The notes under the pieces: generated by a model
The model's input: only the letters and a program-made list of their open reading frames with translations
Database searches by the model: none
What the model was told of the DNA's origin: nothing
Part shown: piece after piece, positions 1 to 64,000 of the stretch
Layout: the number at the start of each line of letters is the position of its first letter
Numbering within the stretch: the first letter of the stretch is position 1
From: Salinirubrum litoreum
Lineage (GTDB): Archaea > Halobacteriota > Halobacteria > Halobacteriales > Haloferacaceae
Reading direction: 5' to 3'
Assembly (NCBI RefSeq): GCF_020567425.1
Contig: NZ_JAJCVJ010000003.1
Location: 1-64,000 of the forward strand
Length of the DNA stretch: 64,000 bases
Made by a program: the position numbers and the translations under genes

Positions 1-386
1 ACCGGGACGCTCCCGGTGTCGGCGGTGTCGCGGAAGGCGTACTCGGCGTCCGCCGAGGAGCCGTCGTCCGCGATCACGACCTCCTCACTGCCGGAGCCGA
101 GGACGGTCACGTCGGTGATCTGTGCGACACTGCTATCGCCGACCGCGAGGCCGATCTCGGCCGCGCCGACGCCGCCCTGTGCGTCGTCGACGACGACGGT
201 GAACGTCGTCTGCTGGCCGACGTCGATACTGTCCGTCGCCGGGTCGAGGCTGACGGTGGTCCCGCCGGCCGCGAGGGCGACGCCCGCCGTGGCGCTCGAG
301 GCCACGACGAGGGCGGCGACGAGGAGGACGGTCAGCCGTCCCGCTCGTGCTGTGATCGATGGTCGTTTCGTGTTGGTATCTTTCAT
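1..386 (-). CDS. Secreted cohesin-like domain protein, N-terminal part (runs off the left edge)
   Basis: The gene starts at the ATG complementary to 384-386 and stays open to position 1, so the C-terminus lies outside the window. The N-terminus has a Lys/Arg-containing n-region, a hydrophobic stretch at about residues 18-38 and an Ala-rich cleavage region, so the product is exported. From about residue 42 comes a beta-sandwich segment with the patterns GGVGAAEIG, ITDVTVL and TADTGSV. These match both cohesin-like modules of the next gene, so this is a tandem paralogue. Cohesin domains bind dockerin domains; that fold assignment is inferred from the pattern. The 3' neighbour cannot be seen. 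Confidence 0.75.
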   Translation of the reverse strand, partial: MKDTNTKRPSITARAGRLTVLLVAALVVASSATAGVALAAGGTTVSLDPATDSIDVGQQTTFTVVVDDAQGGVGAAEIGLAVGDSSVAQITDVTVLGSGSEEVVIADDGSSADAEYAFRDTADTGSVP

Positions 387-437
387 GTTGTCGTTGTGAG
401 TGTCCGTAAGAGACGAAATACTGAGTCGGGGAGGTAG

Positions 438-2210
438 TTATGCGGCCCCTGTGAGTTCGGTGAACAGTGCCTGTGCGTCGCCGACGTCGACGCTCCCGTC
501 GCCGTTGAAGTCGAACGCGTCGACGTTCGTCGTGACCGCGTCGGCGTCCCGGTTGCTGAACAGCGACTGCGCGTCGCCGGTGTTCAGGTTCCCGTCGCCG
601 TTGACGTCCTCGTAGAGGCCGTCACCGTCCGGGTCGCCGGGCAGGTCCTGCGCGTCGTTGACCGCCGGCGGGGTCACCTCGACGGTACCGCCGGCACTGT
701 CGGAGGCGGTCTCGACCGTGTACCCCCGCTCGCCGAAGGCGGCGTCCGCCGGGACGTCGACCTCGAAGGTCACCTGCGTCTGGCCGTTCGCGGCCACGGT
801 CACCTGCTGACTGTCGACCGTCTCGGCGGTGCCGTCGTCGTCGAGGTCGAACTGCAGGTCGACCGTCTGGGTGCTCTCGACCGCCCCGTCACTGCTGATC
901 GTCGCCGTGACGGTGGTGGTACTCCCGACGGCCGCCTTCGCCGGAGCGCTCGTGCCGTCCACGACGAACTGCACGGGCTGGACCTCCAGGCTCGCGCCGG
1001 TCGTACCGGTCACCTCGTAGGGGACACCTTGCTCGTCGAAGACGAGCACGTCCTCGTTGCCGTCTGCCGCACCGATAGAGAGGCCGGCGGTGCCCTCGCC
1101 GGCACCCTCGACGGTCACGGTCGCGACGGTGACGGGCCCGGTCTGAGCCGTGTCCGCACCGAAGTACTCGAACTCGGCAGTCGAGTCAGCGATCGTGACG
1201 TCCTCCGAGTTCGCCCCATTCAGGACGGTCACGTCGGTGATCGTCGCGATGGAACTGTCGTCGACAGAGACGGCGATATCGGCGGCGCCGACGCCGCCGG
1301 CCGCGCTGTCGACGACGACGTCGTATGTCCGCTCGGCCCCGACTGTGGCGGTCTGCTCGCCGGGCTTGAGACTGACCGTCGTCTCCTTCGCTTCGGGCGG
1401 CTGGACCGTGACGCTGGTCGACTGTATCGCCGTCTCGCCGAACGAGTCGGTGACCGTCAGCGCGAACTCGAGCGTCGTCTCGCTGTCCACGTCCGGCGCG
1501 GTGAACGTCGGCTGGACGGCCGTGGCGTCACTCAGCGTGACGTCCGGGCCGCCGGTCTGACTCCACTGATAACTCAGCGAGTCGCCCTGGTCCGGGTCGT
1601 TCGACGCGGAGGCGTCGAGCGTCACCGTCTCGCCTTCGGTGACCGTCTCGGGATCGGCGTCCGCGACCGCCACCGGCTGGGTGTTCACCGTCAGCGTCGC
1701 GCTCCCGACACTGTCGAGCGTGTAGCCGGCACCGTTCTCGTCGAAGACGACGAGGTTGCCGGTCTGGGCGTTCTCGACGATCTCGATATCCGTCGTCCCG
1801 GCCGACGCGGCCTGGAGTGTCACCTCGAGAACGGTGACGCTCCCGGTGTCCGGGCTGTCCGCGAACGCGTACTTCACGTCCGCCGACCCGCCGCCGCCAG
1901 CGACGTCGTTGTCCGTGCTGCCGGGTTCGTTCAAGACGGTCACGTCGGTGATCGCCGCGACTCCCGGATCGCTACTCGTCACCCCGAGTTCGGCGGCACC
2001 GACGCCGCCGTCGGCGCTCGCTACTGCGATCTCGACGGTCGTCGTCTCACCGGGTTCGATCGTGTTGTCGTCGTCGGTGACCGATACTGTCAGGTCTGTC
2101 GTCGTCGCTGCCCCGGCGAAGCCGGCGAAGCCGACGGTCGCCGAGAGGGCGACCACGGTCACCAGCAGCAGGGTCAGCGCCTTCCGGTTGGATGGTGTGG
2201 TTGAGTTCAT
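438..2210 (-). CDS. Secreted protein with two cohesin-like modules, a PKD domain and a C-terminal dockerin
   Basis: 590 residues. A signal peptide spans about 1-36. Two related cohesin-like modules lie at about 40-175 and 275-410, sharing GGVGAA, ITDVTVLN and VFDE...GVPY/GAGY patterns. A PKD domain sits between them (about 178-268, with TLDASAS and FTAPDVDSETTL). A CARDB-like beta-sandwich covers about 412-515. The C-terminus (about 525-590) is a dockerin: two DxNxDGxxxxxD calcium loops (DVNGDGNLNTGD and DFNGDGSVDVGD), each followed by a short helix (AQSLF, AQALF). Having both cohesin-like and dockerin modules makes it a possible scaffold that binds partners while docking elsewhere. Its orientation matches the flanking modular genes, but 51 and 132 nt gaps without clear TATA boxes leave operon structure open. 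Confidence 0.85.
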   Translation of the reverse strand: MNSTTPSNRKALTLLLVTVVALSATVGFAGFAGAATTTDLTVSVTDDDNTIEPGETTTVEIAVASADGGVGAAELGVTSSDPGVAAITDVTVLNEPGSTDNDVAGGGGSADVKYAFADSPDTGSVTVLEVTLQAASAGTTDIEIVENAQTGNLVVFDENGAGYTLDSVGSATLTVNTQPVAVADADPETVTEGETVTLDASASNDPDQGDSLSYQWSQTGGPDVTLSDATAVQPTFTAPDVDSETTLEFALTVTDSFGETAIQSTSVTVQPPEAKETTVSLKPGEQTATVGAERTYDVVVDSAAGGVGAADIAVSVDDSSIATITDVTVLNGANSEDVTIADSTAEFEYFGADTAQTGPVTVATVTVEGAGEGTAGLSIGAADGNEDVLVFDEQGVPYEVTGTTGASLEVQPVQFVVDGTSAPAKAAVGSTTTVTATISSDGAVESTQTVDLQFDLDDDGTAETVDSQQVTVAANGQTQVTFEVDVPADAAFGERGYTVETASDSAGGTVEVTPPAVNDAQDLPGDPDGDGLYEDVNGDGNLNTGDAQSLFSNRDADAVTTNVDAFDFNGDGSVDVGDAQALFTELTGAA

Positions 2211-2342
2211 CTGTGTTCCGTCGTCGTGCGTCGGTCGGTGTCGTGTCGTGCGTGTGTCGGTCGGGTAGTGGGGTGGTCCGGTCCGAGTGGGGGACTGTCC
2301 CTCCAGAGAGTCGCGTGGACCGGCGGGGAGAGCGGTGGCTGA

Positions 2343-5117
2343 TCAGGCCTCCGTCCCGTCGCTGTCGCCAGCCTCGACGCCGTTGGCGAACAGCGCCTGT
2401 GCGTCGCCGACGTTCACGTCACCGTCGCCGTTGTAGTCGAACGCGTCGACGTTGTTCACGACGACCGGATCGTCCGCGTTGGCGAAGATCGCCTGTGCGT
2501 CGCCGACGTTGACGTCGCCGTCGCCGTTGACGTCCTCGTAGAGGCCGTCACCGTCCGGGTCCGTCGGGGCGTTCTCGAAGTCGCCGATGACCCCGGGACC
2601 GTCGTCGGCGGTGTCGATCTGCTCGACCTTCACGGCCGAGAGCTTCGCGTTGTCGTTGATCGCCGCGAAGTCGACGTTGAGCGTGCCGTCGGTCACCTCG
2701 ACCGTGTAGGTCTTGTCGGTGGCCGTCAGCGGGCCGACCTCGGAGAAGATGTCGTACTCCGTGAGCACCTCCTCGCCCTCGACGGTCACGGTGAACAGCC
2801 GGTCGTTCTCGTTCGTCCCGTCGACCGGCGGCGTCGTGGAGTCGGGTGAGTCGCTCCCGGAGACCCCCTGGTAGATCTCCGCGAACTTGAGGGTCACCTC
2901 GTAGGTGCCGTCCTCGACGTCGAGCGCGAGGTTCGGCGCCACGTTCCCGTCCGAGCCACCGTACCGTTCGGTCTGGTACAGCGTGTCGTCCTCGGTGTTC
3001 GCGATCGACTGACTGACCGAGTACGTGGAGCCGCTCGCGAGAGCGGTCGCGTCGGCACCGGCCTGGTAGGTCGTGCCGTCGGCGGCAGTGTACGACGAGC
3101 CGCCGGCGTTGGCCGCGAACACGACCTCGCCGTCCTGGTCGGGTTCGTCGACGTACACCGCGAACTCCTCGCTCGCGGTGGCCTGGCCGTCGTCTGCGGT
3201 GACGGTCACGGTGTAGGTCCCGACGGCGTCGGCACCGGGCGCGATCGTCAGCGTGCCGTCCGCGTTGGCCATGACGAAACTCGGCCCGGAGGCCGAGTAG
3301 GTCAGGTCGTCGCCGTCGGCGTCAGAGGCGGGCACGTCGACCGAGAGCGACTCGCCCTCGGTGACGCCCTGATCGGTGATGCTGTCGACCGTCGGCGCAC
3401 TGTTCCCCGCGTCGGGATCGAGTTCGAGGACGACCACGTTCGACGACAGTCCCGCACCGTCGCCGTCCTCCACGGCGGCCACGAAGTAGTTAAGACCGCC
3501 GACGTCGGTCGAGTCGGTCAGCGTGACCGGGATCGTCGCCTCGCCGTTCGAGTCGAGCGTCGCCGAGTAGTACTCGACGTTCTCGGCCTTGTTGGCCTCG
3601 AAGTCCTCGATCTCGTAGCCGGGCGTCCCGTCGTAGTCGGGGACGTTGCTCAGTTCGAGTTCGCCCTCGACCCGCACGAGCGTCACGTCCGCGTTCGCGG
3701 GCCCGGAGACGGTGATCGTCTGGGCCGCCTCCGTCACCGTCGCGGCGCCGTGGTAGCCGTCGAGCGCGGTCCCGTCCAGCGAGACGCCCTCCGCACCGAT
3801 GCTCGGCGCGGCCGGGACGTCACTGTCGGCGACGGCCTGGGCACCGCCCTGGCTCCCGTCGCCGATCGCCTGCGTCGTCTGGGTCGTGCCGTCGGCGTAG
3901 CCGACGTCGACCGTCGCTCGCGCGAGTTCGAGGCCGGAGACCGGGCCGGCCTCCTGCGACGAGACCGTCGCGCCCTTGATACTCGTCGGGTCGTTGTCCG
4001 CCGAGAAGGCGACCGTCTCGCCGGGGTCGAAGTCGGTGAACTCGATCGTGAGCACGTCGTAGCCGTCGGAGCCGTCCTGCCCGTTGTGCGGTTGGCTGAA
4101 CACGTCGCCGTCGGCCGTGGAGACGACGCCGACGCCGTCACCAGACTGGCTGTCGATGGTCAGACCCTTCGCGGCCTGGTCGCCGGCCGTCCCGTCTGGG
4201 TCGAACACCATGTCGGGCAGGGTCGTCGTGCTCAGGTCGATCGTCACCGACTCGATGTTCTGGTCGCCGGTGTTCGTCACCTGGAAGGACCCGCCACCGT
4301 AGGTGCTCGCCTCGAGGCCGCTGTTGGGAGTGATCGCCACCTCGGCGCTCTTCGCACCGGTCGAGGTGGGCTGGACGGTCACGCTGACCGAGTCGGTCGC
4401 GGTCGCGCCGTCGTCGTCGGTCACCTGGACCTCGAAGGTGAGCGTCTCCTCGCTCGTCAGGTCCGGTGCGGTGAACGTCGGCTGTGCGGCCGAGGCGTCC
4501 GAGAGACTGACCGACGTGCCGCCGGTCTGCGTCCACGAGTAACTCGCGATCGAGCCGTCGGCGTCACTCGAACCGGTGGCGTCGAGCGTCACCGTGTCGC
4601 CGGCCTGCACCGTCTGATCGGCACCGGCGTCGGCCGTCGGCGCAGTGTTCTGTGCCTCGACGGTGATCGTCAGGTCGTCGGTGTCGGTGACGCGCGTGCT
4701 TTCGCTGTCGATCCCCGACCCCTCGCCGGCGACGGTGTAGTCGCCACCGGCTGCGTCACTCGGCACCTGGACCGTGTAGGTGATCGTGTAACTCCCACCC
4801 AGCGAGACCCACTGAGTCTCGGATGGTTTGTACGTCACACCGTCAGGGCTCTCCTGACTCGTCACTGTCCACCCTGACGGGAGGTCGACGTCGATCGCCG
4901 GGCCGTTGACGTCGTCGGCGGCGTTGACCGTCGCCTCGACGGTGAACGTCTCGCCGGGTGCGACTGTCGTGTCACCGCTCTGCACTGTCTGTGTGAACGA
5001 TACCGCTTGGGTCTGTGCGCTGGCTACCCCGACCGGTCCGAGGACCGAGGTAACCATGAGCACCGCGACGAGCGATGCCAGGAGCCGTCTACTGTTGGTA
5101 CTGTTGTTTTCTGTCAT
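2343..5117 (-). CDS. Secreted modular protein: PKD, Ig-like, malectin and C-terminal dockerin
   Basis: 924 residues from the ATG at 5115-5117; an ATG five codons upstream (5132) is possible, but the shorter start gives a standard signal peptide (about 1-35, ending VASA). Domains in order: a CARDB/NEW3-like N-terminal sandwich (about 40-150), PKD (155-245), an unclassified region of about 290 residues (250-550) shared with the 2292-residue neighbour, a cadherin/Ig-like domain (560-655, YTVTVTADDG), a malectin domain (665-845, ANAGGSSY, YQTERYG, LKFAEIY) and a dockerin (865-924) with loops DVNGDGDVNVGD and DYNGDGDVNVGD. Malectin domains bind carbohydrate, so this is probably a cell-surface sugar-binding component that docks to a cohesin partner such as the adjacent products. 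No enzyme domain is recognisable. Confidence 0.85.
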   Translation of the reverse strand: MTENNSTNSRRLLASLVAVLMVTSVLGPVGVASAQTQAVSFTQTVQSGDTTVAPGETFTVEATVNAADDVNGPAIDVDLPSGWTVTSQESPDGVTYKPSETQWVSLGGSYTITYTVQVPSDAAGGDYTVAGEGSGIDSESTRVTDTDDLTITVEAQNTAPTADAGADQTVQAGDTVTLDATGSSDADGSIASYSWTQTGGTSVSLSDASAAQPTFTAPDLTSEETLTFEVQVTDDDGATATDSVSVTVQPTSTGAKSAEVAITPNSGLEASTYGGGSFQVTNTGDQNIESVTIDLSTTTLPDMVFDPDGTAGDQAAKGLTIDSQSGDGVGVVSTADGDVFSQPHNGQDGSDGYDVLTIEFTDFDPGETVAFSADNDPTSIKGATVSSQEAGPVSGLELARATVDVGYADGTTQTTQAIGDGSQGGAQAVADSDVPAAPSIGAEGVSLDGTALDGYHGAATVTEAAQTITVSGPANADVTLVRVEGELELSNVPDYDGTPGYEIEDFEANKAENVEYYSATLDSNGEATIPVTLTDSTDVGGLNYFVAAVEDGDGAGLSSNVVVLELDPDAGNSAPTVDSITDQGVTEGESLSVDVPASDADGDDLTYSASGPSFVMANADGTLTIAPGADAVGTYTVTVTADDGQATASEEFAVYVDEPDQDGEVVFAANAGGSSYTAADGTTYQAGADATALASGSTYSVSQSIANTEDDTLYQTERYGGSDGNVAPNLALDVEDGTYEVTLKFAEIYQGVSGSDSPDSTTPPVDGTNENDRLFTVTVEGEEVLTEYDIFSEVGPLTATDKTYTVEVTDGTLNVDFAAINDNAKLSAVKVEQIDTADDGPGVIGDFENAPTDPDGDGLYEDVNGDGDVNVGDAQAIFANADDPVVVNNVDAFDYNGDGDVNVGDAQALFANGVEAGDSDGTEA

Positions 5118-5299
5118 TGATCGATGGTACATTGCTCCGACCGCGCCGGAGCAGCCGTGGTTGCCGTGTCGTCGCTACTCCCGCCGTTACGGGCGGTCAC
5201 GTCGCCAGTCCGCGTCGCCCACACCGTCCTCGGGCAGGTCGTCGACCGACCGGCGTCCCCCGACGGGGACCGGGTCGGGCCGTCATCAGCGGTGGGTGC

Positions 5300-5339
5300 G
5301 ATCGACTGCAGGCCGCCGAAACGGGCGGCAGTGTCGATC
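5300..5339 (-). terminator. Hairpin just downstream of the 2292-residue gene
   Basis: Outer arms GATCGAC (5300-5306) and GTCGATC (5333-5339) flank a strong inner stem GCCGCC (5312-5317) / GGCGGC (5324-5329) with a 6-nt loop. It begins 22 nt after the stop codon of the upstream minus-strand gene. No long T-tract follows, so its role as a terminator is inferred from position only. Confidence 0.35.
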
Positions 5340-5360
5340 GTATCCGGGTGAGATCGCATG

Positions 5361-8300
5361 TTAGCTCGACCCCCCGCTCGACGTTTCGACGATCTCGATC
5401 GCGTTGACCTGCGGGTTCTCGATCGCACCCGGCGTGAAGGTAATCGTGACCGTCCCGTCGCCGTTCTCGGTGACGGTGAACGCCTTCACCGTCCCCGTGG
5501 CGTGGCCGACGTCCTGGACCGGGTCGTACTCGGTCAGGACCTGCTGGCCCTCGACGTCGACGTTGTACTGACGGGTACCCTCGGTGTTCGTACACGGACA
5601 CTGGCTGCCGAGGTAGAGCCGAACCTCCACTTCGGCACCCGAGGAGACGTCGAACTCCCAGGTCATCCCGCCGTACCGTTCGGCGTCGTAGACCCCGGGC
5701 GGCGTACTCGACGGGACCGCACTGCCGGCCGTCACGTCGTCGCCGCCGTCGTAGTTCCCGGTGCTCTCTCCGGTGACCGAGACGAGCGGACCGTCGGTGC
5801 TCGTCCCCGCGATGCCGGTCCAGTCGGGACCGCCGTCGGTGGCAGACAGCGTCGTGCTCTCGCCCACGTTCACGCGGGCGAGTACCGTGCCGTCGGTGGT
5901 CGCCGTCGCGGTGTCGACCGTCAGTTGGAAGCTCTCGGTGCTGGTCGCGGCGCCGTCGTCGGCCGTCACTTCGACCGTGTACGTGCCCGCGTCACCCGAA
6001 CCGGGGTCGATACTGATCTCGCCGCTGTCGAGTGTCACGAAGGCCGGCGACTGGCTCAGCGACAGCGACACGGTGTCGCCGTCGGGGTCGGAGGCGCTCA
6101 CCGGCACGACGACGTTCTCGCCGGTCACGACCGTCTGGTCGGACAGCGCGTCGATCGACGGTGCCGTGTTCGTGTCTGTCTCGACTTCGAGGACGACCGT
6201 CTGTGAGACCGCGCCGGTCGCGCCCGAACCGTCCTGCACGGCCGCCTGGACGTAGTTCAGGTTCGACTCGCTGAGACTCACGTCGACCGTGGCCTCGCCG
6301 TTCGAGTCGAGTGTGACCGTCTGCGTGTTCACCGCCTCGGCGTTGTCCGCCTCGAAGGCGTCCACGTCGTAGCCGTCAGACGGCGGCGCGCTCGCCTCGA
6401 CGGTCAGCACTTCGACCGTCGCGTCGGCAGGCCCGCTCAGCGTGAGCGTCTGACTCGCACTGGAGACCGTCGCGGCGCCGTGGTTCGGGAAGTCGGTCGA
6501 CTGGAGCGTGACGCCGTCGACGCCCAGCGTCGGCGCGGCGGGTGCGTCACTGGTGACGCTCGACTGTGAACCGCCAGCGCTCCCGTCCGTGAACAGGTCG
6601 TTCGAGACCGTCGCGCTCGACGACTGGACGGTCACGGCCGACCCCGAGAGTTCCAGCCCCGAGACCGATCCCTCGCCGCCGGTCGTCTCGACGCCCTTGA
6701 TCGTCGTCGGGTCGATGTCGACCGAGAACGCGACCGTCTCGCCGGGGTCGAAGTCGTCGAACTCGACCGTCAGCGCCTTGTAGCCGTCGTCGCCGTTCTG
6801 GCCGTTCTGCGGCTGGCTGAACACGTCTGCGTCGGCCGTCGAGACCACGCCGGCGCCGTCACCCGACTCGCTGTCGATCTCCAGTCCTTTCGCGCCGGAG
6901 TCACCGGCGGTCCCCTGCGGGTCGAACACCGCGTCGGGGATGAGGCTCTCACTCAGGTCGATGGTGACCGACGAGATGGGCTCGTCACCGGTGTTCGTCA
7001 CCTCGAAGGAGCCACTGTTGAACGTGCTCGCGTCGATGTTACTGCTCCCCGAGTTGACCGTCACGTCGGCACTCGTCGCGCCGGCCGGGCCACCGTCGCT
7101 CGCCTCGACGATCTTGAACGCGCTGAGCTTCGCGAAGTCCTGGGAGGCGGGCATGTCGATGTTCAGCGTGCCGTCGGTCACCTCGACCGTGACCGTCTCG
7201 TCGACCGCCGTCAGGCCGCCAGCCTCGGCGTAGATGTCGTAGTCCGTCAGGACCTGTTGTCCCTCGATCGAGACGTCGAACACGCGGTCGCCGACCTCGC
7301 CGTCGCCGCCGCCGTCGTCGTCGCCGCTCCCATCCGTCTCCGAGGTGTGGTAGATCTCGGCGAACTTCAGCGTCACTTCGTAGGTCCCGTCCTCGACGGG
7401 AACGCTGTACGTCAGCGGATCGCCGTACCGTTCGGTCTGGTAGAGGGGATCGTCGTCCGTGTCTGCGATCTCCAGGGTCGTCTCCGTGGTGCCCTGCGAG
7501 TTACCGAACGAACCGTCGAAGTTCGAGTCGGCGACGTAGGTCGTCCCGTCGCTGGCGGTGTAGTCGGAGCCGCCGGCGTTGACCGCTGCGACCACGGTGC
7601 CGCCGGTCGCCGCCTCGACGGTGAGCTGGAACGACTCGGTGGTCGCGTCCGTCCCGTCGTCTGCGGTCACCTCGACCGTGTACGTCCCTGCATCACCCGA
7701 CTGCGGAGCGACGTCGAGGCTGCCGGTGCCGTCGCCGTCGTCCGTCAGCGTGACGAACGCGGGACCGCTCGTCTTCGACAGCGTCAGCGCGTCGCCGTCC
7801 GCGTCGGAGGCGCTCACGCCGACCGTCGCCGACTCCCCTTCGGTCACCGTCTGATCCGCGATCGACTGGACTGTCGGGGCGGTGTTGCCGCCGCCGTCAC
7901 CGACCGTCGCGCCGGTCGACCAGATGTCGATCAGGCTCTGGATCTCGGTGAGGCTGATCGTCTCGCCGCCGGTGTCGGGCACCTCGCTCCCGCTACTCCA
8001 GTAGTCGATCGCGGTCTGGATCTCCTGCAGATCGATCTGGTCCTCGGGGGCGTTGTTGTCCGCGATCGCCTCCGCGACCGTCAGATCGCCGGTCGTGCCG
8101 TCGACAGCCACGACCTCGATCGCCGAGATCTTCGGGTTCTCCTGCTCGTGCAGGAACTCGACGTCGATCGAGCCGTCCGAGGGCGTCACCTCGTACGACT
8201 CCACGACGCCGACGTCGTGACCGTACTGATCGTAGATGTTGTAGTCGTTCAGCTTCGTCTCGCCCTCGACGACCACGTCGAACGTGCGCGGTCCTTGGGC

Positions 8301-11300
8301 GTCGACGTTCGAGGAGTCCAGGAAGATCTCCGCGAAGTAGAGCCGGACCTCGTAGGTCTGCCCGCTCTGGATCTGATCGGAGAACGTCCACTGCATCTCG
8401 GTGTCGTCCGCAGTCGACCCGTCGGTGTCCGCATCGAACCGCTCGGTCTGGAACACCGACGCGGGCGTGCTCGACGGCACCGAACTGTCGAGCGTGACGG
8501 TGTCGGTCGTCGAGTAGGTAGAGAGGCCGTTGTCGCCGTCTGCGTTCACGTACTGCGACGGGCTAGCCTCGGTGTCGGCGCTCCAGGCGGGGCCGTCGTC
8601 GGTCGCCGCGACCTCCTGCCCGCCGGCGTTCACGCGGTACACCACCTCGCCGTCCGCAGGCGTGGTGTCCTGCACGGTGACGCTCACCGTGTCGGTGTCG
8701 GTCGCGCTCCCGTCGGAGACACTGACCTCGAAGGTGAGCGTCGTCTCGCTGTCCACGTCGGGCGCGGTGAACGTCGGCTGTGCGGCCGAGGCGTCACTCA
8801 GCGTGACGTCCGGACCGCCCGTCTGCGTCCACGAGTAGGTCAGCGAGTCGCCGGACGAGCCCGAGGCGTCGAGTGTCACCGTCGCCCCTTCGTCGACCGT
8901 CTGGTCGTCGCCGGCGTCGGCGACGACGCTCCCCTCGGCGTACTGCACCGAGAGCTGGTCCCACGTCGCGGAGAACGTCGAGGACGCGAAGTTGGACGTG
9001 CTGATGACACCGATCGCGAGACCCTGGTCGCTGTCGGTGAACCAGGCGGCCGGTGCCGCCGCCGTCCCGACTGTCTGCTCCGTGCCGCCGTCGACGGTGT
9101 ACGTGGCCGTGACCGCGTACTCGTCGACGCCGTTGTCGGGCGCCGGGTCGGTCGTCGGGTCGACCGTGAGGTAGAGGTCGGTCGCCGTGTTCGAGCCGGT
9201 GACGCTCGAATCACTCACCGTCGCGACGTCGGTGAACGTTCCACCGTTCTCGGTCGCCAACTGGACGCCGCCGCTCCCCCCGGCGGCCGAGACGACGAAC
9301 TTGAGGTAGTTGTCCTGATCGCCCGTCCCGACGAACATCCCGGCGGACTGGGCCGACTCGGGGTCCCCGGGGAACCCGGCGACGGTCGTGTGGACAGTGA
9401 ACGGCTGGGAGACGTCGCTCGTGTCCGCGCCGAACTGGAACGCGTACTGCTGGTCGTTCTGATCCTGATAGGCGTCACCCTGCGGGACCTCGTCGACGCT
9501 CAGGAGGTTCGCCTGTCCGCCCGCGAAGACGTTGTCCGGGTTGTAGAGATCAGAGTAGGGGTCCTGTCCGTTACTCATCAGGCCGGTGAAGCCGAGTCCG
9601 TCCGTCCCACCCGACGTCGCCGGGATCGTGTTGTCGAACGTGTCGGTCGAGCTGAAGTCCAGGGTCACGGGCAGTTCCGTAGTCTGCCCGTTGTCCGGGT
9701 CGAGCGCGAACGGGTCCTCGCTGTCGGAGAGTCCGTCGTTGTCGTCGTCGTCGTCCAACTCGTCCGGGTTGCCGTCGTCGTCGTAGTCGTCCGGAACCGA
9801 CGCGGCGGAACACGGATCCGTGCCGACCGCCTGCTCGTCGCCGTTGGTGTAGCCGTCGCCGTCGGCGTCAGCCGTGGGGTCGCTCAGGTCACACTGCGTG
9901 TCCCCGCCACCGTCGTAGTCGGCGGGTTCGAACACCTGGATCGCGTTGTCCGTCCGCTCGGCGGACCAGACCGTCCCGGGGAACGGGTCGTCGTCGCCCT
10001 GGGTGGTCACGTCGAGCGTGCCGCCGCTGGACAGGAGCGGGGTCGGACTCTCGCTGACGTCGTCGCCCTGGGCGTTGAGTTCGATGCGGTAGATGTTCCC
10101 GTCGAAACTGGAGGTCAGCAGGTCACCCTGCATCGCCCCGCCGAAGTTCGACGCGGTGTACTCGGTCAGGCCGTTCGTCGACGCGCCGAAGGTCGCGAGC
10201 GCGCCGTCCTCCTGTCCGGGCACGAGGTAGTCACACTCGCCCGTGCCGTCGTAGCCGTCGTAGACCGCACCCGGGATGTAGTCAGGGTTCCCCCGGACCG
10301 GGTTCGGGTGACCCGCGTAGTACCCCTCCCCGGAGATGTAGTGGAGGTTGTCGCTGTAGGTCGTCCCGCTGTCCTGGCTGGCGACTTCACACGTCGCCGT
10401 CGGTGGGCCGCCGAGGCCGCCGTTCGGGCCGTTGTCCACGCTGTAGAGCTGCCCGTCCTCGGTCAGGTGGACGTCGTACGGGTTCCGGAAGCCGGGCGCG
10501 TACACCTGCACCGGACTGTCCTGTTCGAGCACGGCCATGTTGTCGCCGTCGAGGCCGCCGAACGGCCCGTCGGTCGACGTCTGACCGGGCGCAAGCGTCG
10601 GCAGGTCGTACTTGTACGGGACGTCGGTGTTGGCCGCGTCCTTCTCGGACATCGACTCGATCTCGGACAGGTCGATCGAGAGGATCGCACCCGAGTAGGC
10701 GTACTCGGGGATGTTCGAGAAGAAGTTCGAGGGCGTCCCCATGTTCGTGTGGCCACCCTCCGCGAGGTACAGGACGCCGTTCTGCTCGTCGAGTGCCAGC
10801 CCGTTCGGCGCGTGGTTCTCCTCCGAGCGCGGGAGCCCGCGCACCAGCATCGTGTGGTCCCACCCCGAGTCCGTCTCCGTCAACTTGGAGATGACACCCG
10901 AGTTCGTGTCGAGACTCTCGGACGGCGGATCGGTGTTGCCCGTCGCGATCCGCCAGTCACTCGACGACACGTACAGAACCGGCTGGCTCGCCGTCCCGGT
11001 GACCGTGATCCCGGTCACCTGTCGGATCTGTTGTGAGTTGTAGTCGCCGTCGTCGTTGTGGTTCGGGATGTCGTTCTTGATCGTGGTGATCGTCTCTGCG
11101 GACGTCGCAGCGTAGTCGTTCTCGGCGGTCCGCTCGACCTCGAAGGCGTAGATCGTCCCGTCCTGCTGGGAGACGTACAGTCGCCCGTCGGGACCGAACT
11201 GCAGCGAGGTCGGGTTGTTGATGCTACTCACGCTGACGCCCGAGAGGTCGAGTTGGCTGCTGCCGAACCCGACCGGGACGTCGCTCACGCCTTCACCGGA

Positions 11301-12239
11301 GAGAGCGATCGACAGCGGCGAGTTGCTCCCGCTGTGTGTCACCTCCAGCGTCGCGCTCTTCGGATCGACGCTCGAGGGCGTGAACGTCACCGGGATGTCG
11401 GCGGACTCGCCGGGCGCGAGGGTCGTCTGCGACGCCGCTCCCGTCGAGAAGTCGCCCGCGTCCGTGCCGGTGACGGACACGTCCGTGATGTCGATACTCG
11501 GGTCGCCCGACGCGCCGAGGTTCGTCACCGTGACTGTCTCCGTCCCGCTGTTGCCGGTCACGACCGACCCGAAGTCGACCGTTCCGGGGCCGCCGAGTGT
11601 GTCCGGCTGTGGTTCGGCGGAGACGATCTCGATGGCGTTGATCTGCGGGTTCTCCGTGACGTGCGTGAAGTCGACGTCGACCGTCCCGTCGCTCGTCACG
11701 GTGAACGACTCCATCGCGCCGGTCTGGTCGCCGTACGTCTCGATGATGTCGAAGTCGTTGAGTTCCTGCCCCTCGACCGAGACGTCGAAGACCCGGTCGC
11801 CGACGTTGCTGGTACACGTACACCCGTCGTAGAAGTACAGTCTCACTTCCACCTGCTGGCCAGACGGGACGTCGAACTCGTACTGCATCTCGTCTCCGTC
11901 GCCGGCCTCACCGTCGTCCCATCGTTCTGTCTCCCAGATCTGGGTGGACGTTCCGTCCGGGACCGAACTGTCGATCGCGTTCGGCTGACCGTGGCCTGCG
12001 GTGTTGTCACCCCCCGAGACCAGATAGCTCTGGAGCGACGAGTCCCACGTCGTTCCGTCGATGCTCCCTCCCGCGTTCGCGCGGTAGAGCACGTCGCCGG
12101 GGGCGGCCGACGCAGTGTCGGTGAAGGCCACCGTGCCGACCATCGGTGACAACACCAACAGCAACACGACCGCGAGCACGACGATCGTCCGTCCGTATCG
12201 ATGTATGCGTCTCAGTGTCATGGCTTGTCTCTGTGACAC
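5361..12239 (-). CDS. Giant secreted protein: four malectin domains, sugar-dehydrogenase-like beta-propeller, PKD, Ig-like and TSP3 modules
   Basis: 2292 residues. N-terminal membrane/signal segment about 19-46. Order: malectin 1 (47-210), choice-of-anchor-D/HYDIN-like domain (213-318), a beta-propeller resembling glucose/sorbosone dehydrogenases (about 320-775; NPTSLQFGPDGRLYVSQQDG, HAPNGLALDEQNGVLYLAEG, GFRNPYDVHL), TSP3-type calcium loops (780-850, DADGDG and DDDGNPDELDDDDDNDG), a LamG-like sandwich (860-1100), PKD (1103-1190), malectin 2 (1196-1375), a dockerin-like helix pair with a WSSG/WSTG signature (1393-1450), Ig-like (1455-1540), malectin 3 (1545-1715), the unclassified domain shared with the 924-residue neighbour (1720-2020), Ig-like (2026-2110) and malectin 4 (2115-2285). 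There is no C-terminal dockerin of the neighbours' type. A TATA-like box 24 nt upstream fits a start at 12239; ATG 12221 is an alternative. Catalytic activity of the propeller (PQQ-dependent in known relatives) is unproven. Confidence 0.85.
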   Translation of the reverse strand: MSQRQAMTLRRIHRYGRTIVVLAVVLLLVLSPMVGTVAFTDTASAAPGDVLYRANAGGSIDGTTWDSSLQSYLVSGGDNTAGHGQPNAIDSSVPDGTSTQIWETERWDDGEAGDGDEMQYEFDVPSGQQVEVRLYFYDGCTCTSNVGDRVFDVSVEGQELNDFDIIETYGDQTGAMESFTVTSDGTVDVDFTHVTENPQINAIEIVSAEPQPDTLGGPGTVDFGSVVTGNSGTETVTVTNLGASGDPSIDITDVSVTGTDAGDFSTGAASQTTLAPGESADIPVTFTPSSVDPKSATLEVTHSGSNSPLSIALSGEGVSDVPVGFGSSQLDLSGVSVSSINNPTSLQFGPDGRLYVSQQDGTIYAFEVERTAENDYAATSAETITTIKNDIPNHNDDGDYNSQQIRQVTGITVTGTASQPVLYVSSSDWRIATGNTDPPSESLDTNSGVISKLTETDSGWDHTMLVRGLPRSEENHAPNGLALDEQNGVLYLAEGGHTNMGTPSNFFSNIPEYAYSGAILSIDLSEIESMSEKDAANTDVPYKYDLPTLAPGQTSTDGPFGGLDGDNMAVLEQDSPVQVYAPGFRNPYDVHLTEDGQLYSVDNGPNGGLGGPPTATCEVASQDSGTTYSDNLHYISGEGYYAGHPNPVRGNPDYIPGAVYDGYDGTGECDYLVPGQEDGALATFGASTNGLTEYTASNFGGAMQGDLLTSSFDGNIYRIELNAQGDDVSESPTPLLSSGGTLDVTTQGDDDPFPGTVWSAERTDNAIQVFEPADYDGGGDTQCDLSDPTADADGDGYTNGDEQAVGTDPCSAASVPDDYDDDGNPDELDDDDDNDGLSDSEDPFALDPDNGQTTELPVTLDFSSTDTFDNTIPATSGGTDGLGFTGLMSNGQDPYSDLYNPDNVFAGGQANLLSVDEVPQGDAYQDQNDQQYAFQFGADTSDVSQPFTVHTTVAGFPGDPESAQSAGMFVGTGDQDNYLKFVVSAAGGSGGVQLATENGGTFTDVATVSDSSVTGSNTATDLYLTVDPTTDPAPDNGVDEYAVTATYTVDGGTEQTVGTAAAPAAWFTDSDQGLAIGVISTSNFASSTFSATWDQLSVQYAEGSVVADAGDDQTVDEGATVTLDASGSSGDSLTYSWTQTGGPDVTLSDASAAQPTFTAPDVDSETTLTFEVSVSDGSATDTDTVSVTVQDTTPADGEVVYRVNAGGQEVAATDDGPAWSADTEASPSQYVNADGDNGLSTYSTTDTVTLDSSVPSSTPASVFQTERFDADTDGSTADDTEMQWTFSDQIQSGQTYEVRLYFAEIFLDSSNVDAQGPRTFDVVVEGETKLNDYNIYDQYGHDVGVVESYEVTPSDGSIDVEFLHEQENPKISAIEVVAVDGTTGDLTVAEAIADNNAPEDQIDLQEIQTAIDYWSSGSEVPDTGGETISLTEIQSLIDIWSTGATVGDGGGNTAPTVQSIADQTVTEGESATVGVSASDADGDALTLSKTSGPAFVTLTDDGDGTGSLDVAPQSGDAGTYTVEVTADDGTDATTESFQLTVEAATGGTVVAAVNAGGSDYTASDGTTYVADSNFDGSFGNSQGTTETTLEIADTDDDPLYQTERYGDPLTYSVPVEDGTYEVTLKFAEIYHTSETDGSGDDDGGGDGEVGDRVFDVSIEGQQVLTDYDIYAEAGGLTAVDETVTVEVTDGTLNIDMPASQDFAKLSAFKIVEASDGGPAGATSADVTVNSGSSNIDASTFNSGSFEVTNTGDEPISSVTIDLSESLIPDAVFDPQGTAGDSGAKGLEIDSESGDGAGVVSTADADVFSQPQNGQNGDDGYKALTVEFDDFDPGETVAFSVDIDPTTIKGVETTGGEGSVSGLELSGSAVTVQSSSATVSNDLFTDGSAGGSQSSVTSDAPAAPTLGVDGVTLQSTDFPNHGAATVSSASQTLTLSGPADATVEVLTVEASAPPSDGYDVDAFEADNAEAVNTQTVTLDSNGEATVDVSLSESNLNYVQAAVQDGSGATGAVSQTVVLEVETDTNTAPSIDALSDQTVVTGENVVVPVSASDPDGDTVSLSLSQSPAFVTLDSGEISIDPGSGDAGTYTVEVTADDGAATSTESFQLTVDTATATTDGTVLARVNVGESTTLSATDGGPDWTGIAGTSTDGPLVSVTGESTGNYDGGDDVTAGSAVPSSTPPGVYDAERYGGMTWEFDVSSGAEVEVRLYLGSQCPCTNTEGTRQYNVDVEGQQVLTEYDPVQDVGHATGTVKAFTVTENGDGTVTITFTPGAIENPQVNAIEIVETSSGGSS

Positions 12240-12257
12240 TTCTCACGTGTTAGCGGT

Positions 12258-12268
12258 AATTAGTATAC
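12258..12268 (-). promoter_or_regulatory. TATA box of the 2292-residue surface-protein gene
   Basis: Read on the minus strand the sequence is GTATACTAATT, centred about 24 nt before the ATG at 12239, the spacing of a leaderless or near-leaderless archaeal promoter. It sits in an AT-richer patch (12250-12320) inside otherwise GC-rich DNA. In the rest of the 12240-12639 gap I see no gene. Confidence 0.5.
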
Positions 12269-12639
12269 ACAACAAACTATTACGAAACCGAACGATAAGT
12301 CTCTGTAAACCCCGATTTATGCAGTTTCAGCGGCCCTCATGCAACGTGTCGACGGACGAGGGTGAGTGGCCGACCCTAACAACTGATTAATTCTCCGACA
12401 GGACCGCGAATATACCGGGCCGGCGGTTCTCCGGCGAGAAACGAGACGTGCGTCCGGAACACGGCTCACAGCGGCCCCGACGATACCCTCACTCGTGTCG
12501 ACAGGGCCGTCGCTCGGCGAGGAGTCGGGCCTGAACAGCACCCGGAGACGCGTTCGACGACAGCCTCGCCGATGTCACGCCGCCCACGTGATGCGATCGG
12601 TTGTGACGGCCCTCCTGTGGTCGTCGCTCGTCGGGCGAC

Positions 12640-13050
12640 TCAGTTCGTCCAGGGATGGGAGTCGTACAGTACTGCGAGACACTCCTCGACGAACTGCGAG
12701 AGTCGGCCTCCGACGCCGTGGTCCATCGAGAAGCCGATGGCCGTTCCAGCCTCGTCGAGCAGGTGGACGACGAGGGCGCCCCCGAAGACGTGCGTCGAGG
12801 CGAACAGCGGACCGAAGGAGGGGTCGTCGGACGTCGGGCGACACGCGAGTCGCTCGCCCTCGTAGAGATTCCGGATGCGGTCCAGTCGGTCGACCGCGAC
12901 CGACCGGTCGATGTCGTCGGCGACGTAGTGAACGACCTGTTCGTCCGGGTGGTACTCGACGAGACTCCGGAAGTCGTCGCCGAGTCGGTCGCTGAGAAAC
13001 GACACCAGCCGCTCGGGATCGCGTCCGGGGACGTCGGTCGGTTCACTCAT
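12640..13050 (-). CDS. Small haloarchaeal protein, DUF7522-like
   Basis: 136 residues from the ATG at 13048-13050. That start is chosen because a TATA-like sequence (TTAAGTACC on the minus strand, 13072-13080) lies 27 nt upstream, and the longer open frame to 13308 has an unnatural Arg/Pro-rich composition. The protein begins with an RLVSFLSDRLGDDFR helix and has alternating strands (VVHYVADD, GGALVVHLLDE, GFSMDHGV). This resembles small haloarchaeal proteins annotated as DUF7522, but that link is from memory and uncertain. It has no signal peptide or TM segment and is probably cytoplasmic. Function unknown. Confidence 0.65.
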   Translation of the reverse strand: MSEPTDVPGRDPERLVSFLSDRLGDDFRSLVEYHPDEQVVHYVADDIDRSVAVDRLDRIRNLYEGERLACRPTSDDPSFGPLFASTHVFGGALVVHLLDEAGTAIGFSMDHGVGGRLSQFVEECLAVLYDSHPWTN

Positions 13051-13448
13051 GATTGTGACAGAGACCGATCCGGTACTTAAGCGCGTGGGCTCGCGGCGCG
13101 CGGCCTCGAGAGTTCGACGAAAACGAGGACTCGGGGTCGGGCGACACTGTCGGCGACCACCCGGTGTCCCCGTTGCGAACGGAACCACACTCAGTCCGTC
13201 TGGACCGGTATCGTTCCACGGCACGCCGGACGGAAGTTCGTCAGCGTGGTCACGTGACACCAACACGTGACGAGTCGCGAATCGCGGTCCAGCCTCCTGA
13301 ACAATCACCCGTTAACGTCGTCCGGTCGACTCGTAGGGACAGACAAAACGCGGTCGGATGGTCGGTGGTACCGGCACCACGACCGGCAGCCCTCGGGTCC
13401 GAATTCGGTAGACGTAACCCTGCTCGGGCGAACAATCGACCAGCGACG
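13051..13448. other. 398-nt gap between divergent genes
   Basis: Holds the TATA-like box of the minus-strand gene at 13072-13080 and presumably the promoter of the PAS gene. Open frames across it have out-of-character Arg/Pro/Ser-rich translations. I see no gene, RNA or repeat. Confidence 0.4.
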
Positions 13449-14039
13449 ATGGAGCCTCGACGCGACCTGATCGATCTGTTCCGCGCCGACCGGCCGACGT
13501 TCCGCGCCCGCGTGGACTCGGTGCTGACCGACACCGACCGGGCGGACACGGCGCGGCGTGACGCACTCGCGGCCGGCCCCGAGAGCGAGCGATTCGACGG
13601 CCCACCCGAACTCGACGACTACGGGTCGCTCTCGCTTCGAACACGTGATCTCGTCTGGCGGTGTTACCTCCTCGACCACGCCCCACTCGGACTCACGATC
13701 TGCGGCCCGGCCTTCCGCGACACGCCGATCGTCTACGCGACGCGGACGATGCGCGCGATCACGGGCTACTCGCTCGCGGACCTGCGCGGCGAGAATCCCC
13801 GACTCCTCCAGGGGCCGGACACCGACGCCGACGCGGTCGCAGACCTCCGGGAGGCGGTGGACATCTGGGAACCGGTGACGGTCGAGTTGTGGAACTACCG
13901 GAAAGACGGTACTCGCTTTCGGAATCGGCTGTCGCTCGTCCCCTTGCCGGACGAGACCGGTACTGTCGGCAACTGGCTGGGCGTGCAGGAGGCGGTCGAC
14001 GCCGTCACCGAGACGCGCGAGCAGTCACCGGACGGGTGA
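13449..14039 (+). CDS. Single-domain PAS (LOV-like) sensor protein without the photoactive cysteine
   Basis: 196 residues from the ATG at 13449; upstream in-frame sequence is not protein-like. Residues about 1-70 are helical (DLIDLFRADRPTFRARVDSVL). Residues 75-190 form a PAS domain whose core (AITGYSLADLRGENPRLLQG, then a TVELWNYRKDGTRF strand pair and a LPDETGTVGNWLGVQ strand) has the LOV-family layout. In true LOV photosensors the motif is GxNCRFLQ and the Cys bonds to the flavin; here the position is Pro (GENPRLLQ), so no cysteinyl adduct can form. No kinase or HTH output is attached, so it may act through protein contacts. Its convergent neighbour encodes a HalOD1 protein, but the two are not co-transcribed. 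Confidence 0.85.
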   Translation: MEPRRDLIDLFRADRPTFRARVDSVLTDTDRADTARRDALAAGPESERFDGPPELDDYGSLSLRTRDLVWRCYLLDHAPLGLTICGPAFRDTPIVYATRTMRAITGYSLADLRGENPRLLQGPDTDADAVADLREAVDIWEPVTVELWNYRKDGTRFRNRLSLVPLPDETGTVGNWLGVQEAVDAVTETREQSPDG

Positions 14040-14054
14040 CCTGTCCCAGGGCGC

Positions 14055-14300
14055 TCACCGCGCTTCGTGGACTTCGACGGTGTACTGGTCGTCCACCGTC
14101 ACCTCGTAGTCGCGGTACTCGAAGGTGACCTGACCACTGGTGTTTCTGAACAGGTCTTCCAGTGCTTCCGGGTCGATCACGTCGTACAGTGGCGGCGTGA
14201 GTTCGTCGGTTGCGACGTTCTCGTGTGCTGCCAGTGCGCTGGCTACCGCCGAGGTCACGTCCCCACTCGCCGACTGTCGTGCGACTTTGCCCGTGTGCAT
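14055..14300 (-). CDS. HalOD1 output-domain protein
   Basis: 81 residues from the ATG at 14298-14300. A second in-frame ATG lies at 14327, but its codon falls inside a TATA-like sequence (TTATGTACG, 14322-14330 on the minus strand) about 27 nt before 14300, which favours the shorter leaderless form. The sequence shows the HalOD1 signature: an Ala-rich helix, then PPLYDVIDPEALEDLF, GQVTFEYRDYEVTV and a final strand. HalOD1 is found alone or attached to response-regulator receivers in Halobacteria and is thought to be an output module of unknown mechanism. It ends 16 nt from the convergent PAS gene. Confidence 0.85.
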   Translation of the reverse strand: MHTGKVARQSASGDVTSAVASALAAHENVATDELTPPLYDVIDPEALEDLFRNTSGQVTFEYRDYEVTVDDQYTVEVHEAR

Positions 14301-14718
14301 ACGATATCCATCATGTTCTACGTACATAACGTCTGTGCAGGAAATCGAACTCCGACCCCTGAATACAAGAAATACCGTGAGTGATACTATCGTCAGACGA
14401 AATATGAGCAGATCGAAGCAAGAAAATATCTCTCCGCCGGGTTCTGCGGCTCCCGGCTCTCCCCGTTGTGTGCACGACTCGTGTGCGGGTTCGCACATAT
14501 CTGTCAGAGAATCGGGAGACTGCGCCGCTTCCCGGGGGGTCGGTCGCCGGTCGGCCCGGCGTCTCCTCGCCCGGACCAGCCGCAACCGTCAGGGCCACGG
14601 CGACAGGCGACGACCGTGCCGCCGCCTCCTCTGGTCCGACGGACGTCAGACGCCCGTCGTCCACGCAGTCCGGATCGGTGGGACGTCAGACGCCGAGAGG
14701 CCGTCGCCGGTCGCACAC
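14301..14718. other. 418-nt gap, AT-richer in its first 150 nt
   Basis: The stretch 14322-14440 is clearly less GC-rich than its surroundings and contains the HalOD1 promoter. The remainder is GC-rich with no convincing gene on either strand; the open frames here are Arg/Pro-rich. Confidence 0.4.
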
Positions 14719-15603
14719 TCACTCGTACTCGACCGTCTCCAAGCGCCCCCGCCAGTACGCGAGGTCGCCGGTCGGCCGGTTCCACTCCGCCCGGCCGGCG
14801 GTCGGCACTAGCATCCCACCGCGTTCCTCGTAGGCCCACCAGTGGCCCGACCACGGCGTGCGCTCGTAGCGCCCGTCGTCCTGCTGGGCGGGACGCTCGC
14901 CGCTCACGTGCGTCACGAGGTCGTCCTCGCCGAAGTGGACGACCAGCGAGGCGGTCGTCTCGCCGACCGAGAGCGTGGCGCGTGCCGACCGGTCGTCGAT
15001 CGCGTCCCACGAGACGCCGGCACTCGGCAGGAGGGCCGGCGGGTACCACGGACTCTCGCCGAGGTAGCGGAGCAGTTCCCCTTCGTCCAACTCGGGACTC
15101 GACTCGGCGTCGGCGACGGTGATCGCAGAGAACACCGTCGCCGTCAGCGACCCCTCGCCCGCGACGAACGAGTCGACGACACGGGCCGAGACGAACGGTG
15201 CCATCTCGATCGACGCCTCCCAGACGAACCCCGGCGGGTCGGTCGTGACCTGCTGTGTCGCCGAGAAGGGTCGCCACGGGGAGTCGGCGTCACCGGTCCG
15301 GAACTCCCCGGTCTGGGTGAGGTCGACGAACCGCACCTGCGACCGGTTCTCGGGGAGGACCCGGGAGAGGTAGCGCGCCACCGGCGGCGGGAGGTCGGCG
15401 AGTTCGGCCCCGACGTCGGTCGCCGTGTCACCGTCCTCGTCTGCCTCGGTCTCACTGTCGGCGTCGACCTCCGCACCTCGCCGGAGGTCGTTTCTGAGTG
15501 CGGTGATCTCGCGGTCACGCCGGCGTCGGGCGACGACACCCACGAGACCGGCGAGGGCGACGCCGGCAGCCAGCAGTGCAGCGAAGAACCCTCGCCGAGT
15601 CAC
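14719..15603 (-). CDS. Membrane-anchored DUF6544-like protein
   Basis: 294 residues from a GTG start at 15601-15603. One N-terminal TM segment (about 4-24) is followed by RRRRDRE, so the N-terminus acts as an uncleaved anchor or signal. After an acidic linker (about 45-65) the body matches the DUF6544/DUF6920 pattern: LPPPVARYLSRVLPE, a WRPFSATQQ strand, DPPGFVWEA, DSFVAGEGSL, LRYLGESPWYPPALLPS, GVSWDAIDD and a final GDLAYWRGRL. That family has no established biochemical role. The gene stands alone: its neighbours lie 183 nt away (divergent) and 418 nt away. Confidence 0.75.
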   Translation of the reverse strand: MTRRGFFAALLAAGVALAGLVGVVARRRRDREITALRNDLRRGAEVDADSETEADEDGDTATDVGAELADLPPPVARYLSRVLPENRSQVRFVDLTQTGEFRTGDADSPWRPFSATQQVTTDPPGFVWEASIEMAPFVSARVVDSFVAGEGSLTATVFSAITVADAESSPELDEGELLRYLGESPWYPPALLPSAGVSWDAIDDRSARATLSVGETTASLVVHFGEDDLVTHVSGERPAQQDDGRYERTPWSGHWWAYEERGGMLVPTAGRAEWNRPTGDLAYWRGRLETVEYE

Positions 15604-15786
15604 TGTCGGTCACCACCGCGTCGGTACGTCAGCCGTCGGGAGATCTGTCGATCCGATACCATGAGTCGGCTACGACGCCGGATCGCCTATACCCTGGTGG
15701 CGGTTCTCGGGCCGGGAGAATCGGCGCTGCCGGGCTTGTGTATACCGGCCGCACACTCAGGGTCGCGGCCGTCGTCTCGCTCCGGT

Positions 15787-16683
15787 ATGGACACCGAAGA
15801 CACCGGAGCATCGAGTAGTGTCTCGACCGCGACCGACGTCGATCGACTCGTCGAGTCTCCTGCGGTCCGGGGGTTCACCGTCTTCGTTCTCGGGACGCTG
15901 GGCTTCTCGTGGTCGCTGTGGGCACTACTCGTGGCCGACCTCGTCCCGCCGTCGGCGACGACGCCGTTGATCCTCGTCGGTGGGTTCGGTCCCCTCGTCG
16001 GCGCACTGCTCACGCTCCGGGTGCAGGGGGCCTCCATCCGGGCGTGGCTCCGGTCGAACCTCCGACTCCGACTGCCGGTGCGGTGGTACCTCGTCGCGCT
16101 CCTGCTTCCGCCGCTACTCGTCGGCCTCGCGGGTCTCGTCCACGCGGGGGTGTTCGGTGCGCGACTCGACCTCGGGAGCCTCCCGCCGGCGTGGGTCTAT
16201 CCGGCCGGTCTCGTGCTCGTCTTCTTCGTCGGCGGTGGGCAGGAGGAACTGGGCTGGCGGGCGTTCGCGGTGCCGGTCCTGCAGGAGCGGTTCTCGGCGC
16301 TTCTCACCAGCCTCCTCGTCGGCGTCGTCTGGGTCTGCTGGCACCTCCCGCTGTTCGTCGTCCCCGGAAGCAGTCAGGCCGGCATCCCCCTCGCGCCCTA
16401 CGCCGTCGCCGTCGTCTCCGTCTCGGTCGTCTTCACCTGGCTCTACAACTCGACGGCCAGCGTGCTTCCGGCGATGCTCCTCCACGGGGGGATCAACCCC
16501 ATCGCCCAGTACTTCCCGACCGGCGGGGCCGACGCCATCCGGACCGTCGAGGGCTACGGATCGTACGCGCTGGTCGTCCTCGGTCTCGCTCTCGTGGTGC
16601 TGTCGGTGTCCGGCGCTGCGAGTTTCGCCGACGAGAGGGTTCGTCTCTCCGCGTTGACCGGGTCCTCCGAGACGGCGGACTGA
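15787..16683 (+). CDS. CPBP-family intramembrane glutamic endopeptidase
   Basis: 298 residues from the ATG at 15787; a TATA-like GTATACC at 15738-15744 leaves a short leader. About eight TM segments. The CPBP (Abi/Rce1-type) motifs are present: GGGQEELGWRAF (EExxxR, about residue 155), a downstream WHLPLF histidine motif and a third HGGINP motif (about 235-240). CPBP enzymes cleave proteins or peptides within the membrane and in bacteria process prenylated proteins, signal peptides or bacteriocins; substrates in haloarchaea are unknown. A paralogue with the same motifs is encoded at 41366-42313. No partner gene is evident. Confidence 0.9.
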   Translation: MDTEDTGASSSVSTATDVDRLVESPAVRGFTVFVLGTLGFSWSLWALLVADLVPPSATTPLILVGGFGPLVGALLTLRVQGASIRAWLRSNLRLRLPVRWYLVALLLPPLLVGLAGLVHAGVFGARLDLGSLPPAWVYPAGLVLVFFVGGGQEELGWRAFAVPVLQERFSALLTSLLVGVVWVCWHLPLFVVPGSSQAGIPLAPYAVAVVSVSVVFTWLYNSTASVLPAMLLHGGINPIAQYFPTGGADAIRTVEGYGSYALVVLGLALVVLSVSGAASFADERVRLSALTGSSETAD

Positions 16684-16801
16684 CCGTCGCTGTCACTCCG
16701 CCCGTCTCGTCCCGACGTTCTCGCGCGACAGCACCGCCGGGACAGTGTCGCCGCGACAGCGTCGCCGAGTGTTTATGCTCCTCCCGTCCGAGGGACGAAC
16801 C

Positions 16802-17620
16802 ATGACCACCACCGAGACGGCCGGCGACCACGCTGAGCACGAACACACCAGCCGGTGGCCGCTGATCGCCGCCGTCGGTGCGGCGGCGTTGTACGCCGGT
16901 GCTGGCCTGTTTCTCGTCGGTCCAGACCTCGTCCCGGTCGTGCTCCCGACACTCCTGCTGGCCGGCGGTGCGCTGGGTTTCCTCGGCGGCATCTTCGGGT
17001 GGCTCTGGGAGGCGTTTCTGGTCGATTACTGGGCCGACCACACCGCCGAGGCGGCCGGCGACCGCGCGGGCGTCTACACGGGTGGGATGCTGCTGTTTCT
17101 CGTCTCGGACGTGGCGACGTTCCTCGCCGGCTTCGTCTACTACGCCTTCATCCGCGTCGGGGCGTGGCCGCCGAGCGAGTTGCCGCCACTGCTCGGGTCG
17201 TTGGTGATCGTCAACACGCTCCTCTTGGTCGCGTCGTCGTTCACGATCCACTACGGGCACCACGCCCTCGAAGCCGGGAACCGCCGGGGCTTCCTCGCCG
17301 GTCTCGTCGCTACGACCCTGCTCGGGGTCGTCTTCCTCGGCGGGCAGGCGCTGGAGTACTACGAGTTCGTCGTCGAGGAGGGCCTGACGCTCGCGGGGGG
17401 TGCGTTCGCCACCGCCTTCTACGGCCTGACGGGGCTCCACGGTCTGCACGTCGCGCTCGGCGTCGTGTTGCTGGGGATCACGCTCGCGCGGGCACTGCGG
17501 GGGCAGTACGCGCCCGACCGGGACACGTCGATCCGCACCGTCTCGCTGTACTGGCACTTCGTAGACGTGGTGTGGGTGTTCCTGGTCGCGGTGCTGTACG
17601 TCGGTGCGGTGGTCGGCTGA
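16802..17620 (+). CDS. coxC: Cytochrome c oxidase subunit III
   Basis: 272 residues from the ATG at 16802; a GTTTATG box about 30 nt upstream supports a leaderless start here. Seven TM segments follow a His-rich N-terminus (HAEHEHTSRW). Diagnostic subunit III features are FTIHYGHHALEAGNRRGF, a long helix ending ALEYYEFVVEEG, then FYGLTGLHGLHVALG and the final YWHFVDVVWVFLVAVLYVG. Subunit III belongs to the haem-copper terminal oxidase, stabilising subunit I and its proton uptake path in the membrane. It faces the coxA operon convergently with about 300 nt between their 3' ends. Confidence 0.95.
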   Translation: MTTTETAGDHAEHEHTSRWPLIAAVGAAALYAGAGLFLVGPDLVPVVLPTLLLAGGALGFLGGIFGWLWEAFLVDYWADHTAEAAGDRAGVYTGGMLLFLVSDVATFLAGFVYYAFIRVGAWPPSELPPLLGSLVIVNTLLLVASSFTIHYGHHALEAGNRRGFLAGLVATTLLGVVFLGGQALEYYEFVVEEGLTLAGGAFATAFYGLTGLHGLHVALGVVLLGITLARALRGQYAPDRDTSIRTVSLYWHFVDVVWVFLVAVLYVGAVVG

Positions 17621-17639
17621 GAACCGGTCCGCCGAGTAC

Positions 17640-17812
17640 TCGCCTTCGAGCACGTCGGAGATTTCCGCGTGGCGGCGTCCGTCGAGTTCTCCCCTCTCGA
17701 GTGCGATTTCGAGGCGTTCGGTGTCGCTCTCGGCGGCCTAATACCGCTCGTACAGCTCTCGGACCTCGTCGTCGGTTTCTGTCGGTGTCGTGGGGCCGGT
17801 GCCGGACGCCAT
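17640..17812 (-). pseudogene. Short ORF interrupted by an in-frame amber codon (possible decayed gene)
   Basis: From the ATG at 17810-17812 the minus strand reads an acidic, haloarchaeal-looking peptide of 24 residues ending ELYERY, then TAG (about 17738-17740). In the same frame it continues with equally coherent sequence (AAESDTERLEIALERGELDG, HAEISDVLEGEYSADRF) up to about 17630, after which it runs antisense into coxC without a stop. A GAG-to-TAG change would explain the break. I do not recognise the family, and the 3' end is undefined. It could also be chance open sequence. Confidence 0.3.
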
Positions 17813-17918
17813 GGTTCCTGTGAACGTTGTCGGCCGCTCGGTTCACCCGTTTCGATGCGAACAAGTACGAAAATATTTGGTCGCAGTGGCTACGTCGACT
17901 CCGACCTCGCTGTCGGAT

Positions 17919-18452
17919 CTACTCCAACCCACGTTCCAGTGCCACCAACTTCCGGTACGCCGGCGGCGTCAGAATCCCCACGATCCCCAGCGCGATAGCG
18001 AAGACGCCCAGCGGGAACTGGAGAGCTGCGGTCTCGAAACACGGATTGTCGGCGACGACCGTCGCGTAGTACTCCTCGTTCTCGTAGGTCACGACCGTCC
18101 CGTTCACGAACGTCTCGTAGCGCGGGAACGGCGCACGGACGTGTGCCTCGCCGATGGGGTCGGCCAGTGCCTCCTCGAAGGCGGCCTGCTCGGTGTTCGA
18201 CAACTCCGCGAACCCGAGACGCTCGACTCCCCCTGGCGGGGTCCCGTCGAACCGCTCTGCGGTCGCCTCGGGCCCCTCGACGACGATGGTCGGGTCGCCG
18301 CAGTCGGCGATGTCCTCCTGGATGATCCCGTACGCGCCGGGCACGGCGGCGGCGATGCCGACCGCGACGATCAGCACACCCACGAAGGGGACGCCGTAGG
18401 TGAACACGATCGAGGTCCACTCCTCGTCGTCCGCGTCGTCCGGGCGGGCCAT
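17919..18452 (-). CDS. Oxidase-associated membrane protein with two TM segments
   Basis: 177 residues. The ATG overlaps the coxA stop codon as ATGA, so translation is coupled to coxA and the product very likely belongs to the oxidase. One TM helix near the N-terminus (about 14-38, VFTYGVPFVGVLIVAVGIAAAV) and one near the C-terminus (about 145-165) enclose an acidic extracytoplasmic domain of about 100 residues with two Cys (at ADCGDP and DNPCFET) that could form a disulfide. It does not resemble CoxB or CoxC. A small accessory subunit or haloarchaea-specific assembly factor is the best guess. Confidence 0.8.
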   Translation of the reverse strand: MARPDDADDEEWTSIVFTYGVPFVGVLIVAVGIAAAVPGAYGIIQEDIADCGDPTIVVEGPEATAERFDGTPPGGVERLGFAELSNTEQAAFEEALADPIGEAHVRAPFPRYETFVNGTVVTYENEEYYATVVADNPCFETAALQFPLGVFAIALGIVGILTPPAYRKLVALERGLE

Positions 18453-20725
18453 CAGAGTACCCCCGCGAACCGCTGTCGGGCCCGCCGCCGGAGGTACTGG
18501 AAGGTGACGGTGAGACCGAGGCCGTACGCCCAGTGGGCGACGACGACGAACGCGAGGTAGCCGATCAGGCCCAGGCCGCTCTGTCCGGTGTAGAAGGCGA
18601 CTGCGAACCCGGTGGACATCAGCGTGGCGAAGACCAGCCCAGTCTCGAACAGCAGTCTGCCGGGGAGGTACTCCTGGAACGCGAGGAAGATCAGCGGCCA
18701 CGTGATCGTCCCGCCGATCAGGAACAGCACCGCGCCGATCAGCGGACTCGCGCCTAACCCGACCAGTTCCGATATCTCGCCGAACGACGCCGGGTCGAGC
18801 ACGCCGATCAGGATCGCGGTGCCGAGGCCGCCGGCCATCAGGACCGTGCCGACGAAGCCGCCGACGGCGGCCATCCCCGCGTTGCGCGAGACGTTCTCCG
18901 CGACGGTGCCGACGCCGCCGAGCAGTCCCGGCGGTTCGCCCTCCGCGTCGTAGGCCGCCCGAACCGTCTCGGGTTCGGTCGGTTCCATGTCGTACTTCGC
19001 GACCATGCGATCCTCGAACCACTGCCACTCCTTCGTGAACTGGCCGGTCGCCTTGAGGTCCCACGGGTCGGTCGACCGGACGACCTCGCCGCGCCAGTAG
19101 GAGGCGAGCATGTTGTAGAGCCACAGCAGGGCGGCGAGGCCGACGATGTACGCCCCGACGGTGGCGATCTGGTGAGCGATCTGGTACTCGGGCGGGTAGA
19201 TGGCCTGCCGGCGCGGGAGGCCGAGCCCGCCGATCACCAGCAGGGTCGTGAACGTAATCGTCGACCCGAAGACGAGCAGCACCGACTGGAACCGCGCGAG
19301 TCGGCGGTCGTACCACCGGCCCGTCATCAGTGGGTACCAGTAGTAGCTCGCGGCGATCATCATGAACGGGATGATGCCGACGACGATGAGGTGGAAGTGG
19401 CCGACGACGTAGTAGGTGCCGTGGTAGAGGATGTCGACCGGGATCACCGCGAGGAAGACGCCGGTCACGCCGCCGACGATGAACGTCCCGATACTCCCCG
19501 CCACGAGGATGAACGGGGCGGTCGTCCGGATGTCGCCGTCCCACATCGTCGTCAGCCAGTTGAACACCTTGATGGCCGACGGGACCGCGATGGCGATGGA
19601 CACCGCCATGAACGAGGCCCGGACGCGGGGGTCGATGCCGGTCGTGAACATGTGGTGTGCCCAGACGCCGAAGGAGAGCACGCCGAGGCCGAGTGTCGAG
19701 TAGACGATGAACTTGTAGCCGAACAGCCGGCGACCGACGAACTTCGGCAAGATGGTACTCAACAGACCGGTCGCCGGCAGGAAGAGGATGTACACCTCCG
19801 GGTGGCCCCAGAACCAGAACAGGTGTTGCCACAGCAGCGGTCCGCCGCCCTCGACTGCGAAGAACGTCGTCCCGAAGTTCCGGTCGAGGATGAGCATCAG
19901 CAGGGCACTCCCGAGCAGGGGGAACGCGAACAGCGCCAGGCCGCTGGTGACGAGCATGTTCCACGAGAAGATGTCGAGGTTCGCCCACGTCACGTCGTCT
20001 GCGCGCTCGTAGACCACGGTCACGATGAAGTTGATCGCACCGAGGGTCGTGGCGACGCCCGAGAGGTGCAAACCCAGAATGAGGAGATCCAGTTGCGGGT
20101 TCGTGCTCTGGACCGACAGCGGGGCGTACAGCGTCCAGCCGACGCTGACCTCGCGCAGGGTGAGGAAGAAGCGGATCGCCCCCTCCGAGAAGAACGGACT
20201 CAGCAGTTGGCCGCCGACCTGTACGAACAGGCCACCGCGCGCGAGCAGGAGTGCCGGCGGGAGGAGCCAGAACCCGATGGCGTTCACCCGCGGGAACGCC
20301 ATGTCGTCGGCGCCGATCAGCAGGGGGAGGAAGTAGTTCCCGATGCCGAAGAACACCGGCAGGACGAAGAAGATGAGCATCGTCAGCCCGTGGGTCGTGA
20401 ACAGGGCGTTGTACGTCTCCGGCGTCCAGATGTCGGCCGGCGGCGTCAGCAGTTCCGTGCGGAGCATCATCCCGTCGATACCGCCCCACAGGCCGGCCGA
20501 GGTTCCGAAGACGAGATAGAGGATGCCGATCTCGCGGTGGTTCGTCGTCGTCAGCCACCGGATCGCCTCCTCGCGGACGCGCTCCAGATCGAGGCGGATC
20601 GACTCGCGGGTCGGGTAGCCGCCGTCGCTGGTCGGGCCCGCGCTCCGCCGGAGGTGGAGCCAGAAGCCGAGGACCGAGACCGCCAGCAGCCCGAGTGCAC
20701 CGACCTCGACGAACGCGCTGTTCAT
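18452..20725 (-). CDS. coxA: Cytochrome c oxidase subunit I with C-terminal membrane extension
   Basis: 757 residues from the ATG at 20723-20725. Haem-copper oxidase motifs: HGLTM (low-spin haem His), FWGHPEVYILFLP (CuB His, cross-linked Tyr and the proton-channel Glu of A-type enzymes), AHHMFTTG (two CuB His) and GHFHLIVVG (haem ligands). IGNYFLPLLIGADDMAFPRVN matches the D-channel entrance. The product reduces O2 to water and pumps protons. It is longer than usual (about 550-600 residues): one extra N-terminal TM segment plus a tail of about 190 residues with four or five further helices (after EPPGLLGG). The start overlaps a 17-codon upstream ORF by ATGA, and the 3' end overlaps the next gene by ATGA. 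Confidence 0.95.
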   Translation of the reverse strand: MNSAFVEVGALGLLAVSVLGFWLHLRRSAGPTSDGGYPTRESIRLDLERVREEAIRWLTTTNHREIGILYLVFGTSAGLWGGIDGMMLRTELLTPPADIWTPETYNALFTTHGLTMLIFFVLPVFFGIGNYFLPLLIGADDMAFPRVNAIGFWLLPPALLLARGGLFVQVGGQLLSPFFSEGAIRFFLTLREVSVGWTLYAPLSVQSTNPQLDLLILGLHLSGVATTLGAINFIVTVVYERADDVTWANLDIFSWNMLVTSGLALFAFPLLGSALLMLILDRNFGTTFFAVEGGGPLLWQHLFWFWGHPEVYILFLPATGLLSTILPKFVGRRLFGYKFIVYSTLGLGVLSFGVWAHHMFTTGIDPRVRASFMAVSIAIAVPSAIKVFNWLTTMWDGDIRTTAPFILVAGSIGTFIVGGVTGVFLAVIPVDILYHGTYYVVGHFHLIVVGIIPFMMIAASYYWYPLMTGRWYDRRLARFQSVLLVFGSTITFTTLLVIGGLGLPRRQAIYPPEYQIAHQIATVGAYIVGLAALLWLYNMLASYWRGEVVRSTDPWDLKATGQFTKEWQWFEDRMVAKYDMEPTEPETVRAAYDAEGEPPGLLGGVGTVAENVSRNAGMAAVGGFVGTVLMAGGLGTAILIGVLDPASFGEISELVGLGASPLIGAVLFLIGGTITWPLIFLAFQEYLPGRLLFETGLVFATLMSTGFAVAFYTGQSGLGLIGYLAFVVVAHWAYGLGLTVTFQYLRRRARQRFAGVL

Positions 20726-20775
20726 GCCGACACCGAGAACGTCGGCGTCGTCGCGCGAATGGGTAGGAGTTGCAT
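20722..20775 (-). CDS. 17-codon leaderless leader peptide ahead of coxA
   Basis: The ATG at 20773-20775 opens MQLLPIRATTPTFSVSA and stops at a TGA that overlaps the coxA ATG (ATGA, 20722-20725). The TATA box at 20801-20806 lies 28 nt before this ATG, so the mRNA should begin at or within 1-2 nt of it. coxA would then be translated by termination-reinitiation from the leader peptide. The peptide's own function, if any, is unknown; this could be a regulatory device or a way to place coxA on a leaderless transcript. Confidence 0.45.
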   Translation of the reverse strand: MQLLPIRATTPTFSVSA

Positions 20776-20799
20776 TGCTACGTACTGGCGAGGCTAGCA

Positions 20800-20807
20800 G
20801 TATAAAT
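20800..20807 (-). promoter_or_regulatory. TATA box of the coxA operon
   Basis: Minus-strand ATTTATAC, with its centre 28 nt before the leader-peptide ATG at 20775. The same bases read TATAAAT on the plus strand and could also serve the divergent CBS-HPF gene, with a start near 20828 and a leader of about 75 nt. Confidence 0.6.
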
Positions 20808-20904
20808 CTACACACCGGTTCCCGATGTGAGTCCGTGTCGGCCGAGCGCCGGGGACGAAGAATCAAGACGCTGTCTGACGTACTGTGAGAGTTGGGGAAA
20901 CACG

Positions 20905-22122
20905 ATGGACATCAGCGACATCGTCTCGACGGAGTTCGAGACGTTCGAGGCGGACACACGCGCAGCAGAACTCGAAGCCGCCTTCGGCGAGACCGGAGCG
21001 AAGGCGGTGATCGTCACCGAGGACGGCGAGTACACGGGCGTGGTGACACAGCGCCGGTTCGCGTCGGCACATCGCAACCCCGACGCGAAGGCGGGCGGTC
21101 TCGTCTGGCACGTCAGGACGGTGGACCGAGACGAGGACGTGCGGACGGTCGCTCGGGCGATGCTCGGGAGCGACAGTATGGTCCTCCCGGTCTTCGAAGA
21201 CGGCGACCTGTACGGCGTCGTGTCCGCAGACGACCTCCTCGTGGCGGTGCGCCCGTTCCTCCACGTTCTCACCGTCGAGGACGTGTACGTCGACGATCTC
21301 GTCTCCGTCTCCCCGGAGACGACGGTCGGGTCGGTGTTGCACACGCTCCGGGACCAGCGGATCACCCACCTGCCGGTGGTGGACGACGGCAGTCTCGTCG
21401 GCATCGTCAGCCTGTTCGACCTCCTCGACTTCGTGGTGCGGGAGATGGATCGACAACAGGGCGGGTCACCGGGTGCCGGTGCCAGCCCCAGTGGCGGGAG
21501 CCCACACGGCGGCTTCGGCGAACGCGCCGGCGACGTCGACCGGATGCTCGACCTCCCGGTGGCCGACGTGATGACGGGCCCCGTCGAGACGACGGCGGTC
21601 GACCAGCGACTGGACGAGGCGGTCGAGCGGATGCTCTCGGCGGGCGTCTCGTCGCTGGTCGTCACTGCCGACGGCGACCCGACGGGCATCGTCACGAAGA
21701 CCGACGTGCTCCGGTCGTTGACGTGGACCGACGAGCGCCGTCTGCCGGTGCAGATCACGAACGTCGACCTCCTCGACGACATCAGTCGCGCGGAACTCAC
21801 CGACCTGATCGAAGGGATCGCGAAGAAGTACGGCGATCTGACGGTTCTGGAGGCGAACGTCTTCCTCCACGAACACGACGAGCGGTTCCGGGGGACGCCC
21901 CTGCTCATGGCGCGCATCCGCCTGTTCACCGACAGAGGCCACTTCGTCGGGACCGGCGAGGGCTACGGTGCGAGTCACGCACTTCGCCTCGCGGCGAACG
22001 TCGTCGAGCGACAGGTGCTGGAGGGGAAGACGTACGCACAGAGCAAGAAACACCCACCGCGAGACGAGTGGGCGAAGCTCTACGGGTGGTGGCTGGCCGG
22101 CGAGTCTGGCTCACCCGGATAG
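20905..22122 (+). CDS. CBS-domain protein fused to a ribosome-hibernation (HPF/RaiA)-like domain
   Basis: 405 residues from the ATG at 20905; the upstream GTG at 20827 adds an unconvincing Cys-rich stretch. Two CBS pairs are visible, at about 1-185 (TGVVTQRRFA, YGVVSADDLL, VGIVSLFDLLDFV) and about 210-275 (VADVMTGPVETT, TGIVTKTDVL), separated by a Gly/Ser/Pro linker at 188-210. CBS pairs sense adenine nucleotides. The C-terminal 120 residues (QITNVDLLDDISRAELTDLI, EANVFLHEHDERF, ARIRLFTDRG, GASHALRLAANVVERQV) follow the HPF/RaiA pattern of proteins that bind and idle ribosomes. An energy-sensing ribosome factor is an inference from this architecture. Divergent from the coxA operon. Confidence 0.8.
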   Translation: MDISDIVSTEFETFEADTRAAELEAAFGETGAKAVIVTEDGEYTGVVTQRRFASAHRNPDAKAGGLVWHVRTVDRDEDVRTVARAMLGSDSMVLPVFEDGDLYGVVSADDLLVAVRPFLHVLTVEDVYVDDLVSVSPETTVGSVLHTLRDQRITHLPVVDDGSLVGIVSLFDLLDFVVREMDRQQGGSPGAGASPSGGSPHGGFGERAGDVDRMLDLPVADVMTGPVETTAVDQRLDEAVERMLSAGVSSLVVTADGDPTGIVTKTDVLRSLTWTDERRLPVQITNVDLLDDISRAELTDLIEGIAKKYGDLTVLEANVFLHEHDERFRGTPLLMARIRLFTDRGHFVGTGEGYGASHALRLAANVVERQVLEGKTYAQSKKHPPRDEWAKLYGWWLAGESGSPG

Positions 22123-22167
22123 CTCCGGCCGCCGATTGACGACACCTCGCGTCGAATCTCCCCGTGG

Positions 22168-22458
22168 GTGATCCACGTGAACCGACCCAGACTCCTCGCC
22201 GTCGCACTCGGGGGCGGTATCGTCCTCACGTTGCTCTCGGGACTCGTCCCGGTCCGGACACTCGCGGGCGGTGTCCACTACGGACTCCCGATGGCGTGGC
22301 TGGTACGGCGGATCCTCGCTCCCGAGTTCTTCCCGTGGCGGGTGAACTGGCTCGGACTCGTGGTCGACATCGTCGTCTGGACGGTGATCCTCGCCCTACT
22401 CCTCGTCGTCTCCGAGCGACTCCGGAACCGACAGGCGCGGAGTGGACCGACGGAGTGA
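22168..22458 (+). CDS. Small two-TM membrane protein
   Basis: 96 residues from a GTG at 22168 (GTG at 22177 is also possible). Two hydrophobic segments at about 9-32 and 62-84, with a short loop between and a basic tail (ERLRNRQARSG). It lies 45 nt after the CBS-HPF gene on the same strand and just before another membrane-protein gene, so co-transcription is likely. I do not recognise the family. The Val/Leu-rich helices and codon use match neighbouring genes, which supports it as real. Confidence 0.6.
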   Translation: MIHVNRPRLLAVALGGGIVLTLLSGLVPVRTLAGGVHYGLPMAWLVRRILAPEFFPWRVNWLGLVVDIVVWTVILALLLVVSERLRNRQARSGPTE

Positions 22459-22498
22459 CCTTCGGGAGACCGACGTTCGAACATCCCCCGCCGAGACC

Positions 22499-23137
22499 GT
22501 GTCCGACCCAACCGAGCGTTCGACGGACGACACCCGACTCCGACTGCTTCAGCTACCGCTGTCGTGGGTCGGTCTGCTGTTCGCGGTCGTCGGCGTGACG
22601 GCGTTCGCGGTCGCGGTCGAGAGTGGTCGGTCGGGGTGGGCGGCGGGTCTACTCGCACTCGCCGTGAGCCTCCTCGCCGTGGTCGCAGTCGCCGGCTTCG
22701 ACGCAGTCGTCGGCCGCCGGTGGCTCCGGATCGTCGCACACGTGGGTCCGGGCCTGTTCGTGTTCTCGGTCGCGTTCCTGGGGTCGGCGCTCCAACTCGC
22801 CGACCGCTTCCTCCGACCGGCCGAGTACGTCGTCCTTCTGGGACTCTGGGTCGTCGCGCTCTCGCTTCTCGCCGCCGGCTTCTTCCTGTGGACCGACGCC
22901 CCACGGCGCGTCCGCCGCGTCGCGACTGTCGGCCTCGTCGCCACGCTGCTGTGGGGGGTCTACACCGTCGGCTACGCCGTCGTCGTCCTCGCGGGCAGTG
23001 AGGGCGCGTTCTCGGGGCTGACGGTCGAAGCTGTCGCAGTGTGGGCACTCGTCGTCGTCCTGATCGGCTTCCCGACGCTCCTGTTTCGCTGGGACCTGCG
23101 GGCGACGAGACGACCGGCAGAGACGCCTCCGGGGTGA
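22499..23137 (+). CDS. Six-TM membrane protein of unknown function
   Basis: 212 residues from the GTG at 22499; the frame is open back to a GTG at 22442, which would overlap the previous gene. Six TM helices at about 20-42, 48-68, 75-100, 108-130, 140-165 and 178-200, with short loops, and a polar N-terminus (SDPTERSTDDTRLR). No catalytic or transport motif is visible. It probably sits in the same transcript as the two genes before it. Family not recognised. Confidence 0.65.
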   Translation: MSDPTERSTDDTRLRLLQLPLSWVGLLFAVVGVTAFAVAVESGRSGWAAGLLALAVSLLAVVAVAGFDAVVGRRWLRIVAHVGPGLFVFSVAFLGSALQLADRFLRPAEYVVLLGLWVVALSLLAAGFFLWTDAPRRVRRVATVGLVATLLWGVYTVGYAVVVLAGSEGAFSGLTVEAVAVWALVVVLIGFPTLLFRWDLRATRRPAETPPG

Positions 23138-23197
23138 GTGGTCCCGAGGACGCTGTCATGCCGACGGTTGACGACCGTGGCCGTCGTCTCGTCGAGT

Positions 23198-23839
23198 ATG
23201 ACCGATCAGACCGACGCCCAGGTGACGGTCCCGGCCGACGGAGTCGAACTCGCCGGTGAACTCGTCGTGCCGGCGGGCGCGACGGGACTCGTCGTCTTCG
23301 CCCACGGGAGCGGGAGTAGTCGGCTCAGTCCACGCAACACCTTCGTCGCGGAGGTGCTCCGGGCGCGCGGGCTGGGGACGTTGCTGTTCGACCTGCTCAC
23401 CGAGTCGGAAGACCGGACGTACGAGACGCGGTTCGACATCGACCGTCTGACGACGCGGTTGCTCGCTGCGACCGAGTGGCTCGAGAGCCGCGAGGAGACG
23501 GGGTCGCTGGCGCTCGGCTACTTCGGGGCGAGCACCGGTGCGGCCGCCGCTCTCCGCGCGGCGGCCCGCCTCGGTGACGACGTGAGCGCAGTGGTCGCTC
23601 GGGGTGGGCGAGTCGACCTCGCCGAGGAGCAGGCCCCGGCCGTGACGGCACCGACGCTGTTCGTCGTCGGCGGGGCGGATACCGAGGTGCTGGCACTGAA
23701 TCGCGCCGTGTTGGCTGACCTCACCTGCACGAAGGAGTTGGCGGTCGTCGAGGGTGCGGGCCACCTCTTCGAGGGCCACGGCGAACTCGAGACGGTCGCC
23801 GACCTCGCCGGCGAGTGGTTCGAACGGCACCTGTCGTGA
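23198..23839 (+). CDS. Alpha/beta-hydrolase of the dienelactone hydrolase type
   Basis: 213 residues from the ATG at 23198. A short alpha/beta-hydrolase: VVFAHGSGSS (oxyanion-hole HG), the nucleophile elbow GYFGASTGAAAAL (Ser at about 112), an acid in FVVGGADTEVL (about 170) and the catalytic His in EGAGHLFEG (about 195). Haloarchaeal relatives are annotated as dienelactone hydrolase family or phosphoribosyl-transferase-associated hydrolases; the substrate cannot be read from the sequence. Cytoplasmic. It starts 61 nt after the membrane-protein gene and is followed by a transposon-end-like hairpin. Confidence 0.8.
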   Translation: MTDQTDAQVTVPADGVELAGELVVPAGATGLVVFAHGSGSSRLSPRNTFVAEVLRARGLGTLLFDLLTESEDRTYETRFDIDRLTTRLLAATEWLESREETGSLALGYFGASTGAAAALRAAARLGDDVSAVVARGGRVDLAEEQAPAVTAPTLFVVGGADTEVLALNRAVLADLTCTKELAVVEGAGHLFEGHGELETVADLAGEWFERHLS

Positions 23840-23867
23840 CCCGGTCCGCGCGTCGTCTCACAGAGAT

Positions 23868-23905
23868 GCAAGGAGGAAGCCCACGACTTCAGTCGTAGGT
23901 AACTG
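23868..23905 (+). mobile_element. Solo right-end hairpin like that of haloarchaeal IS200/IS605-IS1341 elements
   Basis: The string GAGGAAGCCCACGACTTCAG followed by TCGTAGG forms a stem ACGACT (23883-23888) / AGTCGT (23891-23896), extended by C-G pairs around one mismatch. This is the form familiar from the 3' ends of tnpB-bearing IS200/IS605-family elements (and their right-end guide RNA) in haloarchaea. No tnpA or tnpB is present within several kb, so it looks like a relic or a tiny non-autonomous derivative. Identification is from memory of the consensus. Confidence 0.5.
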
Positions 23906-23915
23906 ACTCCCGTCG

Positions 23916-24092
23916 CTACTGCTCCGTCACTCGCTCGTCTCGGCGAAGTGCGTCGCGGATGCCGTTCAGCGCGACGGCGATTCTGAGCAGGAGGACCGCG
24001 ACGACACCGAGGAGGAGTTGCTCCGTCAGGATGGCGAGACCGACGACGACCAGGAAGGCCAGTCGGTCGACCGGGGAGACCGTGTCGAACAT
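23916..24092 (-). CDS. Small membrane protein next to coxB
   Basis: 58 residues from the ATG at 24090-24092; the open frame extends to 24179 but overlaps the coxB promoter and start. One long hydrophobic stretch at about 8-38 (LAFLVVVGLAILTEQLLLGVVAVLLLRIAV), probably a single or hairpin TM segment, then a charged tail (GIRDALRRDERVTEQ). It is divergent from coxB with 76 nt between starts. Possibly an oxidase-linked small protein, but nothing in the sequence proves it. Confidence 0.5.
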   Translation of the reverse strand: MFDTVSPVDRLAFLVVVGLAILTEQLLLGVVAVLLLRIAVALNGIRDALRRDERVTEQ

Positions 24093-24137
24093 ACGAACAC
24101 CCACTCGAACACGCCGGTCATAAACGCCGGGCAAACA

Positions 24138-24143
24138 CATATA
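24138..24143 (+). promoter_or_regulatory. TATA box of coxB
   Basis: CATATA centred 28 nt before the coxB GTG at 24169, in a local AT-rich dip. The spacing supports a leaderless transcript and the GTG start. Confidence 0.6.
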
Positions 24144-24168
24144 CCGACAGCCTCGGAAGACCAGTACA

Positions 24169-24894
24169 GTGCAAATCAATCGCAGGTTCCTCTCGCTGTG
24201 TCTCGCGGTCGTCGGACTCCTGTCGCTCGCTACGCCTGTGGTCGCTCAGTCGGTCAACCGCGCCGCCATCGACGAGTTGAACACGCAACTGCTGTACGTC
24301 GCGCTCCCGCTGACGCTGTTCGTCGAGTTGACGCTGGTGTACGCCATCTACCGCTTCCGGAACAACGACGACCCGAGTCCGACCGTCGATGATCCCGGTC
24401 TGGAGATCACGTGGACCGCCGCGACCGCCGTCATCCTCGTCTTCGTCGGCGTCTCGGGCTTCTTCGTCATGACGAACCCGTATCTCACGCCGACCGCGAT
24501 GGCCGACACGGGCGACCCGGCGGCGAACGCGGCGACGGCGGGCGACGAACTGATCGTCGAGGTCGACGCCTACCAGTGGGGCTGGTCGTTCCACTACCCC
24601 GACGCGAACGTGACGACGCGTGACCGACTCGTCATCCCCGCAGACCGCGACGTCCGCTTCGTGATGAGTTCACGCGACGTGATCCACTCGCTGTACGTCC
24701 CCGATCTGGGCATCAAACAGGACGTGTTCCCCGGCACCGAGACGGTCGCCCGGACCCACGCGACCGAGACCGGCGAGTATCGCCTCTACTGTACGGAACT
24801 CTGCGGTGACGGCCACGCCCGGATGCACGGTGCGGTCGTCGTGCTGAACGAGACGGCCTACGGTGACTGGCAGGATCGACGGTCGGCGGCGTAA
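24169..24894 (+). CDS. coxB: Cytochrome c oxidase subunit II
   Basis: 241 residues from a leaderless GTG at 24169. Signal peptide (about 1-26, ending VVAQ), two TM helices (about 42-64 and 84-104) and a C-terminal cupredoxin domain. All CuA ligands are seen: SRDVIHSLYVPDLGIKQD (His) and CTELCGDGHARM (two Cys, Glu carbonyl, His, Met). The aromatic electron-entry patch YQWGWSFHYPD is also present. It accepts electrons from the extracytoplasmic donor (probably a blue copper protein in haloarchaea) and passes them to CoxA. It lies 3.4 kb from coxA rather than adjacent to it. Confidence 0.95.
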   Translation: MQINRRFLSLCLAVVGLLSLATPVVAQSVNRAAIDELNTQLLYVALPLTLFVELTLVYAIYRFRNNDDPSPTVDDPGLEITWTAATAVILVFVGVSGFFVMTNPYLTPTAMADTGDPAANAATAGDELIVEVDAYQWGWSFHYPDANVTTRDRLVIPADRDVRFVMSSRDVIHSLYVPDLGIKQDVFPGTETVARTHATETGEYRLYCTELCGDGHARMHGAVVVLNETAYGDWQDRRSAA

Positions 24895-24941
24895 CTCTCC
24901 GACCCGCGTCTGTCGTCGACCCGCGTCTGCCACCGACCCGA

Positions 24942-25211
24942 TCACTCCTGCCAGATCGCGGTGAGGACCGCCTCCTCGGTCTCGACGGTGTCGTACTCGT
25001 ACCCGCGCTCCGAGAGTTTCGGGTAGAGGTGCTGTGGCGCGCGGTCGTTCGTCTGGACGACGACGGCGTCCCGGTCGCTCTCGGCAAGCAGTTCCAGCGT
25101 CTCCGTGAGCGGTTCGGGTGGGGGGAGGTCCCGCACGTCGAGATACTCGCGTGGTCGCTCGGGCGGTGCCTCGGTCGCCTCGACGCTGGAGTTCTGTCGC
25201 TGGTGCGCCAT
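24942..25211 (-). CDS. DUF2249 domain protein under a CGAA-N4-TTCG site
   Basis: 89 residues from the ATG at 25209-25211. The C-terminal 65 residues carry the DUF2249 pattern: LDVRDLPPPEPLTETLELL, DRDAVVVQTNDRAPQHLYPKL (with an acidic/His segment) and a final YEYDTVETEEAVLTAIW. DUF2249 proteins are small cytoplasmic proteins often found with nitrate, nitrite or NO reduction and haemerythrin-like genes; no enzymatic role is established. A TATA-like GGATACTGG is centred about 29 nt upstream and the palindrome at 25248-25263 sits 44 nt upstream, pointing to control by a NarO/DmsR-type anaerobic activator. Confidence 0.8.
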   Translation of the reverse strand: MAHQRQNSSVEATEAPPERPREYLDVRDLPPPEPLTETLELLAESDRDAVVVQTNDRAPQHLYPKLSERGYEYDTVETEEAVLTAIWQE

Positions 25212-25247
25212 ACCGGTCCGTGGGGACGCCACCTCCCAGTATCCACT

Positions 25248-25263
25248 CCCGAACGTGTTCGGG
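25248..25263 (-). promoter_or_regulatory. CGAA-N4-TTCG palindrome (NarO/DmsR-type site) for the DUF2249 gene
   Basis: CCCGAACGTGTTCGGG is a 6-bp inverted repeat with a 4-nt spacer. Its centre is 44 nt from the ATG at 25211, immediately upstream of the TATA-like element. CGAA-N4-TTCG is the motif reported for the haloarchaeal denitrification/DMSO-respiration regulator NarO (DmsR). Confidence 0.7.
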
Positions 25264-25284
25264 CCGAGCCTCCCTCGCCGGCGA

Positions 25285-25299
25285 GCGAACATCTTCGGG
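25285..25299 (+). promoter_or_regulatory. CGAA-N4-TTCG palindrome for the gene at 25335
   Basis: GCGAACATCTTCGGG, core CGAA (25286-25289) and TTCG (25294-25297). Its centre is 43-44 nt before the ATG at 25335, a mirror image of the site serving the divergent DUF2249 gene. The TATA region (about 25307) is weak, as expected for an activated promoter. Confidence 0.65.
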
Positions 25300-25334
25300 A
25301 CCACTGCTACCGGGGTCGCGCACCGACCGACGGT

Positions 25335-25871
25335 ATGGTCGACATCCCCTCTCCGTTCGGCTCCGACGCGACCGACTTCGACGCGACCGACGAGTTCGTG
25401 CCGGCCCACCTCCCCGATCCGGGACCGTTTCTCGCGGATCACGACGTGTTGACCGGCGAGCCACACGTCCGGTTCCACGAGCAGACGCACGACGTCTTCG
25501 AGGCCCGGTCCGTGTACGACGTGACCTTCGACTACAACCTCGCCCGATTGAACCTCGACACGCGCCACCCGGACGCGGGCTTCCGGTACGCCGAGGATCG
25601 CGACGACCCCGACACCCTCCGGGCGGAGTTCACCCCGACGACCGAGTTCTGTCCACAGGGCGAGACGCTGGCGGTCGCCGCGTTCCGCGCCTGGAACGGG
25701 CTGTCCGACGAGCACGACTACGAGACGGTTCGTGTGCGAGTCCACCCGATGCATCAGCACGCCGAGAGCGTCAACGAGCGACTCGCGGATCTCGACCCGG
25801 CCGACCCGGCGGGCGAGACTCCGGCCACGACTCGCCCGGACGATCCGACGACGCCGACCTCACCCTTCTGA
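25335..25871 (+). CDS. Uncharacterised haloarchaeal protein under a CGAA-N4-TTCG site
   Basis: 178 residues from the ATG at 25335, a start fixed by the palindrome spacing. No signal peptide or TM segment. The central part (FTPTTEFCPQGETLAVAAF, then TVRVRVHPMHQHAESVNERL) faintly recalls MIP18/DUF59-type Fe-S assembly factors, which have a conserved TP..CP element, but the match is weak. A single Cys and the HPMHQH histidine cluster could bind metal. The C-terminal 25 residues are a Pro/Thr/Asp-rich tail. It is divergent from the DUF2249 gene and its end overlaps the convergent 12-TM gene by 12 nt. Function unknown; expression under low oxygen is inferred. Confidence 0.7.
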   Translation: MVDIPSPFGSDATDFDATDEFVPAHLPDPGPFLADHDVLTGEPHVRFHEQTHDVFEARSVYDVTFDYNLARLNLDTRHPDAGFRYAEDRDDPDTLRAEFTPTTEFCPQGETLAVAAFRAWNGLSDEHDYETVRVRVHPMHQHAESVNERLADLDPADPAGETPATTRPDDPTTPTSPF

Positions 25872-27209
25872 GTCCGCCGACCGGGAGTCGGTGTCTCGTC
25901 GCGTGCGTCGACGGGCCCATCTCGGGAAAACGACGCCGGCGAGTCCGGTGGCGGCGTGTGCCCTGAGGACGCCGAGGAGGTTCGCTGTCACGATCACGAG
26001 GCCGACGAGCACGAGGAGGCCGCCGGCCTGCGTCGCGGCCGGGACACCGAGACCGACGAGCGAGGCCCCGCTACCGGTCGCGAGGAGGTCGAGTCGCGCC
26101 AGTCGGTCGTCGTACAGGTCGTCGACGGCGGGGACGTCCGAGAGGCCGAGGCGGTCGCTGTACTCCTCGACCCAGACGAGAAACGGGACGACGTGATACA
26201 GCGTCCCGACGACGACGAAGCCGACCGCGACGGCCAGCAGGAACCCGCCGACGGCCGGGTGGCCGACCGTCGCGCGCGAGGAGAGCGGATCGGCGAGCCA
26301 CGCTGGGGGGGTGGTGCCGGCCCACAGCAGGAGCGCGACTGCCCCGACCGCGTACCGGCGGAGCATGGGTGAGGGAGCGACACGAGCACCCCAGAGACGA
26401 CGACCGAGGAGGAGAGCGACGGCCGACACGCCCGCCACGACCGCGACCGCACCCAGCCGAGCGACGACCGAGACCGAGAGCAGGCGACCCCCCGCGAGCA
26501 GGACGACCCCGGCGGGGAGTGTCGCTTCCTCGATCCGCTGCAGGTGTCGATCCACCGGGTGGTCGCCACACTGGGTGAACATCGGCGCGAGCTGGGCGAG
26601 CGCGCCGGCGACCGTCAGCAGGACCGCCCCGAAGACCGCGACGGTCGCGTGGGTCGCCCGGAGCGCGACGTAGGGGACGGAGACGAGACCGGGTCTGGCG
26701 GACGAGAGCCCCAACAGGACCCCGAACGTCGGGACGAGCGTGAAGGCGACGAGCGCCAGCGCGAAGTGACGCTCGGTCACGTCCCACGGTCGCGCCCGGC
26801 GGAGGGTGAGCGCGACGTTGGCGACGAACGTCCAGAAGCCGAGCAGTGCGACGACTCCGGCGACCGGGAGCCACGTCGGTTCCACGAGGAGAAGTGAGCC
26901 GGCGACGCCGAGTAGCCCACTGGCGACCAGTGGAAGCTGGAGCCGGGTGAGTCGCCGAGAGTACAACTGGACGCCCGACCAGACCGGGACGAACTGTGTC
27001 ATCGCGCCGAGGATCGTGAGACAGACCCCGCCGGCGACGAGCAAGTGGACCGCCGCGACCGACGATCGACCGACACGAACGCCGGAGGGCCCGAGGAGTG
27101 AGACGACTCCGCCCAGCAACAGAAAGCCGAGTCCGACGACGAAGTGCCGGAGGGGGAGGACGGTCGGCGGGCCGCTCTCCGGATCGACGCGACCGAGGAC
27201 AGCGTTCAT
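25860..27209 (-). CDS. Twelve-TM haem-oxidase/NnrS-like membrane protein under a CGAA-N4-TTCG site
   Basis: 449 residues from the ATG at 27207-27209; the frame is open to 27320, but the palindrome at 27247-27260 lies 44 nt before this start. Twelve TM helices are predicted. Several His sit at or near helices (LRHFVVG, AAVHLLVAG, ERHFALAL, RATHATVAVFG, VGHPAVGG, TLYHVVPFLVW) together with MTQFVPVWSG and LAPMFTQ. This recalls NnrS or oxidase-subunit-I-like haem proteins linked to NO metabolism, but I cannot match the full set of haem-copper ligands. With the DUF2249 gene it likely belongs to a low-oxygen or nitrogen-oxide response. Confidence 0.7.
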   Translation of the reverse strand: MNAVLGRVDPESGPPTVLPLRHFVVGLGFLLLGGVVSLLGPSGVRVGRSSVAAVHLLVAGGVCLTILGAMTQFVPVWSGVQLYSRRLTRLQLPLVASGLLGVAGSLLLVEPTWLPVAGVVALLGFWTFVANVALTLRRARPWDVTERHFALALVAFTLVPTFGVLLGLSSARPGLVSVPYVALRATHATVAVFGAVLLTVAGALAQLAPMFTQCGDHPVDRHLQRIEEATLPAGVVLLAGGRLLSVSVVARLGAVAVVAGVSAVALLLGRRLWGARVAPSPMLRRYAVGAVALLLWAGTTPPAWLADPLSSRATVGHPAVGGFLLAVAVGFVVVGTLYHVVPFLVWVEEYSDRLGLSDVPAVDDLYDDRLARLDLLATGSGASLVGLGVPAATQAGGLLVLVGLVIVTANLLGVLRAHAATGLAGVVFPRWARRRTRRDTDSRSADSEG

Positions 27210-27246
27210 GTGCGGCTGTTCTGCCTCCCGCTCCCTCGACGTGACG

Positions 27247-27260
27247 CCGAAGATGTTCGG
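27247..27260 (-). promoter_or_regulatory. CGAA-N4-TTCG palindrome for the 12-TM gene
   Basis: Plus-strand CCGAAGATGTTCGG; read toward its gene it is CCGAACATCTTCGG, nearly identical to the site at 25285-25299. Its centre is 44 nt before the ATG at 27209. No good TATA box follows, consistent with activator dependence. Confidence 0.65.
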
Positions 27261-27331
27261 TCGCCGGCCGATCGCGGGGAGACCGCCGACACCGAGCGCG
27301 ACGAGTCCCCCGCCGACCACGAGAGAGCGGT

Positions 27332-30259
27332 TCAGACGCTCTCGGACTCCGCCGAGCCGCCGGCCGTCGGACTCGCGTCGACCTGCCGCCGGTTCCGGAC
27401 GGTCAGAAGGACGAAGATGACGAGTCCGAGTACGCGAAGTCCGAGGTCGAGCAAGACGCCGCCGAACTGCGCCTCACTCCCGAGCAACGCGGCAGCGTCC
27501 GAGACACCGATGTAGAGCAGACCCGGAGCCATCAACAGCAGGGAACTCACCGCGAAGCCGGTACGCTCGATCCAGTTCAGCGGCGCGTAGAGGTAGCCGA
27601 TCACGGTGCCCCCGAGCGCGATCACCCCGACGACGATGCCGGCGACCGGGATCAGAATCTCCGGGATCGCGAAGGCCGGATCGAACAGGTCGCCGAGTTG
27701 GACGACGCGGTAGGTCTTGTCCGATCCCGGCACCTCGACGCCGGTCCGGAGCAGGATGACTCCCGGCGCGAGGATGAAGGCGAAGGGGACGATGGCCTTG
27801 TTCAGCGACAGCGAGAAGGCGTCGACGCCGGTCTGGAACGCGTCGGACTTCGCCACCCCGGAGGCGGCGTAGGCCGCGACCGCGACCGGCGGCGTGATGT
27901 CGGCGATGACACCGAAGTAGAGGATGAACAGGTGCGCCGCGAGGATCGGGATCCCGAACTCGACCAGTGCCGGCCCGAGCAGCGAGACGAGGATGATGTA
28001 CGTCACGGTCGTCGGCATCCCCATCCCGAGGATGATGGAGGCGACGGCGGTGACGATCAACATCAAGACGAGCGACCCGGCGGAGATGTCGAGGATGAGC
28101 GAGACGAGGTTCGGCCCGAGCCCCGAGACGCTGATGACACCGGGGATGATCCCGGCGGCCGCGACCGCGACGACGACCGGGACCGCCGTCCGCGCGCCCG
28201 ACTCCATCGACGTGCCGACGAACGACGCGAGTCGGAACAGTCGGTTGTCGGCGAGCGACTCGCGGTTCGCGCCCTCTGCGACGGTCTCCGCCGCGTCCTG
28301 CACCTGCGGGTCGAGGCGGAGCAGGGCGGCGTCCATCCGAGGGTTCCACGCGAGGGTTATCACGCCGGCGACCATCGCGTACCAGCCGATCTTGCCCAGC
28401 ACCGCCGCGAAGGCCCCCGAGACGCCGACGCCGGCACCGCCCGCGCCGGTCGCGAGGCCGATCACGCCGACGCCGCCGACGAGGAACGACGCGAACTCCG
28501 CGCCCGTGATGAGCGCGAGTGTCACCGCGAGAGGGACGCGCGTCCGGTCGTTGTACGCCGCGACGAGCGTGATGAGCGCGCTGACGGCGACGAGAGTGAA
28601 CCACGCAGACCGGGCGACGGAGAGGCGTTCGCCGATCAGGTACCACAGGAGGAGGACGATGGGCACGAGGTAGAACCAGCCCCGCTTCGCGTGGGGCTTC
28701 AACGCGACCACGTCGTCACGACTGAGGCCGCCGATGTTCGCCCGCGAGGCTTCGAGGTGGACCATCACCCAGACGCCGAAGAAGAAGATGACCGCCGGGA
28801 TGGCCGCCGCGATTATCACGTCCGCGAAGGGCGTCTGGGTGTACTGGACGATGAGGAACGCGGCCGCGCCCATCACCGGCGGGAGAATCTGCCCACCCGA
28901 CGACGCAGACGCCTCGACCGCGCCGGAGAACTCCGGATCGTAGCCGGAGCGCTTCATCAGCGGGATGGTGAACGCGCCGGTCGTCACCGTGTTCGCGATC
29001 GAGGACCCCGAGATGGTCCCCATGAACCCGCTGGCGAGGATGCTCGCCTTCGCCGGGCCGCCCTTCCGGGTGCCAGTCGCGGCGTACGCCAGGTCGATGA
29101 ACCACTGCCCCGCGCCGGACATCTCCAGGAACGCGCCGAACAGGATGAAGATGTAGATGAACTGCACGGACACCGTCACCGGGATGCCGAACACCCCGTT
29201 CTCGGTGTTGTACCAGAGGTTCTGGACGATCGACGACCAGCGCAGTTCGAGGATCGAGAGGTTCCCGAGCAGGGGCACGCCGGGCGAGATGAAGTAGCCG
29301 AACCGGGCGTAGACGATGAACGACGCCACGATGATCATCAGCGGGAGCCCCAGCGTCCGCCGCGTCGCCTCGAGGACGAGCAGGACGCCCAGCACACCGA
29401 GTAAGAAGGCGTACGGGAAGTCGCCGACCGGCGTCAGTCCGAGAAGGGTGCCGACGAGGTCCCCGAGGCCCGGCCCGAAGAGGCTCTCGACCGCCCCGGC
29501 GTAGTACTCCGAGACGGTCCGGGTCGCCGTCAACCCCCGGATGCGGACGACGTTCTGTATCTCCGCGAAGTCGGTGATGAAGTACGCCGCCGTCAACACC
29601 GCGACGGCCGAACACACCACGTCGGCCGGCGTCACGCGCTCCTGTTTGGGGTCGAGCGCGAACCAGCGGACCAGCCGACGCGAGCGCCGGGCGACACCTG
29701 CGATCGGGCTGTCGGGGCCGAACCGGCGCTCTGCAGTCGGCACGACACGCCCGAGTCGCCGAGCGACGAAGCCGTCGCCGGTCGAGGGCGGGTAGAGGAA
29801 GAACGCGAGGACGAGTGCGAAGACGACGTGGATGGCGTTGATCTGGAGCAGTTGGAGCGAGGCGATCTGAACCTCGCCGATCACGGGCACGTCGAAGCCG
29901 AACTCGAAGCCCTGTGCCGCCAGCAGCATCTGGAACGCCGAGAAGGAGAGGCCGACGATGGCGACGAAGATCGCCGCCAGACCGCCGACGGTCCGCTTGC
30001 GTTCGATCTCCTTCAGCAGTTCCTCGGCCTCCTCCTCGGTGAACTCGTCGTCGTCCGCATCGGTGACCCCGTCACGTCCGCCGTCTGGCGTGGCATCGGC
30101 CTCGGTGCTGTGGTCCGGTCCGTCGGGGCCGCGATCGGTCCCGCCGTCGGGGCTGAGTCGGTCGTCGGCCCGCCGGGCTGGGTGGTGGCGGTCGCTGGTC
30201 GGTGGTGCTGTCCTGCTGTCGTCGTCGGTCGTCGTGTCGTCCGGGTCGTCGTCGGTCAT
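27332..30259 (-). CDS. TRAP transporter, fused 4TM-12TM permease
   Basis: 975 residues from the ATG at 30257-30259. An unusually long hydrophilic Asp/Thr/Arg-rich N-terminal region (about 1-85) with an EEEAEELLKEIERKR helix precedes the membrane part. The small (DctQ-like) and large (DctM-like) permease domains are fused, as in TAXI-TRAP systems: GSSIANTVTTGAF, SASSGGQILPPVMGAAAF and GMGMPTTVTYI are conserved DctM-type motifs. About 20 TM helices. It imports an organic acid or amino acid using an ion gradient, with the binding protein encoded two genes upstream. The start overlaps the DUF1850 stop by ATGA, so translation is coupled. Confidence 0.92.
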   Translation of the reverse strand: MTDDDPDDTTTDDDSRTAPPTSDRHHPARRADDRLSPDGGTDRGPDGPDHSTEADATPDGGRDGVTDADDDEFTEEEAEELLKEIERKRTVGGLAAIFVAIVGLSFSAFQMLLAAQGFEFGFDVPVIGEVQIASLQLLQINAIHVVFALVLAFFLYPPSTGDGFVARRLGRVVPTAERRFGPDSPIAGVARRSRRLVRWFALDPKQERVTPADVVCSAVAVLTAAYFITDFAEIQNVVRIRGLTATRTVSEYYAGAVESLFGPGLGDLVGTLLGLTPVGDFPYAFLLGVLGVLLVLEATRRTLGLPLMIIVASFIVYARFGYFISPGVPLLGNLSILELRWSSIVQNLWYNTENGVFGIPVTVSVQFIYIFILFGAFLEMSGAGQWFIDLAYAATGTRKGGPAKASILASGFMGTISGSSIANTVTTGAFTIPLMKRSGYDPEFSGAVEASASSGGQILPPVMGAAAFLIVQYTQTPFADVIIAAAIPAVIFFFGVWVMVHLEASRANIGGLSRDDVVALKPHAKRGWFYLVPIVLLLWYLIGERLSVARSAWFTLVAVSALITLVAAYNDRTRVPLAVTLALITGAEFASFLVGGVGVIGLATGAGGAGVGVSGAFAAVLGKIGWYAMVAGVITLAWNPRMDAALLRLDPQVQDAAETVAEGANRESLADNRLFRLASFVGTSMESGARTAVPVVVAVAAAGIIPGVISVSGLGPNLVSLILDISAGSLVLMLIVTAVASIILGMGMPTTVTYIILVSLLGPALVEFGIPILAAHLFILYFGVIADITPPVAVAAYAASGVAKSDAFQTGVDAFSLSLNKAIVPFAFILAPGVILLRTGVEVPGSDKTYRVVQLGDLFDPAFAIPEILIPVAGIVVGVIALGGTVIGYLYAPLNWIERTGFAVSSLLLMAPGLLYIGVSDAAALLGSEAQFGGVLLDLGLRVLGLVIFVLLTVRNRRQVDASPTAGGSAESESV

Positions 30260-30759
30260 AGTGTAGTCAGGTACGTAGAGAGGGCATCGAGTGCGGACCG
30301 ATCGCGGAGGTGGACGCGGACCGACTCGGCGTCGGCCCGGCCCACGAGGTCGTACTCCCGGTCGTCGACGAGCAGTCGGTGGCCGGCGATCCGACCGGGT
30401 TTGACGTAGAGGTCCTCCGCCGTGCCGGGCGGGTCGTAGACGAACACGCCGTCTTCTCGCGTCACGTTCGCGTCCGTCGGCAGGCCCCAGCCGTACGATT
30501 CGAACTCCATGCGGGTCAGCTCCAGATACCCGTCACGGACGGTGTAGCCGTCGTAGACGCGCGTCTTCTCGACGCTGTGGGTGTAGACGAGCGCGACCCG
30601 GTCGCCCTGTTCGACTGGCTGGGAGACGACCACCTCGCCGGTGTCGACGCGTTCGACGACCAGCGTCTGGCCGGTCGGCACCGCCGACGCGACCCCGGTC
30701 ACGAGCAGTACGACTACGAGCAGACCGAGGACGACGCGTCGAGAGTGGTGAATCTGCAT
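30256..30759 (-). CDS. DUF1850 protein of the TAXI-TRAP operon
   Basis: 167 residues from the ATG at 30757-30759. A signal or anchor helix (about 8-27) is followed by an extracytoplasmic beta-rich domain with the DUF1850 pattern: VALVYTHSVEKTRVYDGYTV, LELTRMEFESYGWGLP and DLYVKPGRIAGHRLLVDDREYDL. DUF1850 genes almost always sit between a TAXI binding protein and a fused TRAP permease; the exact role is unproven, probably accessory to transport. It overlaps the permease gene by ATGA and lies 53 nt after the binding-protein gene. Confidence 0.88.
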   Translation of the reverse strand: MQIHHSRRVVLGLLVVVLLVTGVASAVPTGQTLVVERVDTGEVVVSQPVEQGDRVALVYTHSVEKTRVYDGYTVRDGYLELTRMEFESYGWGLPTDANVTREDGVFVYDPPGTAEDLYVKPGRIAGHRLLVDDREYDLVGRADAESVRVHLRDRSALDALSTYLTTL

Positions 30760-30812
30760 CTGGAGCCGAGATCACGCGGGGTGGTCGACTGCCGAGACGG
30801 GCGAGTCGCGTC

Positions 30813-31757
30813 TCAGCCGAAGTACGCCGCCGCGCCCTCGTGCAGTTCGATGGACATCCCGTCCTGTGCGCTGTCCCGGCTGATGAAGTCGGTCTTGATC
30901 GTCAGCTCGTCCGTGTGGTCGAAGATGGCCGCCGTCACCTGCTCGACCGTGTCGGCCGACTGCTCGGCGCTGGTGGCGATCATCGCCTGCACCGCGACCG
31001 TCTCGACGGCCTGATCGACGCCCGTGTAGGTGCCGGCCGGGATGGTGTCGTCGGCGAACCACGAGGCGGCGTCCTTCACCGACGACCGGTTGTCGCCGGA
31101 GATGGGGACGATCACGATGTCGTTCGTGTTGGCGAGGTCCTCGATGGCACCGACCGGCCACCCGCCGACGACGAACGCCGCGTCGATGTCGCCGTTCCGG
31201 AGTTGGTCGGCCGCCTGCGAGAACGAGGCGTTCTGCTCGTCGAAGTCGGAGATGCCCACTGCTTCGAGAATCTGGAGCGCGTTCACCTGCGTCCCACTGC
31301 CGAGGTCGCCGGTGTTGATCGTCGCGCCGGAGAGGTCCGACAACGACTCGATGCCGGTGTCAGCCAGCGTGACGACCGTGATGGTCTCGGGGTACAGCGT
31401 CGCGACACCGCGCAGGTTCTCGACTGCGCTGTCCTGGAACGCCTCGATGCCGGTGCCGTTCCGGGCGAAGTAGGCGATGTCGTTCTGGATCAGCGCGAAG
31501 TCGGCGTCGCCGTTCGCCAGACTCCCGACGTTCTCGACGCTCGCGCCGGTCGACTGGACGTTCAGTTGGAAGTCGGTGTACTCCTCGACGATGGTCTTGA
31601 ACTCGTTCGAGAGCGGGAAGTAGGTCCCACCCTGACCGCCGGCGTGCCACGCCAGCCGTTGGGACTGACCGCCGTTGCCGCCACAGCCAGCCAGCGCCGC
31701 GATACCTGCCACACTCGTCGCTTCTACGAATCGCCGCCGGGAGAGCCGTTCAGACAT
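30813..31757 (-). CDS. TAXI-family TRAP transporter solute-binding lipoprotein
   Basis: 314 residues from the ATG at 31755-31757. Tat signal (SRRRFVEATSVAGIAALAGC) with a lipobox Cys at about 25, so it is exported folded and anchored by lipid. The mature part is a periplasmic-binding-protein fold of the TAXI type: GGQGGTYFPLSNEFKTI, LQNDIA-type core (FALIQNDIAYFA), LSDLSGATINTGDLGSGTQ and DAAFVVGGWPVG. It delivers substrate to the TRAP permease encoded downstream. Glutamate or related organic acids are typical ligands but cannot be deduced here. First gene of the three-gene operon, with its own TATA box. Confidence 0.92.
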   Translation of the reverse strand: MSERLSRRRFVEATSVAGIAALAGCGGNGGQSQRLAWHAGGQGGTYFPLSNEFKTIVEEYTDFQLNVQSTGASVENVGSLANGDADFALIQNDIAYFARNGTGIEAFQDSAVENLRGVATLYPETITVVTLADTGIESLSDLSGATINTGDLGSGTQVNALQILEAVGISDFDEQNASFSQAADQLRNGDIDAAFVVGGWPVGAIEDLANTNDIVIVPISGDNRSSVKDAASWFADDTIPAGTYTGVDQAVETVAVQAMIATSAEQSADTVEQVTAAIFDHTDELTIKTDFISRDSAQDGMSIELHEGAAAYFG

Positions 31758-31780
31758 GTACGTCGAACGACCACGCGTAA

Positions 31781-31788
31781 ACTAATAT
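31781..31788 (-). promoter_or_regulatory. TATA box of the TAXI-TRAP operon
   Basis: Minus-strand ATATTAGT centred 28 nt before the ATG at 31757, within an AT-rich dip (31775-31805). It indicates a leaderless operon transcript. Confidence 0.6.
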
Positions 31789-31984
31789 AGTTATGCGTAG
31801 CATTAGGGAGCGATACGGAGACGGCGGCGGGGTGTGTCCGATCAGACAGGTCGCCGAGGTCCGAACTAAGACGTGATTACACCATTGACTTTCAAGCTTC
31901 GAGCCACGTCGAGAACTGCTTTCGAATGTGTGTCGCTCGGTGTCGGTGTGAGACGACCGCGTCTCACGCTCCGGGCCGACCGAC

Positions 31985-33241
31985 CTACACGTCCTCGTAC
32001 AGCGGGTACTCCGTACAGAACTCGTCGACCGTCTCGCTCGCGGCCGCGAGTGTCGCCTCGTCCTCGGGCGCGTCGACGACCTCACAGATCACGCCCGCCA
32101 GTTCCGCGCTCGCGGCGGTGTCGAAGCCACGGGTCGTGACGCCGGGCGTGCCGACGCGGATCCCACTCGGGTTGAACGCAGAGCGCGTCTCGCCGGGGAC
32201 CGTGTTCGCGTTCATGACGATGCCGACCGACTCCAGTGCCTTCTCCACGTCCTTCCCGGTCGTGTCCGGGTGCGAAGGGCGCAGGTCGGCCAGCACGAGG
32301 TGGGTGTCGGTACCGCCGGAGACGAGGTCGATACCGTGATCGGTGAACGTCTCGGCCATCGCGGCGGCGTTGTCGACGATCTGCTCGGCGTAGGCGGTGA
32401 ACTCGTCGGTCAGCGCCTCCTTGAAGCCGACCGCCTTCCCCGCGATGTTGTGGATCAGGGGGCCGCCCTGCGTGCCGGGGATGACCGCGCTGTCGATGGC
32501 GTCGGCGTACTCCTCTTTGCACAGGATGATCCCGCCGCGACCGGCCCGGATCGACTTGTGGGTCGAACCGGTGACGATGTCGGCGACGCCGACCGGCGAC
32601 TCATGGACGCCGGCCGCCACCAGCCCGGTGATGTGTGCCATGTCGGCCAGGTGGATGGCGTCGGCGGCGTCGGCGGCCTCCTGGACGCGCTCCCACTCGA
32701 CCTCGCGCGGGTACGCGGAGAAGCCGGAGACGACGATGTCCGGATCGACTGCCTCCGCTTGTTCGACGAGGGCGTCGTAGTCGATGTAGCCGGAGTCGGG
32801 GTCGACCTCGTAGTGTTCTACGTCGTAGACCTGCCCGGCGAAGTTCATGTGGTGGCCGTGCGAGAGGTGGCCGCCGTGGGTCAGGTCCAGCGAGAGGATG
32901 GTGTCGCCGGGGTCGATGACCGCGAGGTAGGCGGCCATGTTCGCCTGCGACCCGCTGTGGGGCTGGACGTTGACGTGCTCTGCGCCCCAGAGTTCCTTCG
33001 CGCGGTCGATGGCGAGAGTCTCGATCCGGTCGATCTGTTCACAGCCGGCGTAGTAGCGCTTGCCGGGGTAGCCCTCGGCGTACTTGTTCGTCAGGACGCT
33101 CCCCTGTGCTTCCATCACGGCGGGGCTGGCGTAGTTCTCGCTGGCGATCAGCGTCAGCGTGTCGCGCTGGCGGGCGAGTTCGTCGTCGAGTACCGCCGCG
33201 AGTTCCGGGTCTGTCGCTTCGATCGGTGTGTTGTCGAGCAT
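31985..33241 (-). CDS. glyA: Serine hydroxymethyltransferase
   Basis: 418 residues from the ATG at 33239-33241. The PLP enzyme interconverts serine and glycine while transferring a one-carbon unit to the archaeal pterin or folate carrier. Seen motifs: LIASENYASPAVMEAQGS, TNKYAEGYPGKRYY, VQPHSGSQANMAAY, THGGHLSHGH and the PLP-lysine segment VTGSTHKSIRAGRGG (Lys about 226). The usual length of about 415-420 residues and all key residues are intact. It appears monocistronic; a TATA-like sequence near 33290-33300 would leave a short leader. Its upstream neighbour (USP) is divergent. Confidence 0.97.
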   Translation of the reverse strand: MLDNTPIEATDPELAAVLDDELARQRDTLTLIASENYASPAVMEAQGSVLTNKYAEGYPGKRYYAGCEQIDRIETLAIDRAKELWGAEHVNVQPHSGSQANMAAYLAVIDPGDTILSLDLTHGGHLSHGHHMNFAGQVYDVEHYEVDPDSGYIDYDALVEQAEAVDPDIVVSGFSAYPREVEWERVQEAADAADAIHLADMAHITGLVAAGVHESPVGVADIVTGSTHKSIRAGRGGIILCKEEYADAIDSAVIPGTQGGPLIHNIAGKAVGFKEALTDEFTAYAEQIVDNAAAMAETFTDHGIDLVSGGTDTHLVLADLRPSHPDTTGKDVEKALESVGIVMNANTVPGETRSAFNPSGIRVGTPGVTTRGFDTAASAELAGVICEVVDAPEDEATLAAASETVDEFCTEYPLYEDV

Positions 33242-33432
33242 AGTGGAAAACTGCGTTCCGTGGGTGTTCTGAGGTTGCGGGCACTGCTACAAAACGATAC
33301 TGATCGGGTCAGAAAGGACCGACGCGTCGGGGAGTGGCCGCCTTCGGGTTCCACACCGCAGAGGGGTTCGCCGGTTCTCAGGACGCTGGAACGTCACCGG
33401 CGCTTAACCCCCTGCTGTCCCAACGTCTCCCC

Positions 33433-33879
33433 ATGCATCTCGTCGTCGCAGTCGACGGTTCACCGGAAGCGGAGGAGGCACTGGCTCACGCGACCGACAT
33501 CGCGGACGCGACCGACGCCCGGATCACGGCGGTCCACGCGGTCGATCCATCGGTTCCCTCGGGCGACGCCGACCCCTTCGGCGGGGCGACCGAGCGCGAC
33601 CGGCAACTGATCGTCGAGAGCGTCGAGACCGCCGAGGAACGCGGGTTGGAGATTCTCGACGCCATCGAGGACGTGGCCGGAAATCTCGGGTACGAGATCG
33701 AGACCGAACTGGTGTACGGCGACCCGGCGGACGCGATCACCGACTACGCCGAGACGGTCGACGCAGACGCCATCTACGTCGGCCACCGAGGGTTGTCGGA
33801 GCGCCGCGAGACGATGGTCGGCAGCGTGGCGAAACAGTTCGTGGAGCGTGCAGATCGGCCGGTGACGGTCGTCAGGTGA
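33433..33879 (+). CDS. Universal stress protein (UspA family, ATP-binding type)
   Basis: 148 residues from the ATG at 33433; a GCTTAAC box about 27 nt upstream supports this leaderless start over the longer frame from 33334. The single Usp domain starts HLVVAVDGSPEAEEAL, and the nucleotide loop near the end, VGHRGLSERRETMVGSVAKQFV, fits the G-2x-G-9x-G(S/T) motif of ATP-binding Usp proteins. Cytoplasmic. Such proteins act in stress survival or as nucleotide-sensing partners, and haloarchaea carry dozens of copies. Divergent from glyA. Confidence 0.92.
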   Translation: MHLVVAVDGSPEAEEALAHATDIADATDARITAVHAVDPSVPSGDADPFGGATERDRQLIVESVETAEERGLEILDAIEDVAGNLGYEIETELVYGDPADAITDYAETVDADAIYVGHRGLSERRETMVGSVAKQFVERADRPVTVVR

Positions 33880-33946
33880 GGCGTCCACCGCCAGAGCGGT
33901 GACGGTCGTCGGGTGACAACCCGCCGACCGTCCTGCAGATTCGGCG

Positions 33947-34363
33947 CTATCGGCGGAAGTGCGCGACCGCCGCCCCGGCGAGACCGTACAGCGGCACCTC
34001 GACCGACGCGAACAGCAACCGGACCGCAGCACTCGGGAGGAACCGCCAGACGGAGACGTCTCTCGGGAGGGCGAACGCGAGCAGGTAGCCGACGAACACG
34101 GACACCGCCCCACAGAGGGCGAACCGGGCGAGGAGACCGACGTAGCGGTCCGAGAGCGCGATCAGCCCGCCGACCCAGTAGCCCGTGACGGCGACGAGAA
34201 GCGGCGACGCGACGAACCCGCCGATCGTCGTCGCGGAGACTACCCAGTCGTTCGGCGGTCCGAGGTCGCCGGCGAGCGCCAGCGCGAGTTGTCCCCCGTC
34301 GAGGAGACCAGCGAGGAGTCCGAGGGCGGTGACGACGACTGTCGCACGGCGGAGGGCGGACAT
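33947..34363 (-). CDS. Four-TM membrane protein of unknown function
   Basis: 138 residues from the ATG at 34361-34363. Four hydrophobic segments at about 7-30, 42-68, 76-98 and 108-135. The N-terminus (SALRRATVVVTALGLLAGLL) and a GYWVGGLIALSDRYVG loop are the main features. No family recognised. Convergent with the Usp gene (67 nt apart) and divergent from the MFS gene. Codon use and hydrophobic pattern look genuine. Confidence 0.6.
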   Translation of the reverse strand: MSALRRATVVVTALGLLAGLLDGGQLALALAGDLGPPNDWVVSATTIGGFVASPLLVAVTGYWVGGLIALSDRYVGLLARFALCGAVSVFVGYLLAFALPRDVSVWRFLPSAAVRLLFASVEVPLYGLAGAAVAHFRR

Positions 34364-34487
34364 GGACGGACCGCCGGCGGCCGGATTCAAAAAAACACGG
34401 GGAGCGTCTCCCGCGTGCCGGGCGCTGACACCCGACAGTGCCTTCCGGCTTCGAAACCCACTGTAGTCCCCACCGACGAGTTCGGGT

Positions 34488-35780
34488 GTGAACGGCGGGT
34501 CGGCGGTGACGACAGACGAGTCGGCGGTGGACAGCGACGCGACCACGGAACGACTGCTGGGCGGCTACACCGGCCAGATGCTCCTCGCCGTCTCGCTCGC
34601 GTGGGCCGTCCTGCAGGCCGGTCGGTTCCTCCTCTCGCCGCTGCTCCCGGCGATCATCACCGATCTGGGGATCACCGAGGCGACCGCCGGCATCGCGCTG
34701 GCGCTGTTCCAGGGCGTCTACGCCGTGACGCAGTACCCCGCCGGCGAGTACTCCGACCGGTGGTCGCGGGCGACGCTCATCGTCCCCGGACTGGCGACGC
34801 TCGTCGGCGGCTTCCTGCTGTTCGGGCTGGCCGGCGGACTCGCGGGGTTCGTCCTCGCGGCGGTCGTCACCGGCTTCGGGAAGGCGCTCTTTGCGATCCC
34901 GTCGCGGGCACTCCTCTCCGATCTGTTCGTCGAGCGACGGGGGCGAGCACTCGGCATCTACGCCGCCGGGACCGACCTCGGGGGACTGGCCGCCGCCGGT
35001 CTCGGCGTGCTGGTGTTGTCGGCCGGTGTCGCGATCCCGGCGTCCATCGCCGGCGTACCCGTGCCGGGCCCGTCGCCGACGCTCTCGTTCGATTCGTGGC
35101 GCGAGCCGTTTCTCCCGGTCGCGGTCGTGCTCGCCGGGTTGCTGGTCGTCTACGCACTGTGGACCCGCGACACGTACACGCTCGGCTCCCGGTCACTCGA
35201 CGTGGCGGGAACCCTGCGCCGACTGCTGGCGACGCCCCGCCAGCGCCGGACACTGCTCGCCTTCGGTCTGTTCTACCTGATGGTCGGCGGCTTCATCAAC
35301 TTCCTGCCGACGTATCTCGCGCAGGCGAAGTCGTTCTCACCCGGCGCGGCGAGTGCGGCCTTCGCCCTCGTCTTCGTCGTCGGTGCGGTGACGAAGCCGG
35401 TGGCAGGGGGACTCAGCGACCGCTTCTCTCGGGAGTCCATCGCGGTGGCCGGACTGCTGGTCGCGAGCGTCGCACTCGCGGGACTCGTCGTCGCCGACTC
35501 GCGACTCGCGATTCTCGGCGGCATCGTCCTCCTCGCAGTGGGCTACAAGACCGAGTTCCCCCTCGCCGACGGCGTCATCCTCGACAACGCGCCGGACGGC
35601 GACCTCGGCGCGGACCTCGGGGCGGCACGGGCGCTGTTCCTCGCGGCCAACGCGGTCGGCCCGGCGTACGTCGGCGTCGTGGCGACCTACGTGAACTACA
35701 CGGTCGCGTTCGGCGGTCTCGTGGGGTGTCTGCTCCTCGCCGCCGGACTCCTCGCGTGGGACACGGTGGGTCGGGACTGA
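34488..35780 (+). CDS. Major facilitator superfamily transporter
   Basis: 430 residues from a GTG at 34488 (GTG at 34506 also possible). Twelve TM segments in two halves. MFS features: QYPAGEYSDRWSRATLIVPG matches the loop 2-3 motif (GxxxDRxxRR-like), and a second copy occurs in the C-terminal half (KPVAGGLSDRFSRESIAVAG). The N-terminal half includes LLPAIITDLGITEATAGIALALFQGVYAV. Substrate not deducible; similarity in style to nitrate/cyanate-type or drug-efflux members is not diagnostic. It stands alone, with a polar acidic N-terminus of about 25 residues before helix 1. Confidence 0.88.
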   Translation: MNGGSAVTTDESAVDSDATTERLLGGYTGQMLLAVSLAWAVLQAGRFLLSPLLPAIITDLGITEATAGIALALFQGVYAVTQYPAGEYSDRWSRATLIVPGLATLVGGFLLFGLAGGLAGFVLAAVVTGFGKALFAIPSRALLSDLFVERRGRALGIYAAGTDLGGLAAAGLGVLVLSAGVAIPASIAGVPVPGPSPTLSFDSWREPFLPVAVVLAGLLVVYALWTRDTYTLGSRSLDVAGTLRRLLATPRQRRTLLAFGLFYLMVGGFINFLPTYLAQAKSFSPGAASAAFALVFVVGAVTKPVAGGLSDRFSRESIAVAGLLVASVALAGLVVADSRLAILGGIVLLAVGYKTEFPLADGVILDNAPDGDLGADLGAARALFLAANAVGPAYVGVVATYVNYTVAFGGLVGCLLLAAGLLAWDTVGRD

Positions 35781-35848
35781 GCGGTTCTCCCTGGCTGAGA
35801 ACGACCCCGAGCAGTCTTCGGTGTCTCTCACGAATGTCTATGTATATT

Positions 35849-37210
35849 ATGGCGACGAACACACTCACCGAGACAACGGAGGGACGCCGGGTCCGCGTCG
35901 GCGTGCTGAGCCTGCACAACAGCAAGGAGACGAAAGCGATCCTGAACGCGGTCGAGGCGCTGGGGCACCGCCCCGAGTGGCTCCGGGCCGAGAACACCGT
36001 GATCCGGATGGACGACGACGAGGTGACACTGACGCCGCCGGTCGACGTGATCGTCAATCGACTCCTGCTGTCGAACACCGAACAGCCCTCCGAGGAACTG
36101 GGACTCGCCCGGACCCTCGACGGCATCGTCCCGATGCTGAACGCGCCAGACGCGACGGCACGGGCCGGCCACAAGACCGCCGCCGCGGTCGCACTCGTCG
36201 ACGCGGGCCTCCCCGTGCCGAAGACGACCTTCGCGCTGTCGAGCGACCAGTTGACGCGTCTCCGCGAGGAGTTCGGCACCGAGGCCGTCTACAAGACCGC
36301 CATCGGGACTCACGGCGGCGGCGCGTGGAAGGTCCGGACCAGCGACCCGCTGACCGCCCGGGTCGGCAAACGCCGGGCCTTCCTGCAGGAACTCGTCGGC
36401 CGAGACGGCGAGGTCCCCCGCGACCTCCGGGTGTACGTCGTCGCGGGCGAGGTACTGGGTGCGATGGAACGCGTCGCCGTCGAGGGGGACTGGCGGACGA
36501 ACGTCGCTCGCGGGGGCCACGTCGCCGACGTGAGCGACTCGACGCCCGACGCTGTCCTCGAGATCGCGCGTCGGGCGGCGACGACGCTCGGTCTCGACTG
36601 TGCCGGCGTCGACCTGATCGAGGGTGACGACGGCTGGTACGTCCTCGAAGTGAATCCGACGGCGGGGTTCAAAGGGTTCTACCGCGCGACCGGCACCAGT
36701 CCCGCGCCGCACATCGCCCGGCAGGCCATCGAACTCGCGGGTGGGACCGTCGATCCGGATCGCGTCGAGCGACTGGCTTCGACGCTCGACGACTCGGTCC
36801 CGGCGTGTAAACCCGCGCCACAGCCAGTCAGTTCCGACGAGGTGGTCACCATCGGCTACACCGAACAGGTGGTCGTCTCAGGGACGACAGGGACGAAGAC
36901 GGTCGTGGCGAAGTCCGACTCCGGTGCGGCCTCCACGAGTATCGACCTCCAACTCGCGGCCGACATCGGTGCCGGGCCGATCCACACCGTCTCGCGCGTC
37001 CGGTCCGGGAGTTCGAAGCAGACGTCGACCCGACCCGTGGTCGATCTGGTCGTCGGCATCGGCGGGGAACAGTACACCGTCCCCGCGAACATCCAGGACC
37101 GGACGCACATGACCCACCCGCTCTTGCTGGGTCGTGACATCCTCAAGCACTACCGACTCGACGTGAGCCGGCGTGTCGAGGACCACGCCGAGGTCACCGA
37201 CGAGGAGTGA
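35849..37210 (+). CDS. RimK-type ATP-grasp ligase fused to a retropepsin-like (RimB/zinc protease) domain
   Basis: 453 residues from the ATG at 35849; in-frame ATGs at 35834 and 35840 are alternatives. Residues 1-310 are a RimK/LysX-like ATP-grasp ligase: RVGVLSLHNSKETKAIL, LNAPDATARAGHKTAAAVAL, TAIGTHGGGAWKV, RAFLQELVG and the Mg/ATP motif LIEGDDGWYVLEVNPTAGFK. These enzymes join amino acids, often glutamate, to a protein or small-molecule carboxylate. Residues about 325-445 match the retropepsin-like ATP-dependent zinc protease family (RimB): GYTEQVVVSG, AKSDSGAASTSIDLQL with a DSGA active-site motif, and LLLGRDILKHY. In bacteria ligase and protease are separate genes; here one chain may add and trim a modification. 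Confidence 0.88.
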   Translation: MATNTLTETTEGRRVRVGVLSLHNSKETKAILNAVEALGHRPEWLRAENTVIRMDDDEVTLTPPVDVIVNRLLLSNTEQPSEELGLARTLDGIVPMLNAPDATARAGHKTAAAVALVDAGLPVPKTTFALSSDQLTRLREEFGTEAVYKTAIGTHGGGAWKVRTSDPLTARVGKRRAFLQELVGRDGEVPRDLRVYVVAGEVLGAMERVAVEGDWRTNVARGGHVADVSDSTPDAVLEIARRAATTLGLDCAGVDLIEGDDGWYVLEVNPTAGFKGFYRATGTSPAPHIARQAIELAGGTVDPDRVERLASTLDDSVPACKPAPQPVSSDEVVTIGYTEQVVVSGTTGTKTVVAKSDSGAASTSIDLQLAADIGAGPIHTVSRVRSGSSKQTSTRPVVDLVVGIGGEQYTVPANIQDRTHMTHPLLLGRDILKHYRLDVSRRVEDHAEVTDEE

Positions 37211-37229
37211 GCGACGGGAGCCCGGTCGC

Positions 37230-37649
37230 TCACACGCCGGCTGAGGGGTCCGGTTCGGCGGCGAGGTACGGCAGGAAGGCGTCGGCGAGGGGCGTCAGTT
37301 CGACACGCTCCCGAGTCTCGTCGTACTCGACGACGCCGAAGTCGACGAGTTTCGGGAGGTGTGCTTGGTACAGCGAGAGTTGCACGCGCTGTCGCACCGC
37401 GCCGTCGACCGCGTGTGCGTCGGTGTCTGCCTCCAGTGCGGCGACGTGTCTCGCCAGCGCTCGGAGGCGCGCTTCCCCCTCGGCGCGCTCGTGGAGATAC
37501 CAGAGCGCGAGGCGCCGGCGACGTGCCTGGAGGACGTCGAACAGGTCGTCTCGCGTCAGCGAGTCGGTCGGCGCCGTCGGGGAGCGGTCCCGGAGACCGC
37601 CTTCCGAACCGTACGCGCTCGGGTCGTCGTTTGTGGTTGGTCCCGTCAT
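37230..37649 (-). CDS. DUF7344-like winged-helix regulator
   Basis: 139 residues from the ATG at 37647-37649, preceded by GGAGGT a few nt upstream and by a CATATAT box (37677-37683). After a disordered Asp/Ser/Pro-rich N-terminus (1-35) comes a DUF7344-like winged helix: DDLFDVLQARRRRLALWYLHE, then a helix pair (ARLRALARHVAALEA), QRVQLSLYQAHLPKLVDFGVVEYDE and a short tail. The pattern LYQAHLPKL..GVVEYD is diagnostic of this haloarchaeal family of putative DNA-binding proteins. Targets unknown. Convergent with the RimK-fusion gene, 19 nt apart. Confidence 0.85.
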   Translation of the reverse strand: MTGPTTNDDPSAYGSEGGLRDRSPTAPTDSLTRDDLFDVLQARRRRLALWYLHERAEGEARLRALARHVAALEADTDAHAVDGAVRQRVQLSLYQAHLPKLVDFGVVEYDETRERVELTPLADAFLPYLAAEPDPSAGV

Positions 37650-37976
37650 CGTACCTCCACGATGGATCTTCGCCGGCATATATCGGCCCGAGCGTTTCAG
37701 CCGTTTCGACCGGGTGAAACTGTTTCACCGCCGGATCGAGGTCCAGAATCGACGCCGCACCCGGCGAGACCGACGGTGATACCACGCTCCGAGAGACGAG
37801 ACGACGCGAGCGACCGGCGACACAGCGCTCTGCAGGGTGAGACTACGAGTATCGGCCTGTGACACACGCCCTGCGGGTTGAGAGCACGCGAAGCGACCGG
37901 CGGCACCGCTGACGGTTCCGGACCGCTGGCATCGACCCGGGAGCCAGCCGGCGTCGTCCCGCGACCTCGCGTCGAG
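37650..37976. other. 327-nt gap with a weak direct repeat
   Basis: Holds the DUF7344-gene promoter (CATATAT at 37677-37683). A sequence like ACGCGAGCGACCGGCGACAC (about 37805) recurs imperfectly near 37888. I see no gene. Confidence 0.35.
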
Positions 37977-39851
37977 TCAGCCCGGACTGGGATCTCGGGG
38001 TCGCTGCCCGCGATCGGTTCGTGTGGTCGTGATCGCTGGCTCGTGGCCCGCCAGACAGATCAGGTTCTCCCGACCGAGACGTATCTTGGTGATCTCGTTG
38101 TCGTCGGCCATCCGGCTCAAGAGCCGACTCACCTTCGCCTTCGACCAGTCGCTGTGTTCGACGATCACACCCTGTTTCACGCGGCCGCCTTCTGCGGTGA
38201 GCATCCCGACGACGAGTCGGTCGTCCTCGACGCCGGGGTCGGCGGCCGACACGACCGCCTCGGCCGAGTCCGCCTCGCCCCACCGCTCGTCGGGAGACGC
38301 CGTGGCGTCGTCGGCACCGGTCGCCGCTGACCGCCGGTCTGTCTCGGCCGGGAAGTCTGCCGCGTGGTCGCCGGCGGTCGTGAGACCGACCGCCACGGTC
38401 GAGACGGCTGCCCGGAGTCGCCGCCCCGCGTCGGCGACGCCGCAGACGGCGCGGTGGCGCAGGTGGACGACGAGGACACTGTGCCGAACCTGGCCGGCGA
38501 CCTCCCGGCTCTGGTCGACGACGACCCGCCCGTAGCCGACGAGTAGCCGACCGTAGCCCGCGACAGTCCGACCGTCGTCGACGACGCGTTCGAGTGTCCC
38601 GAGTGCAGAGCCGACGAGGTGGGTCAGTGCTCCGAGCGCACCGGCGGCGAGCGCCCGACCGCGTCCAGACAGCCCTGCACAGAGGAGCACCGCGAGCAGG
38701 GCGGAGAGACCCCCGCCCGGGAGCGTCGTGGTCTCGGTCGGATCAGTTCCGAGGGCGGTCTCCACCCGGTCGCCGAGGAGGTCGCCGTCGGTGTTGCCCG
38801 CGAGTGGGTCCGTGCCGAGTTCCCGTTCCGTCGCGTCGTTCAGTCCGTCGCCGTCGGTGTCTGCGACGAGTGGGTCGGTCCCGGCGAGTCGCTCTCGCTC
38901 GTCGCCGAGTCCGTCGCCGTCGGTGTCGGCCGCCGTCGGCGAGGTGCCTGCGGTGAACTCGGCCCCGTCGGCGAGTCCGTCGCCGTCGGTGTCGACGACG
39001 GTCGGGTCCGTTCCGAACAGGGACTCGCTCCCGTCGTCGAGTCCGTCACCGTCGGTGTCGGCGACCGTCGGGGAACTCTCGCCGTACAGTTCTCGCTCGT
39101 CGTCGAGTCCGTCGCCGTCGGTGTCGACGGACAGTGGGTCGGTCCCCTCGGCCAGTTCGGTCGCGTCGTTCAGTCCGTCGCCGTCGGTGTCTGCGACGGT
39201 GGGGTCGGTCCCGAGTTCGACCTCGCGGCCGTCCGCGATGCCGTCGCCGTCGGTGTCGGCCGTCGTCGGCGAGGTGTCGGTCTCCCGTGGGTCCGGTAGC
39301 CCGTCGCTGTCGCTGTCGCTCGCCCAGAGGTGCGTCCCGGCTTCGTGTTCCTCGGCGTTCGTGAGGCCGTCGCCGTCGAGGTCGCCCGTGCGGGGAACCG
39401 ACACCACGGTCAGCGACTCGGTGGCGAGCGTCTCGCCGGAGGACGGGTTCTGGATCGACACCGTGAGGTCTGTCGGCCCGTCGCCGCCGAGTTTGAGGTC
39501 GGCCGTGACGCGGTCGGAGTCGGGACCGATCCGGATACACGACCCCGGTCCGCCGGTGTTGAAGCAGACGGTGCGTTCTCTCTCGACGGAGAGGTGGACG
39601 ACGATACCGTAGCTGTCCACCGTCTCTCCCGAGTCCGTCCGTTCCCAGACGTAGACGGTGTCTATCTCCGTTCCGGCGCTGTGGTCGAACGACACCGACT
39701 CGATCTGTGCCGTCGGCACGCCCGACGACTCCGAGGAGTCGACGCCGCCGACGCTCCCCGAATCCGCCGAGGCGACCGCGCCTGCGCCGGCGACCACTAC
39801 GATCACGAGTAGGACGGTGACCCCCGTCCGTGAGAGACGGCTCTGGTGCAT
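37977..39851 (-). CDS. Membrane-anchored winged-helix protein with extracellular TSP3 calcium repeats
   Basis: 624 residues from the ATG at 39849-39851, with a TATA box 28 nt upstream (39876-39883). Signal or anchor helix at about 10-29; an extracellular beta domain (45-150); then about ten TSP3-type loops (DLDGDG, DSDSDG, seven DTDGDG and a degenerate NTDGD) at about 155-370. These bind calcium in known proteins. A hydrophobic segment (about 375-425, LSALLAVLLCAGL) crosses the membrane. The cytoplasmic end has a winged helix at about 545-605 (MLTAEGGRVKQGVIVEHSDW, KAKVSRLLSRM, ITKIRLGRENLICL) of the haloarchaeal DUF7343 type. It looks like a one-protein membrane sensor and transcription regulator. 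Confidence 0.88.
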   Translation of the reverse strand: MHQSRLSRTGVTVLLVIVVVAGAGAVASADSGSVGGVDSSESSGVPTAQIESVSFDHSAGTEIDTVYVWERTDSGETVDSYGIVVHLSVERERTVCFNTGGPGSCIRIGPDSDRVTADLKLGGDGPTDLTVSIQNPSSGETLATESLTVVSVPRTGDLDGDGLTNAEEHEAGTHLWASDSDSDGLPDPRETDTSPTTADTDGDGIADGREVELGTDPTVADTDGDGLNDATELAEGTDPLSVDTDGDGLDDERELYGESSPTVADTDGDGLDDGSESLFGTDPTVVDTDGDGLADGAEFTAGTSPTAADTDGDGLGDERERLAGTDPLVADTDGDGLNDATERELGTDPLAGNTDGDLLGDRVETALGTDPTETTTLPGGGLSALLAVLLCAGLSGRGRALAAGALGALTHLVGSALGTLERVVDDGRTVAGYGRLLVGYGRVVVDQSREVAGQVRHSVLVVHLRHRAVCGVADAGRRLRAAVSTVAVGLTTAGDHAADFPAETDRRSAATGADDATASPDERWGEADSAEAVVSAADPGVEDDRLVVGMLTAEGGRVKQGVIVEHSDWSKAKVSRLLSRMADDNEITKIRLGRENLICLAGHEPAITTTRTDRGQRPRDPSPG

Positions 39852-39875
39852 TCGTTTGTACGAGATAAGACTGAA

Positions 39876-39883
39876 TTATATAC
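39876..39883 (-). promoter_or_regulatory. TATA box of the TSP3/winged-helix gene
   Basis: TTATATAC on the plus strand, GTATATAA toward the gene, centred 28 nt before the ATG at 39851. One of the strongest TATA boxes in the window. Confidence 0.65.
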
Positions 39884-40011
39884 TTTTCGTCGCTTCTTGT
39901 CGAAGATAACTAACCATCTGTAGCAGTAATCGAAACGTAGTTGGTACGTATCCTGTTACTACAGTCGGCTCGGGGCGGAGCCGTTTTGTCGCTCGCGTGC
40001 CGTGGATCGGT

Positions 40012-40194
40012 ATGCTCGGTCTCCGCTACGTCGCCTGCGAGGAGTGCGGTCGTGTCACCGCCACGGCCGTCTCGGACGCCGACCCCGTCTGTGGTCGGTG
40101 TGAGAGTGTGGCGGTCAGGACCCTCGACGGCGACACGGACGCAGACAGCGACGGCGGCGTGACGTACTTCGCGTCGTCGATGCGTGTGGAGTGA
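40012..40194 (+). CDS. Small zinc-ribbon protein
   Basis: 60 residues from the ATG at 40012; a GTG at 39997 would add five. Two Cys pairs, CEEC (about residues 9-12) and CGRC (about 27-30), form a zinc-ribbon knuckle, followed by an acidic linker (DGDTDADSDGG) and a short C-terminal strand. Haloarchaea encode many such short zinc-finger proteins, some affecting biofilm or motility; the role of this one is unknown. It stands alone between a divergent regulator gene and the exchanger gene. Confidence 0.7.
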   Translation: MLGLRYVACEECGRVTATAVSDADPVCGRCESVAVRTLDGDTDADSDGGVTYFASSMRVE

Positions 40195-40280
40195 GGCGAC
40201 GGCCGACCGGTGAGACGCGTCGGTCGGGACGGCACGACGTATCGGAGCTTTCATTCTCCGGCCCGTGTCACACCCGGACG

Positions 40281-41318
40281 ATGGTCCTCTCGCTGTTCGC
40301 GTCTGCGTCGCCGGCCGTGAACGTCCTGTTGATCGTCGTCGCCACCGCCGTCATCTGGATCGGAAGTGGCTGGCTGGAGGCGTCGGCGGAGGACCTCTCC
40401 GCGTACTACGGCCTGCCGGCGGTCGTGCAGGGCTCGGTGGTCGTCGCGGTCGGCTCCAGTTTTCCGGAGTTCACCAGCGTCGTCTTCACCGCACTCGACG
40501 GCGCGTTCAACATGGGCGTCGGTGCCATCGTCGGCTCTGCCATCTTCAACATCCTCGTGATCCCCGGACTGTCTGGGCTGGCGGCCGCCGACGAACTGGA
40601 GGCCAACCGGACGATCGTCTACAAGGAGGCGCAGTTCTACATGCTCGCGGTCTCGGGACTCGTCATCACCTTCGCGCTCGCGGTCATCTACGACCCGGTG
40701 ACCGGCACCGGGTCGCTCGCGGGCGAGATCGGGCGTCCGCTCGCACTGATTCCGCTGGGGCTGTACGGGCTCTACTTGTTCATCCAGTGGCAGGACGTGA
40801 GTGACTACGAGGTCGAGGAACCGCCGAGCGACATCCCGGTCGGGCGGGAGTGGGGTCGGCTTCTCGCCGGTCTGCTCTTGATCCTCGTCGGCGTCGAACA
40901 GTTGGTCGGTAGCGTCGAGTCGCTGAACGCCACGTTCGGGATTCCGGAGTTCCTCGCGGGCGTGACGATAATCGCCGCCGCGACGAGTCTGCCGGACACG
41001 CTGGTCAGCGTCCGGGCGGCCCGCGACGGGAACGCCACGACGAGTCTCGGCAACGTCTTCGGCTCTAACACCTTCGACCTTCTCGTCGCCATCCCGGTCG
41101 GCGTGCTCATCGTCGGTGCGGTCACCATCGACTTCGGCGTCGCGGTCCCGATGATGGGTGTCCTGACGGCGGCGACCGTGATCCTGTTCGGCCTCCTCCG
41201 GACCGACCTTTCGCTGACGACGCCCGAGTCGGTGAGTCTGCTCGTCCTCTACACCGTCTTCGTCGTCTGGGTCGTCGCCGAGACGGTCGGGGTCGTCCAG
41301 ATACTTCCCGGTGGGTGA
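40281..41318 (+). CDS. Ca2+/cation exchanger of the CaCA family
   Basis: 345 residues from the ATG at 40281. Ten or eleven TM helices with the two antiparallel alpha-repeats that form the ion site: VAVGSSFPEFTSVVFTAL with GAIVGSAIFNILVI (about 58-100), and IAAATSLPDTLVSVRAARDG with LGNVFGSNTFDLLVAI (about 230-275). In the family these exchange Ca2+ for Na+ or H+ across the cytoplasmic membrane. The second repeat has Asp (SLPDT) where many members have Glu, which is a common variant. A short cytoplasmic loop (about 170-190) separates the halves. Apparently monocistronic. Confidence 0.93.
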   Translation: MVLSLFASASPAVNVLLIVVATAVIWIGSGWLEASAEDLSAYYGLPAVVQGSVVVAVGSSFPEFTSVVFTALDGAFNMGVGAIVGSAIFNILVIPGLSGLAAADELEANRTIVYKEAQFYMLAVSGLVITFALAVIYDPVTGTGSLAGEIGRPLALIPLGLYGLYLFIQWQDVSDYEVEEPPSDIPVGREWGRLLAGLLLILVGVEQLVGSVESLNATFGIPEFLAGVTIIAAATSLPDTLVSVRAARDGNATTSLGNVFGSNTFDLLVAIPVGVLIVGAVTIDFGVAVPMMGVLTAATVILFGLLRTDLSLTTPESVSLLVLYTVFVVWVVAETVGVVQILPGG

Positions 41319-41365
41319 GTCGGCCGGTCCGCGTCGAGCAGCCGTACCGTGGCCGAGGACCGCGG

Positions 41366-42313
41366 TCAGTCCTCGCCCGTCACGCCTTCTGGCGACCCGC
41401 GTGCTGTGCGGCCCCGCCGGCGTACTCGTCGTGCGTACAACCCGGCGCCGGAGACACCGATCACGAGCAACACGACCAGCCACGTCAGCAGCGCGTGTGA
41501 GACGTAAGTCCCCGACAACAGCGACCAGTTCACCGTGTCACCGATCAGTACCACGTCCAGGTCCAGCGGGACTCGCCCGGTGGTAGAGTTGTCGGCCCCG
41601 TGCATCAGCATCGCCAGCAGGGCGCTCCCGCCCGACCCGTTGAACACCCACGCCAACAGGACGGAGAAGGCGACGATGCCCGTGAAGTACGAGAGGATCA
41701 GCACCGCCGGCCAGTCCGCCCGAATGCCACCGGGGAGCACGAACTGCGGGAGGTGCCACAGTCCCCAGAAGACGCCGACGATCACCGCCGCGCCGAACGC
41801 GCCGTACCGCGCCTGCAGTTCTGGCTGGGCGAACCCGCGCCAGCCGAGTTCCTCCTGGCCGCCGCCGATCAGCGTCCCGAGGACGATGCCGATACCGATA
41901 CTGACCGGATCGAACGCGAAGGCGGTCCAGTCGATCGGATCACCGAGCAGCCACCCGACCACGCCGCTGGCGTACGCGATCAGGAACGGGACGGCGATGG
42001 CGACGACGTACCACGCCGGGTGGACCCGCCAGCGTAGGACGTCTCGGAGCCAGCCCCGGACACTCTCGCCGGACGCCCGGAGGACGACGACCGCGGAGAT
42101 AGCCGGCGCGAGTGGGCCGAGAAAGCCGCCGATGAACCACCAGGTCCACGACGGCTCGAGACCCAGCAGGAGGATCACGCCCTCCAACCCCCACGCGATG
42201 GCGTAGGCGAACAGAAAGAAGGCGGCGATGCGGTGCCGGGCGATCCAGTTGGTGGTGGGGGTGTCTCCGCCGGTGCCCGCGGGACTCTCACCACTCTCGC
42301 TGACGGTGTTCAT
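41366..42313 (-). CDS. CPBP-family intramembrane glutamic endopeptidase
   Basis: 315 residues from the ATG at 42311-42313 (ATG at 42352 possible). About eight TM helices. Motifs: GGGQEELGWRGFAQPELQ (EExxxR, about 165), WGLWHLPQFVLPGG (about 200) and LMHGADNSTTG (third motif, His-based). It is paralogous to the protease encoded at 15787-16683. The membrane topology places the Glu and His near the cytoplasmic face in characterised relatives. Substrate unknown. The C-terminal tail is basic (RRVRRRGRTARG). No obvious partner gene. Confidence 0.9.
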   Translation of the reverse strand: MNTVSESGESPAGTGGDTPTTNWIARHRIAAFFLFAYAIAWGLEGVILLLGLEPSWTWWFIGGFLGPLAPAISAVVVLRASGESVRGWLRDVLRWRVHPAWYVVAIAVPFLIAYASGVVGWLLGDPIDWTAFAFDPVSIGIGIVLGTLIGGGQEELGWRGFAQPELQARYGAFGAAVIVGVFWGLWHLPQFVLPGGIRADWPAVLILSYFTGIVAFSVLLAWVFNGSGGSALLAMLMHGADNSTTGRVPLDLDVVLIGDTVNWSLLSGTYVSHALLTWLVVLLVIGVSGAGLYARRVRRRGRTARGSPEGVTGED

Positions 42314-42477
42314 GACGACTATCGGTCCGGTGAGTGGGTAGCTGACGAGCATGATTCTCGGGGCGTGGGGACGACTGGCGTCGGCTCTGGGCCGAGTCGA
42401 GACGACCACTCCCACCCCGTGAGAACCAGCGCACTCGACACCCTCGCCGGGAACGTCTCTCCGAGTGGTGAGCCCAG

Positions 42478-43335
42478 ATGACCTCGACGACAGTTCCCCG
42501 GTGGCAACGCGGTTCGACAGTCCTGCTCGCACTTCTGACGACGGCCGTCGTGCTGCTCGGCTTCGCCCGCCCCGACCGCTACCCGCCCGCGATCCGGACA
42601 CAACTGGTCGTGCAAGACGTGCTGGTACTCGTCGTGGGCGTCCCGGCGCTCCTGCTCGGCGTCTGGTACGCGGCGCGGGGGTCCACCGCCGGGCGCGTCG
42701 TCTGGCTCGGCGCACTGGCCTACGCGGCGTACGTCTGGCTCTCGACCGGCCTGCAGGTCCCGTTCACTCGGTTCTTCCTCGCGTACGCGGGACTGTTCGC
42801 GCTCTCGCTGTTCACGCTGATCGGGGGTGTGCTGGCGACCGACCCCGAAGCCCTGCGCTCGGCACTCGAAGATCGCCTGCCGGACCGACTGTACGCCGGC
42901 GCACTGGCCGTCATCGCGGGCGGACTCGCCACGCTGTGGCTGGCCGAACTGGTGCCGGCGACGATCAGTGCGACACCCCCGGCACTGGCCGCCGAGACCG
43001 GCCCGCAGGCGCTCGTCTCGCACTTCCTCGATCTGACGCTCGTCGTGCCGGGACTGGCGATCACGGCCGGGTTGCTCTGGCGAAAGCGGCCGTGGGGGTA
43101 CACACTGGCCGGTGTCGGCGTCGTCTTCGGCGCGTTGCTCGCGCCGACGATCACCGGCGCGACCGTCGCACTGCTGTTCGTCGGGAGCGTGACCGTCCCG
43201 GCCGTGGCCGTCGTCTTCACCGTCCTGCCAGCAGTGCTGGCGGTCGCGCTGGCTGTCGGCTATCTCAGATCTCTGGCGGGTGGGGGACACGACCCGGCCG
43301 ACCGCCCGGCCGGTGCCACCGACGCCCCCCGGTAA
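42478..43335 (+). CDS. Multi-pass membrane protein of unknown function
   Basis: 285 residues from the ATG at 42478. Eight or so TM helices, for example at about 12-30, 45-65, 72-90, 95-118, 138-160, 185-205, 212-230 and 235-262. The lumenal and cytoplasmic loops are short; TGLQVPFTRFFLAYAGLFALSLF and the polar C-terminal tail (GGGHDPADRPAGATDAPR) are the only distinctive parts. No transport or enzyme motif recognised. It ends 48 nt before the dioxygenase gene and may be transcribed with it. Confidence 0.65.
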   Translation: MTSTTVPRWQRGSTVLLALLTTAVVLLGFARPDRYPPAIRTQLVVQDVLVLVVGVPALLLGVWYAARGSTAGRVVWLGALAYAAYVWLSTGLQVPFTRFFLAYAGLFALSLFTLIGGVLATDPEALRSALEDRLPDRLYAGALAVIAGGLATLWLAELVPATISATPPALAAETGPQALVSHFLDLTLVVPGLAITAGLLWRKRPWGYTLAGVGVVFGALLAPTITGATVALLFVGSVTVPAVAVVFTVLPAVLAVALAVGYLRSLAGGGHDPADRPAGATDAPR

Positions 43336-43383
43336 CACTCGTGTCCGCGCAGGCTCAAGTTCTTGCGACGCCTACTGCTGTCC

Positions 43384-44373
43384 ATGAGTGACGTGACGCC
43401 CACACCGGGCATTCACCACGTGACGTGCATCGCTGGCGACCCCCAGCGCAACATCGACTTCTGGGTCGAGACGCTCGGGCTTCGCCTCGTGAAGCGGTCG
43501 ATCAACCAGGACGACCCCGGCACGTACCACTTCTTCTTCGCCGACGCGGAGGGGACACCGGGCACCAGTATGACGTTCTTCCCGTGGGAGGACCTCCCGC
43601 AGGGGAAGGTCGGCACCGGCCAGGTCTCGACCACTGCGTTCCGCGTCCCCGAGGGGAGTCTCGACTACTGGGAGTCCCGGTTCGACGACTACGGCGTCGA
43701 CTACGACGACCGCGTCGAGCGGTTCGGCGAGACGGTCCTCCCCTTCCGTGACCCGGACGGGCTCCCGGTCGAACTCGTGGAGACCGAGATTCCCGAGGAC
43801 GATCCAGTCGTTCCGTGGACCGAGTTCGTCCCGAGCGAGTACGCCATCCGTGGGTTCCACTCCGTGACGCTGTGGATCGCGGACCCGGACCCGACCGAGG
43901 GACTGCTGGAGACGATGGGCTTCGAGCGAGTCGGCACCGAGCAAGCGCAGAGTGACACGCCCGGCGACCGTCGAACACGCTTCGCGGCCAGCGGGCCCGT
44001 CGGGAAGTACGTCGACGTCCTCCCCACGATCGAGGGCGGACGACAGGGCCACGGAACCGTCCACCACGTCGCGTTCCAGACGCCGACCGACGACGATCAG
44101 GAGGCGATGCGGTCTGCGGTGCGGGGACAGGGGCTGTCGCCGACGAACCAGATCGACCGCCACTGGTTCCGGTCGGTGTACTTCCGGGAACACGGCGGCG
44201 TCCTCTTCGAACTCGCCACCAGCGGCCCGGGGTACACCAGCGACGAACCGCTCGACGAGTTGGGTGGTCGCCTCGTCCTCCCCGGTCGGTTCGAGAGTCA
44301 GCGCGAACAGATCGAGGCGCAACTCCCGGACGTGACGATTCCGCACGCCGACCCGATCGAAGCCGACGACTGA
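43384..44373 (+). CDS. Ring-cleaving dioxygenase (vicinal-oxygen-chelate fold)
   Basis: 329 residues from the ATG at 43384. Two glyoxalase/VOC modules in tandem: module 1 begins TPGIHHVTCIAGDPQRNIDFW (metal His in IHHVT) and contains YHFFFADAEGTPGTSMTFFPWED; module 2 has GFHSVTLWIADP, GTVHHVAFQTP (second metal His) and EHGGVLFELATSGPGY (metal Glu). This is the PcpA/MhqO-type layout, annotated as ring-cleaving or hydroquinone-specific extradiol dioxygenase with Fe2+ or Mn2+. The real substrate is uncertain; haloarchaea use such proteins for aromatic or quinone handling. Cytoplasmic. Confidence 0.9.
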   Translation: MSDVTPTPGIHHVTCIAGDPQRNIDFWVETLGLRLVKRSINQDDPGTYHFFFADAEGTPGTSMTFFPWEDLPQGKVGTGQVSTTAFRVPEGSLDYWESRFDDYGVDYDDRVERFGETVLPFRDPDGLPVELVETEIPEDDPVVPWTEFVPSEYAIRGFHSVTLWIADPDPTEGLLETMGFERVGTEQAQSDTPGDRRTRFAASGPVGKYVDVLPTIEGGRQGHGTVHHVAFQTPTDDDQEAMRSAVRGQGLSPTNQIDRHWFRSVYFREHGGVLFELATSGPGYTSDEPLDELGGRLVLPGRFESQREQIEAQLPDVTIPHADPIEADD

Positions 44374-44689
44374 ACGCCGGAACGTGTCCGGTCTCGGCCC
44401 CGATGACCCGTTCTCGTACATAATACTTTGGGCCAGTGGCAGCGCCAGAAACTACGGACGAGACATAACCCGATTCCGGCGAACCTTCGGGTACGATGCG
44501 ACACGAACCGCCCCGCGCACACCCCTCGCGGACAGTCCGAACCGCCCTCTACCCACCAGCACCGGCCCGGTCACACCGGCGTCCGGGCCCGGTCGCCCCT
44601 GCTGACTCGGCTCTCCATCCGACCGGCCACACCGACCCGAGGTCCCGACCCTCGGGGTCGGCGACCGCCACCGCCCGGAGGTGGTCCCG
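44374..44689 (+). other. 316-nt region upstream of the ABC-exporter operon, with a hairpin
   Basis: AT-rich GTACATAATACTTTG (about 44416-44430) could be a promoter, which would leave a leader of about 240 nt. Near its end GACCCGAGG (44634-44642) pairs with CCTCGGGGTC (44650-44659) around a 7-nt loop. A Shine-Dalgarno-like GGAGGTGGT lies just before the ATG at 44690. A 65-codon open frame here is Pro/Arg/His-rich and unconvincing. Confidence 0.35.
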
Positions 44690-45865
44690 ATGACGAGCAG
44701 AACCGCCGTCCTGGTCGCCGGACTCCTCGTCGTGTCGAGTCTCGGTGTCGCGCTCCCGGCGACGGGTGCCGACACCGTGGTCCTCGTCGAGACCGGCGTC
44801 TCCGACCGCCAGCCGACGACCGACGAGAACGTCACCGTCACGACGAACGTCTCGAACCTCGCGGGCGACGGGAACGACTACGTTCTCAAGAGCGTCCGCG
44901 TCTTCGACGGGACCGACGCCCGGGACCGCGACGAACTCGCCGGAGTCCAGCCCCGCGACCGGATCGAACCCGGCGAGTCGCGGACCGTCGACCTCTCGGT
45001 CGGCATCGACGAGGTCGGCGAACGCGACCTCCTGATCAAACTCAGCCTGCTCTCGACCGACGGCGACGTGCGCCGGATCGAACGCGTCGTCACGCTCGAC
45101 GTGCGCGACCCGCACCCCGTCGTCGGGCTAGCGTTCGAGCCGACGGTCGCCGGGTCCGCGACGAACGCGACCGTGACCGTCGCGAACGGCCTCGACCAGC
45201 CGATCCGGAACGTCGAACTCCGCCTCTCGCCCGAGCGCACCAGCCTGACGAGTAGCGATCACGTCTTCGCCCGCGTCGAACCCGGCGCGGAGCGAGCGGT
45301 CTCGGTCGGTGTGCGCGGCGACACCAGTGGCACGGAGCGCGTCACCGCCCGCGTGGCGTACAGCTACAACGGAACCAGATACACCACCGAGCGCACGCTC
45401 TCGGGCACCTTCGTCGAACCCACGAACCCCGGGCGGATCGCACTGAACAACCTCCGCGTCGAGGAGACCGACGCCGGCCTCCGTGTCCGCGGCACCGCCA
45501 GCAACCCCGGCGGGAGCGACGTGACCGGCGTCACGGTCTCGGTCGCCTCGGGTGACGGCGTCGAACCGGCGGCCAACAACGCCGAGTTCTTCGTCGGCCG
45601 CGTCGCCGGCAGCGACTTCGGGACCTTCGAGGCGGTCGCAGCGCCGACCCGCAACGGGACCGTCACGATACCGGTCCGGGTCGAGTACCTCGTGGACGGC
45701 GTCCCCCGCGAGGCCGTCAGGACCGTCTCGTACACACCAGAGCAGGAACCGACGCCCGACCGCACCACGGCGAGCGGGCTGCCGCTCTCGCTCGTCGGCG
45801 GTGCGGCTGTCGTCGTCGGCCTGCTCGGGGTCGTCGGGTGGAGGGTCCGCCGTGGTCGAAACTGA
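44690..45865 (+). CDS. Exported CARDB-like protein with C-terminal TM anchor (ABC-exporter partner)
   Basis: 391 residues from the ATG at 44690, preceded by a good Shine-Dalgarno-like GGAGGTGG. Signal peptide about 1-25 (ending PATGA). Three or more CARDB/NEW3-like beta-sandwich repeats follow (TTDENVTVTTNVSNLAGDGN, SATNATVTVANGLDQPIRNVELR, VRGTASNPGGSDVTGVTVSV), then a single C-terminal TM helix (about 362-385) and a basic end (RVRRGRN). It is therefore anchored outside the cell. The ABC ATPase and permease genes overlap it directly, so it probably acts as the extracytoplasmic part of the exporter, in place of a classical membrane-fusion protein. Confidence 0.85.
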   Translation: MTSRTAVLVAGLLVVSSLGVALPATGADTVVLVETGVSDRQPTTDENVTVTTNVSNLAGDGNDYVLKSVRVFDGTDARDRDELAGVQPRDRIEPGESRTVDLSVGIDEVGERDLLIKLSLLSTDGDVRRIERVVTLDVRDPHPVVGLAFEPTVAGSATNATVTVANGLDQPIRNVELRLSPERTSLTSSDHVFARVEPGAERAVSVGVRGDTSGTERVTARVAYSYNGTRYTTERTLSGTFVEPTNPGRIALNNLRVEETDAGLRVRGTASNPGGSDVTGVTVSVASGDGVEPAANNAEFFVGRVAGSDFGTFEAVAAPTRNGTVTIPVRVEYLVDGVPREAVRTVSYTPEQEPTPDRTTASGLPLSLVGGAAVVVGLLGVVGWRVRRGRN

Positions 45866-46703
45866 CGACGCCGAGGCGACCGGGACCGTCGCCGAGTCGC
45901 TCGGGACGAGTGGCCCCAGCGACCCACTCGGCGAGAGCGCCGACGCGCCGCTCGTCGTCGCCCGAGACGTCGTGAAGGAGTATCGGAGCGGCGACGAGAC
46001 GCTCCGGGCGCTGAAGGGCGTCGACCTGGAGATCCGACCGGGCGAGTTCGTCGCGGTCGTCGGTCCCTCGGGCAGTGGCAAGTCGACGTTGCTGAACGTC
46101 CTCGGCCTGCTCGACGTCCCGACCTCGGGCAGGGTGGAACTCGACGGGACCGCCGTGGCCGACCTCTCCATCGCAGAGCGCACTCGCCTCCGGCGGGAGA
46201 CGGTCGGCTTCGTCTTCCAGTCGTTCCACCTCGTGCCGACGCTGACCGCGACCGAGAACGTCATGCTCCCGCGACTCGCCGGGTCCGACACGTCGGGGGC
46301 GTTCGACCGTGCCGACGGTCTTTTGGAGAGCGTCGGCCTTGACGACCGGACCGACCACTACCCGGACCAACTCTCCGGCGGCCAGCGACAGCGCGTCGCG
46401 GTGGCTCGGTCGCTGGTGAACGACCCACGACTCCTGCTCGCGGACGAACCGACCGGCAACCTCGACCAGGCGACCGGTCGGCAGGTGTTAGACGAGTTCG
46501 CCGGTATCGCCGACGACGGGGTCGCCATCGTCGCCGTCACGCACGACGAGCAGGTGACGCGGTTCGCCGACCGGGTCGTCACGATCGTCGACGGTCGCAT
46601 CGACGTAAACGCCGGAGACGACAGCGAACCGGACGCCGACGCGGACGATGAGACCGGTTCGGACGGGACTGCCTCGCACGAACCGGCGGGAGGCGTACCG
46701 TGA
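45852..46703 (+). CDS. ABC exporter ATPase, MacB/LolD type
   Basis: 283 residues from a GTG at 45852 that overlaps the previous gene by 14 nt. After an acidic N-terminus (1-35), all nucleotide-binding motifs are present: Walker A GPSGSGKST, Q-loop VFQSFHLVPTLTATEN, signature LSGGQRQRVAVARSL, Walker B LLLADEPTGNLD and switch VTHD. The GLLDVPTSG and FHLVPTLTA features are typical of the MacB/LolD/FtsE subfamily, which pairs with FtsX-like permeases. The tail after about 245 is very acidic. Its stop is coupled to the permease start (GTGA). Substrate unknown; lipoproteins, peptides or drugs are exported by relatives. Confidence 0.93.
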   Translation: MVETDDAEATGTVAESLGTSGPSDPLGESADAPLVVARDVVKEYRSGDETLRALKGVDLEIRPGEFVAVVGPSGSGKSTLLNVLGLLDVPTSGRVELDGTAVADLSIAERTRLRRETVGFVFQSFHLVPTLTATENVMLPRLAGSDTSGAFDRADGLLESVGLDDRTDHYPDQLSGGQRQRVAVARSLVNDPRLLLADEPTGNLDQATGRQVLDEFAGIADDGVAIVAVTHDEQVTRFADRVVTIVDGRIDVNAGDDSEPDADADDETGSDGTASHEPAGGVP

Positions 46704-47845
46704 GCCGTCGGTTCTCGGCGCGCCTGCTCGAACGGTTCCCGCTGACGACGCTGGCGTGGCGGAACCTCACTCGGACGCGCGTCCGCACCAGTCTCGCCAT
46801 CCTCGGCATCCTCGTCGGGGTGGTCGCCATCGCCTCGCTGGGCGTCACTGGCGTCGCGTTCCAGGAGTCGCAAGTGGACAGCTTCGATCGCATCGGGAGT
46901 ACCGTCCTGATCGAACCCGGCGAGGACGCCGACAGCCAGCGACTCGACGCCGACGACCGGCGACTCGTCCAGAGCAACACCGACTACCCGACCTACACGT
47001 TCAAACAGACGACCGCGAACGTCAGCCACCTCCGGACCGACACGACCGCGCCACTCAAGTCGGTCAACCAGCCACGCGAGCAGACGACGGTCGCCGAGGG
47101 GTCGATCCCGGTCGGGTGGCGTGACGGCGTCGCCGTCGGCAGTGGTCTCGCCGAGGAACTCGGCGTCGGTGTCGGCGACGCGATGACGATAGAGGGGGAG
47201 ACCCAGCGCGTGGTCGCCGTCTTCGCCGAGAACGAGGACCAGCGGGTCTTCTCGACCGACGAGGCCGTGGTCGTCCCGAGTGAGCGACACCCGAACGAAC
47301 AGTACACCGGCATCTACCTCGAAGCCGGGAGCTTCGCGTCGGCCTTCGCCGAACGCGACCGCCTCGACAGCGCGCTCAACTACCAGGAAGAACGCTACGC
47401 CGTCCAGGACTTCGAGGACGCGGTGAGTCAGATCCTCCAACTGCTCGCCCAGATCAACGTCTTCCTCGTCGGCATCGGTGCCGTCTCGCTGTTCGTCGCC
47501 AGCGTCAGCATCGTGAACGTGATGCTGATGTCGACGATCGAGCGCCGGGGCGAGATCGGTGTCTTCCGGGCGGTGGGGTATCAGCGACTCGCCGTCCTGC
47601 GACTCCTGCTGACCGAGGCCCTCCTGATGGGTGTCGTCGGCGCGGTGCTGGGTGTCGTCCTCAGCCTCGCGGTCGGTGCGGCTGTCAACCAGGCACTGCT
47701 CGGCGATCCGACGGCGTTCAGCGACCGGAGCCTCCAGTATCTCGCCTTCGGGTTCTGTTTCGGGCTCGTGGCGAGTCTCCTCGCGGGACTCTACCCCGCG
47801 TGGCGTGCCGCGAGCGACCCACCGGTCGAGTCGCTCCGGGGCTGA
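46700..47845 (+). CDS. MacB/FtsX-like ABC exporter permease
   Basis: 381 residues from the GTG at 46700 (GTGA overlap with the ATPase stop). One TM helix at about 30-55 (LAILGILVGVVAIASLGVTGVAF), an extracytoplasmic MacB-PCD-like domain (60-250), then three C-terminal TM helices forming the FtsX domain: LVGIGAVSLFVASVSIVNVMLMST, RRGEIGVFRAVGYQR and the final GLVASLLAGLYPAWRAASDPPVESLRG. This is the usual 4-TM mechanotransmission architecture. It forms the exporter with the two preceding gene products. The N-terminal RNLTRTRVRTSLAILGI is a conserved entry motif of the family. Confidence 0.93.
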   Translation: MSRRFSARLLERFPLTTLAWRNLTRTRVRTSLAILGILVGVVAIASLGVTGVAFQESQVDSFDRIGSTVLIEPGEDADSQRLDADDRRLVQSNTDYPTYTFKQTTANVSHLRTDTTAPLKSVNQPREQTTVAEGSIPVGWRDGVAVGSGLAEELGVGVGDAMTIEGETQRVVAVFAENEDQRVFSTDEAVVVPSERHPNEQYTGIYLEAGSFASAFAERDRLDSALNYQEERYAVQDFEDAVSQILQLLAQINVFLVGIGAVSLFVASVSIVNVMLMSTIERRGEIGVFRAVGYQRLAVLRLLLTEALLMGVVGAVLGVVLSLAVGAAVNQALLGDPTAFSDRSLQYLAFGFCFGLVASLLAGLYPAWRAASDPPVESLRG

Positions 47846-47895
47846 TCGCGTCGGGTCTCGTCTTCTCCCCCTCCTCTCTGGTACGACCCTGCCCG

Positions 47896-48594
47896 TCACC
47901 GACCGGAGAGTGTCACCAGTAGGAGCGCCTGCCCGACCGCGATGACCGTCACGGCCGCGAGTGCGACCGTCGCGTCGGCGCTGCCCGCGACGACCAGCGC
48001 GGTCGGCACCGGCCCGGCGACGACCGCGAGGATGCCCCCGGCGAGTGTCGCCATCCGTGGGTCGCCGCGGCGCCGGTACGCCCGAACCGCCTGTCCGGCG
48101 ACGAAGACACCGCCACCGACGACACTCGCGGTGAGTGCCAGGGTCGGGACGCCGACCCCGCCGACGGTCGCCAGTCCCCACCCGACCAGCACGGCGGCGA
48201 CGACCGCGATGCCGGCGACGACCGGATCCCCGGGCGACAGCGGAGCGGACCCGCCCTCACCGGCCGACCGCGGGGGACCCCGGCGTGGCCCGTACATCGC
48301 CGAGAGGATGGCGAGCAACCCGAGCGCCTGTGCCACCGCGACGACGGCGTACCGGGCGGTGTCCGGAACCAGTCCCACGTCCACGACCTGCATCGACAGC
48401 GGGACGACCGCGACGAGACAGATGCCGACGACCAGCGCCCGGAGCGCGGGGTCGGCGTTCCGGCGGTAGCCCCGGATGGCACGAACCGCGACGAGGAGTG
48501 CGAGACCGACTGCCAGTACGACGACGAGGGTGGCGAGCGTCTCGACGACGGGCGTGCCGGCGAGTGTGACAGTGAGTGCGTGTGGGTGGATCAT
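47896..48594 (-). CDS. Multi-TM membrane protein coupled to an HTH gene (DUF7521-like)
   Basis: 232 residues from the ATG at 48592-48594. About seven TM helices in two similar halves: a VVVLAVGLALLVAVRAIRGYRRNADPALRAL block near residue 20-55 and a VVGGGVFVAGQAVRAYRRRGDPRMATL block near 155-185, each with a helix ending RAIRGYRR/RAYRRRGDPRM. This internal repeat is real and suggests duplication. The ATG overlaps the HTH gene's stop (ATGA). HTH/membrane-protein pairs of this kind are common in haloarchaea (I believe DUF7521), and the membrane protein may sense a signal for the regulator. Function unproven. Confidence 0.75.
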   Translation of the reverse strand: MIHPHALTVTLAGTPVVETLATLVVVLAVGLALLVAVRAIRGYRRNADPALRALVVGICLVAVVPLSMQVVDVGLVPDTARYAVVAVAQALGLLAILSAMYGPRRGPPRSAGEGGSAPLSPGDPVVAGIAVVAAVLVGWGLATVGGVGVPTLALTASVVGGGVFVAGQAVRAYRRRGDPRMATLAGGILAVVAGPVPTALVVAGSADATVALAAVTVIAVGQALLLVTLSGR

Positions 48595-48992
48595 CGGAGT
48601 CTCTCGAAGAGTCGTTCGAGGCGGTCGACCGCGTCGTCCGCCGGCGGTCTGCGGGCTATCTCGACGCGGAACCCGTCGGCCGACAGATCGACCGTCAGGC
48701 GGTCGAGTCGCGCGCGATACCGCTCGAAGTGGTGGCCGTCGGGGTCGAGTTCGGTGCTGGCCGAGAGCAGATCGGCGTCGGCGAGTCGGCGTAGTTGTCG
48801 GTAGACGGTCGTCCGCGACGCACCGCAGGCGGCCACGAGGTCGTCGGCCGACAGTGGCTCTCGAGCCGTCCTGGCGAGTATCTCGCGAGCACACGGGTTG
48901 GCGAGCAGGTCGGCGACCGAGCCGAGGTCGTCGGCACTGTCGCCGGTGTCGGCCTCGTCGGTCGCTCGCGTCCGGTGCTCGTCGTCAGCCAT
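48591..48992 (-). CDS. ArsR-like winged-helix transcription regulator
   Basis: 133 residues from the ATG at 48990-48992. A disordered acidic N-terminus (1-25) is followed by an ArsR-type winged helix at about 25-95: VADLLANPCAREILARTARE, PLSADDLVAACGASRTTVYRQLRRLADADLLSA and a wing (ELDPDGHHFERYRARLDRLTVDL). The C-terminal helix ends RLERLFERLR, likely a dimerisation helix. No metal-binding Cys cluster of classical ArsR is seen. It is translationally coupled to the multi-TM protein gene (ATGA overlap), so the two probably form a sensory pair. Confidence 0.85.
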   Translation of the reverse strand: MADDEHRTRATDEADTGDSADDLGSVADLLANPCAREILARTAREPLSADDLVAACGASRTTVYRQLRRLADADLLSASTELDPDGHHFERYRARLDRLTVDLSADGFRVEIARRPPADDAVDRLERLFERLR

Positions 48993-49037
48993 CGTCGATG
49001 TGTTGCCGTGTCGTCCGACCGACGTAACTGCTCGCGT

Positions 49038-49415
49038 TCACGACTCGCTGGCGACGGTCGGACTCGCCTCTCTCCCCCGGAGGTAGATCGCGAGCAAGAC
49101 GACGCCGAGAAGTCCGCCCGAGAGCAGCGAGACGCCGACTGCGGCGGTCCAGAGGCCGGGACGGGGCCGTCCGCGCCGGGTCGCGTCCCGGTAGAGCCAG
49201 CGCGTGACGACCAGCGCGGCGAGGACGTATCCGACCGCGAACAGCAGGAGCCCGACGAGCAGGAGCGAATCCCCCGCCGTGACGAGTGGGACCGACTCCG
49301 GTACTCCGACGGACGGGACCGACTCCGGCACTGCGACGAACGGGCGGGATTCCGGCACTGCGAAGACTGGCTGGACCGCCGAACGGCTGGCGAGTCCGGG
49401 ATCGGTGGTGTGCAT
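49038..49415 (-). CDS. Small two-TM membrane protein with PESVP repeats
   Basis: 125 residues from the ATG at 49413-49415. Residues about 18-50 contain three short repeats (VFAVPESRPF, VAVPESVPS, VGVPESVPLV) encoded by similar but not identical DNA. Two TM helices follow (about 48-72, 88-112) with a basic loop (RWLYRDATRRGRPRPG) between them; this WLYxDAxxRG element occurs in many haloarchaeal short membrane proteins. The C-terminus is polar. It may follow the HTH/membrane pair in transcription. Function unknown. Confidence 0.6.
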   Translation of the reverse strand: MHTTDPGLASRSAVQPVFAVPESRPFVAVPESVPSVGVPESVPLVTAGDSLLLVGLLLFAVGYVLAALVVTRWLYRDATRRGRPRPGLWTAAVGVSLLSGGLLGVVLLAIYLRGREASPTVASES

Positions 49416-49811
49416 ACCCCACCTCGGTCGTCGGGAGTCGTAGGTGGGCTGGCGAATCACGCGCCGCGGAATCGACCACAACGGTGAAGTAGGAGGTCTC
49501 GACGGGCCGCCGTTCGACGAGTGTCGGGGGCCGACGCCCTCGGCGGATAAACCGCCGCGATGTGACGGCACAGCAGGTATCGGCGTATCGACAGTACGAG
49601 TAGACGGGGACGCTCGGATCGGTCGTCCGTCACGTCGGAACGACCGAACTCGGCGGGCACTCGGCCCGAGGCCCCACTGCACGCGACAAGGGATGGCAGA
49701 CTGAGTTGCGACGCGCTCGCGTCGTGAGCAGACGCGAGCCGCGAACCTATCGGCGACTCGATTCGTTCTCTCGGTGTTCGACACCGCCCGGAGAGTGGGT
49801 TTTCACTCCGG
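49416..49811. other. 396-nt gap between the small membrane protein gene and the liv operon
   Basis: Near the livF end, GAGAGTGGGTTTTCACTCC (49791-49809) can form a hairpin beginning 2-3 nt after the livF stop on the minus strand, a possible terminator. Elsewhere the open frames are Arg/Ser-rich and unconvincing. I see no gene. Confidence 0.35.
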
Positions 49812-50519
49812 TCAGGTGCCCAGGTACAGTTCCGCGACCTCCTCGGAGTCCAGCAGTTCCGCACCCGTGCCTTCGAGGCGGTCCTCGCCCATGTCGAGGA
49901 CGATCCCGTGGTCGGACTCCTTGAGTGCTCGCCGGGCGTTCTGCTCGACCATCAGTACTGACGTGCCGTCGTCGTTGATCTCGGCGATCTTCTTGAACAT
50001 CACGTCGACGAGTTGCGGCGCGAGGCCCGCGGAGGGTTCGTCGAGGATGAGCAGATCGGGGTCGACCATCAGCCCCGCCCCCATCGCCACCATCTGTTGT
50101 TGGCCGCCGGAGAGGTTCTGGACCGGCGTATCCTCGCGGTCGGCGAGTTCCGGGAACCGGTCGTACACCGCCTGGACGCGGGCCTCGAAGTCGTCCTCGG
50201 CCGTCAGCGACCAGCCGCCCATCTTCAGGTTCTCCCGGACGGTGAGGTTCGGGAAGACGTTCTCCGTCTGTGGGACGAAACAGATGCCGTGTTCGATGGC
50301 CTCGTCGGCGGCGATGCCGGTGATGTCCTCGTCCTCGAAGACCACCCGCCCCTCGCGGACCCGCAGGAGGCCGACGATTGTCTTGAGGAACGTCGACTTC
50401 CCGGCGCCGTTCGGCCCGATGATCGTCACCATCTCGCCGTCTTCCATCTGCAGGCTCGCGCCGTCGACGATGATCGCGTCGCCGTACCCCGAGACGAGGT
50501 CGCGTGCGTCGAGCAACAT
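49812..50519 (-). CDS. livF: Branched-chain-type amino-acid ABC transporter ATPase (LivF)
   Basis: 235 residues from the ATG at 50517-50519. Motifs: Walker A GPNGAGKST, FVPQTENVFPNLTVRENL (Q-loop), LSGGQQQMVAMGAGL (signature), LLILDEPSAGLAP (Walker B) and VLMVEQNARRAL (LivF-typical H-loop region, where EQN follows the usual LivF form). The length is standard. It overlaps the livG stop (ATGA) and is the last gene of the operon. It powers import together with LivG. The substrate may be branched-chain amino acids, but amides or urea are handled by near relatives. Confidence 0.94.
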   Translation of the reverse strand: MLLDARDLVSGYGDAIIVDGASLQMEDGEMVTIIGPNGAGKSTFLKTIVGLLRVREGRVVFEDEDITGIAADEAIEHGICFVPQTENVFPNLTVRENLKMGGWSLTAEDDFEARVQAVYDRFPELADREDTPVQNLSGGQQQMVAMGAGLMVDPDLLILDEPSAGLAPQLVDVMFKKIAEINDDGTSVLMVEQNARRALKESDHGIVLDMGEDRLEGTGAELLDSEEVAELYLGT

Positions 50520-51280
50520 CAGACCTCACCTCCGAGATACGCTTCGAGGAGGTCGTCGTCGTTCTGTACCTCCTCGGGTGACCCGCTCGTCAGCACTCGC
50601 CCCTGGTGCATCCCGACCACCGTGTCGCTGATGTCCATGATCATGTCGATGTCGTGTTCGACGATCAGCACCGTCAGCCCGTTCCGCTTCATCTCCTCGA
50701 TCATCTCGATGATCTCGTCTGAGAGACTCGGGTTGACGCCGGCCATCGGTTCGTCGAGCAGCAGGACGTCCGGGTCGGCCATCAGTGCCCGGCCGAGTTC
50801 CAGCAGTTTGCGCTGGCCACCCGAGAGGTTGCCCGCGTACTCGTCGCGCAGATCCCACAGTTCGAGTTGCTTGAGGATCTCCTCCGACCGGTCGGCGATC
50901 TCCGCCTCGCGGTCGCTCGCGGTGCCCGCGAGCGCCTGCACGACGTTCTCGCCGTCGTGGTCCTGCCCGCCGAGGCGGACGTTCTGCCGGACGGTCATGC
51001 CAGTCAGTTCACGCGAGATCTGGAAGGTCCGGATCATACCCCGGGTCGCCCGCGCCTCGGGCGGGAGGTCGGTCACGTCCTCGCCGTCGAGTTCGACCGT
51101 CCCGCCGTCGGCGTCGTAGAAGCCCGTGACGAGGTTGAACGTCGTCGACTTGCCCGCTCCGTTCGGGCCGATGAGTCCGACCACGGTGCCGCGTTCGACC
51201 TCGAAGGAGGCATCGTCGACCGCGACCAGGCCCCCGAAGGACTTGTACAGGTCCTCGACGCGCAGGATAGGGTCGCTCAT
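50519..51280 (-). CDS. livG: Branched-chain-type amino-acid ABC transporter ATPase (LivG)
   Basis: 253 residues from the ATG at 51278-51280. Motifs: Walker A GPNGAGKSTTFNLVTGFY, RTFQISRELTGMTVRQNV (Q-loop), LSGGQRKLLELGRAL (signature), VLLLDEPMAGVNPSL (Walker B) and IVEHDIDMIMDISD (H-loop). The longer Q-to-signature region and VEHD identify LivG rather than LivF. Start and stop both overlap neighbours by ATGA, so the four membrane/ATPase genes are translated in a coupled chain. Confidence 0.94.
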   Translation of the reverse strand: MSDPILRVEDLYKSFGGLVAVDDASFEVERGTVVGLIGPNGAGKSTTFNLVTGFYDADGGTVELDGEDVTDLPPEARATRGMIRTFQISRELTGMTVRQNVRLGGQDHDGENVVQALAGTASDREAEIADRSEEILKQLELWDLRDEYAGNLSGGQRKLLELGRALMADPDVLLLDEPMAGVNPSLSDEIIEMIEEMKRNGLTVLIVEHDIDMIMDISDTVVGMHQGRVLTSGSPEEVQNDDDLLEAYLGGEV

Positions 51281-52146
51281 CGGGTCGCCTCCCCGAACAG
51301 GCCGTCGGGCCGGGTCAGGAGACCGACCACGAGCACGACCAGTCCGACCAGTGGCTTGTACTCCGCCGGGATGACGACGACGCTCAACTCCTGGAGGAGG
51401 CCGATGACGTAGCCGCCGACGACCGCGCCGACGGGGTCGCCGATCCCCCCGAGGATGACCGCCGCGAAGATGGGGATCAGCGCGAGAAAGCCCATCGTCG
51501 GCCGGAGTTGGCCGTCGAGGCCGAGCATCACACCGGCGATGCCGGCGACGACGCCCCCGACCAGCCAGACGTACAACACGAGTCGCTCGGTGTCGACGCC
51601 ACGGATGCGCGCGAGGTCGGCGTCGTCCGACGCGGCCCGCATGGCGATGCCGATGTCGGTCCGCTGGAGGAGGACGAACACGCCTCCGAGAACGAGCAAC
51701 GAGAGGCCGACGATGGCGACCTGATCGCCGAGGATCTGGACGCCGAAGTAGGTGGGTGCCTCCTCGATGGGGACGTCGAACCGCTTGCTCCCCGACCCCC
51801 AGACGATCCGGATCAGGTTCCGCAGGATAAAGGAGAGACCGATGGAGACGACCAGCAGCACGATCGCAGAGCGGTCGCGGAAGTGCTGGAAGACGGCCTT
51901 GTCGAGCGTCACGGCGAGGGGACCGACCGCCAGCACCGCCAGTGCACCCGACACCGCGACGGGGAGGCCGAGTTGGTCGTTCAGCCCGAAGGCGACGAAC
52001 GCACCCAGTGCCATGTACTCGCCGTACGCGATGTTGATGAAGTCGAGGATGCCGAAGATGAGCGTCAGCCCCAGCGCACCAAGCGCGATGAGACTGCCCG
52101 ACACCAGCCCGAACCAGACGAACTGGAGGTCGAAGGCCGCCATCAC
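51277..52146 (-). CDS. livH: Branched-chain-type ABC transporter permease (LivH)
   Basis: 289 residues from tandem ATGs at 52146 and 52143. About eight TM helices. LivH hallmarks: GSLIALGALGLTLIFGILDFINIAYGEYMALGAF near the N-terminus and the EAA-like cytoplasmic loop RTDIGIAMRAASDDADLARIRGVDTERLVLYVW (about 170-200) that contacts the ATPase. It then ends FAAVILGGIGDPVGAVVGGYVIGL. It forms the membrane channel with LivM. Start overlaps the livM stop and stop overlaps livG by ATGA. Confidence 0.94.
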   Translation of the reverse strand: MMAAFDLQFVWFGLVSGSLIALGALGLTLIFGILDFINIAYGEYMALGAFVAFGLNDQLGLPVAVSGALAVLAVGPLAVTLDKAVFQHFRDRSAIVLLVVSIGLSFILRNLIRIVWGSGSKRFDVPIEEAPTYFGVQILGDQVAIVGLSLLVLGGVFVLLQRTDIGIAMRAASDDADLARIRGVDTERLVLYVWLVGGVVAGIAGVMLGLDGQLRPTMGFLALIPIFAAVILGGIGDPVGAVVGGYVIGLLQELSVVVIPAEYKPLVGLVVLVVGLLTRPDGLFGEATR

Positions 52147-53114
52147 TCACCCTCCATCGACTGGCCCGCGGCCATGCGTTCTCGATCCCCGAACAGCCCC
52201 TGCGGGCGGTAGTAGAGGACGACGATCAGTGCCGCGCCGATCACGATGAGTCGAACGAAGGGAATCTCGCTGCTGAGGGGGATGTTCGACGGTAGGAACC
52301 GCGTCACCTGCCGGATCCCGACGAGGAAGACCGTCCCCGCGATGGCACCGACGTAACTGCCCGCTCCGCCGATGATAACCGCGGCCCAGACGCTGAACGT
52401 CAGCGACGGCAGGAACATCGTCGGGTTGATGGCGAAGAAGAAGTGCGCCCACAGCGCACCCGCCAGCCCCGCGATGCCCGCGCCGAGGCCGAACGACTTC
52501 AGCTTGAACATCGGCGTCCGCTTGCCGAGTGCCCGGGGGACGTCCTCGTCCTCCCGGATCGCGTGGAGGACGCGCCCGAAGGGGCTCGTCGAGAGTCGCC
52601 GGAAGAGCAGGAACGTCGCTCCCAGGATGGCGAGTGTCAAGCCGAGATAGAACAGGTCGTAGCCGACGACGACGCCGCCCGCCTCGAGGGGGAACGCCCC
52701 CGACGCCGGTCGGGGGATACCATTGATACCCTGTGCGCCGCTGGTGAGCCACGACTCGTTCGTGATGACGAGCCGGATCATCTCGGCGCCCGACAGCGTG
52801 ACCATGGCGAGGTAGTCGCCCTCCAGTCTGACGCTCGTGAGCGCGATGACGACGCCCACCGCGCCGGCGAGCACCGTGGCGGCGACGACACCGACGACGA
52901 CCGGCAGGTCGAACCCGACGGCTCGTTCGGCCAACAAGCCGGAGCCGGCGGGGGTCGTCAGGATGGTCGTCGTGTACGCGCCGACGGCGAAGAAGCCGGC
53001 GTGCGCGAAGTTCAGCAGGCCCGTGTCGCCCCAGTGGATGTTCAGCCCGATGGCCAGCAGGGCGTAGATGGCGGCGATGATGCCGACCGTGACCAGGAGC
53101 GTCGCGTACGCCAC
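52143..53114 (-). CDS. livM: Branched-chain-type ABC transporter permease (LivM)
   Basis: 323 residues from a GTG at 53112-53114, chosen because AGGAGGGGG lies about 8 nt upstream. An in-frame GTG at 53180 would add a polar 22-residue tail. About nine TM helices; LivM features are YALLAIGLNIHWGDTGLLNFAHAGFFAVGAY, RLEGDYLAMVTLSGAEMIRLV and the ATPase-contact loop FGRVLHAIREDEDVPRALGKRTPMFKLKSFGLGAGI. It ends with the YYRPQGLFGDRERM motif typical of LivM. The stop overlaps the livH start by ATGA. Confidence 0.93.
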   Translation of the reverse strand: MAYATLLVTVGIIAAIYALLAIGLNIHWGDTGLLNFAHAGFFAVGAYTTTILTTPAGSGLLAERAVGFDLPVVVGVVAATVLAGAVGVVIALTSVRLEGDYLAMVTLSGAEMIRLVITNESWLTSGAQGINGIPRPASGAFPLEAGGVVVGYDLFYLGLTLAILGATFLLFRRLSTSPFGRVLHAIREDEDVPRALGKRTPMFKLKSFGLGAGIAGLAGALWAHFFFAINPTMFLPSLTFSVWAAVIIGGAGSYVGAIAGTVFLVGIRQVTRFLPSNIPLSSEIPFVRLIVIGAALIVVLYYRPQGLFGDRERMAAGQSMEGE

Positions 53115-53234
53115 TACGACCCCCTCCTGAGCGCGGCTGGTCGAGCGTCGGTACGTCGTCGTATCGTGGTGTGTGCGCACATGATATGGATAGCGAGCGG
53201 AGGCGGCCGACCGCAGACGCGGCCGGAGACGCGA

Positions 53235-54572
53235 TCAGTTCTGACTCAACTGCTCGGCGGAGTAGGTCGTCACCTCGGACCACTCGCCGCCCGTCGCCTG
53301 CAGCACGGAGAACGGCCCGAGTGGGTCGCCGGTGTCGTCGAAGTTCTGCGGGTTCGACGCGCCGACGTAGTCGATCTCCTCGCCGGCGTTCAGCGCCTCC
53401 TTCCCCTCGGCGAACGTCGACACCTTCGTCCCCGGCGGCTTCCCGAGGTCACCGAGGTGGTTCGGGACCGCCTCGCGGTTCGCCTCGCCCTCCTTGACGA
53501 ACGCCAGGCCGATGAGGTTCATCGCGTCGTACGCCGCGGCGGCGAACGCGCCGGGTGCCTTGCCGTGGATCGACTCGTGCTGTTCGGCGAACTGGTCGTA
53601 GGCGGGGCCCGGTGCGGGTGCCTGGCCGACCATCCCCTCCATCACGTCCGCGCCCATCTCCTCGATGAAGTCGGGCGTCAGCACGTCGTTGCCGAGCAGG
53701 AGTTCGAAGTCCTCGTCGGCCCCGGCCTCGACGTAGTTCTTGATGAACAGCCCCGTCACCTCGGTCGCCGCCGTCATCGAGACGACCTCCGCGTCGGAGT
53801 CCTGGAGCTTCTGGACCTCGCTGCGGTAGGAACTCGCCGTGGGGTCCAGGGCCACTTCGGTGGCGATCTCGCCGCCGAGGAAGCTGAAGTGCTCCCCGGA
53901 CGCCTTCGAGAACGACTGTGAGCCCTTGTCGTTCTTGTAGGCCAGTGCCATCGTCCGGTGTTCCAGTTCCTCGTAGGCGTACTTCGCCTGTGCTCGCGCG
54001 CCGATGCTGTCGGAGGGGACCGTCCGCCAGATGTACTCCCCACCGATGTCGTCGAGTTGGATCGTCCCCGTCATCGGGGAGACGAACGAGAGACCGGCGT
54101 TCTTCGCCGGTTCGACGAGGCTCGGCGTCACCGTACTCGACGGCCCGACCATCGTCATCACGCCCTGACTGTCGAGCGTCTTGAACCCGGAGATGGCCGG
54201 CTGTGGCTTCGTCTCGCTGTCCTGTTCGATGATCTCGACGGTCTTGCCGTCGATCGTCGCCTCGTTCACGCCACCCTCGCCCTCGAGCGCCGTCTCGACT
54301 GCGCGTCGGGAGTTCGGACCGATCCACCCCAGCCCGCCGCTGAACGGGGAGAGGTTGCCGACCGGGATGGTGTTCGAGCCACTGCCACCGGAGTCGCCCC
54401 CGCTGTCGGTGTCACTGGAGTCCCCGCCGCCGTCGCCGCCGCTGGCTTCGGTGTCCGTGCCACCGCCGCCGGTACAGCCTGCGAAGCCCACGAGTGCGGC
54501 CGTGCCAGCCGTCGTGAGGTAGGTCCGTCGATCGATGCCTGCTTGCCAACCACTGCCAGCCTTGTCTGGCAT
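53235..54572 (-). CDS. Branched-chain-type ABC transporter substrate-binding lipoprotein
   Basis: 445 residues from the ATG at 54570-54572. Tat-type signal (DRRTYLTTAGTAALVGFAGC) with a lipobox Cys at about 33, then a Gly/Ser/Asp-rich linker (35-65). The mature part is a type I periplasmic-binding fold of the LivJ family: IPVGNLSPFSGGLGWIGPNS, DSETKPQPAISGFKTLDSQGVMTMVGPSSTVTPSL, GEYIWRTVPSDSIGARAQAKY and KAPGAFAAAAYDAMNLIG. It captures the substrate outside the cell and delivers it to LivHM. First gene of the operon with its own TATA box; 120 nt separate it from livM. Confidence 0.93.
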   Translation of the reverse strand: MPDKAGSGWQAGIDRRTYLTTAGTAALVGFAGCTGGGGTDTEASGGDGGGDSSDTDSGGDSGGSGSNTIPVGNLSPFSGGLGWIGPNSRRAVETALEGEGGVNEATIDGKTVEIIEQDSETKPQPAISGFKTLDSQGVMTMVGPSSTVTPSLVEPAKNAGLSFVSPMTGTIQLDDIGGEYIWRTVPSDSIGARAQAKYAYEELEHRTMALAYKNDKGSQSFSKASGEHFSFLGGEIATEVALDPTASSYRSEVQKLQDSDAEVVSMTAATEVTGLFIKNYVEAGADEDFELLLGNDVLTPDFIEEMGADVMEGMVGQAPAPGPAYDQFAEQHESIHGKAPGAFAAAAYDAMNLIGLAFVKEGEANREAVPNHLGDLGKPPGTKVSTFAEGKEALNAGEEIDYVGASNPQNFDDTGDPLGPFSVLQATGGEWSEVTTYSAEQLSQN

Positions 54573-54596
54573 GAAAATATGGCTACACTGGCACCA

Positions 54597-54604
54597 CTTA
54601 TATC
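54597..54604 (-). promoter_or_regulatory. TATA box of the liv operon
   Basis: CTTATATC (GATATAAG toward the gene) centred 28 nt before the ATG at 54572, indicating a leaderless start. A second AT patch (GAAAATAT, 54573-54580) lies between it and the gene. Confidence 0.6.
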
Positions 54605-54991
54605 TTGGGTGTACTATCGTGATGATAGTGCTCGTCCCATACTCGACGAGGAGTGGTTCGACTCGTCTCCCATCGATACTTTCTAACTAGGCCGAATTCA
54701 CCCGTTCTCTTCGCTCATCCCCAGTAGCACGGTACACTCGACTGAACGAGTTTCTGTGTCGTTCGGGTACTCTCTTACAGTCGTGTGCACACCACGGATG
54801 CAGTTGTGTGAACGTGTATCGGTCACGCGGGAACGGTCGACACCTGCACACGACTGAACCGACGTGGCACACACGACTGCACCGAACGTGAGCGCGTCGT
54901 CGACGCGCAACTGGCCAGCGCGGGGGGTCTCACGGGTCGTCGACAGGCTCCACGACAACGCTTATCCATCGTGTGTCACTACTGTCGACGT
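54605..54991. other. Gap between the liv promoter and the HTH gene
   Basis: Lower GC than average up to about 54880 and rich in ACACGACTG/GTGTGCAC-like strings. A GCTTATCC box (54960-54967) about 28 nt before the ATG at 54992 is the probable HTH-gene promoter. No gene recognised. Confidence 0.4.
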
Positions 54992-55546
54992 ATGAGTCCT
55001 CGACGCGAGCGAGACGACGACGCCGCGAACGCCGGGAAGGTCCCGGTTCGCGCGGTGCTCGCGGTGTTCGAGGAGCGGTCGGATCGTGCGCGGCCGTTGA
55101 CGGCGACCGACATCATGGACGCGGTCGGCTGTTCGCGGCGCACTGCGCACAACAAGTTGAACGAGTTGGTAGAGGAGGGGCGACTGGAGACCCGGAAGGT
55201 CGGCTCCCGAAGTCGTGTCTGGTGGGTCCCGATGGTGTCCGACGAGCCACCGGCGACCGACGAACCGGACCCGCTCGCGTCGCTCCCCATCGACGACGTG
55301 GACCTCCCAGGGACGGGCAAGACGCTCCGTGCCCGAGAGGAGGCGCTTCTCGCGGCCTACGAGTACATCCAGGAGTATCCGGAGGCGAAGAAGTCTGACT
55401 TCCTCCAGGACGTGTTCCCGGAACACCCCGCGGAGTACGAGACGGCAGAGGGCTGGTGGAACGCCCTCCAGCCGGCCCTCGCGGAACTCCCGGGTGTGGA
55501 CCCCCCGAAAGAACGGGGGCACGTCTGGCACTTCCTCGGCGGCTGA
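54992..55546 (+). CDS. HTH DNA-binding regulator with a haloarchaeal C-terminal domain
   Basis: 184 residues from the ATG at 54992, with a TATA-like box 28 nt upstream. N-terminal winged helix at about 14-75: VPVRAVLAVFEERSDRARPL, TATDIMDAVGCSRRTAHNKLNELVEEGRLETRKVGSRSRVWW. A linker (80-105) leads to a second domain (110-184): AREEALLAAYEYIQEYPEAKKSDFLQDVFPEHPAEY, then AEGWWNALQPALAELPGV and a final GHVWHFLG. This tail is frequent in haloarchaeal chromosomal and plasmid HTH proteins. Targets unknown; it precedes the metal-transporter gene and could regulate it. Confidence 0.85.
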   Translation: MSPRRERDDDAANAGKVPVRAVLAVFEERSDRARPLTATDIMDAVGCSRRTAHNKLNELVEEGRLETRKVGSRSRVWWVPMVSDEPPATDEPDPLASLPIDDVDLPGTGKTLRAREEALLAAYEYIQEYPEAKKSDFLQDVFPEHPAEYETAEGWWNALQPALAELPGVDPPKERGHVWHFLGG

Positions 55547-55692
55547 CGGCGACCTGCGAGTCTCCGACCTCCGTGCCGACGCTGGTGCCGTCGGCCGATC
55601 CTGCGGTGGGAAATGACGAAACGTTATAATACGGTGTGCCGTGAGAGCCACTACGTGGTTACCAGTGACACGGCCCCGAGGTGACTGAGGGG

Positions 55693-57417
55693 ATGAGCGA
55701 CGGCACCCGCGACGGCGAGGTGTACACGAGCGCCGAGGAGGGCCGCGAGTACCGAGGCAGTTCCTACATGCCGACGGCCTACGACAACCTCGACCTCGCT
55801 CCCGACAGCACCGCCTTCCCCGACAACGGTGACGACGGTCGGTATCGGATGCTCGACCTCCCCCGGGTCCCGAAGCTCTCGCACGTGGTCGGGCCGTCGG
55901 CGATCATGCTCGGCGCGTCGCTCGGGAGCGGCGAGACGTTGTTCTGGCCGGTGCTCATCGCCCAGCACGGTTGGGCGCTCTACTGGGCGTTCTTCGTCGG
56001 GGTGTTCACGCAGTTCTTCCTCAACACCGAGATCCAGCGGTGGACGCTGGCGACCGGCGAGTCCGTCTTCCGCGCGTTCGAGCGACTCCACCGCTTCTGG
56101 CCGCTCTGCTTTCTCGTCCTCGGCTTCGTCAGTCTCGGCTGGCCGGGGTGGGCCGCCAGCGCCGCGAAGGTGGGCGCGACCGGCCTCGGCTTCGAGACGC
56201 TGGCCGTCAGCTATCCGCTCGGCGACCTCGTCGCCTGGAAGCTGTTCGGCATCTTCATCATGGTCCTCATCTGGCTCTCCTACCAGGTGACCCCGCTGAT
56301 GTACAACGTCGTCGAGCGGACCCAGATCGTCCTCGTCTCGATGTCCTCGCTGTTCGCGGTCGCGCTGTTCGTCGCCCTCGGGTCGGTCAACGAACTGGCG
56401 AAGGTCCCCGGCGGCATCGCCAGCGTCGGCACCCTCCCGCCGGGCAGCGACATCGCCGTCTTCCTCGGCGGCCTGGCGTACGCCGGGGCCGGCGGCTACC
56501 TCAACCTCTCACAGAGCCTCTGGGTCCGCGAGAAGGGGTACGCGATGGGGCGCTACCAGGGGCGGGTGAAGAACCCGGTCGTCGGCGACGACCCCGAACC
56601 CGTCCAGCGCGACGGCTTCACCTTCCTACCGACGGTGACGAATCTCCGCCGGTGGCGCGGGTGGTGGCGACTCGCACAGCTCGAACACCTCTTGACGTTC
56701 GTCGTCGGGTTGCTGGTCGTGGCGACGATGATGATGGCCGTCGCCGCCGAGTACGCACTCGGCACCGCCGACGACGGCGTGACGATGTGGGCGGAGGGGG
56801 TCGTCCCGCAGGTGAGCCCGCTCGGTGGTGGACTCATCTTCGCGACGCTCTTTTTGGCACTGCTGACGACCGAGTACGCCATCGTCGAATCGTTCGTCAG
56901 GAACAGTGCGGACGTCATCTACGAACTCCACGGCAGGCAGGCCGGGTGGAGCCTCCCCCGCATCTTCTGGGGGCTGTTGACCGTCTTCATCCTCTGGGGG
57001 ATCGTCATCCTGTCGCTGCCCATCCCCATCGAGCAGCCGTTCGGCCTGCTCGTCATCGCCGCGGCGATGTCGGGGGTGATGATGTGGCCGTACAGCGCCC
57101 TCCTGCTCGTGGTCAACACGACGCGCCTGCCGGAACACACCCAGCCGGGGTGGGTGCGGGTCGCCACGCTGTGGTGGGCCAGCGGCTTCTTCGGCTACTT
57201 CAGCGTCCTCCTGATCGGGTCGGTGCTCGCCGGGCAACTCGGCCTGTCGACGTTCGCCACCACCGCGAGCGTCGTGGGGAGCGGCCCCGGCGGCTACCTC
57301 CTCTTCGTGGTGTATGGAGTCGTCCAGACGCTGGTCGTCGTCACCTCGATCCGGGGGAAACGCCGGACTCGGGGGACGGTCGACGCCGTCGAGGAGGCGT
57401 CGGGGCCGCTCCACTGA
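55693..57417 (+). CDS. Nramp-family divalent metal-ion transporter
   Basis: 574 residues from the ATG at 55693 (GTG 55681 possible). TATAAT at 55624-55630 leaves a leader of about 40 nt. Eleven or so TM helices after a hydrophilic N-terminus (1-55). The TM1 stretch VVGPSAIMLGASLGSGETLFWP follows the Nramp pattern (the D-P-G-N metal loop of classical members is replaced by GASLGSGE). Other features: HGWALYWAFFVGVFTQFFLNTEIQRWTLATGES and EQPFGLLVIAAAMSGVMMWPYS. Classical Nramp proteins import Mn2+ or Fe2+; loss of the DPGN motif means the substrate here may differ. It is followed closely by two downstream genes. Confidence 0.85.
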   Translation: MSDGTRDGEVYTSAEEGREYRGSSYMPTAYDNLDLAPDSTAFPDNGDDGRYRMLDLPRVPKLSHVVGPSAIMLGASLGSGETLFWPVLIAQHGWALYWAFFVGVFTQFFLNTEIQRWTLATGESVFRAFERLHRFWPLCFLVLGFVSLGWPGWAASAAKVGATGLGFETLAVSYPLGDLVAWKLFGIFIMVLIWLSYQVTPLMYNVVERTQIVLVSMSSLFAVALFVALGSVNELAKVPGGIASVGTLPPGSDIAVFLGGLAYAGAGGYLNLSQSLWVREKGYAMGRYQGRVKNPVVGDDPEPVQRDGFTFLPTVTNLRRWRGWWRLAQLEHLLTFVVGLLVVATMMMAVAAEYALGTADDGVTMWAEGVVPQVSPLGGGLIFATLFLALLTTEYAIVESFVRNSADVIYELHGRQAGWSLPRIFWGLLTVFILWGIVILSLPIPIEQPFGLLVIAAAMSGVMMWPYSALLLVVNTTRLPEHTQPGWVRVATLWWASGFFGYFSVLLIGSVLAGQLGLSTFATTASVVGSGPGGYLLFVVYGVVQTLVVVTSIRGKRRTRGTVDAVEEASGPLH

Positions 57418-57418
57418 G

Positions 57419-57820
57419 ATGCGTGGCCTCTTCGCGGTGCTCGTCGACCGTCGACTGTGGATCTACGGTGGGGGACTCGCCGCCGTCCTCCTCGTGCGCT
57501 CGACGCTCGCCGCCTCGACACTCCGGTCGGTCGTCGTCGCGGGCGTCCTCTCGGCGATGGTCGTGACCTACGCCGGGGAGGTGTGGCTCGACGCCGACGC
57601 CGCGTCGGTCGGCCGGGTCGCCGTCGCCGTCGGCGTCGTGGGCGTCGCAGTCGGCGTCTTTCTCACCATCGGCGGTGACCTGCGGGGCCTGCTGTTTCTC
57701 GCCGGTGGCCTGCTGTTTCTCAACCGCGGGCTGGGCGGGAGGAGAGTCGACGGAGAGACCGCCGACGAGTCGTCGCCCGACGACTCCACGTCTCACACTC
57801 CGGGCGGTGACCGCCCGTGA
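57419..57820 (+). CDS. Small membrane protein following the Nramp-like gene
   Basis: 133 residues from the ATG at 57419, overlapping the previous stop region (TGAGATG) with one nucleotide between. Four hydrophobic segments (about 14-30, 34-52, 63-86 and 88-104), then a polar Asp/Ser/Thr-rich tail of about 28 residues. No family recognised. The tight spacing suggests a role with the transporter. Its stop overlaps the next gene's GTG start. Confidence 0.65.
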   Translation: MRGLFAVLVDRRLWIYGGGLAAVLLVRSTLAASTLRSVVVAGVLSAMVVTYAGEVWLDADAASVGRVAVAVGVVGVAVGVFLTIGGDLRGLLFLAGGLLFLNRGLGGRRVDGETADESSPDDSTSHTPGGDRP

Positions 57821-58293
57821 CCGCGGTCCACGTCCACGTGCACTTCACGATGACCGGCGCGTTCCCGCTCCGAATGGCCGACCTGCTGTTCACCGACGAC
57901 GCACTCGTTGTCCCCGAGTACGGGCATCTGACCCCGCTGTTCGGCATCGCCCGCGGGCGGACCCACGACGTGGCAGAGCGGGCCGTCGACCGTTACCGGG
58001 CCGACGGGGTCGAGGGACTGGTCGCCGAGGCCGACCGCACCCACCGAATCCCGTACGCCGACCTCCGGCGCGTGCGACTCTACGACGGGCGGGCCGTCGC
58101 CCGACCGAAGGTCGCCGTCGACACCGCGACCGGACCGCCGTACGCGTACCGCATCCACGCACCGGTCGAGATGGCTGCGCTGACGAACGCCCTCCGGAGC
58201 CTCGGCGAGCGTCGTGGATTCGCGGTCGACCGGTCGGCGGGCGTCGGCTTCGACCCGGCGGCGAGCGTCCGGCGGTTCCTCGCCGACCGGTGA
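57817..58293 (+). CDS. Soluble hypothetical protein in the metal-transporter operon
   Basis: 158 residues from a GTG at 57817 (GTGA overlap with the previous gene). It begins with an alternating TAVHVHVHF strand. A DLLFTDDALVVPEYGHLTPLFG beta-hairpin and an HRIPYADLRRVRLYDG strand (about 82-98) give it a PH-like or GRAM-like look, as in other haloarchaeal proteins of this size. No TM segment or signal. The three His near the start and the coupling to a metal transporter hint at metal handling, but this is speculation. Confidence 0.6.
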   Translation: MTAVHVHVHFTMTGAFPLRMADLLFTDDALVVPEYGHLTPLFGIARGRTHDVAERAVDRYRADGVEGLVAEADRTHRIPYADLRRVRLYDGRAVARPKVAVDTATGPPYAYRIHAPVEMAALTNALRSLGERRGFAVDRSAGVGFDPAASVRRFLADR

Positions 58294-58342
58294 GGGTCGA
58301 CCGGAGGTGGAGTTTTGCTGTTCGCCCCCTCCGGGGCCGGTG

Positions 58343-58432
58343 ATGGCGCGAAACACGGTCTCCGTCGACGACGGCCACGTCTACGAGTTCACCCCCGCCC
58401 TCGAACCGGTGTCCACCGCGGCCGACGGTTGA
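58343..58432 (+). CDS. 29-codon ORF, doubtful (small protein or gene fragment)
   Basis: The ATG at 58343 opens MARNTVSVDDGHVYEFTPAL and stops at 58430-58432. The acidic, protein-like composition and a possible start context (GGTG before the ATG) make it look like the N-terminus of a lost gene or a small protein. No family or promoter recognised. Confidence 0.25.
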   Translation: MARNTVSVDDGHVYEFTPALEPVSTAADG

Positions 58433-58468
58433 GGGGATCGCCCCCCTCGTCTCGGCTCGACGCGGTGC

Positions 58469-59080
58469 TCACGGATCGACGGCGGGGGCGGCCTGGCGAC
58501 TCCCGTGTGCGTTCCGGGCGACGACCTGTGCGTGCTGTGCCTGGCGCCCGTCGCCGCGGCTCTCGGTCGTCTCGCTGTAGTGCAGGACCGTCAGGTCCAG
58601 ACAGGCGTGGAGCAGTTCGTTCGCGGCGAACCGGTAGCGGTCGGTGCTCGGCCCGACCTCGTAGGCCGCCGCCTCGGGCGACCGCATGTGGTGCTGGACG
58701 AACAGCACGCCCCCCGGCCTGAGCGCCGCCTTGATGTCGGGCAGGCGGTCCATCGGTCGGTAGAAACTGATCGTCACCACGTCGTAGGCCGACTCGGGGA
58801 ACTCGTAGCTCGCCACGTCGCCCTGAATCCACTGCGTCTGCTCCTCGATTCCACGGTCCTCGGCGGTCTCGCGGGCGATCCGCAACCCTTCACGCGACTG
58901 GTCCAGGCCGTCGACCTCGTAGCCGTGTTCGGCGAGAAACAGCGCGTTCCGGCCCGTTCCGGTCGCCACGTCCAGCGCGCGGCCCTCTGGAAACGTCTCG
59001 ACGTACCGCCGGAGGACCGGTGACGGTTCGGGGTCGCTCGGATACGATCCGGACGCGAAGCGTTCGTCCCAGGTGGTCAT
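58469..59080 (-). CDS. SAM-dependent methyltransferase (class I, TehB-like)
   Basis: 203 residues from the ATG at 59078-59080. Starts MTTWDERFASGSYPSDPEPS, typical of short haloarchaeal class I methyltransferases. The SAM site is seen as ALDVATGTGRNALFLAEHGYEVDGLDQS (motif I, about 37-62), then DVASYEFPESAYDVVTISFY (motif II region) and LPDIKAALRPGGVLFVQHHM (motif III). A C-terminal extension (about 185-203) is polar and may be non-structural. Substrate unknown. Stands alone, convergent with the small ORF at 58343 and 43 nt from the DUF4097-like gene. Confidence 0.88.
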   Translation of the reverse strand: MTTWDERFASGSYPSDPEPSPVLRRYVETFPEGRALDVATGTGRNALFLAEHGYEVDGLDQSREGLRIARETAEDRGIEEQTQWIQGDVASYEFPESAYDVVTISFYRPMDRLPDIKAALRPGGVLFVQHHMRSPEAAAYEVGPSTDRYRFAANELLHACLDLTVLHYSETTESRGDGRQAQHAQVVARNAHGSRQAAPAVDP

Positions 59081-59123
59081 GTGCGGGTGTTTTCGGAGCA
59101 GGCTGAAAACAGGGTGTGGTGTC

Positions 59124-60104
59124 TCAGGCCCGCCGGATCGCCCGCAGGGAGACCGACCCGAGGTCGCTGACGACGCGGAGTCGACGACCACCGGCGTTCA
59201 GTCGGCCGGAGAGTCGGCCGACGCCGGATCGGCGGTCGAACAACTGGAGGTCGGAGTCGACTGCCGAACCGGCGGCGTCGAGATCGAGATCGAGGTCGTC
59301 GGCGACCCCGAGGACGATCTCCCCGAGGTTCGTCCCGATGTCGACGTTCCCGCGCACCCCGAGCAGATCGAGTTTCAGCCGACCGAGATCGGTCGACGCC
59401 TCGTCGATACCGACCACGTCGTTCACTTCGACGTCACCCGCCTCGGTGCGGAGTGTGAGGAACCCCTGGACTCCGGAGGCGCGGATCGCTCCGAGCTCGC
59501 TCGCGAGTCGGGCGTCACCGCGGGTCCCCCGCAGGTCGATGTCACCGAGCATCGTCTCGACGGCCGAGACGGTCGGGGCTTCGCTCCCCGACGGAACGGT
59601 GATCGTCACGTCCACGGTCGGCATCGACCGACCGGTCCAGTCACGGTCTGCGAGGGCGGTCGAGACCGCGAGCAGCCCATCCGCCGAGAGATCGACGCTG
59701 GCCGAGATGGCGTCCAGCCCGCGCTGGCCGTCACGAGAGCGTTTGACGAGTTTCACGTCGACGGTCTCTGTTTCGACGCCGTGAATCTCGACGCGGCCCA
59801 CACTGTTGCTGACGCGAACGTCGCGGACTGTGCCGGCCGGGATCGACCTGCCGGTCGATTCGGTGACGGTGTCGGCGTCGAGGCCGAATTGCACAGTCCG
59901 ACCGAGACAACCCGCGAGGGCAGTCAGTGCGACGGCACCGCCGGCCGCGAGGAAGGCCCTCCGGCCTGTCGTGTGGTTGTCGGCGGTCGTGTGGTTGTCG
60001 GCGGTCGTGTGGTTGTCGGCGGTCGTGTGGTTGTCGGCGGTCGTGTGGTTGTCGGCGGTCGTGCGGTTGTCGGCGGTCTGCTGTCGATCGGTGGCGTTGG
60101 TCAT
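59124..60104 (-). CDS. Tat lipoprotein with DUF4097-like beta-helix and a six-unit N-terminal repeat
   Basis: 326 residues from the ATG at 60102-60104; TTATC near 60131 on the minus strand is a plausible TATA. Before the Tat motif (GRRAFLAAGGAVALTALAGC, lipobox Cys at about 66) lie six tandem 6-residue units (TADNRT once, TADNHT five times), so the usual short Tat n-region is stretched to about 45 residues. The mature part (80-326) repeats short beta-helix rungs (GDIDLRGTRGDARLASELGA, GDVEVNDVVGI, GNVDIGTNLGEIVLGVADDL, GRLSGRLNAGGR), as in DUF4097 putative adhesins. It is lipid-anchored on the cell surface. Function unknown. Confidence 0.85.
   Translation of the reverse strand: MTNATDRQQTADNRTTADNHTTADNHTTADNHTTADNHTTADNHTTGRRAFLAAGGAVALTALAGCLGRTVQFGLDADTVTESTGRSIPAGTVRDVRVSNSVGRVEIHGVETETVDVKLVKRSRDGQRGLDAISASVDLSADGLLAVSTALADRDWTGRSMPTVDVTITVPSGSEAPTVSAVETMLGDIDLRGTRGDARLASELGAIRASGVQGFLTLRTEAGDVEVNDVVGIDEASTDLGRLKLDLLGVRGNVDIGTNLGEIVLGVADDLDLDLDAAGSAVDSDLQLFDRRSGVGRLSGRLNAGGRRLRVVSDLGSVSLRAIRRA
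59971..60078 (-). repeat. Six-copy 18-bp tandem repeat in the lipoprotein gene
   Basis: Five exact copies of GTGTGGTTGTCGGCGGTC (59971-60060) and one variant with GTGCGG (60061-60078). Being in frame, each copy adds six residues (TADNHT) between the start codon and the Tat RR. Perfect copies suggest recent slippage and variable copy number among strains. Confidence 0.9.
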
Positions 60105-60415
60105 CAGCAGTCGGGAGGTCGGACGGGGAGATAACTGATCGCAGAACTGAATTTCTGTGTGTCAGACAGTGGCTGGCTGGATTTCGGCGGTCGGAACTCG
60201 GGGGCTGTCTCCCGTCCCTCTCCCGCAGCACTCGATTCTCAGAATTCACACGCCATGGCCTTCGAAACGACGGTTCTGTCGGGTTTCGTGCCATACGTGG
60301 TTACGCCCGTTCGAGTCGTATCCGGGGGTCGCTGAACCATTCCAGCGGTACGACTCGGGTACCTCACTGGGACCCGAGCGTAACTGCACTACGAGTGACA
60401 GCAGTGGAGAGTCTC
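60105..60415. other. 311-nt gap between divergent genes
   Basis: Contains the promoter of the lipoprotein gene near 60131 and presumably that of the WWG-motif gene. GC content dips locally (60140-60310) and short words such as TTCGAAACGACG occur. No gene is visible. Confidence 0.35.
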
Positions 60416-60958
60416 ATGGCGACAGCACGAAGGGAGAAGGGTGGACAGTTCGACGTGATATCCGGTGCGATGGAGGAGCGCCTCCGGGAGCACCCCGACC
60501 TGCAACAGCAGTTGATCGAGAACATCGAGGCGAACCTCCGGCGAATCGACCCGGTAGCGACCGCTGAGAGCCTCGACCTCCCGGGTACCGACCTCGACCC
60601 CACCGACTTCCAGTACGAAGTGTCCGGGGCCGTCGGCGCGCAACTGTTCGGCGAACCGTCGGCGGCCGGCGAGAACCAACTCATCACCGCGAGAGCCTAC
60701 TGGTGGGGCTACCAGTTCAGAATCCCCGAAGCGGCGATGCAGGACTTCAACGAGGCCGGCAACGTCGTCGCGGCGTTCATGACCCTCGGCGGGTCGGCCA
60801 TCGCGGCCTCCGGCGGGACACTCGCCCCGGTCTTGGCAGTCACCGCAGCCTACGTCGCTGCAGAACTCGCGCTGATGAACGTCGTCGACGGGGGGAAGGG
60901 TGTCTACCTCACCGCCTCGTGGGCCTCGCCCGCACTGATCGTCCCGACCGCGATCTGA
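60416..60958 (+). CDS. Small protein with a WWG motif and glycine-rich hydrophobic hairpin
   Basis: 180 residues from the ATG at 60416. Residues 1-85 are soluble, acidic and helical (EERLREHPDLQQQLIENIEA, LRRIDPVATAESL). Next comes ARAYWWGYQFRIPEAAMQDFN, followed by two glycine/alanine-rich hydrophobic helices (about 115-160, VVAAFMTLGGSAIAASGG and VLAVTAAYVAAELALMNVV) and GGKGVYLTASW at the end. The order WWG, amphipathic segment, Gly-rich hairpin, GxGV is also seen in many unrelated-looking bacterial and fungal small proteins, some suspected of being membrane-active. No Tat or Sec signal is seen. I cannot assign a function. Confidence 0.7.
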   Translation: MATARREKGGQFDVISGAMEERLREHPDLQQQLIENIEANLRRIDPVATAESLDLPGTDLDPTDFQYEVSGAVGAQLFGEPSAAGENQLITARAYWWGYQFRIPEAAMQDFNEAGNVVAAFMTLGGSAIAASGGTLAPVLAVTAAYVAAELALMNVVDGGKGVYLTASWASPALIVPTAI

Positions 60959-61048
60959 CCGCGAATCTCGGCCCCGTCCCGGCTGCCGACACCTCCGGAT
61001 TCCGTGAGGTCGGCGTACACTTTTGCGGAGACACGTCGAAGGTCACGT

Positions 61049-62059
61049 ATGGCCATCGAGTTCGAGCGAGACACCCAGACGGCGACGTTCCACAGCCCAC
61101 TCGAAGACTTCGCGGAGACGACCGTCGAGACCGAAGTCCGAGTCGACCCACTGACGGGTCGGACCGCGCGGGTCGTCCCGGAGAACTTCCCGATGCCGGA
61201 GGAGGCGCGTGTCGCCGACTCGATACTCGACGACGAGGGGTGTTTCTTCTGTCCGGGCACGGTTGAGGAGGCGACGCCGACCTACCCCGACTGGATGGGC
61301 GTCGACCGCGGGCGACGCGGCGAGGCGACCTCCTTCCCGAACCTGAACCCGTACTGTGCACACTCGAACGTGGTCGCACTGACGGAGGACCACCACGTGC
61401 CCATCGGCGAGTTCACCGCGTCGCAGTTCGCCGACGGCCTGTGTGCCGCGTTCCAGTACGTCCACGACGTGTTCCAGCACGACGACGAGGCGCGATTCGC
61501 GTCGATCAACATGAACTACCTGCGGCCGGCGGGCGCGAGTCTCGTCCACCCACACCTCCAGACGGTCGTGGACGACCGTGGCACGAACGAACAGCGCCGG
61601 GTCGCCGAGGCCGCCCGCGACTACTACGAGGCACACGACGAGGTGTACTGGTCGGCACTCGCCGTACAGGAGCGTGGCGGCGACCGATACCTGGCCGAGA
61701 CCGGCAACGTCCACTGGCTGGCTCCCTTCGCGCCGAAACACCACTACCACCTGACGGGCGTCGCCGCGGGCATCCACGCCGGTCTCCCCGACCCCTCGGG
61801 TGACGTCACCGAGGACTTCGCTCGCGGACTGGTGAACGTGCTGTCGTACTACGCCGACCTCGGCCTGAACAGCTTCAACGTCGCGCTGTTCGTCGAACGC
61901 GACGACCCGGCACTCCCGCCGCTGCTACACGTCACTGCTCGGTCTGTGTTCGACGAGTACTACCACTCCGACGCGACCTTCTTCACGACGCTCCACGACG
62001 AGGGCGTCGTCTCGACGCCACCCGAGGAGTACGGCCACGACGCGCACAAGTACTTCTGA
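61049..62059 (+). CDS. Galactose-1-phosphate uridylyltransferase-like protein (HIT superfamily)
   Basis: 336 residues from the ATG at 61049, with a CACTTTTGC box about 28 nt upstream. GalT features: the zinc-binding pair CFFCPG (about 70), PNLNPYCAHSNVVALTEDHHVPIGEF (His and the conserved NPY), and the catalytic HxHxQ triad SLVHPHLQTVVD (about 166-172), followed by a second segment LAPFAPKHHYHLTG. The nucleotidyl-transfer His is in HPHLQ. Canonical GalT swaps UDP between glucose-1-P and galactose-1-P; haloarchaeal members may act on other sugar phosphates or as ADP-sugar phosphorylases. Monocistronic, cytoplasmic. Confidence 0.85.
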   Translation: MAIEFERDTQTATFHSPLEDFAETTVETEVRVDPLTGRTARVVPENFPMPEEARVADSILDDEGCFFCPGTVEEATPTYPDWMGVDRGRRGEATSFPNLNPYCAHSNVVALTEDHHVPIGEFTASQFADGLCAAFQYVHDVFQHDDEARFASINMNYLRPAGASLVHPHLQTVVDDRGTNEQRRVAEAARDYYEAHDEVYWSALAVQERGGDRYLAETGNVHWLAPFAPKHHYHLTGVAAGIHAGLPDPSGDVTEDFARGLVNVLSYYADLGLNSFNVALFVERDDPALPPLLHVTARSVFDEYYHSDATFFTTLHDEGVVSTPPEEYGHDAHKYF

Positions 62060-62194
62060 ACGCCGCCCGCCGGGCCGCCTGTTTCGTGACATTCATCGAT
62101 ACGTTCGCTCCGAGAGTCACTATTCGTCGATTAAAGACGGTGAACGTGGCACTCGAATCGACGATCTTTTGATTCCTGTCGGATTACCGCCGGC

Positions 62195-63538
62195 GTGACA
62201 CAACGAGAGACGTGGGCCACGAGGGCCGGGTTCATCCTCGCGGCGGTCGGGAGTGCAGTGGGACTGGGCAACATCTGGCAGTTCCCGTTCAAGACGTCGA
62301 CGAACGGTGGGGCCGCGTTCGTCCTCGTCTACCTGCTCGCGGCCGTCCTGATCGGCCTCCCGGCGATCCTCGGGGAGTTCGTGATCGGCCGACGGGCCAA
62401 CCTGAACGCCGTGGCGGCGTTCCGCAAACTCGACCACCCCGCGTGGACAGCGGTCGGCGCACTGGGTCTGTTGACCGGGATGTGGATCCTGTCGTACTAC
62501 AGCGTCGTCGGCGGGTGGGTCATCCAGTACACCATCGGGAGCGCGACCGGCGCGTACCTCACCGACACGGCCGCCTACTTCGGGAGCGTCGCGACCGGGC
62601 CGAACGCCATCGCCTTCCACGGCCTGTTCATGGCGATCACGGTCGGGATCGTCGCGTTCGGCGTGGAGGACGGGATCGAGGCGGCCACGCGACTGATGGT
62701 CCCCTCCATCGTCGTCATCCTCGTCGGACTCGCCGTCTACGCCGTCACGCTCGACGGGAGTGGGCCAGCCTACGGCTACTACCTCTCGCCGGACATCGAC
62801 TACCTCGCCGCGAACCTCGCGGACATTGTCCCCTTCGCGGTCGGCCAGGCGTTCTTCTCGCTGTCGCTCGGCATGGGCGCGATGATCACCTACGCCTCCT
62901 ACCTCGGCGACGACGACAACCTGGTGACCGACGGCGGGATCATCGTGGGCCTGAACTCGGCCGTCGGACTGCTCGCCGGACTCGTCGTCGTCCCCCTGCT
63001 GTTCGTCCAGTTCGGCACCGTCCCCGACTCGGCGGCAGGCGGCGGTCCCGGCGCGCTGTTCGTCTCCGTCGCGGACGCCTTCGCCTCGCTGGGCCTCGCG
63101 GGGCGGGCACTCGGCGTCGTCTTCTTCGGGGTCGTCCTCGTCGCGGCGCTCTCCTCGGCGATCAGTCTGCTGGAGGTCGCCACCTCCTACGTCGTGGACA
63201 CGTACGGCGGTCGCCGGCCGGTCGTCGCGGCCGCGTTCGGGACTGGGCTGTTCCTGCTGGGGACGCTCTCGGCGTGGCGGACGGCGTGGCTCGGCTGGTT
63301 CGACACGCTCGCGTACAAGGTGTTGCTCCCGACATCGGTCCTGCTGGCGGTCGTCTTCGTCGGCTGGATCTACGGGCCGCAGGCCGTCGACGAACTCCAG
63401 AAGGGCACCGACGGTGGCGCGCGACTGGCGACCGTGTGGCTCTGGTCGCTCCGGACGGTCGTCCTCGTGGGCGTCCTGGTCACGCTCTACCTCGGCGTCG
63501 TCAGCATCTACCCGTCGCCGGGACTGCCGTTCGTCTGA
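62195..63538 (+). CDS. Sodium-dependent symporter of the SNF (NSS) family
   Basis: 447 residues from a GTG at 62195, with TCTTTTGATT about 27 nt upstream. Eleven or twelve TM helices in the LeuT fold. Diagnostic N-terminal pattern: WATRAGFILAAVGSAVGLGNIWQFPFKTSTNGGAAFVLVYLL, where the unwound TM1 (GSAVGLGNIWQFP) forms the Na+ and substrate sites. TM6 is visible as AFFSLSLGMGAMITYASYLGDDDN. The family imports amino acids or amines with Na+. The substrate cannot be told by eye. It stands alone before a short ORF and the convergent methyltransferase gene. Confidence 0.93.
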   Translation: MTQRETWATRAGFILAAVGSAVGLGNIWQFPFKTSTNGGAAFVLVYLLAAVLIGLPAILGEFVIGRRANLNAVAAFRKLDHPAWTAVGALGLLTGMWILSYYSVVGGWVIQYTIGSATGAYLTDTAAYFGSVATGPNAIAFHGLFMAITVGIVAFGVEDGIEAATRLMVPSIVVILVGLAVYAVTLDGSGPAYGYYLSPDIDYLAANLADIVPFAVGQAFFSLSLGMGAMITYASYLGDDDNLVTDGGIIVGLNSAVGLLAGLVVVPLLFVQFGTVPDSAAGGGPGALFVSVADAFASLGLAGRALGVVFFGVVLVAALSSAISLLEVATSYVVDTYGGRRPVVAAAFGTGLFLLGTLSAWRTAWLGWFDTLAYKVLLPTSVLLAVVFVGWIYGPQAVDELQKGTDGGARLATVWLWSLRTVVLVGVLVTLYLGVVSIYPSPGLPFV

Positions 63539-63561
63539 CCGAGACTCGCCGTTCCCACGTC

Positions 63562-63696
63562 GTGAGTCCGGGGCTGGACGGTCTCGTCGCGGACGCGATG
63601 TCGGCACTGCCGGACACCGACGTTCTGTCTGCCCCGATCAGCGTCTCGGAGCGCGTCGAAGTCGTCTACGAACTCGATCCCCGAGTCACGCCGTAG
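63562..63696 (+). CDS. 44-codon ORF after the symporter gene (doubtful, possibly a fragment)
   Basis: A GTG at 63562 opens SPGLDGLVADAMSALPDTDV and stops at 63694-63696, overlapping the convergent methyltransferase end by 11 nt. The translation is acidic with a closing VEVVYELDPRV strand, so it could be the C-terminal remnant of a larger gene. No family recognised. Confidence 0.25.
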   Translation: MSPGLDGLVADAMSALPDTDVLSAPISVSERVEVVYELDPRVTP

Positions 63697-64000
63697 GGGG
63701 CTTCTGTCCGGTGATCCGAGCCGAGGTGAGGTACTCACTCGGGTCGCGCTCCGGGTCCCACTCGCGGATGAACTGATCGCTTCCTGCGACCGGGTCGACT
63801 CCGACAGCCTCGAAGCCGGCGTCGGTCAGCATCGTCTCCAACTCCGAGATGGACGCGGCACCTGCGGTACAGCCAGCGACCGAATCCGGATCGGCCCGGC
63901 GGTCCTCGGGAACCGGTGCGGTTCGGACCACGTCGGAGATGGCGAGACGACCACCCGACCGGAGGACGCGAAACGCATCGCGGAACACCTGTGCTTTGTC
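63686..64000 (-). CDS. C-terminal part of a SAM-dependent methyltransferase, ArsM-like (runs off the right edge)
   Basis: About 105 residues up to the window edge; the N-terminal SAM-binding core is outside. Visible: DAFRVLRSGGRLAISDVVR, the conserved post-core segment of class I methyltransferases; then DSVAGCTAGAASISELETML, where the GCxxGA motif matches the arsenite-binding Cys region of ArsM; and DAGFEAVGVDPV. ArsM methylates arsenite to volatile or less toxic forms. Only one of the three usual Cys can be checked here. It is convergent with the small ORF at 63562. Confidence 0.75.
   Translation of the reverse strand, partial: DKAQVFRDAFRVLRSGGRLAISDVVRTAPVPEDRRADPDSVAGCTAGAASISELETMLTDAGFEAVGVDPVAGSDQFIREWDPERDPSEYLTSARITGQKPPTA

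Follow-up and report, generated by a model that had tools for sequence, protein, structure and literature searches.

Palindromes upstream of three adjacent genes

Three adjacent genes each carry a similar palindrome shortly before the start codon, which raises the question of whether this arrangement arose by chance or marks the genes as targets of one regulator and, if so, to which regulon they belong. The window analyzed here, a stretch of 64,000 nucleotides (positions 1 to 64000 of contig C3), comes from an archaeal genome of 4.06 Mb in five contigs, and the relatives compared with it are haloarchaea. Scanning the window, we found exact CGAANNNNTTCG at 25250-25261, 25286-25297, and 27248-27259, as well as a fourth exact site at 33830-33841 that lies inside a coding region. 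The first three precede the ATG codons of genes for an 89-residue DUF2249 protein (24942..25211, minus strand; A of the ATG at 25211), a 178-residue soluble protein (25335..25871, plus strand; 25335), and a 449-residue membrane protein with about 12 transmembrane segments (25860..27209, minus strand; 27209).

Measured from the palindrome center to the A of the ATG, the predicted regulatory palindromes lie 44.5 nt upstream of the DUF2249 gene (CGAACACGTTCG, minus strand), 43.5 nt upstream of the 178-residue gene (CGAACATCTTCG, plus strand), and 44.5 nt upstream of the 449-residue gene (CGAACATCTTCG, minus strand), which confirms the constant distance of about 44 nt reported in the initial annotation. 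Two of the sites had also been described as nearly identical when read toward their genes; those of the 178-residue and 449-residue genes are in fact identical in that direction. Besides, the 123-nt divergent intergenic region holds two sites, and each keeps the fixed distance to the gene that it precedes.

The count of sites in the window is by itself barely above chance (4 observed versus 1.45 expected; at least 4 in 6 of 100 shuffles) and is not significant, whereas their position is. The exact CGAA-N4-TTCG motif occurs 202 times in the genome. All 92 sites on contig C1 were classified within stretches of 2.6 to 18 kb using a simple codon-usage gene caller, which picks starts from codon usage and start-codon type without using the motif; according to these gene calls, which are our own, 75 sites lie well inside genes. 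Among the remainder on this contig, three sites are exactly 44.5 nt from an ATG, namely, those of a 392-residue membrane protein, a DUF7490/PGF-CTERM protein, and a 98-residue protein, and a further 44.5-nt site outside the window, on contig C2, precedes a MoaD-like gene. The mostly intragenic location of the sites on C1 and a window count close to expectation would both suit a chance origin, in which GAA/TTC repeats of the GC-rich coding type make palindromes and three of these lie before starts by accident.

The distances in relatives argue otherwise. Since coding-frame periodicity (matches at 50, 53, and 56 nt) inflates a plain count of gap lengths (CGAAN4TTCG-N-ATG), that count was discarded. 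In 80 named haloarchaeal loci with 409 exact sites, 92 site-start pairs are spaced by exactly 44.5 nt and 138 by 43.5 to 45.5 nt; the 192 pairs at 40 to 50 nt form a single dominant peak, all other 10-nt bins being far lower. None of 14 control palindromes of equal form gave a pair at 43.5 to 45.5 nt in the same loci. The peak survives removal of the 449-residue, 178-residue, and DUF2249 families (38 pairs at 40 to 45 nt and another 38 at 45 to 50 nt), most other 5-nt bins then holding single digits. Because the distance is conserved across the order and the control palindromes lack such a peak, we reject a chance origin and give it virtually no weight.

Conservation and genomic neighborhood in relatives

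Across the order, the 178-residue protein is encoded in 139 of 245 genomes and the 449-residue protein in 141 of 245, largely the same ones. In most orthologues examined, the site is kept at protein identities of about 45 to 62%: it lies about 44.5 nt before the 178-residue orthologues (at most one mismatch in 53 of 59) and 43.5 to 45.5 nt before the 449-residue orthologues (at most one mismatch in 65 of 78), and the position is retained for both in members of several families. In relatives, the neighborhoods contain NirK (34 genes), NorB (21 genes), three types of DUF2249 protein, halocyanin, and cupins, together with a TIGR04053 radical SAM protein, a CGCGG radical SAM (rSAM)-modified RiPP, the 392-residue membrane protein, and an HTH_10 regulator, and many of these neighboring genes carry sites themselves. 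In Haloferax denitrificans (locus L248), for instance, the order is DUF2249, 449-residue gene, cupin, 178-residue gene, nirK, DUF2249, radical SAM, halocyanin, and norB, with sites throughout the cluster. Few genes of the present genome carry the site; those that are scattered here (encoding the 392-residue protein, the RiPP, the HTH_10 regulator, and NorB) are cluster-mates elsewhere, which supports the existence of one regulon.

Co-occurrence points in the same direction. Among 26 genomes with the 178/449 pair, NirK was found in 18, NorB in 18, and either in 22, whereas the 19 pair-free genomes contain neither (Fisher P = 4e-9 for the presence of either); likewise, the mean number of CGAACNNGTTCG-N37-39-ATG matches per genome is 4.8 where the pair is present and 1.6 where it is absent (P = 1e-5), although both P values are only a guide because the genomes were hand-picked from two lists and are mutually related. 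On the strength of these computed features, i.e., the site, its fixed position, its conservation, the neighborhood, and the co-occurrence, we infer with a probability of about 0.8 that the palindromes are binding sites of an HTH_10 activator of a nitrite/nitric oxide regulon, of which the three genes are accessory parts. These poorly known genes thus very probably belong to the nitrogen oxide (denitrification) regulon.

Alternatively, the sites might answer to low oxygen in general rather than to nitrogen oxides in particular, the genes then aiding hypoxic respiration beside the aerobic oxidase. Oxidase genes do adjoin the module in this genome, Bat-type regulators respond to oxygen in other haloarchaea (PMC11218638), and nirK and norB are both missing from 4 of the 26 genomes with the pair. 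However, the strong association with these two genes, neither of which occurs in genomes without the pair, and the fact that oxidase genes are not regular neighbors in relatives make this explanation unlikely. The low-oxygen or nitrogen oxide module of the initial annotation is well supported by conservation of position, neighborhood, and co-occurrence with nirK and norB, while the proximity to aerobic oxidase genes that it mentioned appears mostly accidental, the usual neighbors in relatives being nirK, norB, DUF2249, and regulator genes.

A set of genes for a TRAP-type transporter also adjoins the module (27332-31757; a DctM-type membrane protein of 975 residues, a 167-residue protein, and an NMT1_3 binding protein), and no CGAA-N4-TTCG site belonging to this set was found.

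Comparison with the Haloferax motif

The motif had been identified as the published NarO-type denitrification motif, and the sites indeed match it (PMC5746218, PMC10062603, PMC11218638). CGAA-N4-TTCG is also the palindrome of the Haloferax denitrification motif (the NarO site; CGAAYATDKTYG in Haloferax mediterranei) and, as there, is repeated along a gene cluster, with the same kinds of targets: nirK, nor, DUF2249, and a Bat-type regulator (PMC10062603, PMC11218638, PMC5746218). Besides, H. mediterranei induces DUF2249 genes and proteins during denitrification (PMC11218638). The site types in the window (CGAACATCTTCG and CGAACACGTTCG) differ, however, from the exact Haloferax consensus. Moreover, the nir, nor, and nos sites of H. 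mediterranei are 79, 66, and 69 nt from the start (PMC10062603), whereas the class at 43.5 to 45.5 nt dominates here and, unlike the published Haloferax sites, extends to the 178-residue and 449-residue genes.

The longer distances are represented as well. The norB gene of this genome has its site at 73.5 nt, matching most site-bearing norB orthologues of relatives (70 to 75 nt), and nirK sites in relatives are most often near 85 nt. There are thus at least two promoter classes, one at -44 and one at about -73 to -85. The motif and the regulon were known previously; what is new is the position, the membership, and a candidate regulator.

Candidate regulator

The genome encodes a narGH operon, a NarO/DmsR_N-type regulator (DmsR_N plus HTH_10) divergent from it, and NorB, so that narO, whose presence had been proposed as a check, is indeed there. 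The narGH and NarO genes lie at C2:321000-334500 (L152, L080) and norB elsewhere; no nirK was found in this almost complete genome, and the pathway is apparently truncated (narGH and norB without nirK). Only two molybdopterin oxidoreductases were detected, one in the nar operon and a short one (718 residues) elsewhere. The expectation that other respiration genes would also carry the motif held only in part: norB has it, but nirK is absent and the narO-nar intergenic region contains no site even when one mismatch is allowed. In H. mediterranei, the nar motif is degenerate and dispensable (PMC10062603).

The initial annotation had taken NarO/DmsR as the binding protein. NarO would then bind the sites as in Haloferax volcanii, and the other HTH_10 regulator would be only one of its targets; such an assignment could draw on the NarO/DmsR_N-type protein beside narGH and on the published proposal, cited in PMC10062603 and PMC5746218, that NarO acts through CGAA-N4-TTCG in H. 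volcanii. The site-free narO-nar region stands against it, as does H. mediterranei, which has no NarO homologue and whose nos and nor promoters nevertheless need the motif (PMC10062603). We regard NarO as a somewhat doubtful candidate.

A different HTH_10 protein appears to be a better one. Among 23 HTH_10 loci in the genome, only that at C1:884510 is itself preceded by an exact site; the same holds for 18 of the 29 members of its group, this protein included, and in 29 loci a gene for a regulator of this type lies close to the module. The nirK-nor cluster of H. mediterranei likewise contains a Bat-type regulator gene (PMC10062603, PMC11218638). The C1:884510 protein resembles NarO/DmsR in having an HTH_10 DNA-binding domain without PAS or GAF domains in about 210 residues, but it has a weakly HVO_0513_N-like N terminus instead of DmsR_N, and a single cysteine. 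Close HTH_10 relatives of it are also present in 7 of the 19 genomes without the pair. With moderate confidence, drawing only on its presumed autoregulation and its co-location, we favor this regulator type over NarO as the protein binding the sites.

Promoter architecture and possible mechanism

Alignment of 92 promoters on the site gave CGAACATGTTCGG, with a weakly AT-rich segment 16 to 23 nt after the first site base, TA at 11 to 10 nt before the ATG, and a weak TATA signal between site and start. The norB-type (-73) promoters seem to have an AT-rich element of their own nearer the start, as judged from 10 sequences. Leaderless transcripts make up 72% in H. volcanii and the majority in haloarchaea (PMC4983044). 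The transcripts of the three genes are most likely leaderless as well, judging mainly from the distance and the TA at -11/-10.

Probably, a dimeric Bat-type (HTH_10) activator binds the palindromes and turns on the nitrite/nitric oxide respiration regulon. At the three genes, its center would be some 44 nt upstream of the ATG and, with a leaderless start, it would sit directly upstream of the weak BRE/TATA region and recruit TFB and TBP; the site would abut that region, consistent with an activator that brings basal factors to a weak promoter. The genes so controlled (the 449-residue, 178-residue, and DUF2249 genes) would supply accessory parts of nitrogen oxide metabolism. When the motif is mutated in H. 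mediterranei, the nos and nor promoters become less active (PMC10062603). With the -44.5-nt distance, a loosely defined motif becomes a rule of position, probably for leaderless genes, by which much of the haloarchaeal nitrogen oxide regulon may be defined from sequence. The C1:884510-type protein offers a definite candidate for the regulator still missing in species without NarO, a question raised by the work on H. mediterranei.

The three proteins and their possible roles

NCBIfam gave no name to any of the three proteins. The DUF2249 protein matches Pfam PF10006 (E = 6e-13) and shows weak similarity to TusA.

The 449-residue protein had been called NnrS- or oxidase-like, and only the latter holds: in Pfam, COX1 is matched by all but one of the 26 members of its family, and NnrS by none of them at E 0.1, so that an NnrS identity is rejected. 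Its structural model shows the 12-helix COX1 fold in Foldseek comparisons, the best matches being cbb3 oxidase and NOR, which places it in the heme-copper oxidase subunit I superfamily (cbb3, NorB, and ba3) with a predicted cbb3/NOR-like fold. Histidines are conserved in helices II, VI, and X. Unlike in heme-copper oxidases, no conserved His pair is found where helix VII should carry the CuB/FeB ligands (no invariant or nearly invariant His in residues 188-321 of alignment A2). Because this pair is lacking, the protein is unlikely to reduce O2 or NO in the manner of a standard reductase.

For the 178-residue protein, which is distributed order-wide, the model (pLDDT 87) has its top fold matches among CIAO2B/DUF59 proteins, i.e., the MIP18/CIAO2/DUF59 proteins of Fe-S assembly (probability up to 0.99, with E values of at least 0.019 and TM scores of about 0.3 to 0.5). 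Its family has an invariant Cys106, in T-P-T-T-x-F-C-P. It departs from MIP18/DUF59 in having no sequence-level match, in the low TM scores, and in an extra N-terminal helix with invariant histidines. The predicted MIP18/DUF59-like fold offers a lead toward a role in Fe-S handling. Sequence searches of solved structures with the 178-residue and 449-residue families returned nothing useful.

Two proteins conserved across the order and without an assigned function are hereby placed in the nitrogen oxide regulon. Tentatively, and at somewhat less than even odds, we suggest that DUF2249, the MIP18-like protein, and a protein with the heme-copper oxidase fold but not its usual copper site may form a previously unrecognized order-wide accessory system of nitrogen oxide metabolism, controlled by an autoregulated HTH_10 activator other than NarO acting at a fixed -44 on leaderless promoters; such a system might serve in protection from NO or in repair of metal centers and be kept despite the loss of nirK.

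Further genes carrying the site

Several other genes of this genome have the site at the same distance. It lies 44.5 nt before a gene at C1:885205 (L077 9206-9552) for a putative rSAM-modified RiPP of the CGCGG family, which is divergent from the HTH_10 regulator gene; a site near the start recurs in 18 of 25 relatives of the RiPP, and the denitrification regulon is thereby linked to a RiPP-like peptide. The 392-residue membrane protein at C1:78349 (L082 6633-7850) belongs to no Pfam family, has its site at 44.5 nt, and neighbors the 449-residue gene in 14 loci of relatives. The distance is again exactly 44.5 nt for the DUF7490/PGF-CTERM secreted protein at C1:252013 and for the MoaD/ThiS-like protein of 150 residues at C2:546986. 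Finally, in the cluster of "Candidatus Halobonum tyrrellensis" (L238 8578-8874 and 7403-8578), a candidate rSAM-partnered RiPP of the Htur_1727 family is encoded beside a TIGR04347 pseudo-SAM protein.
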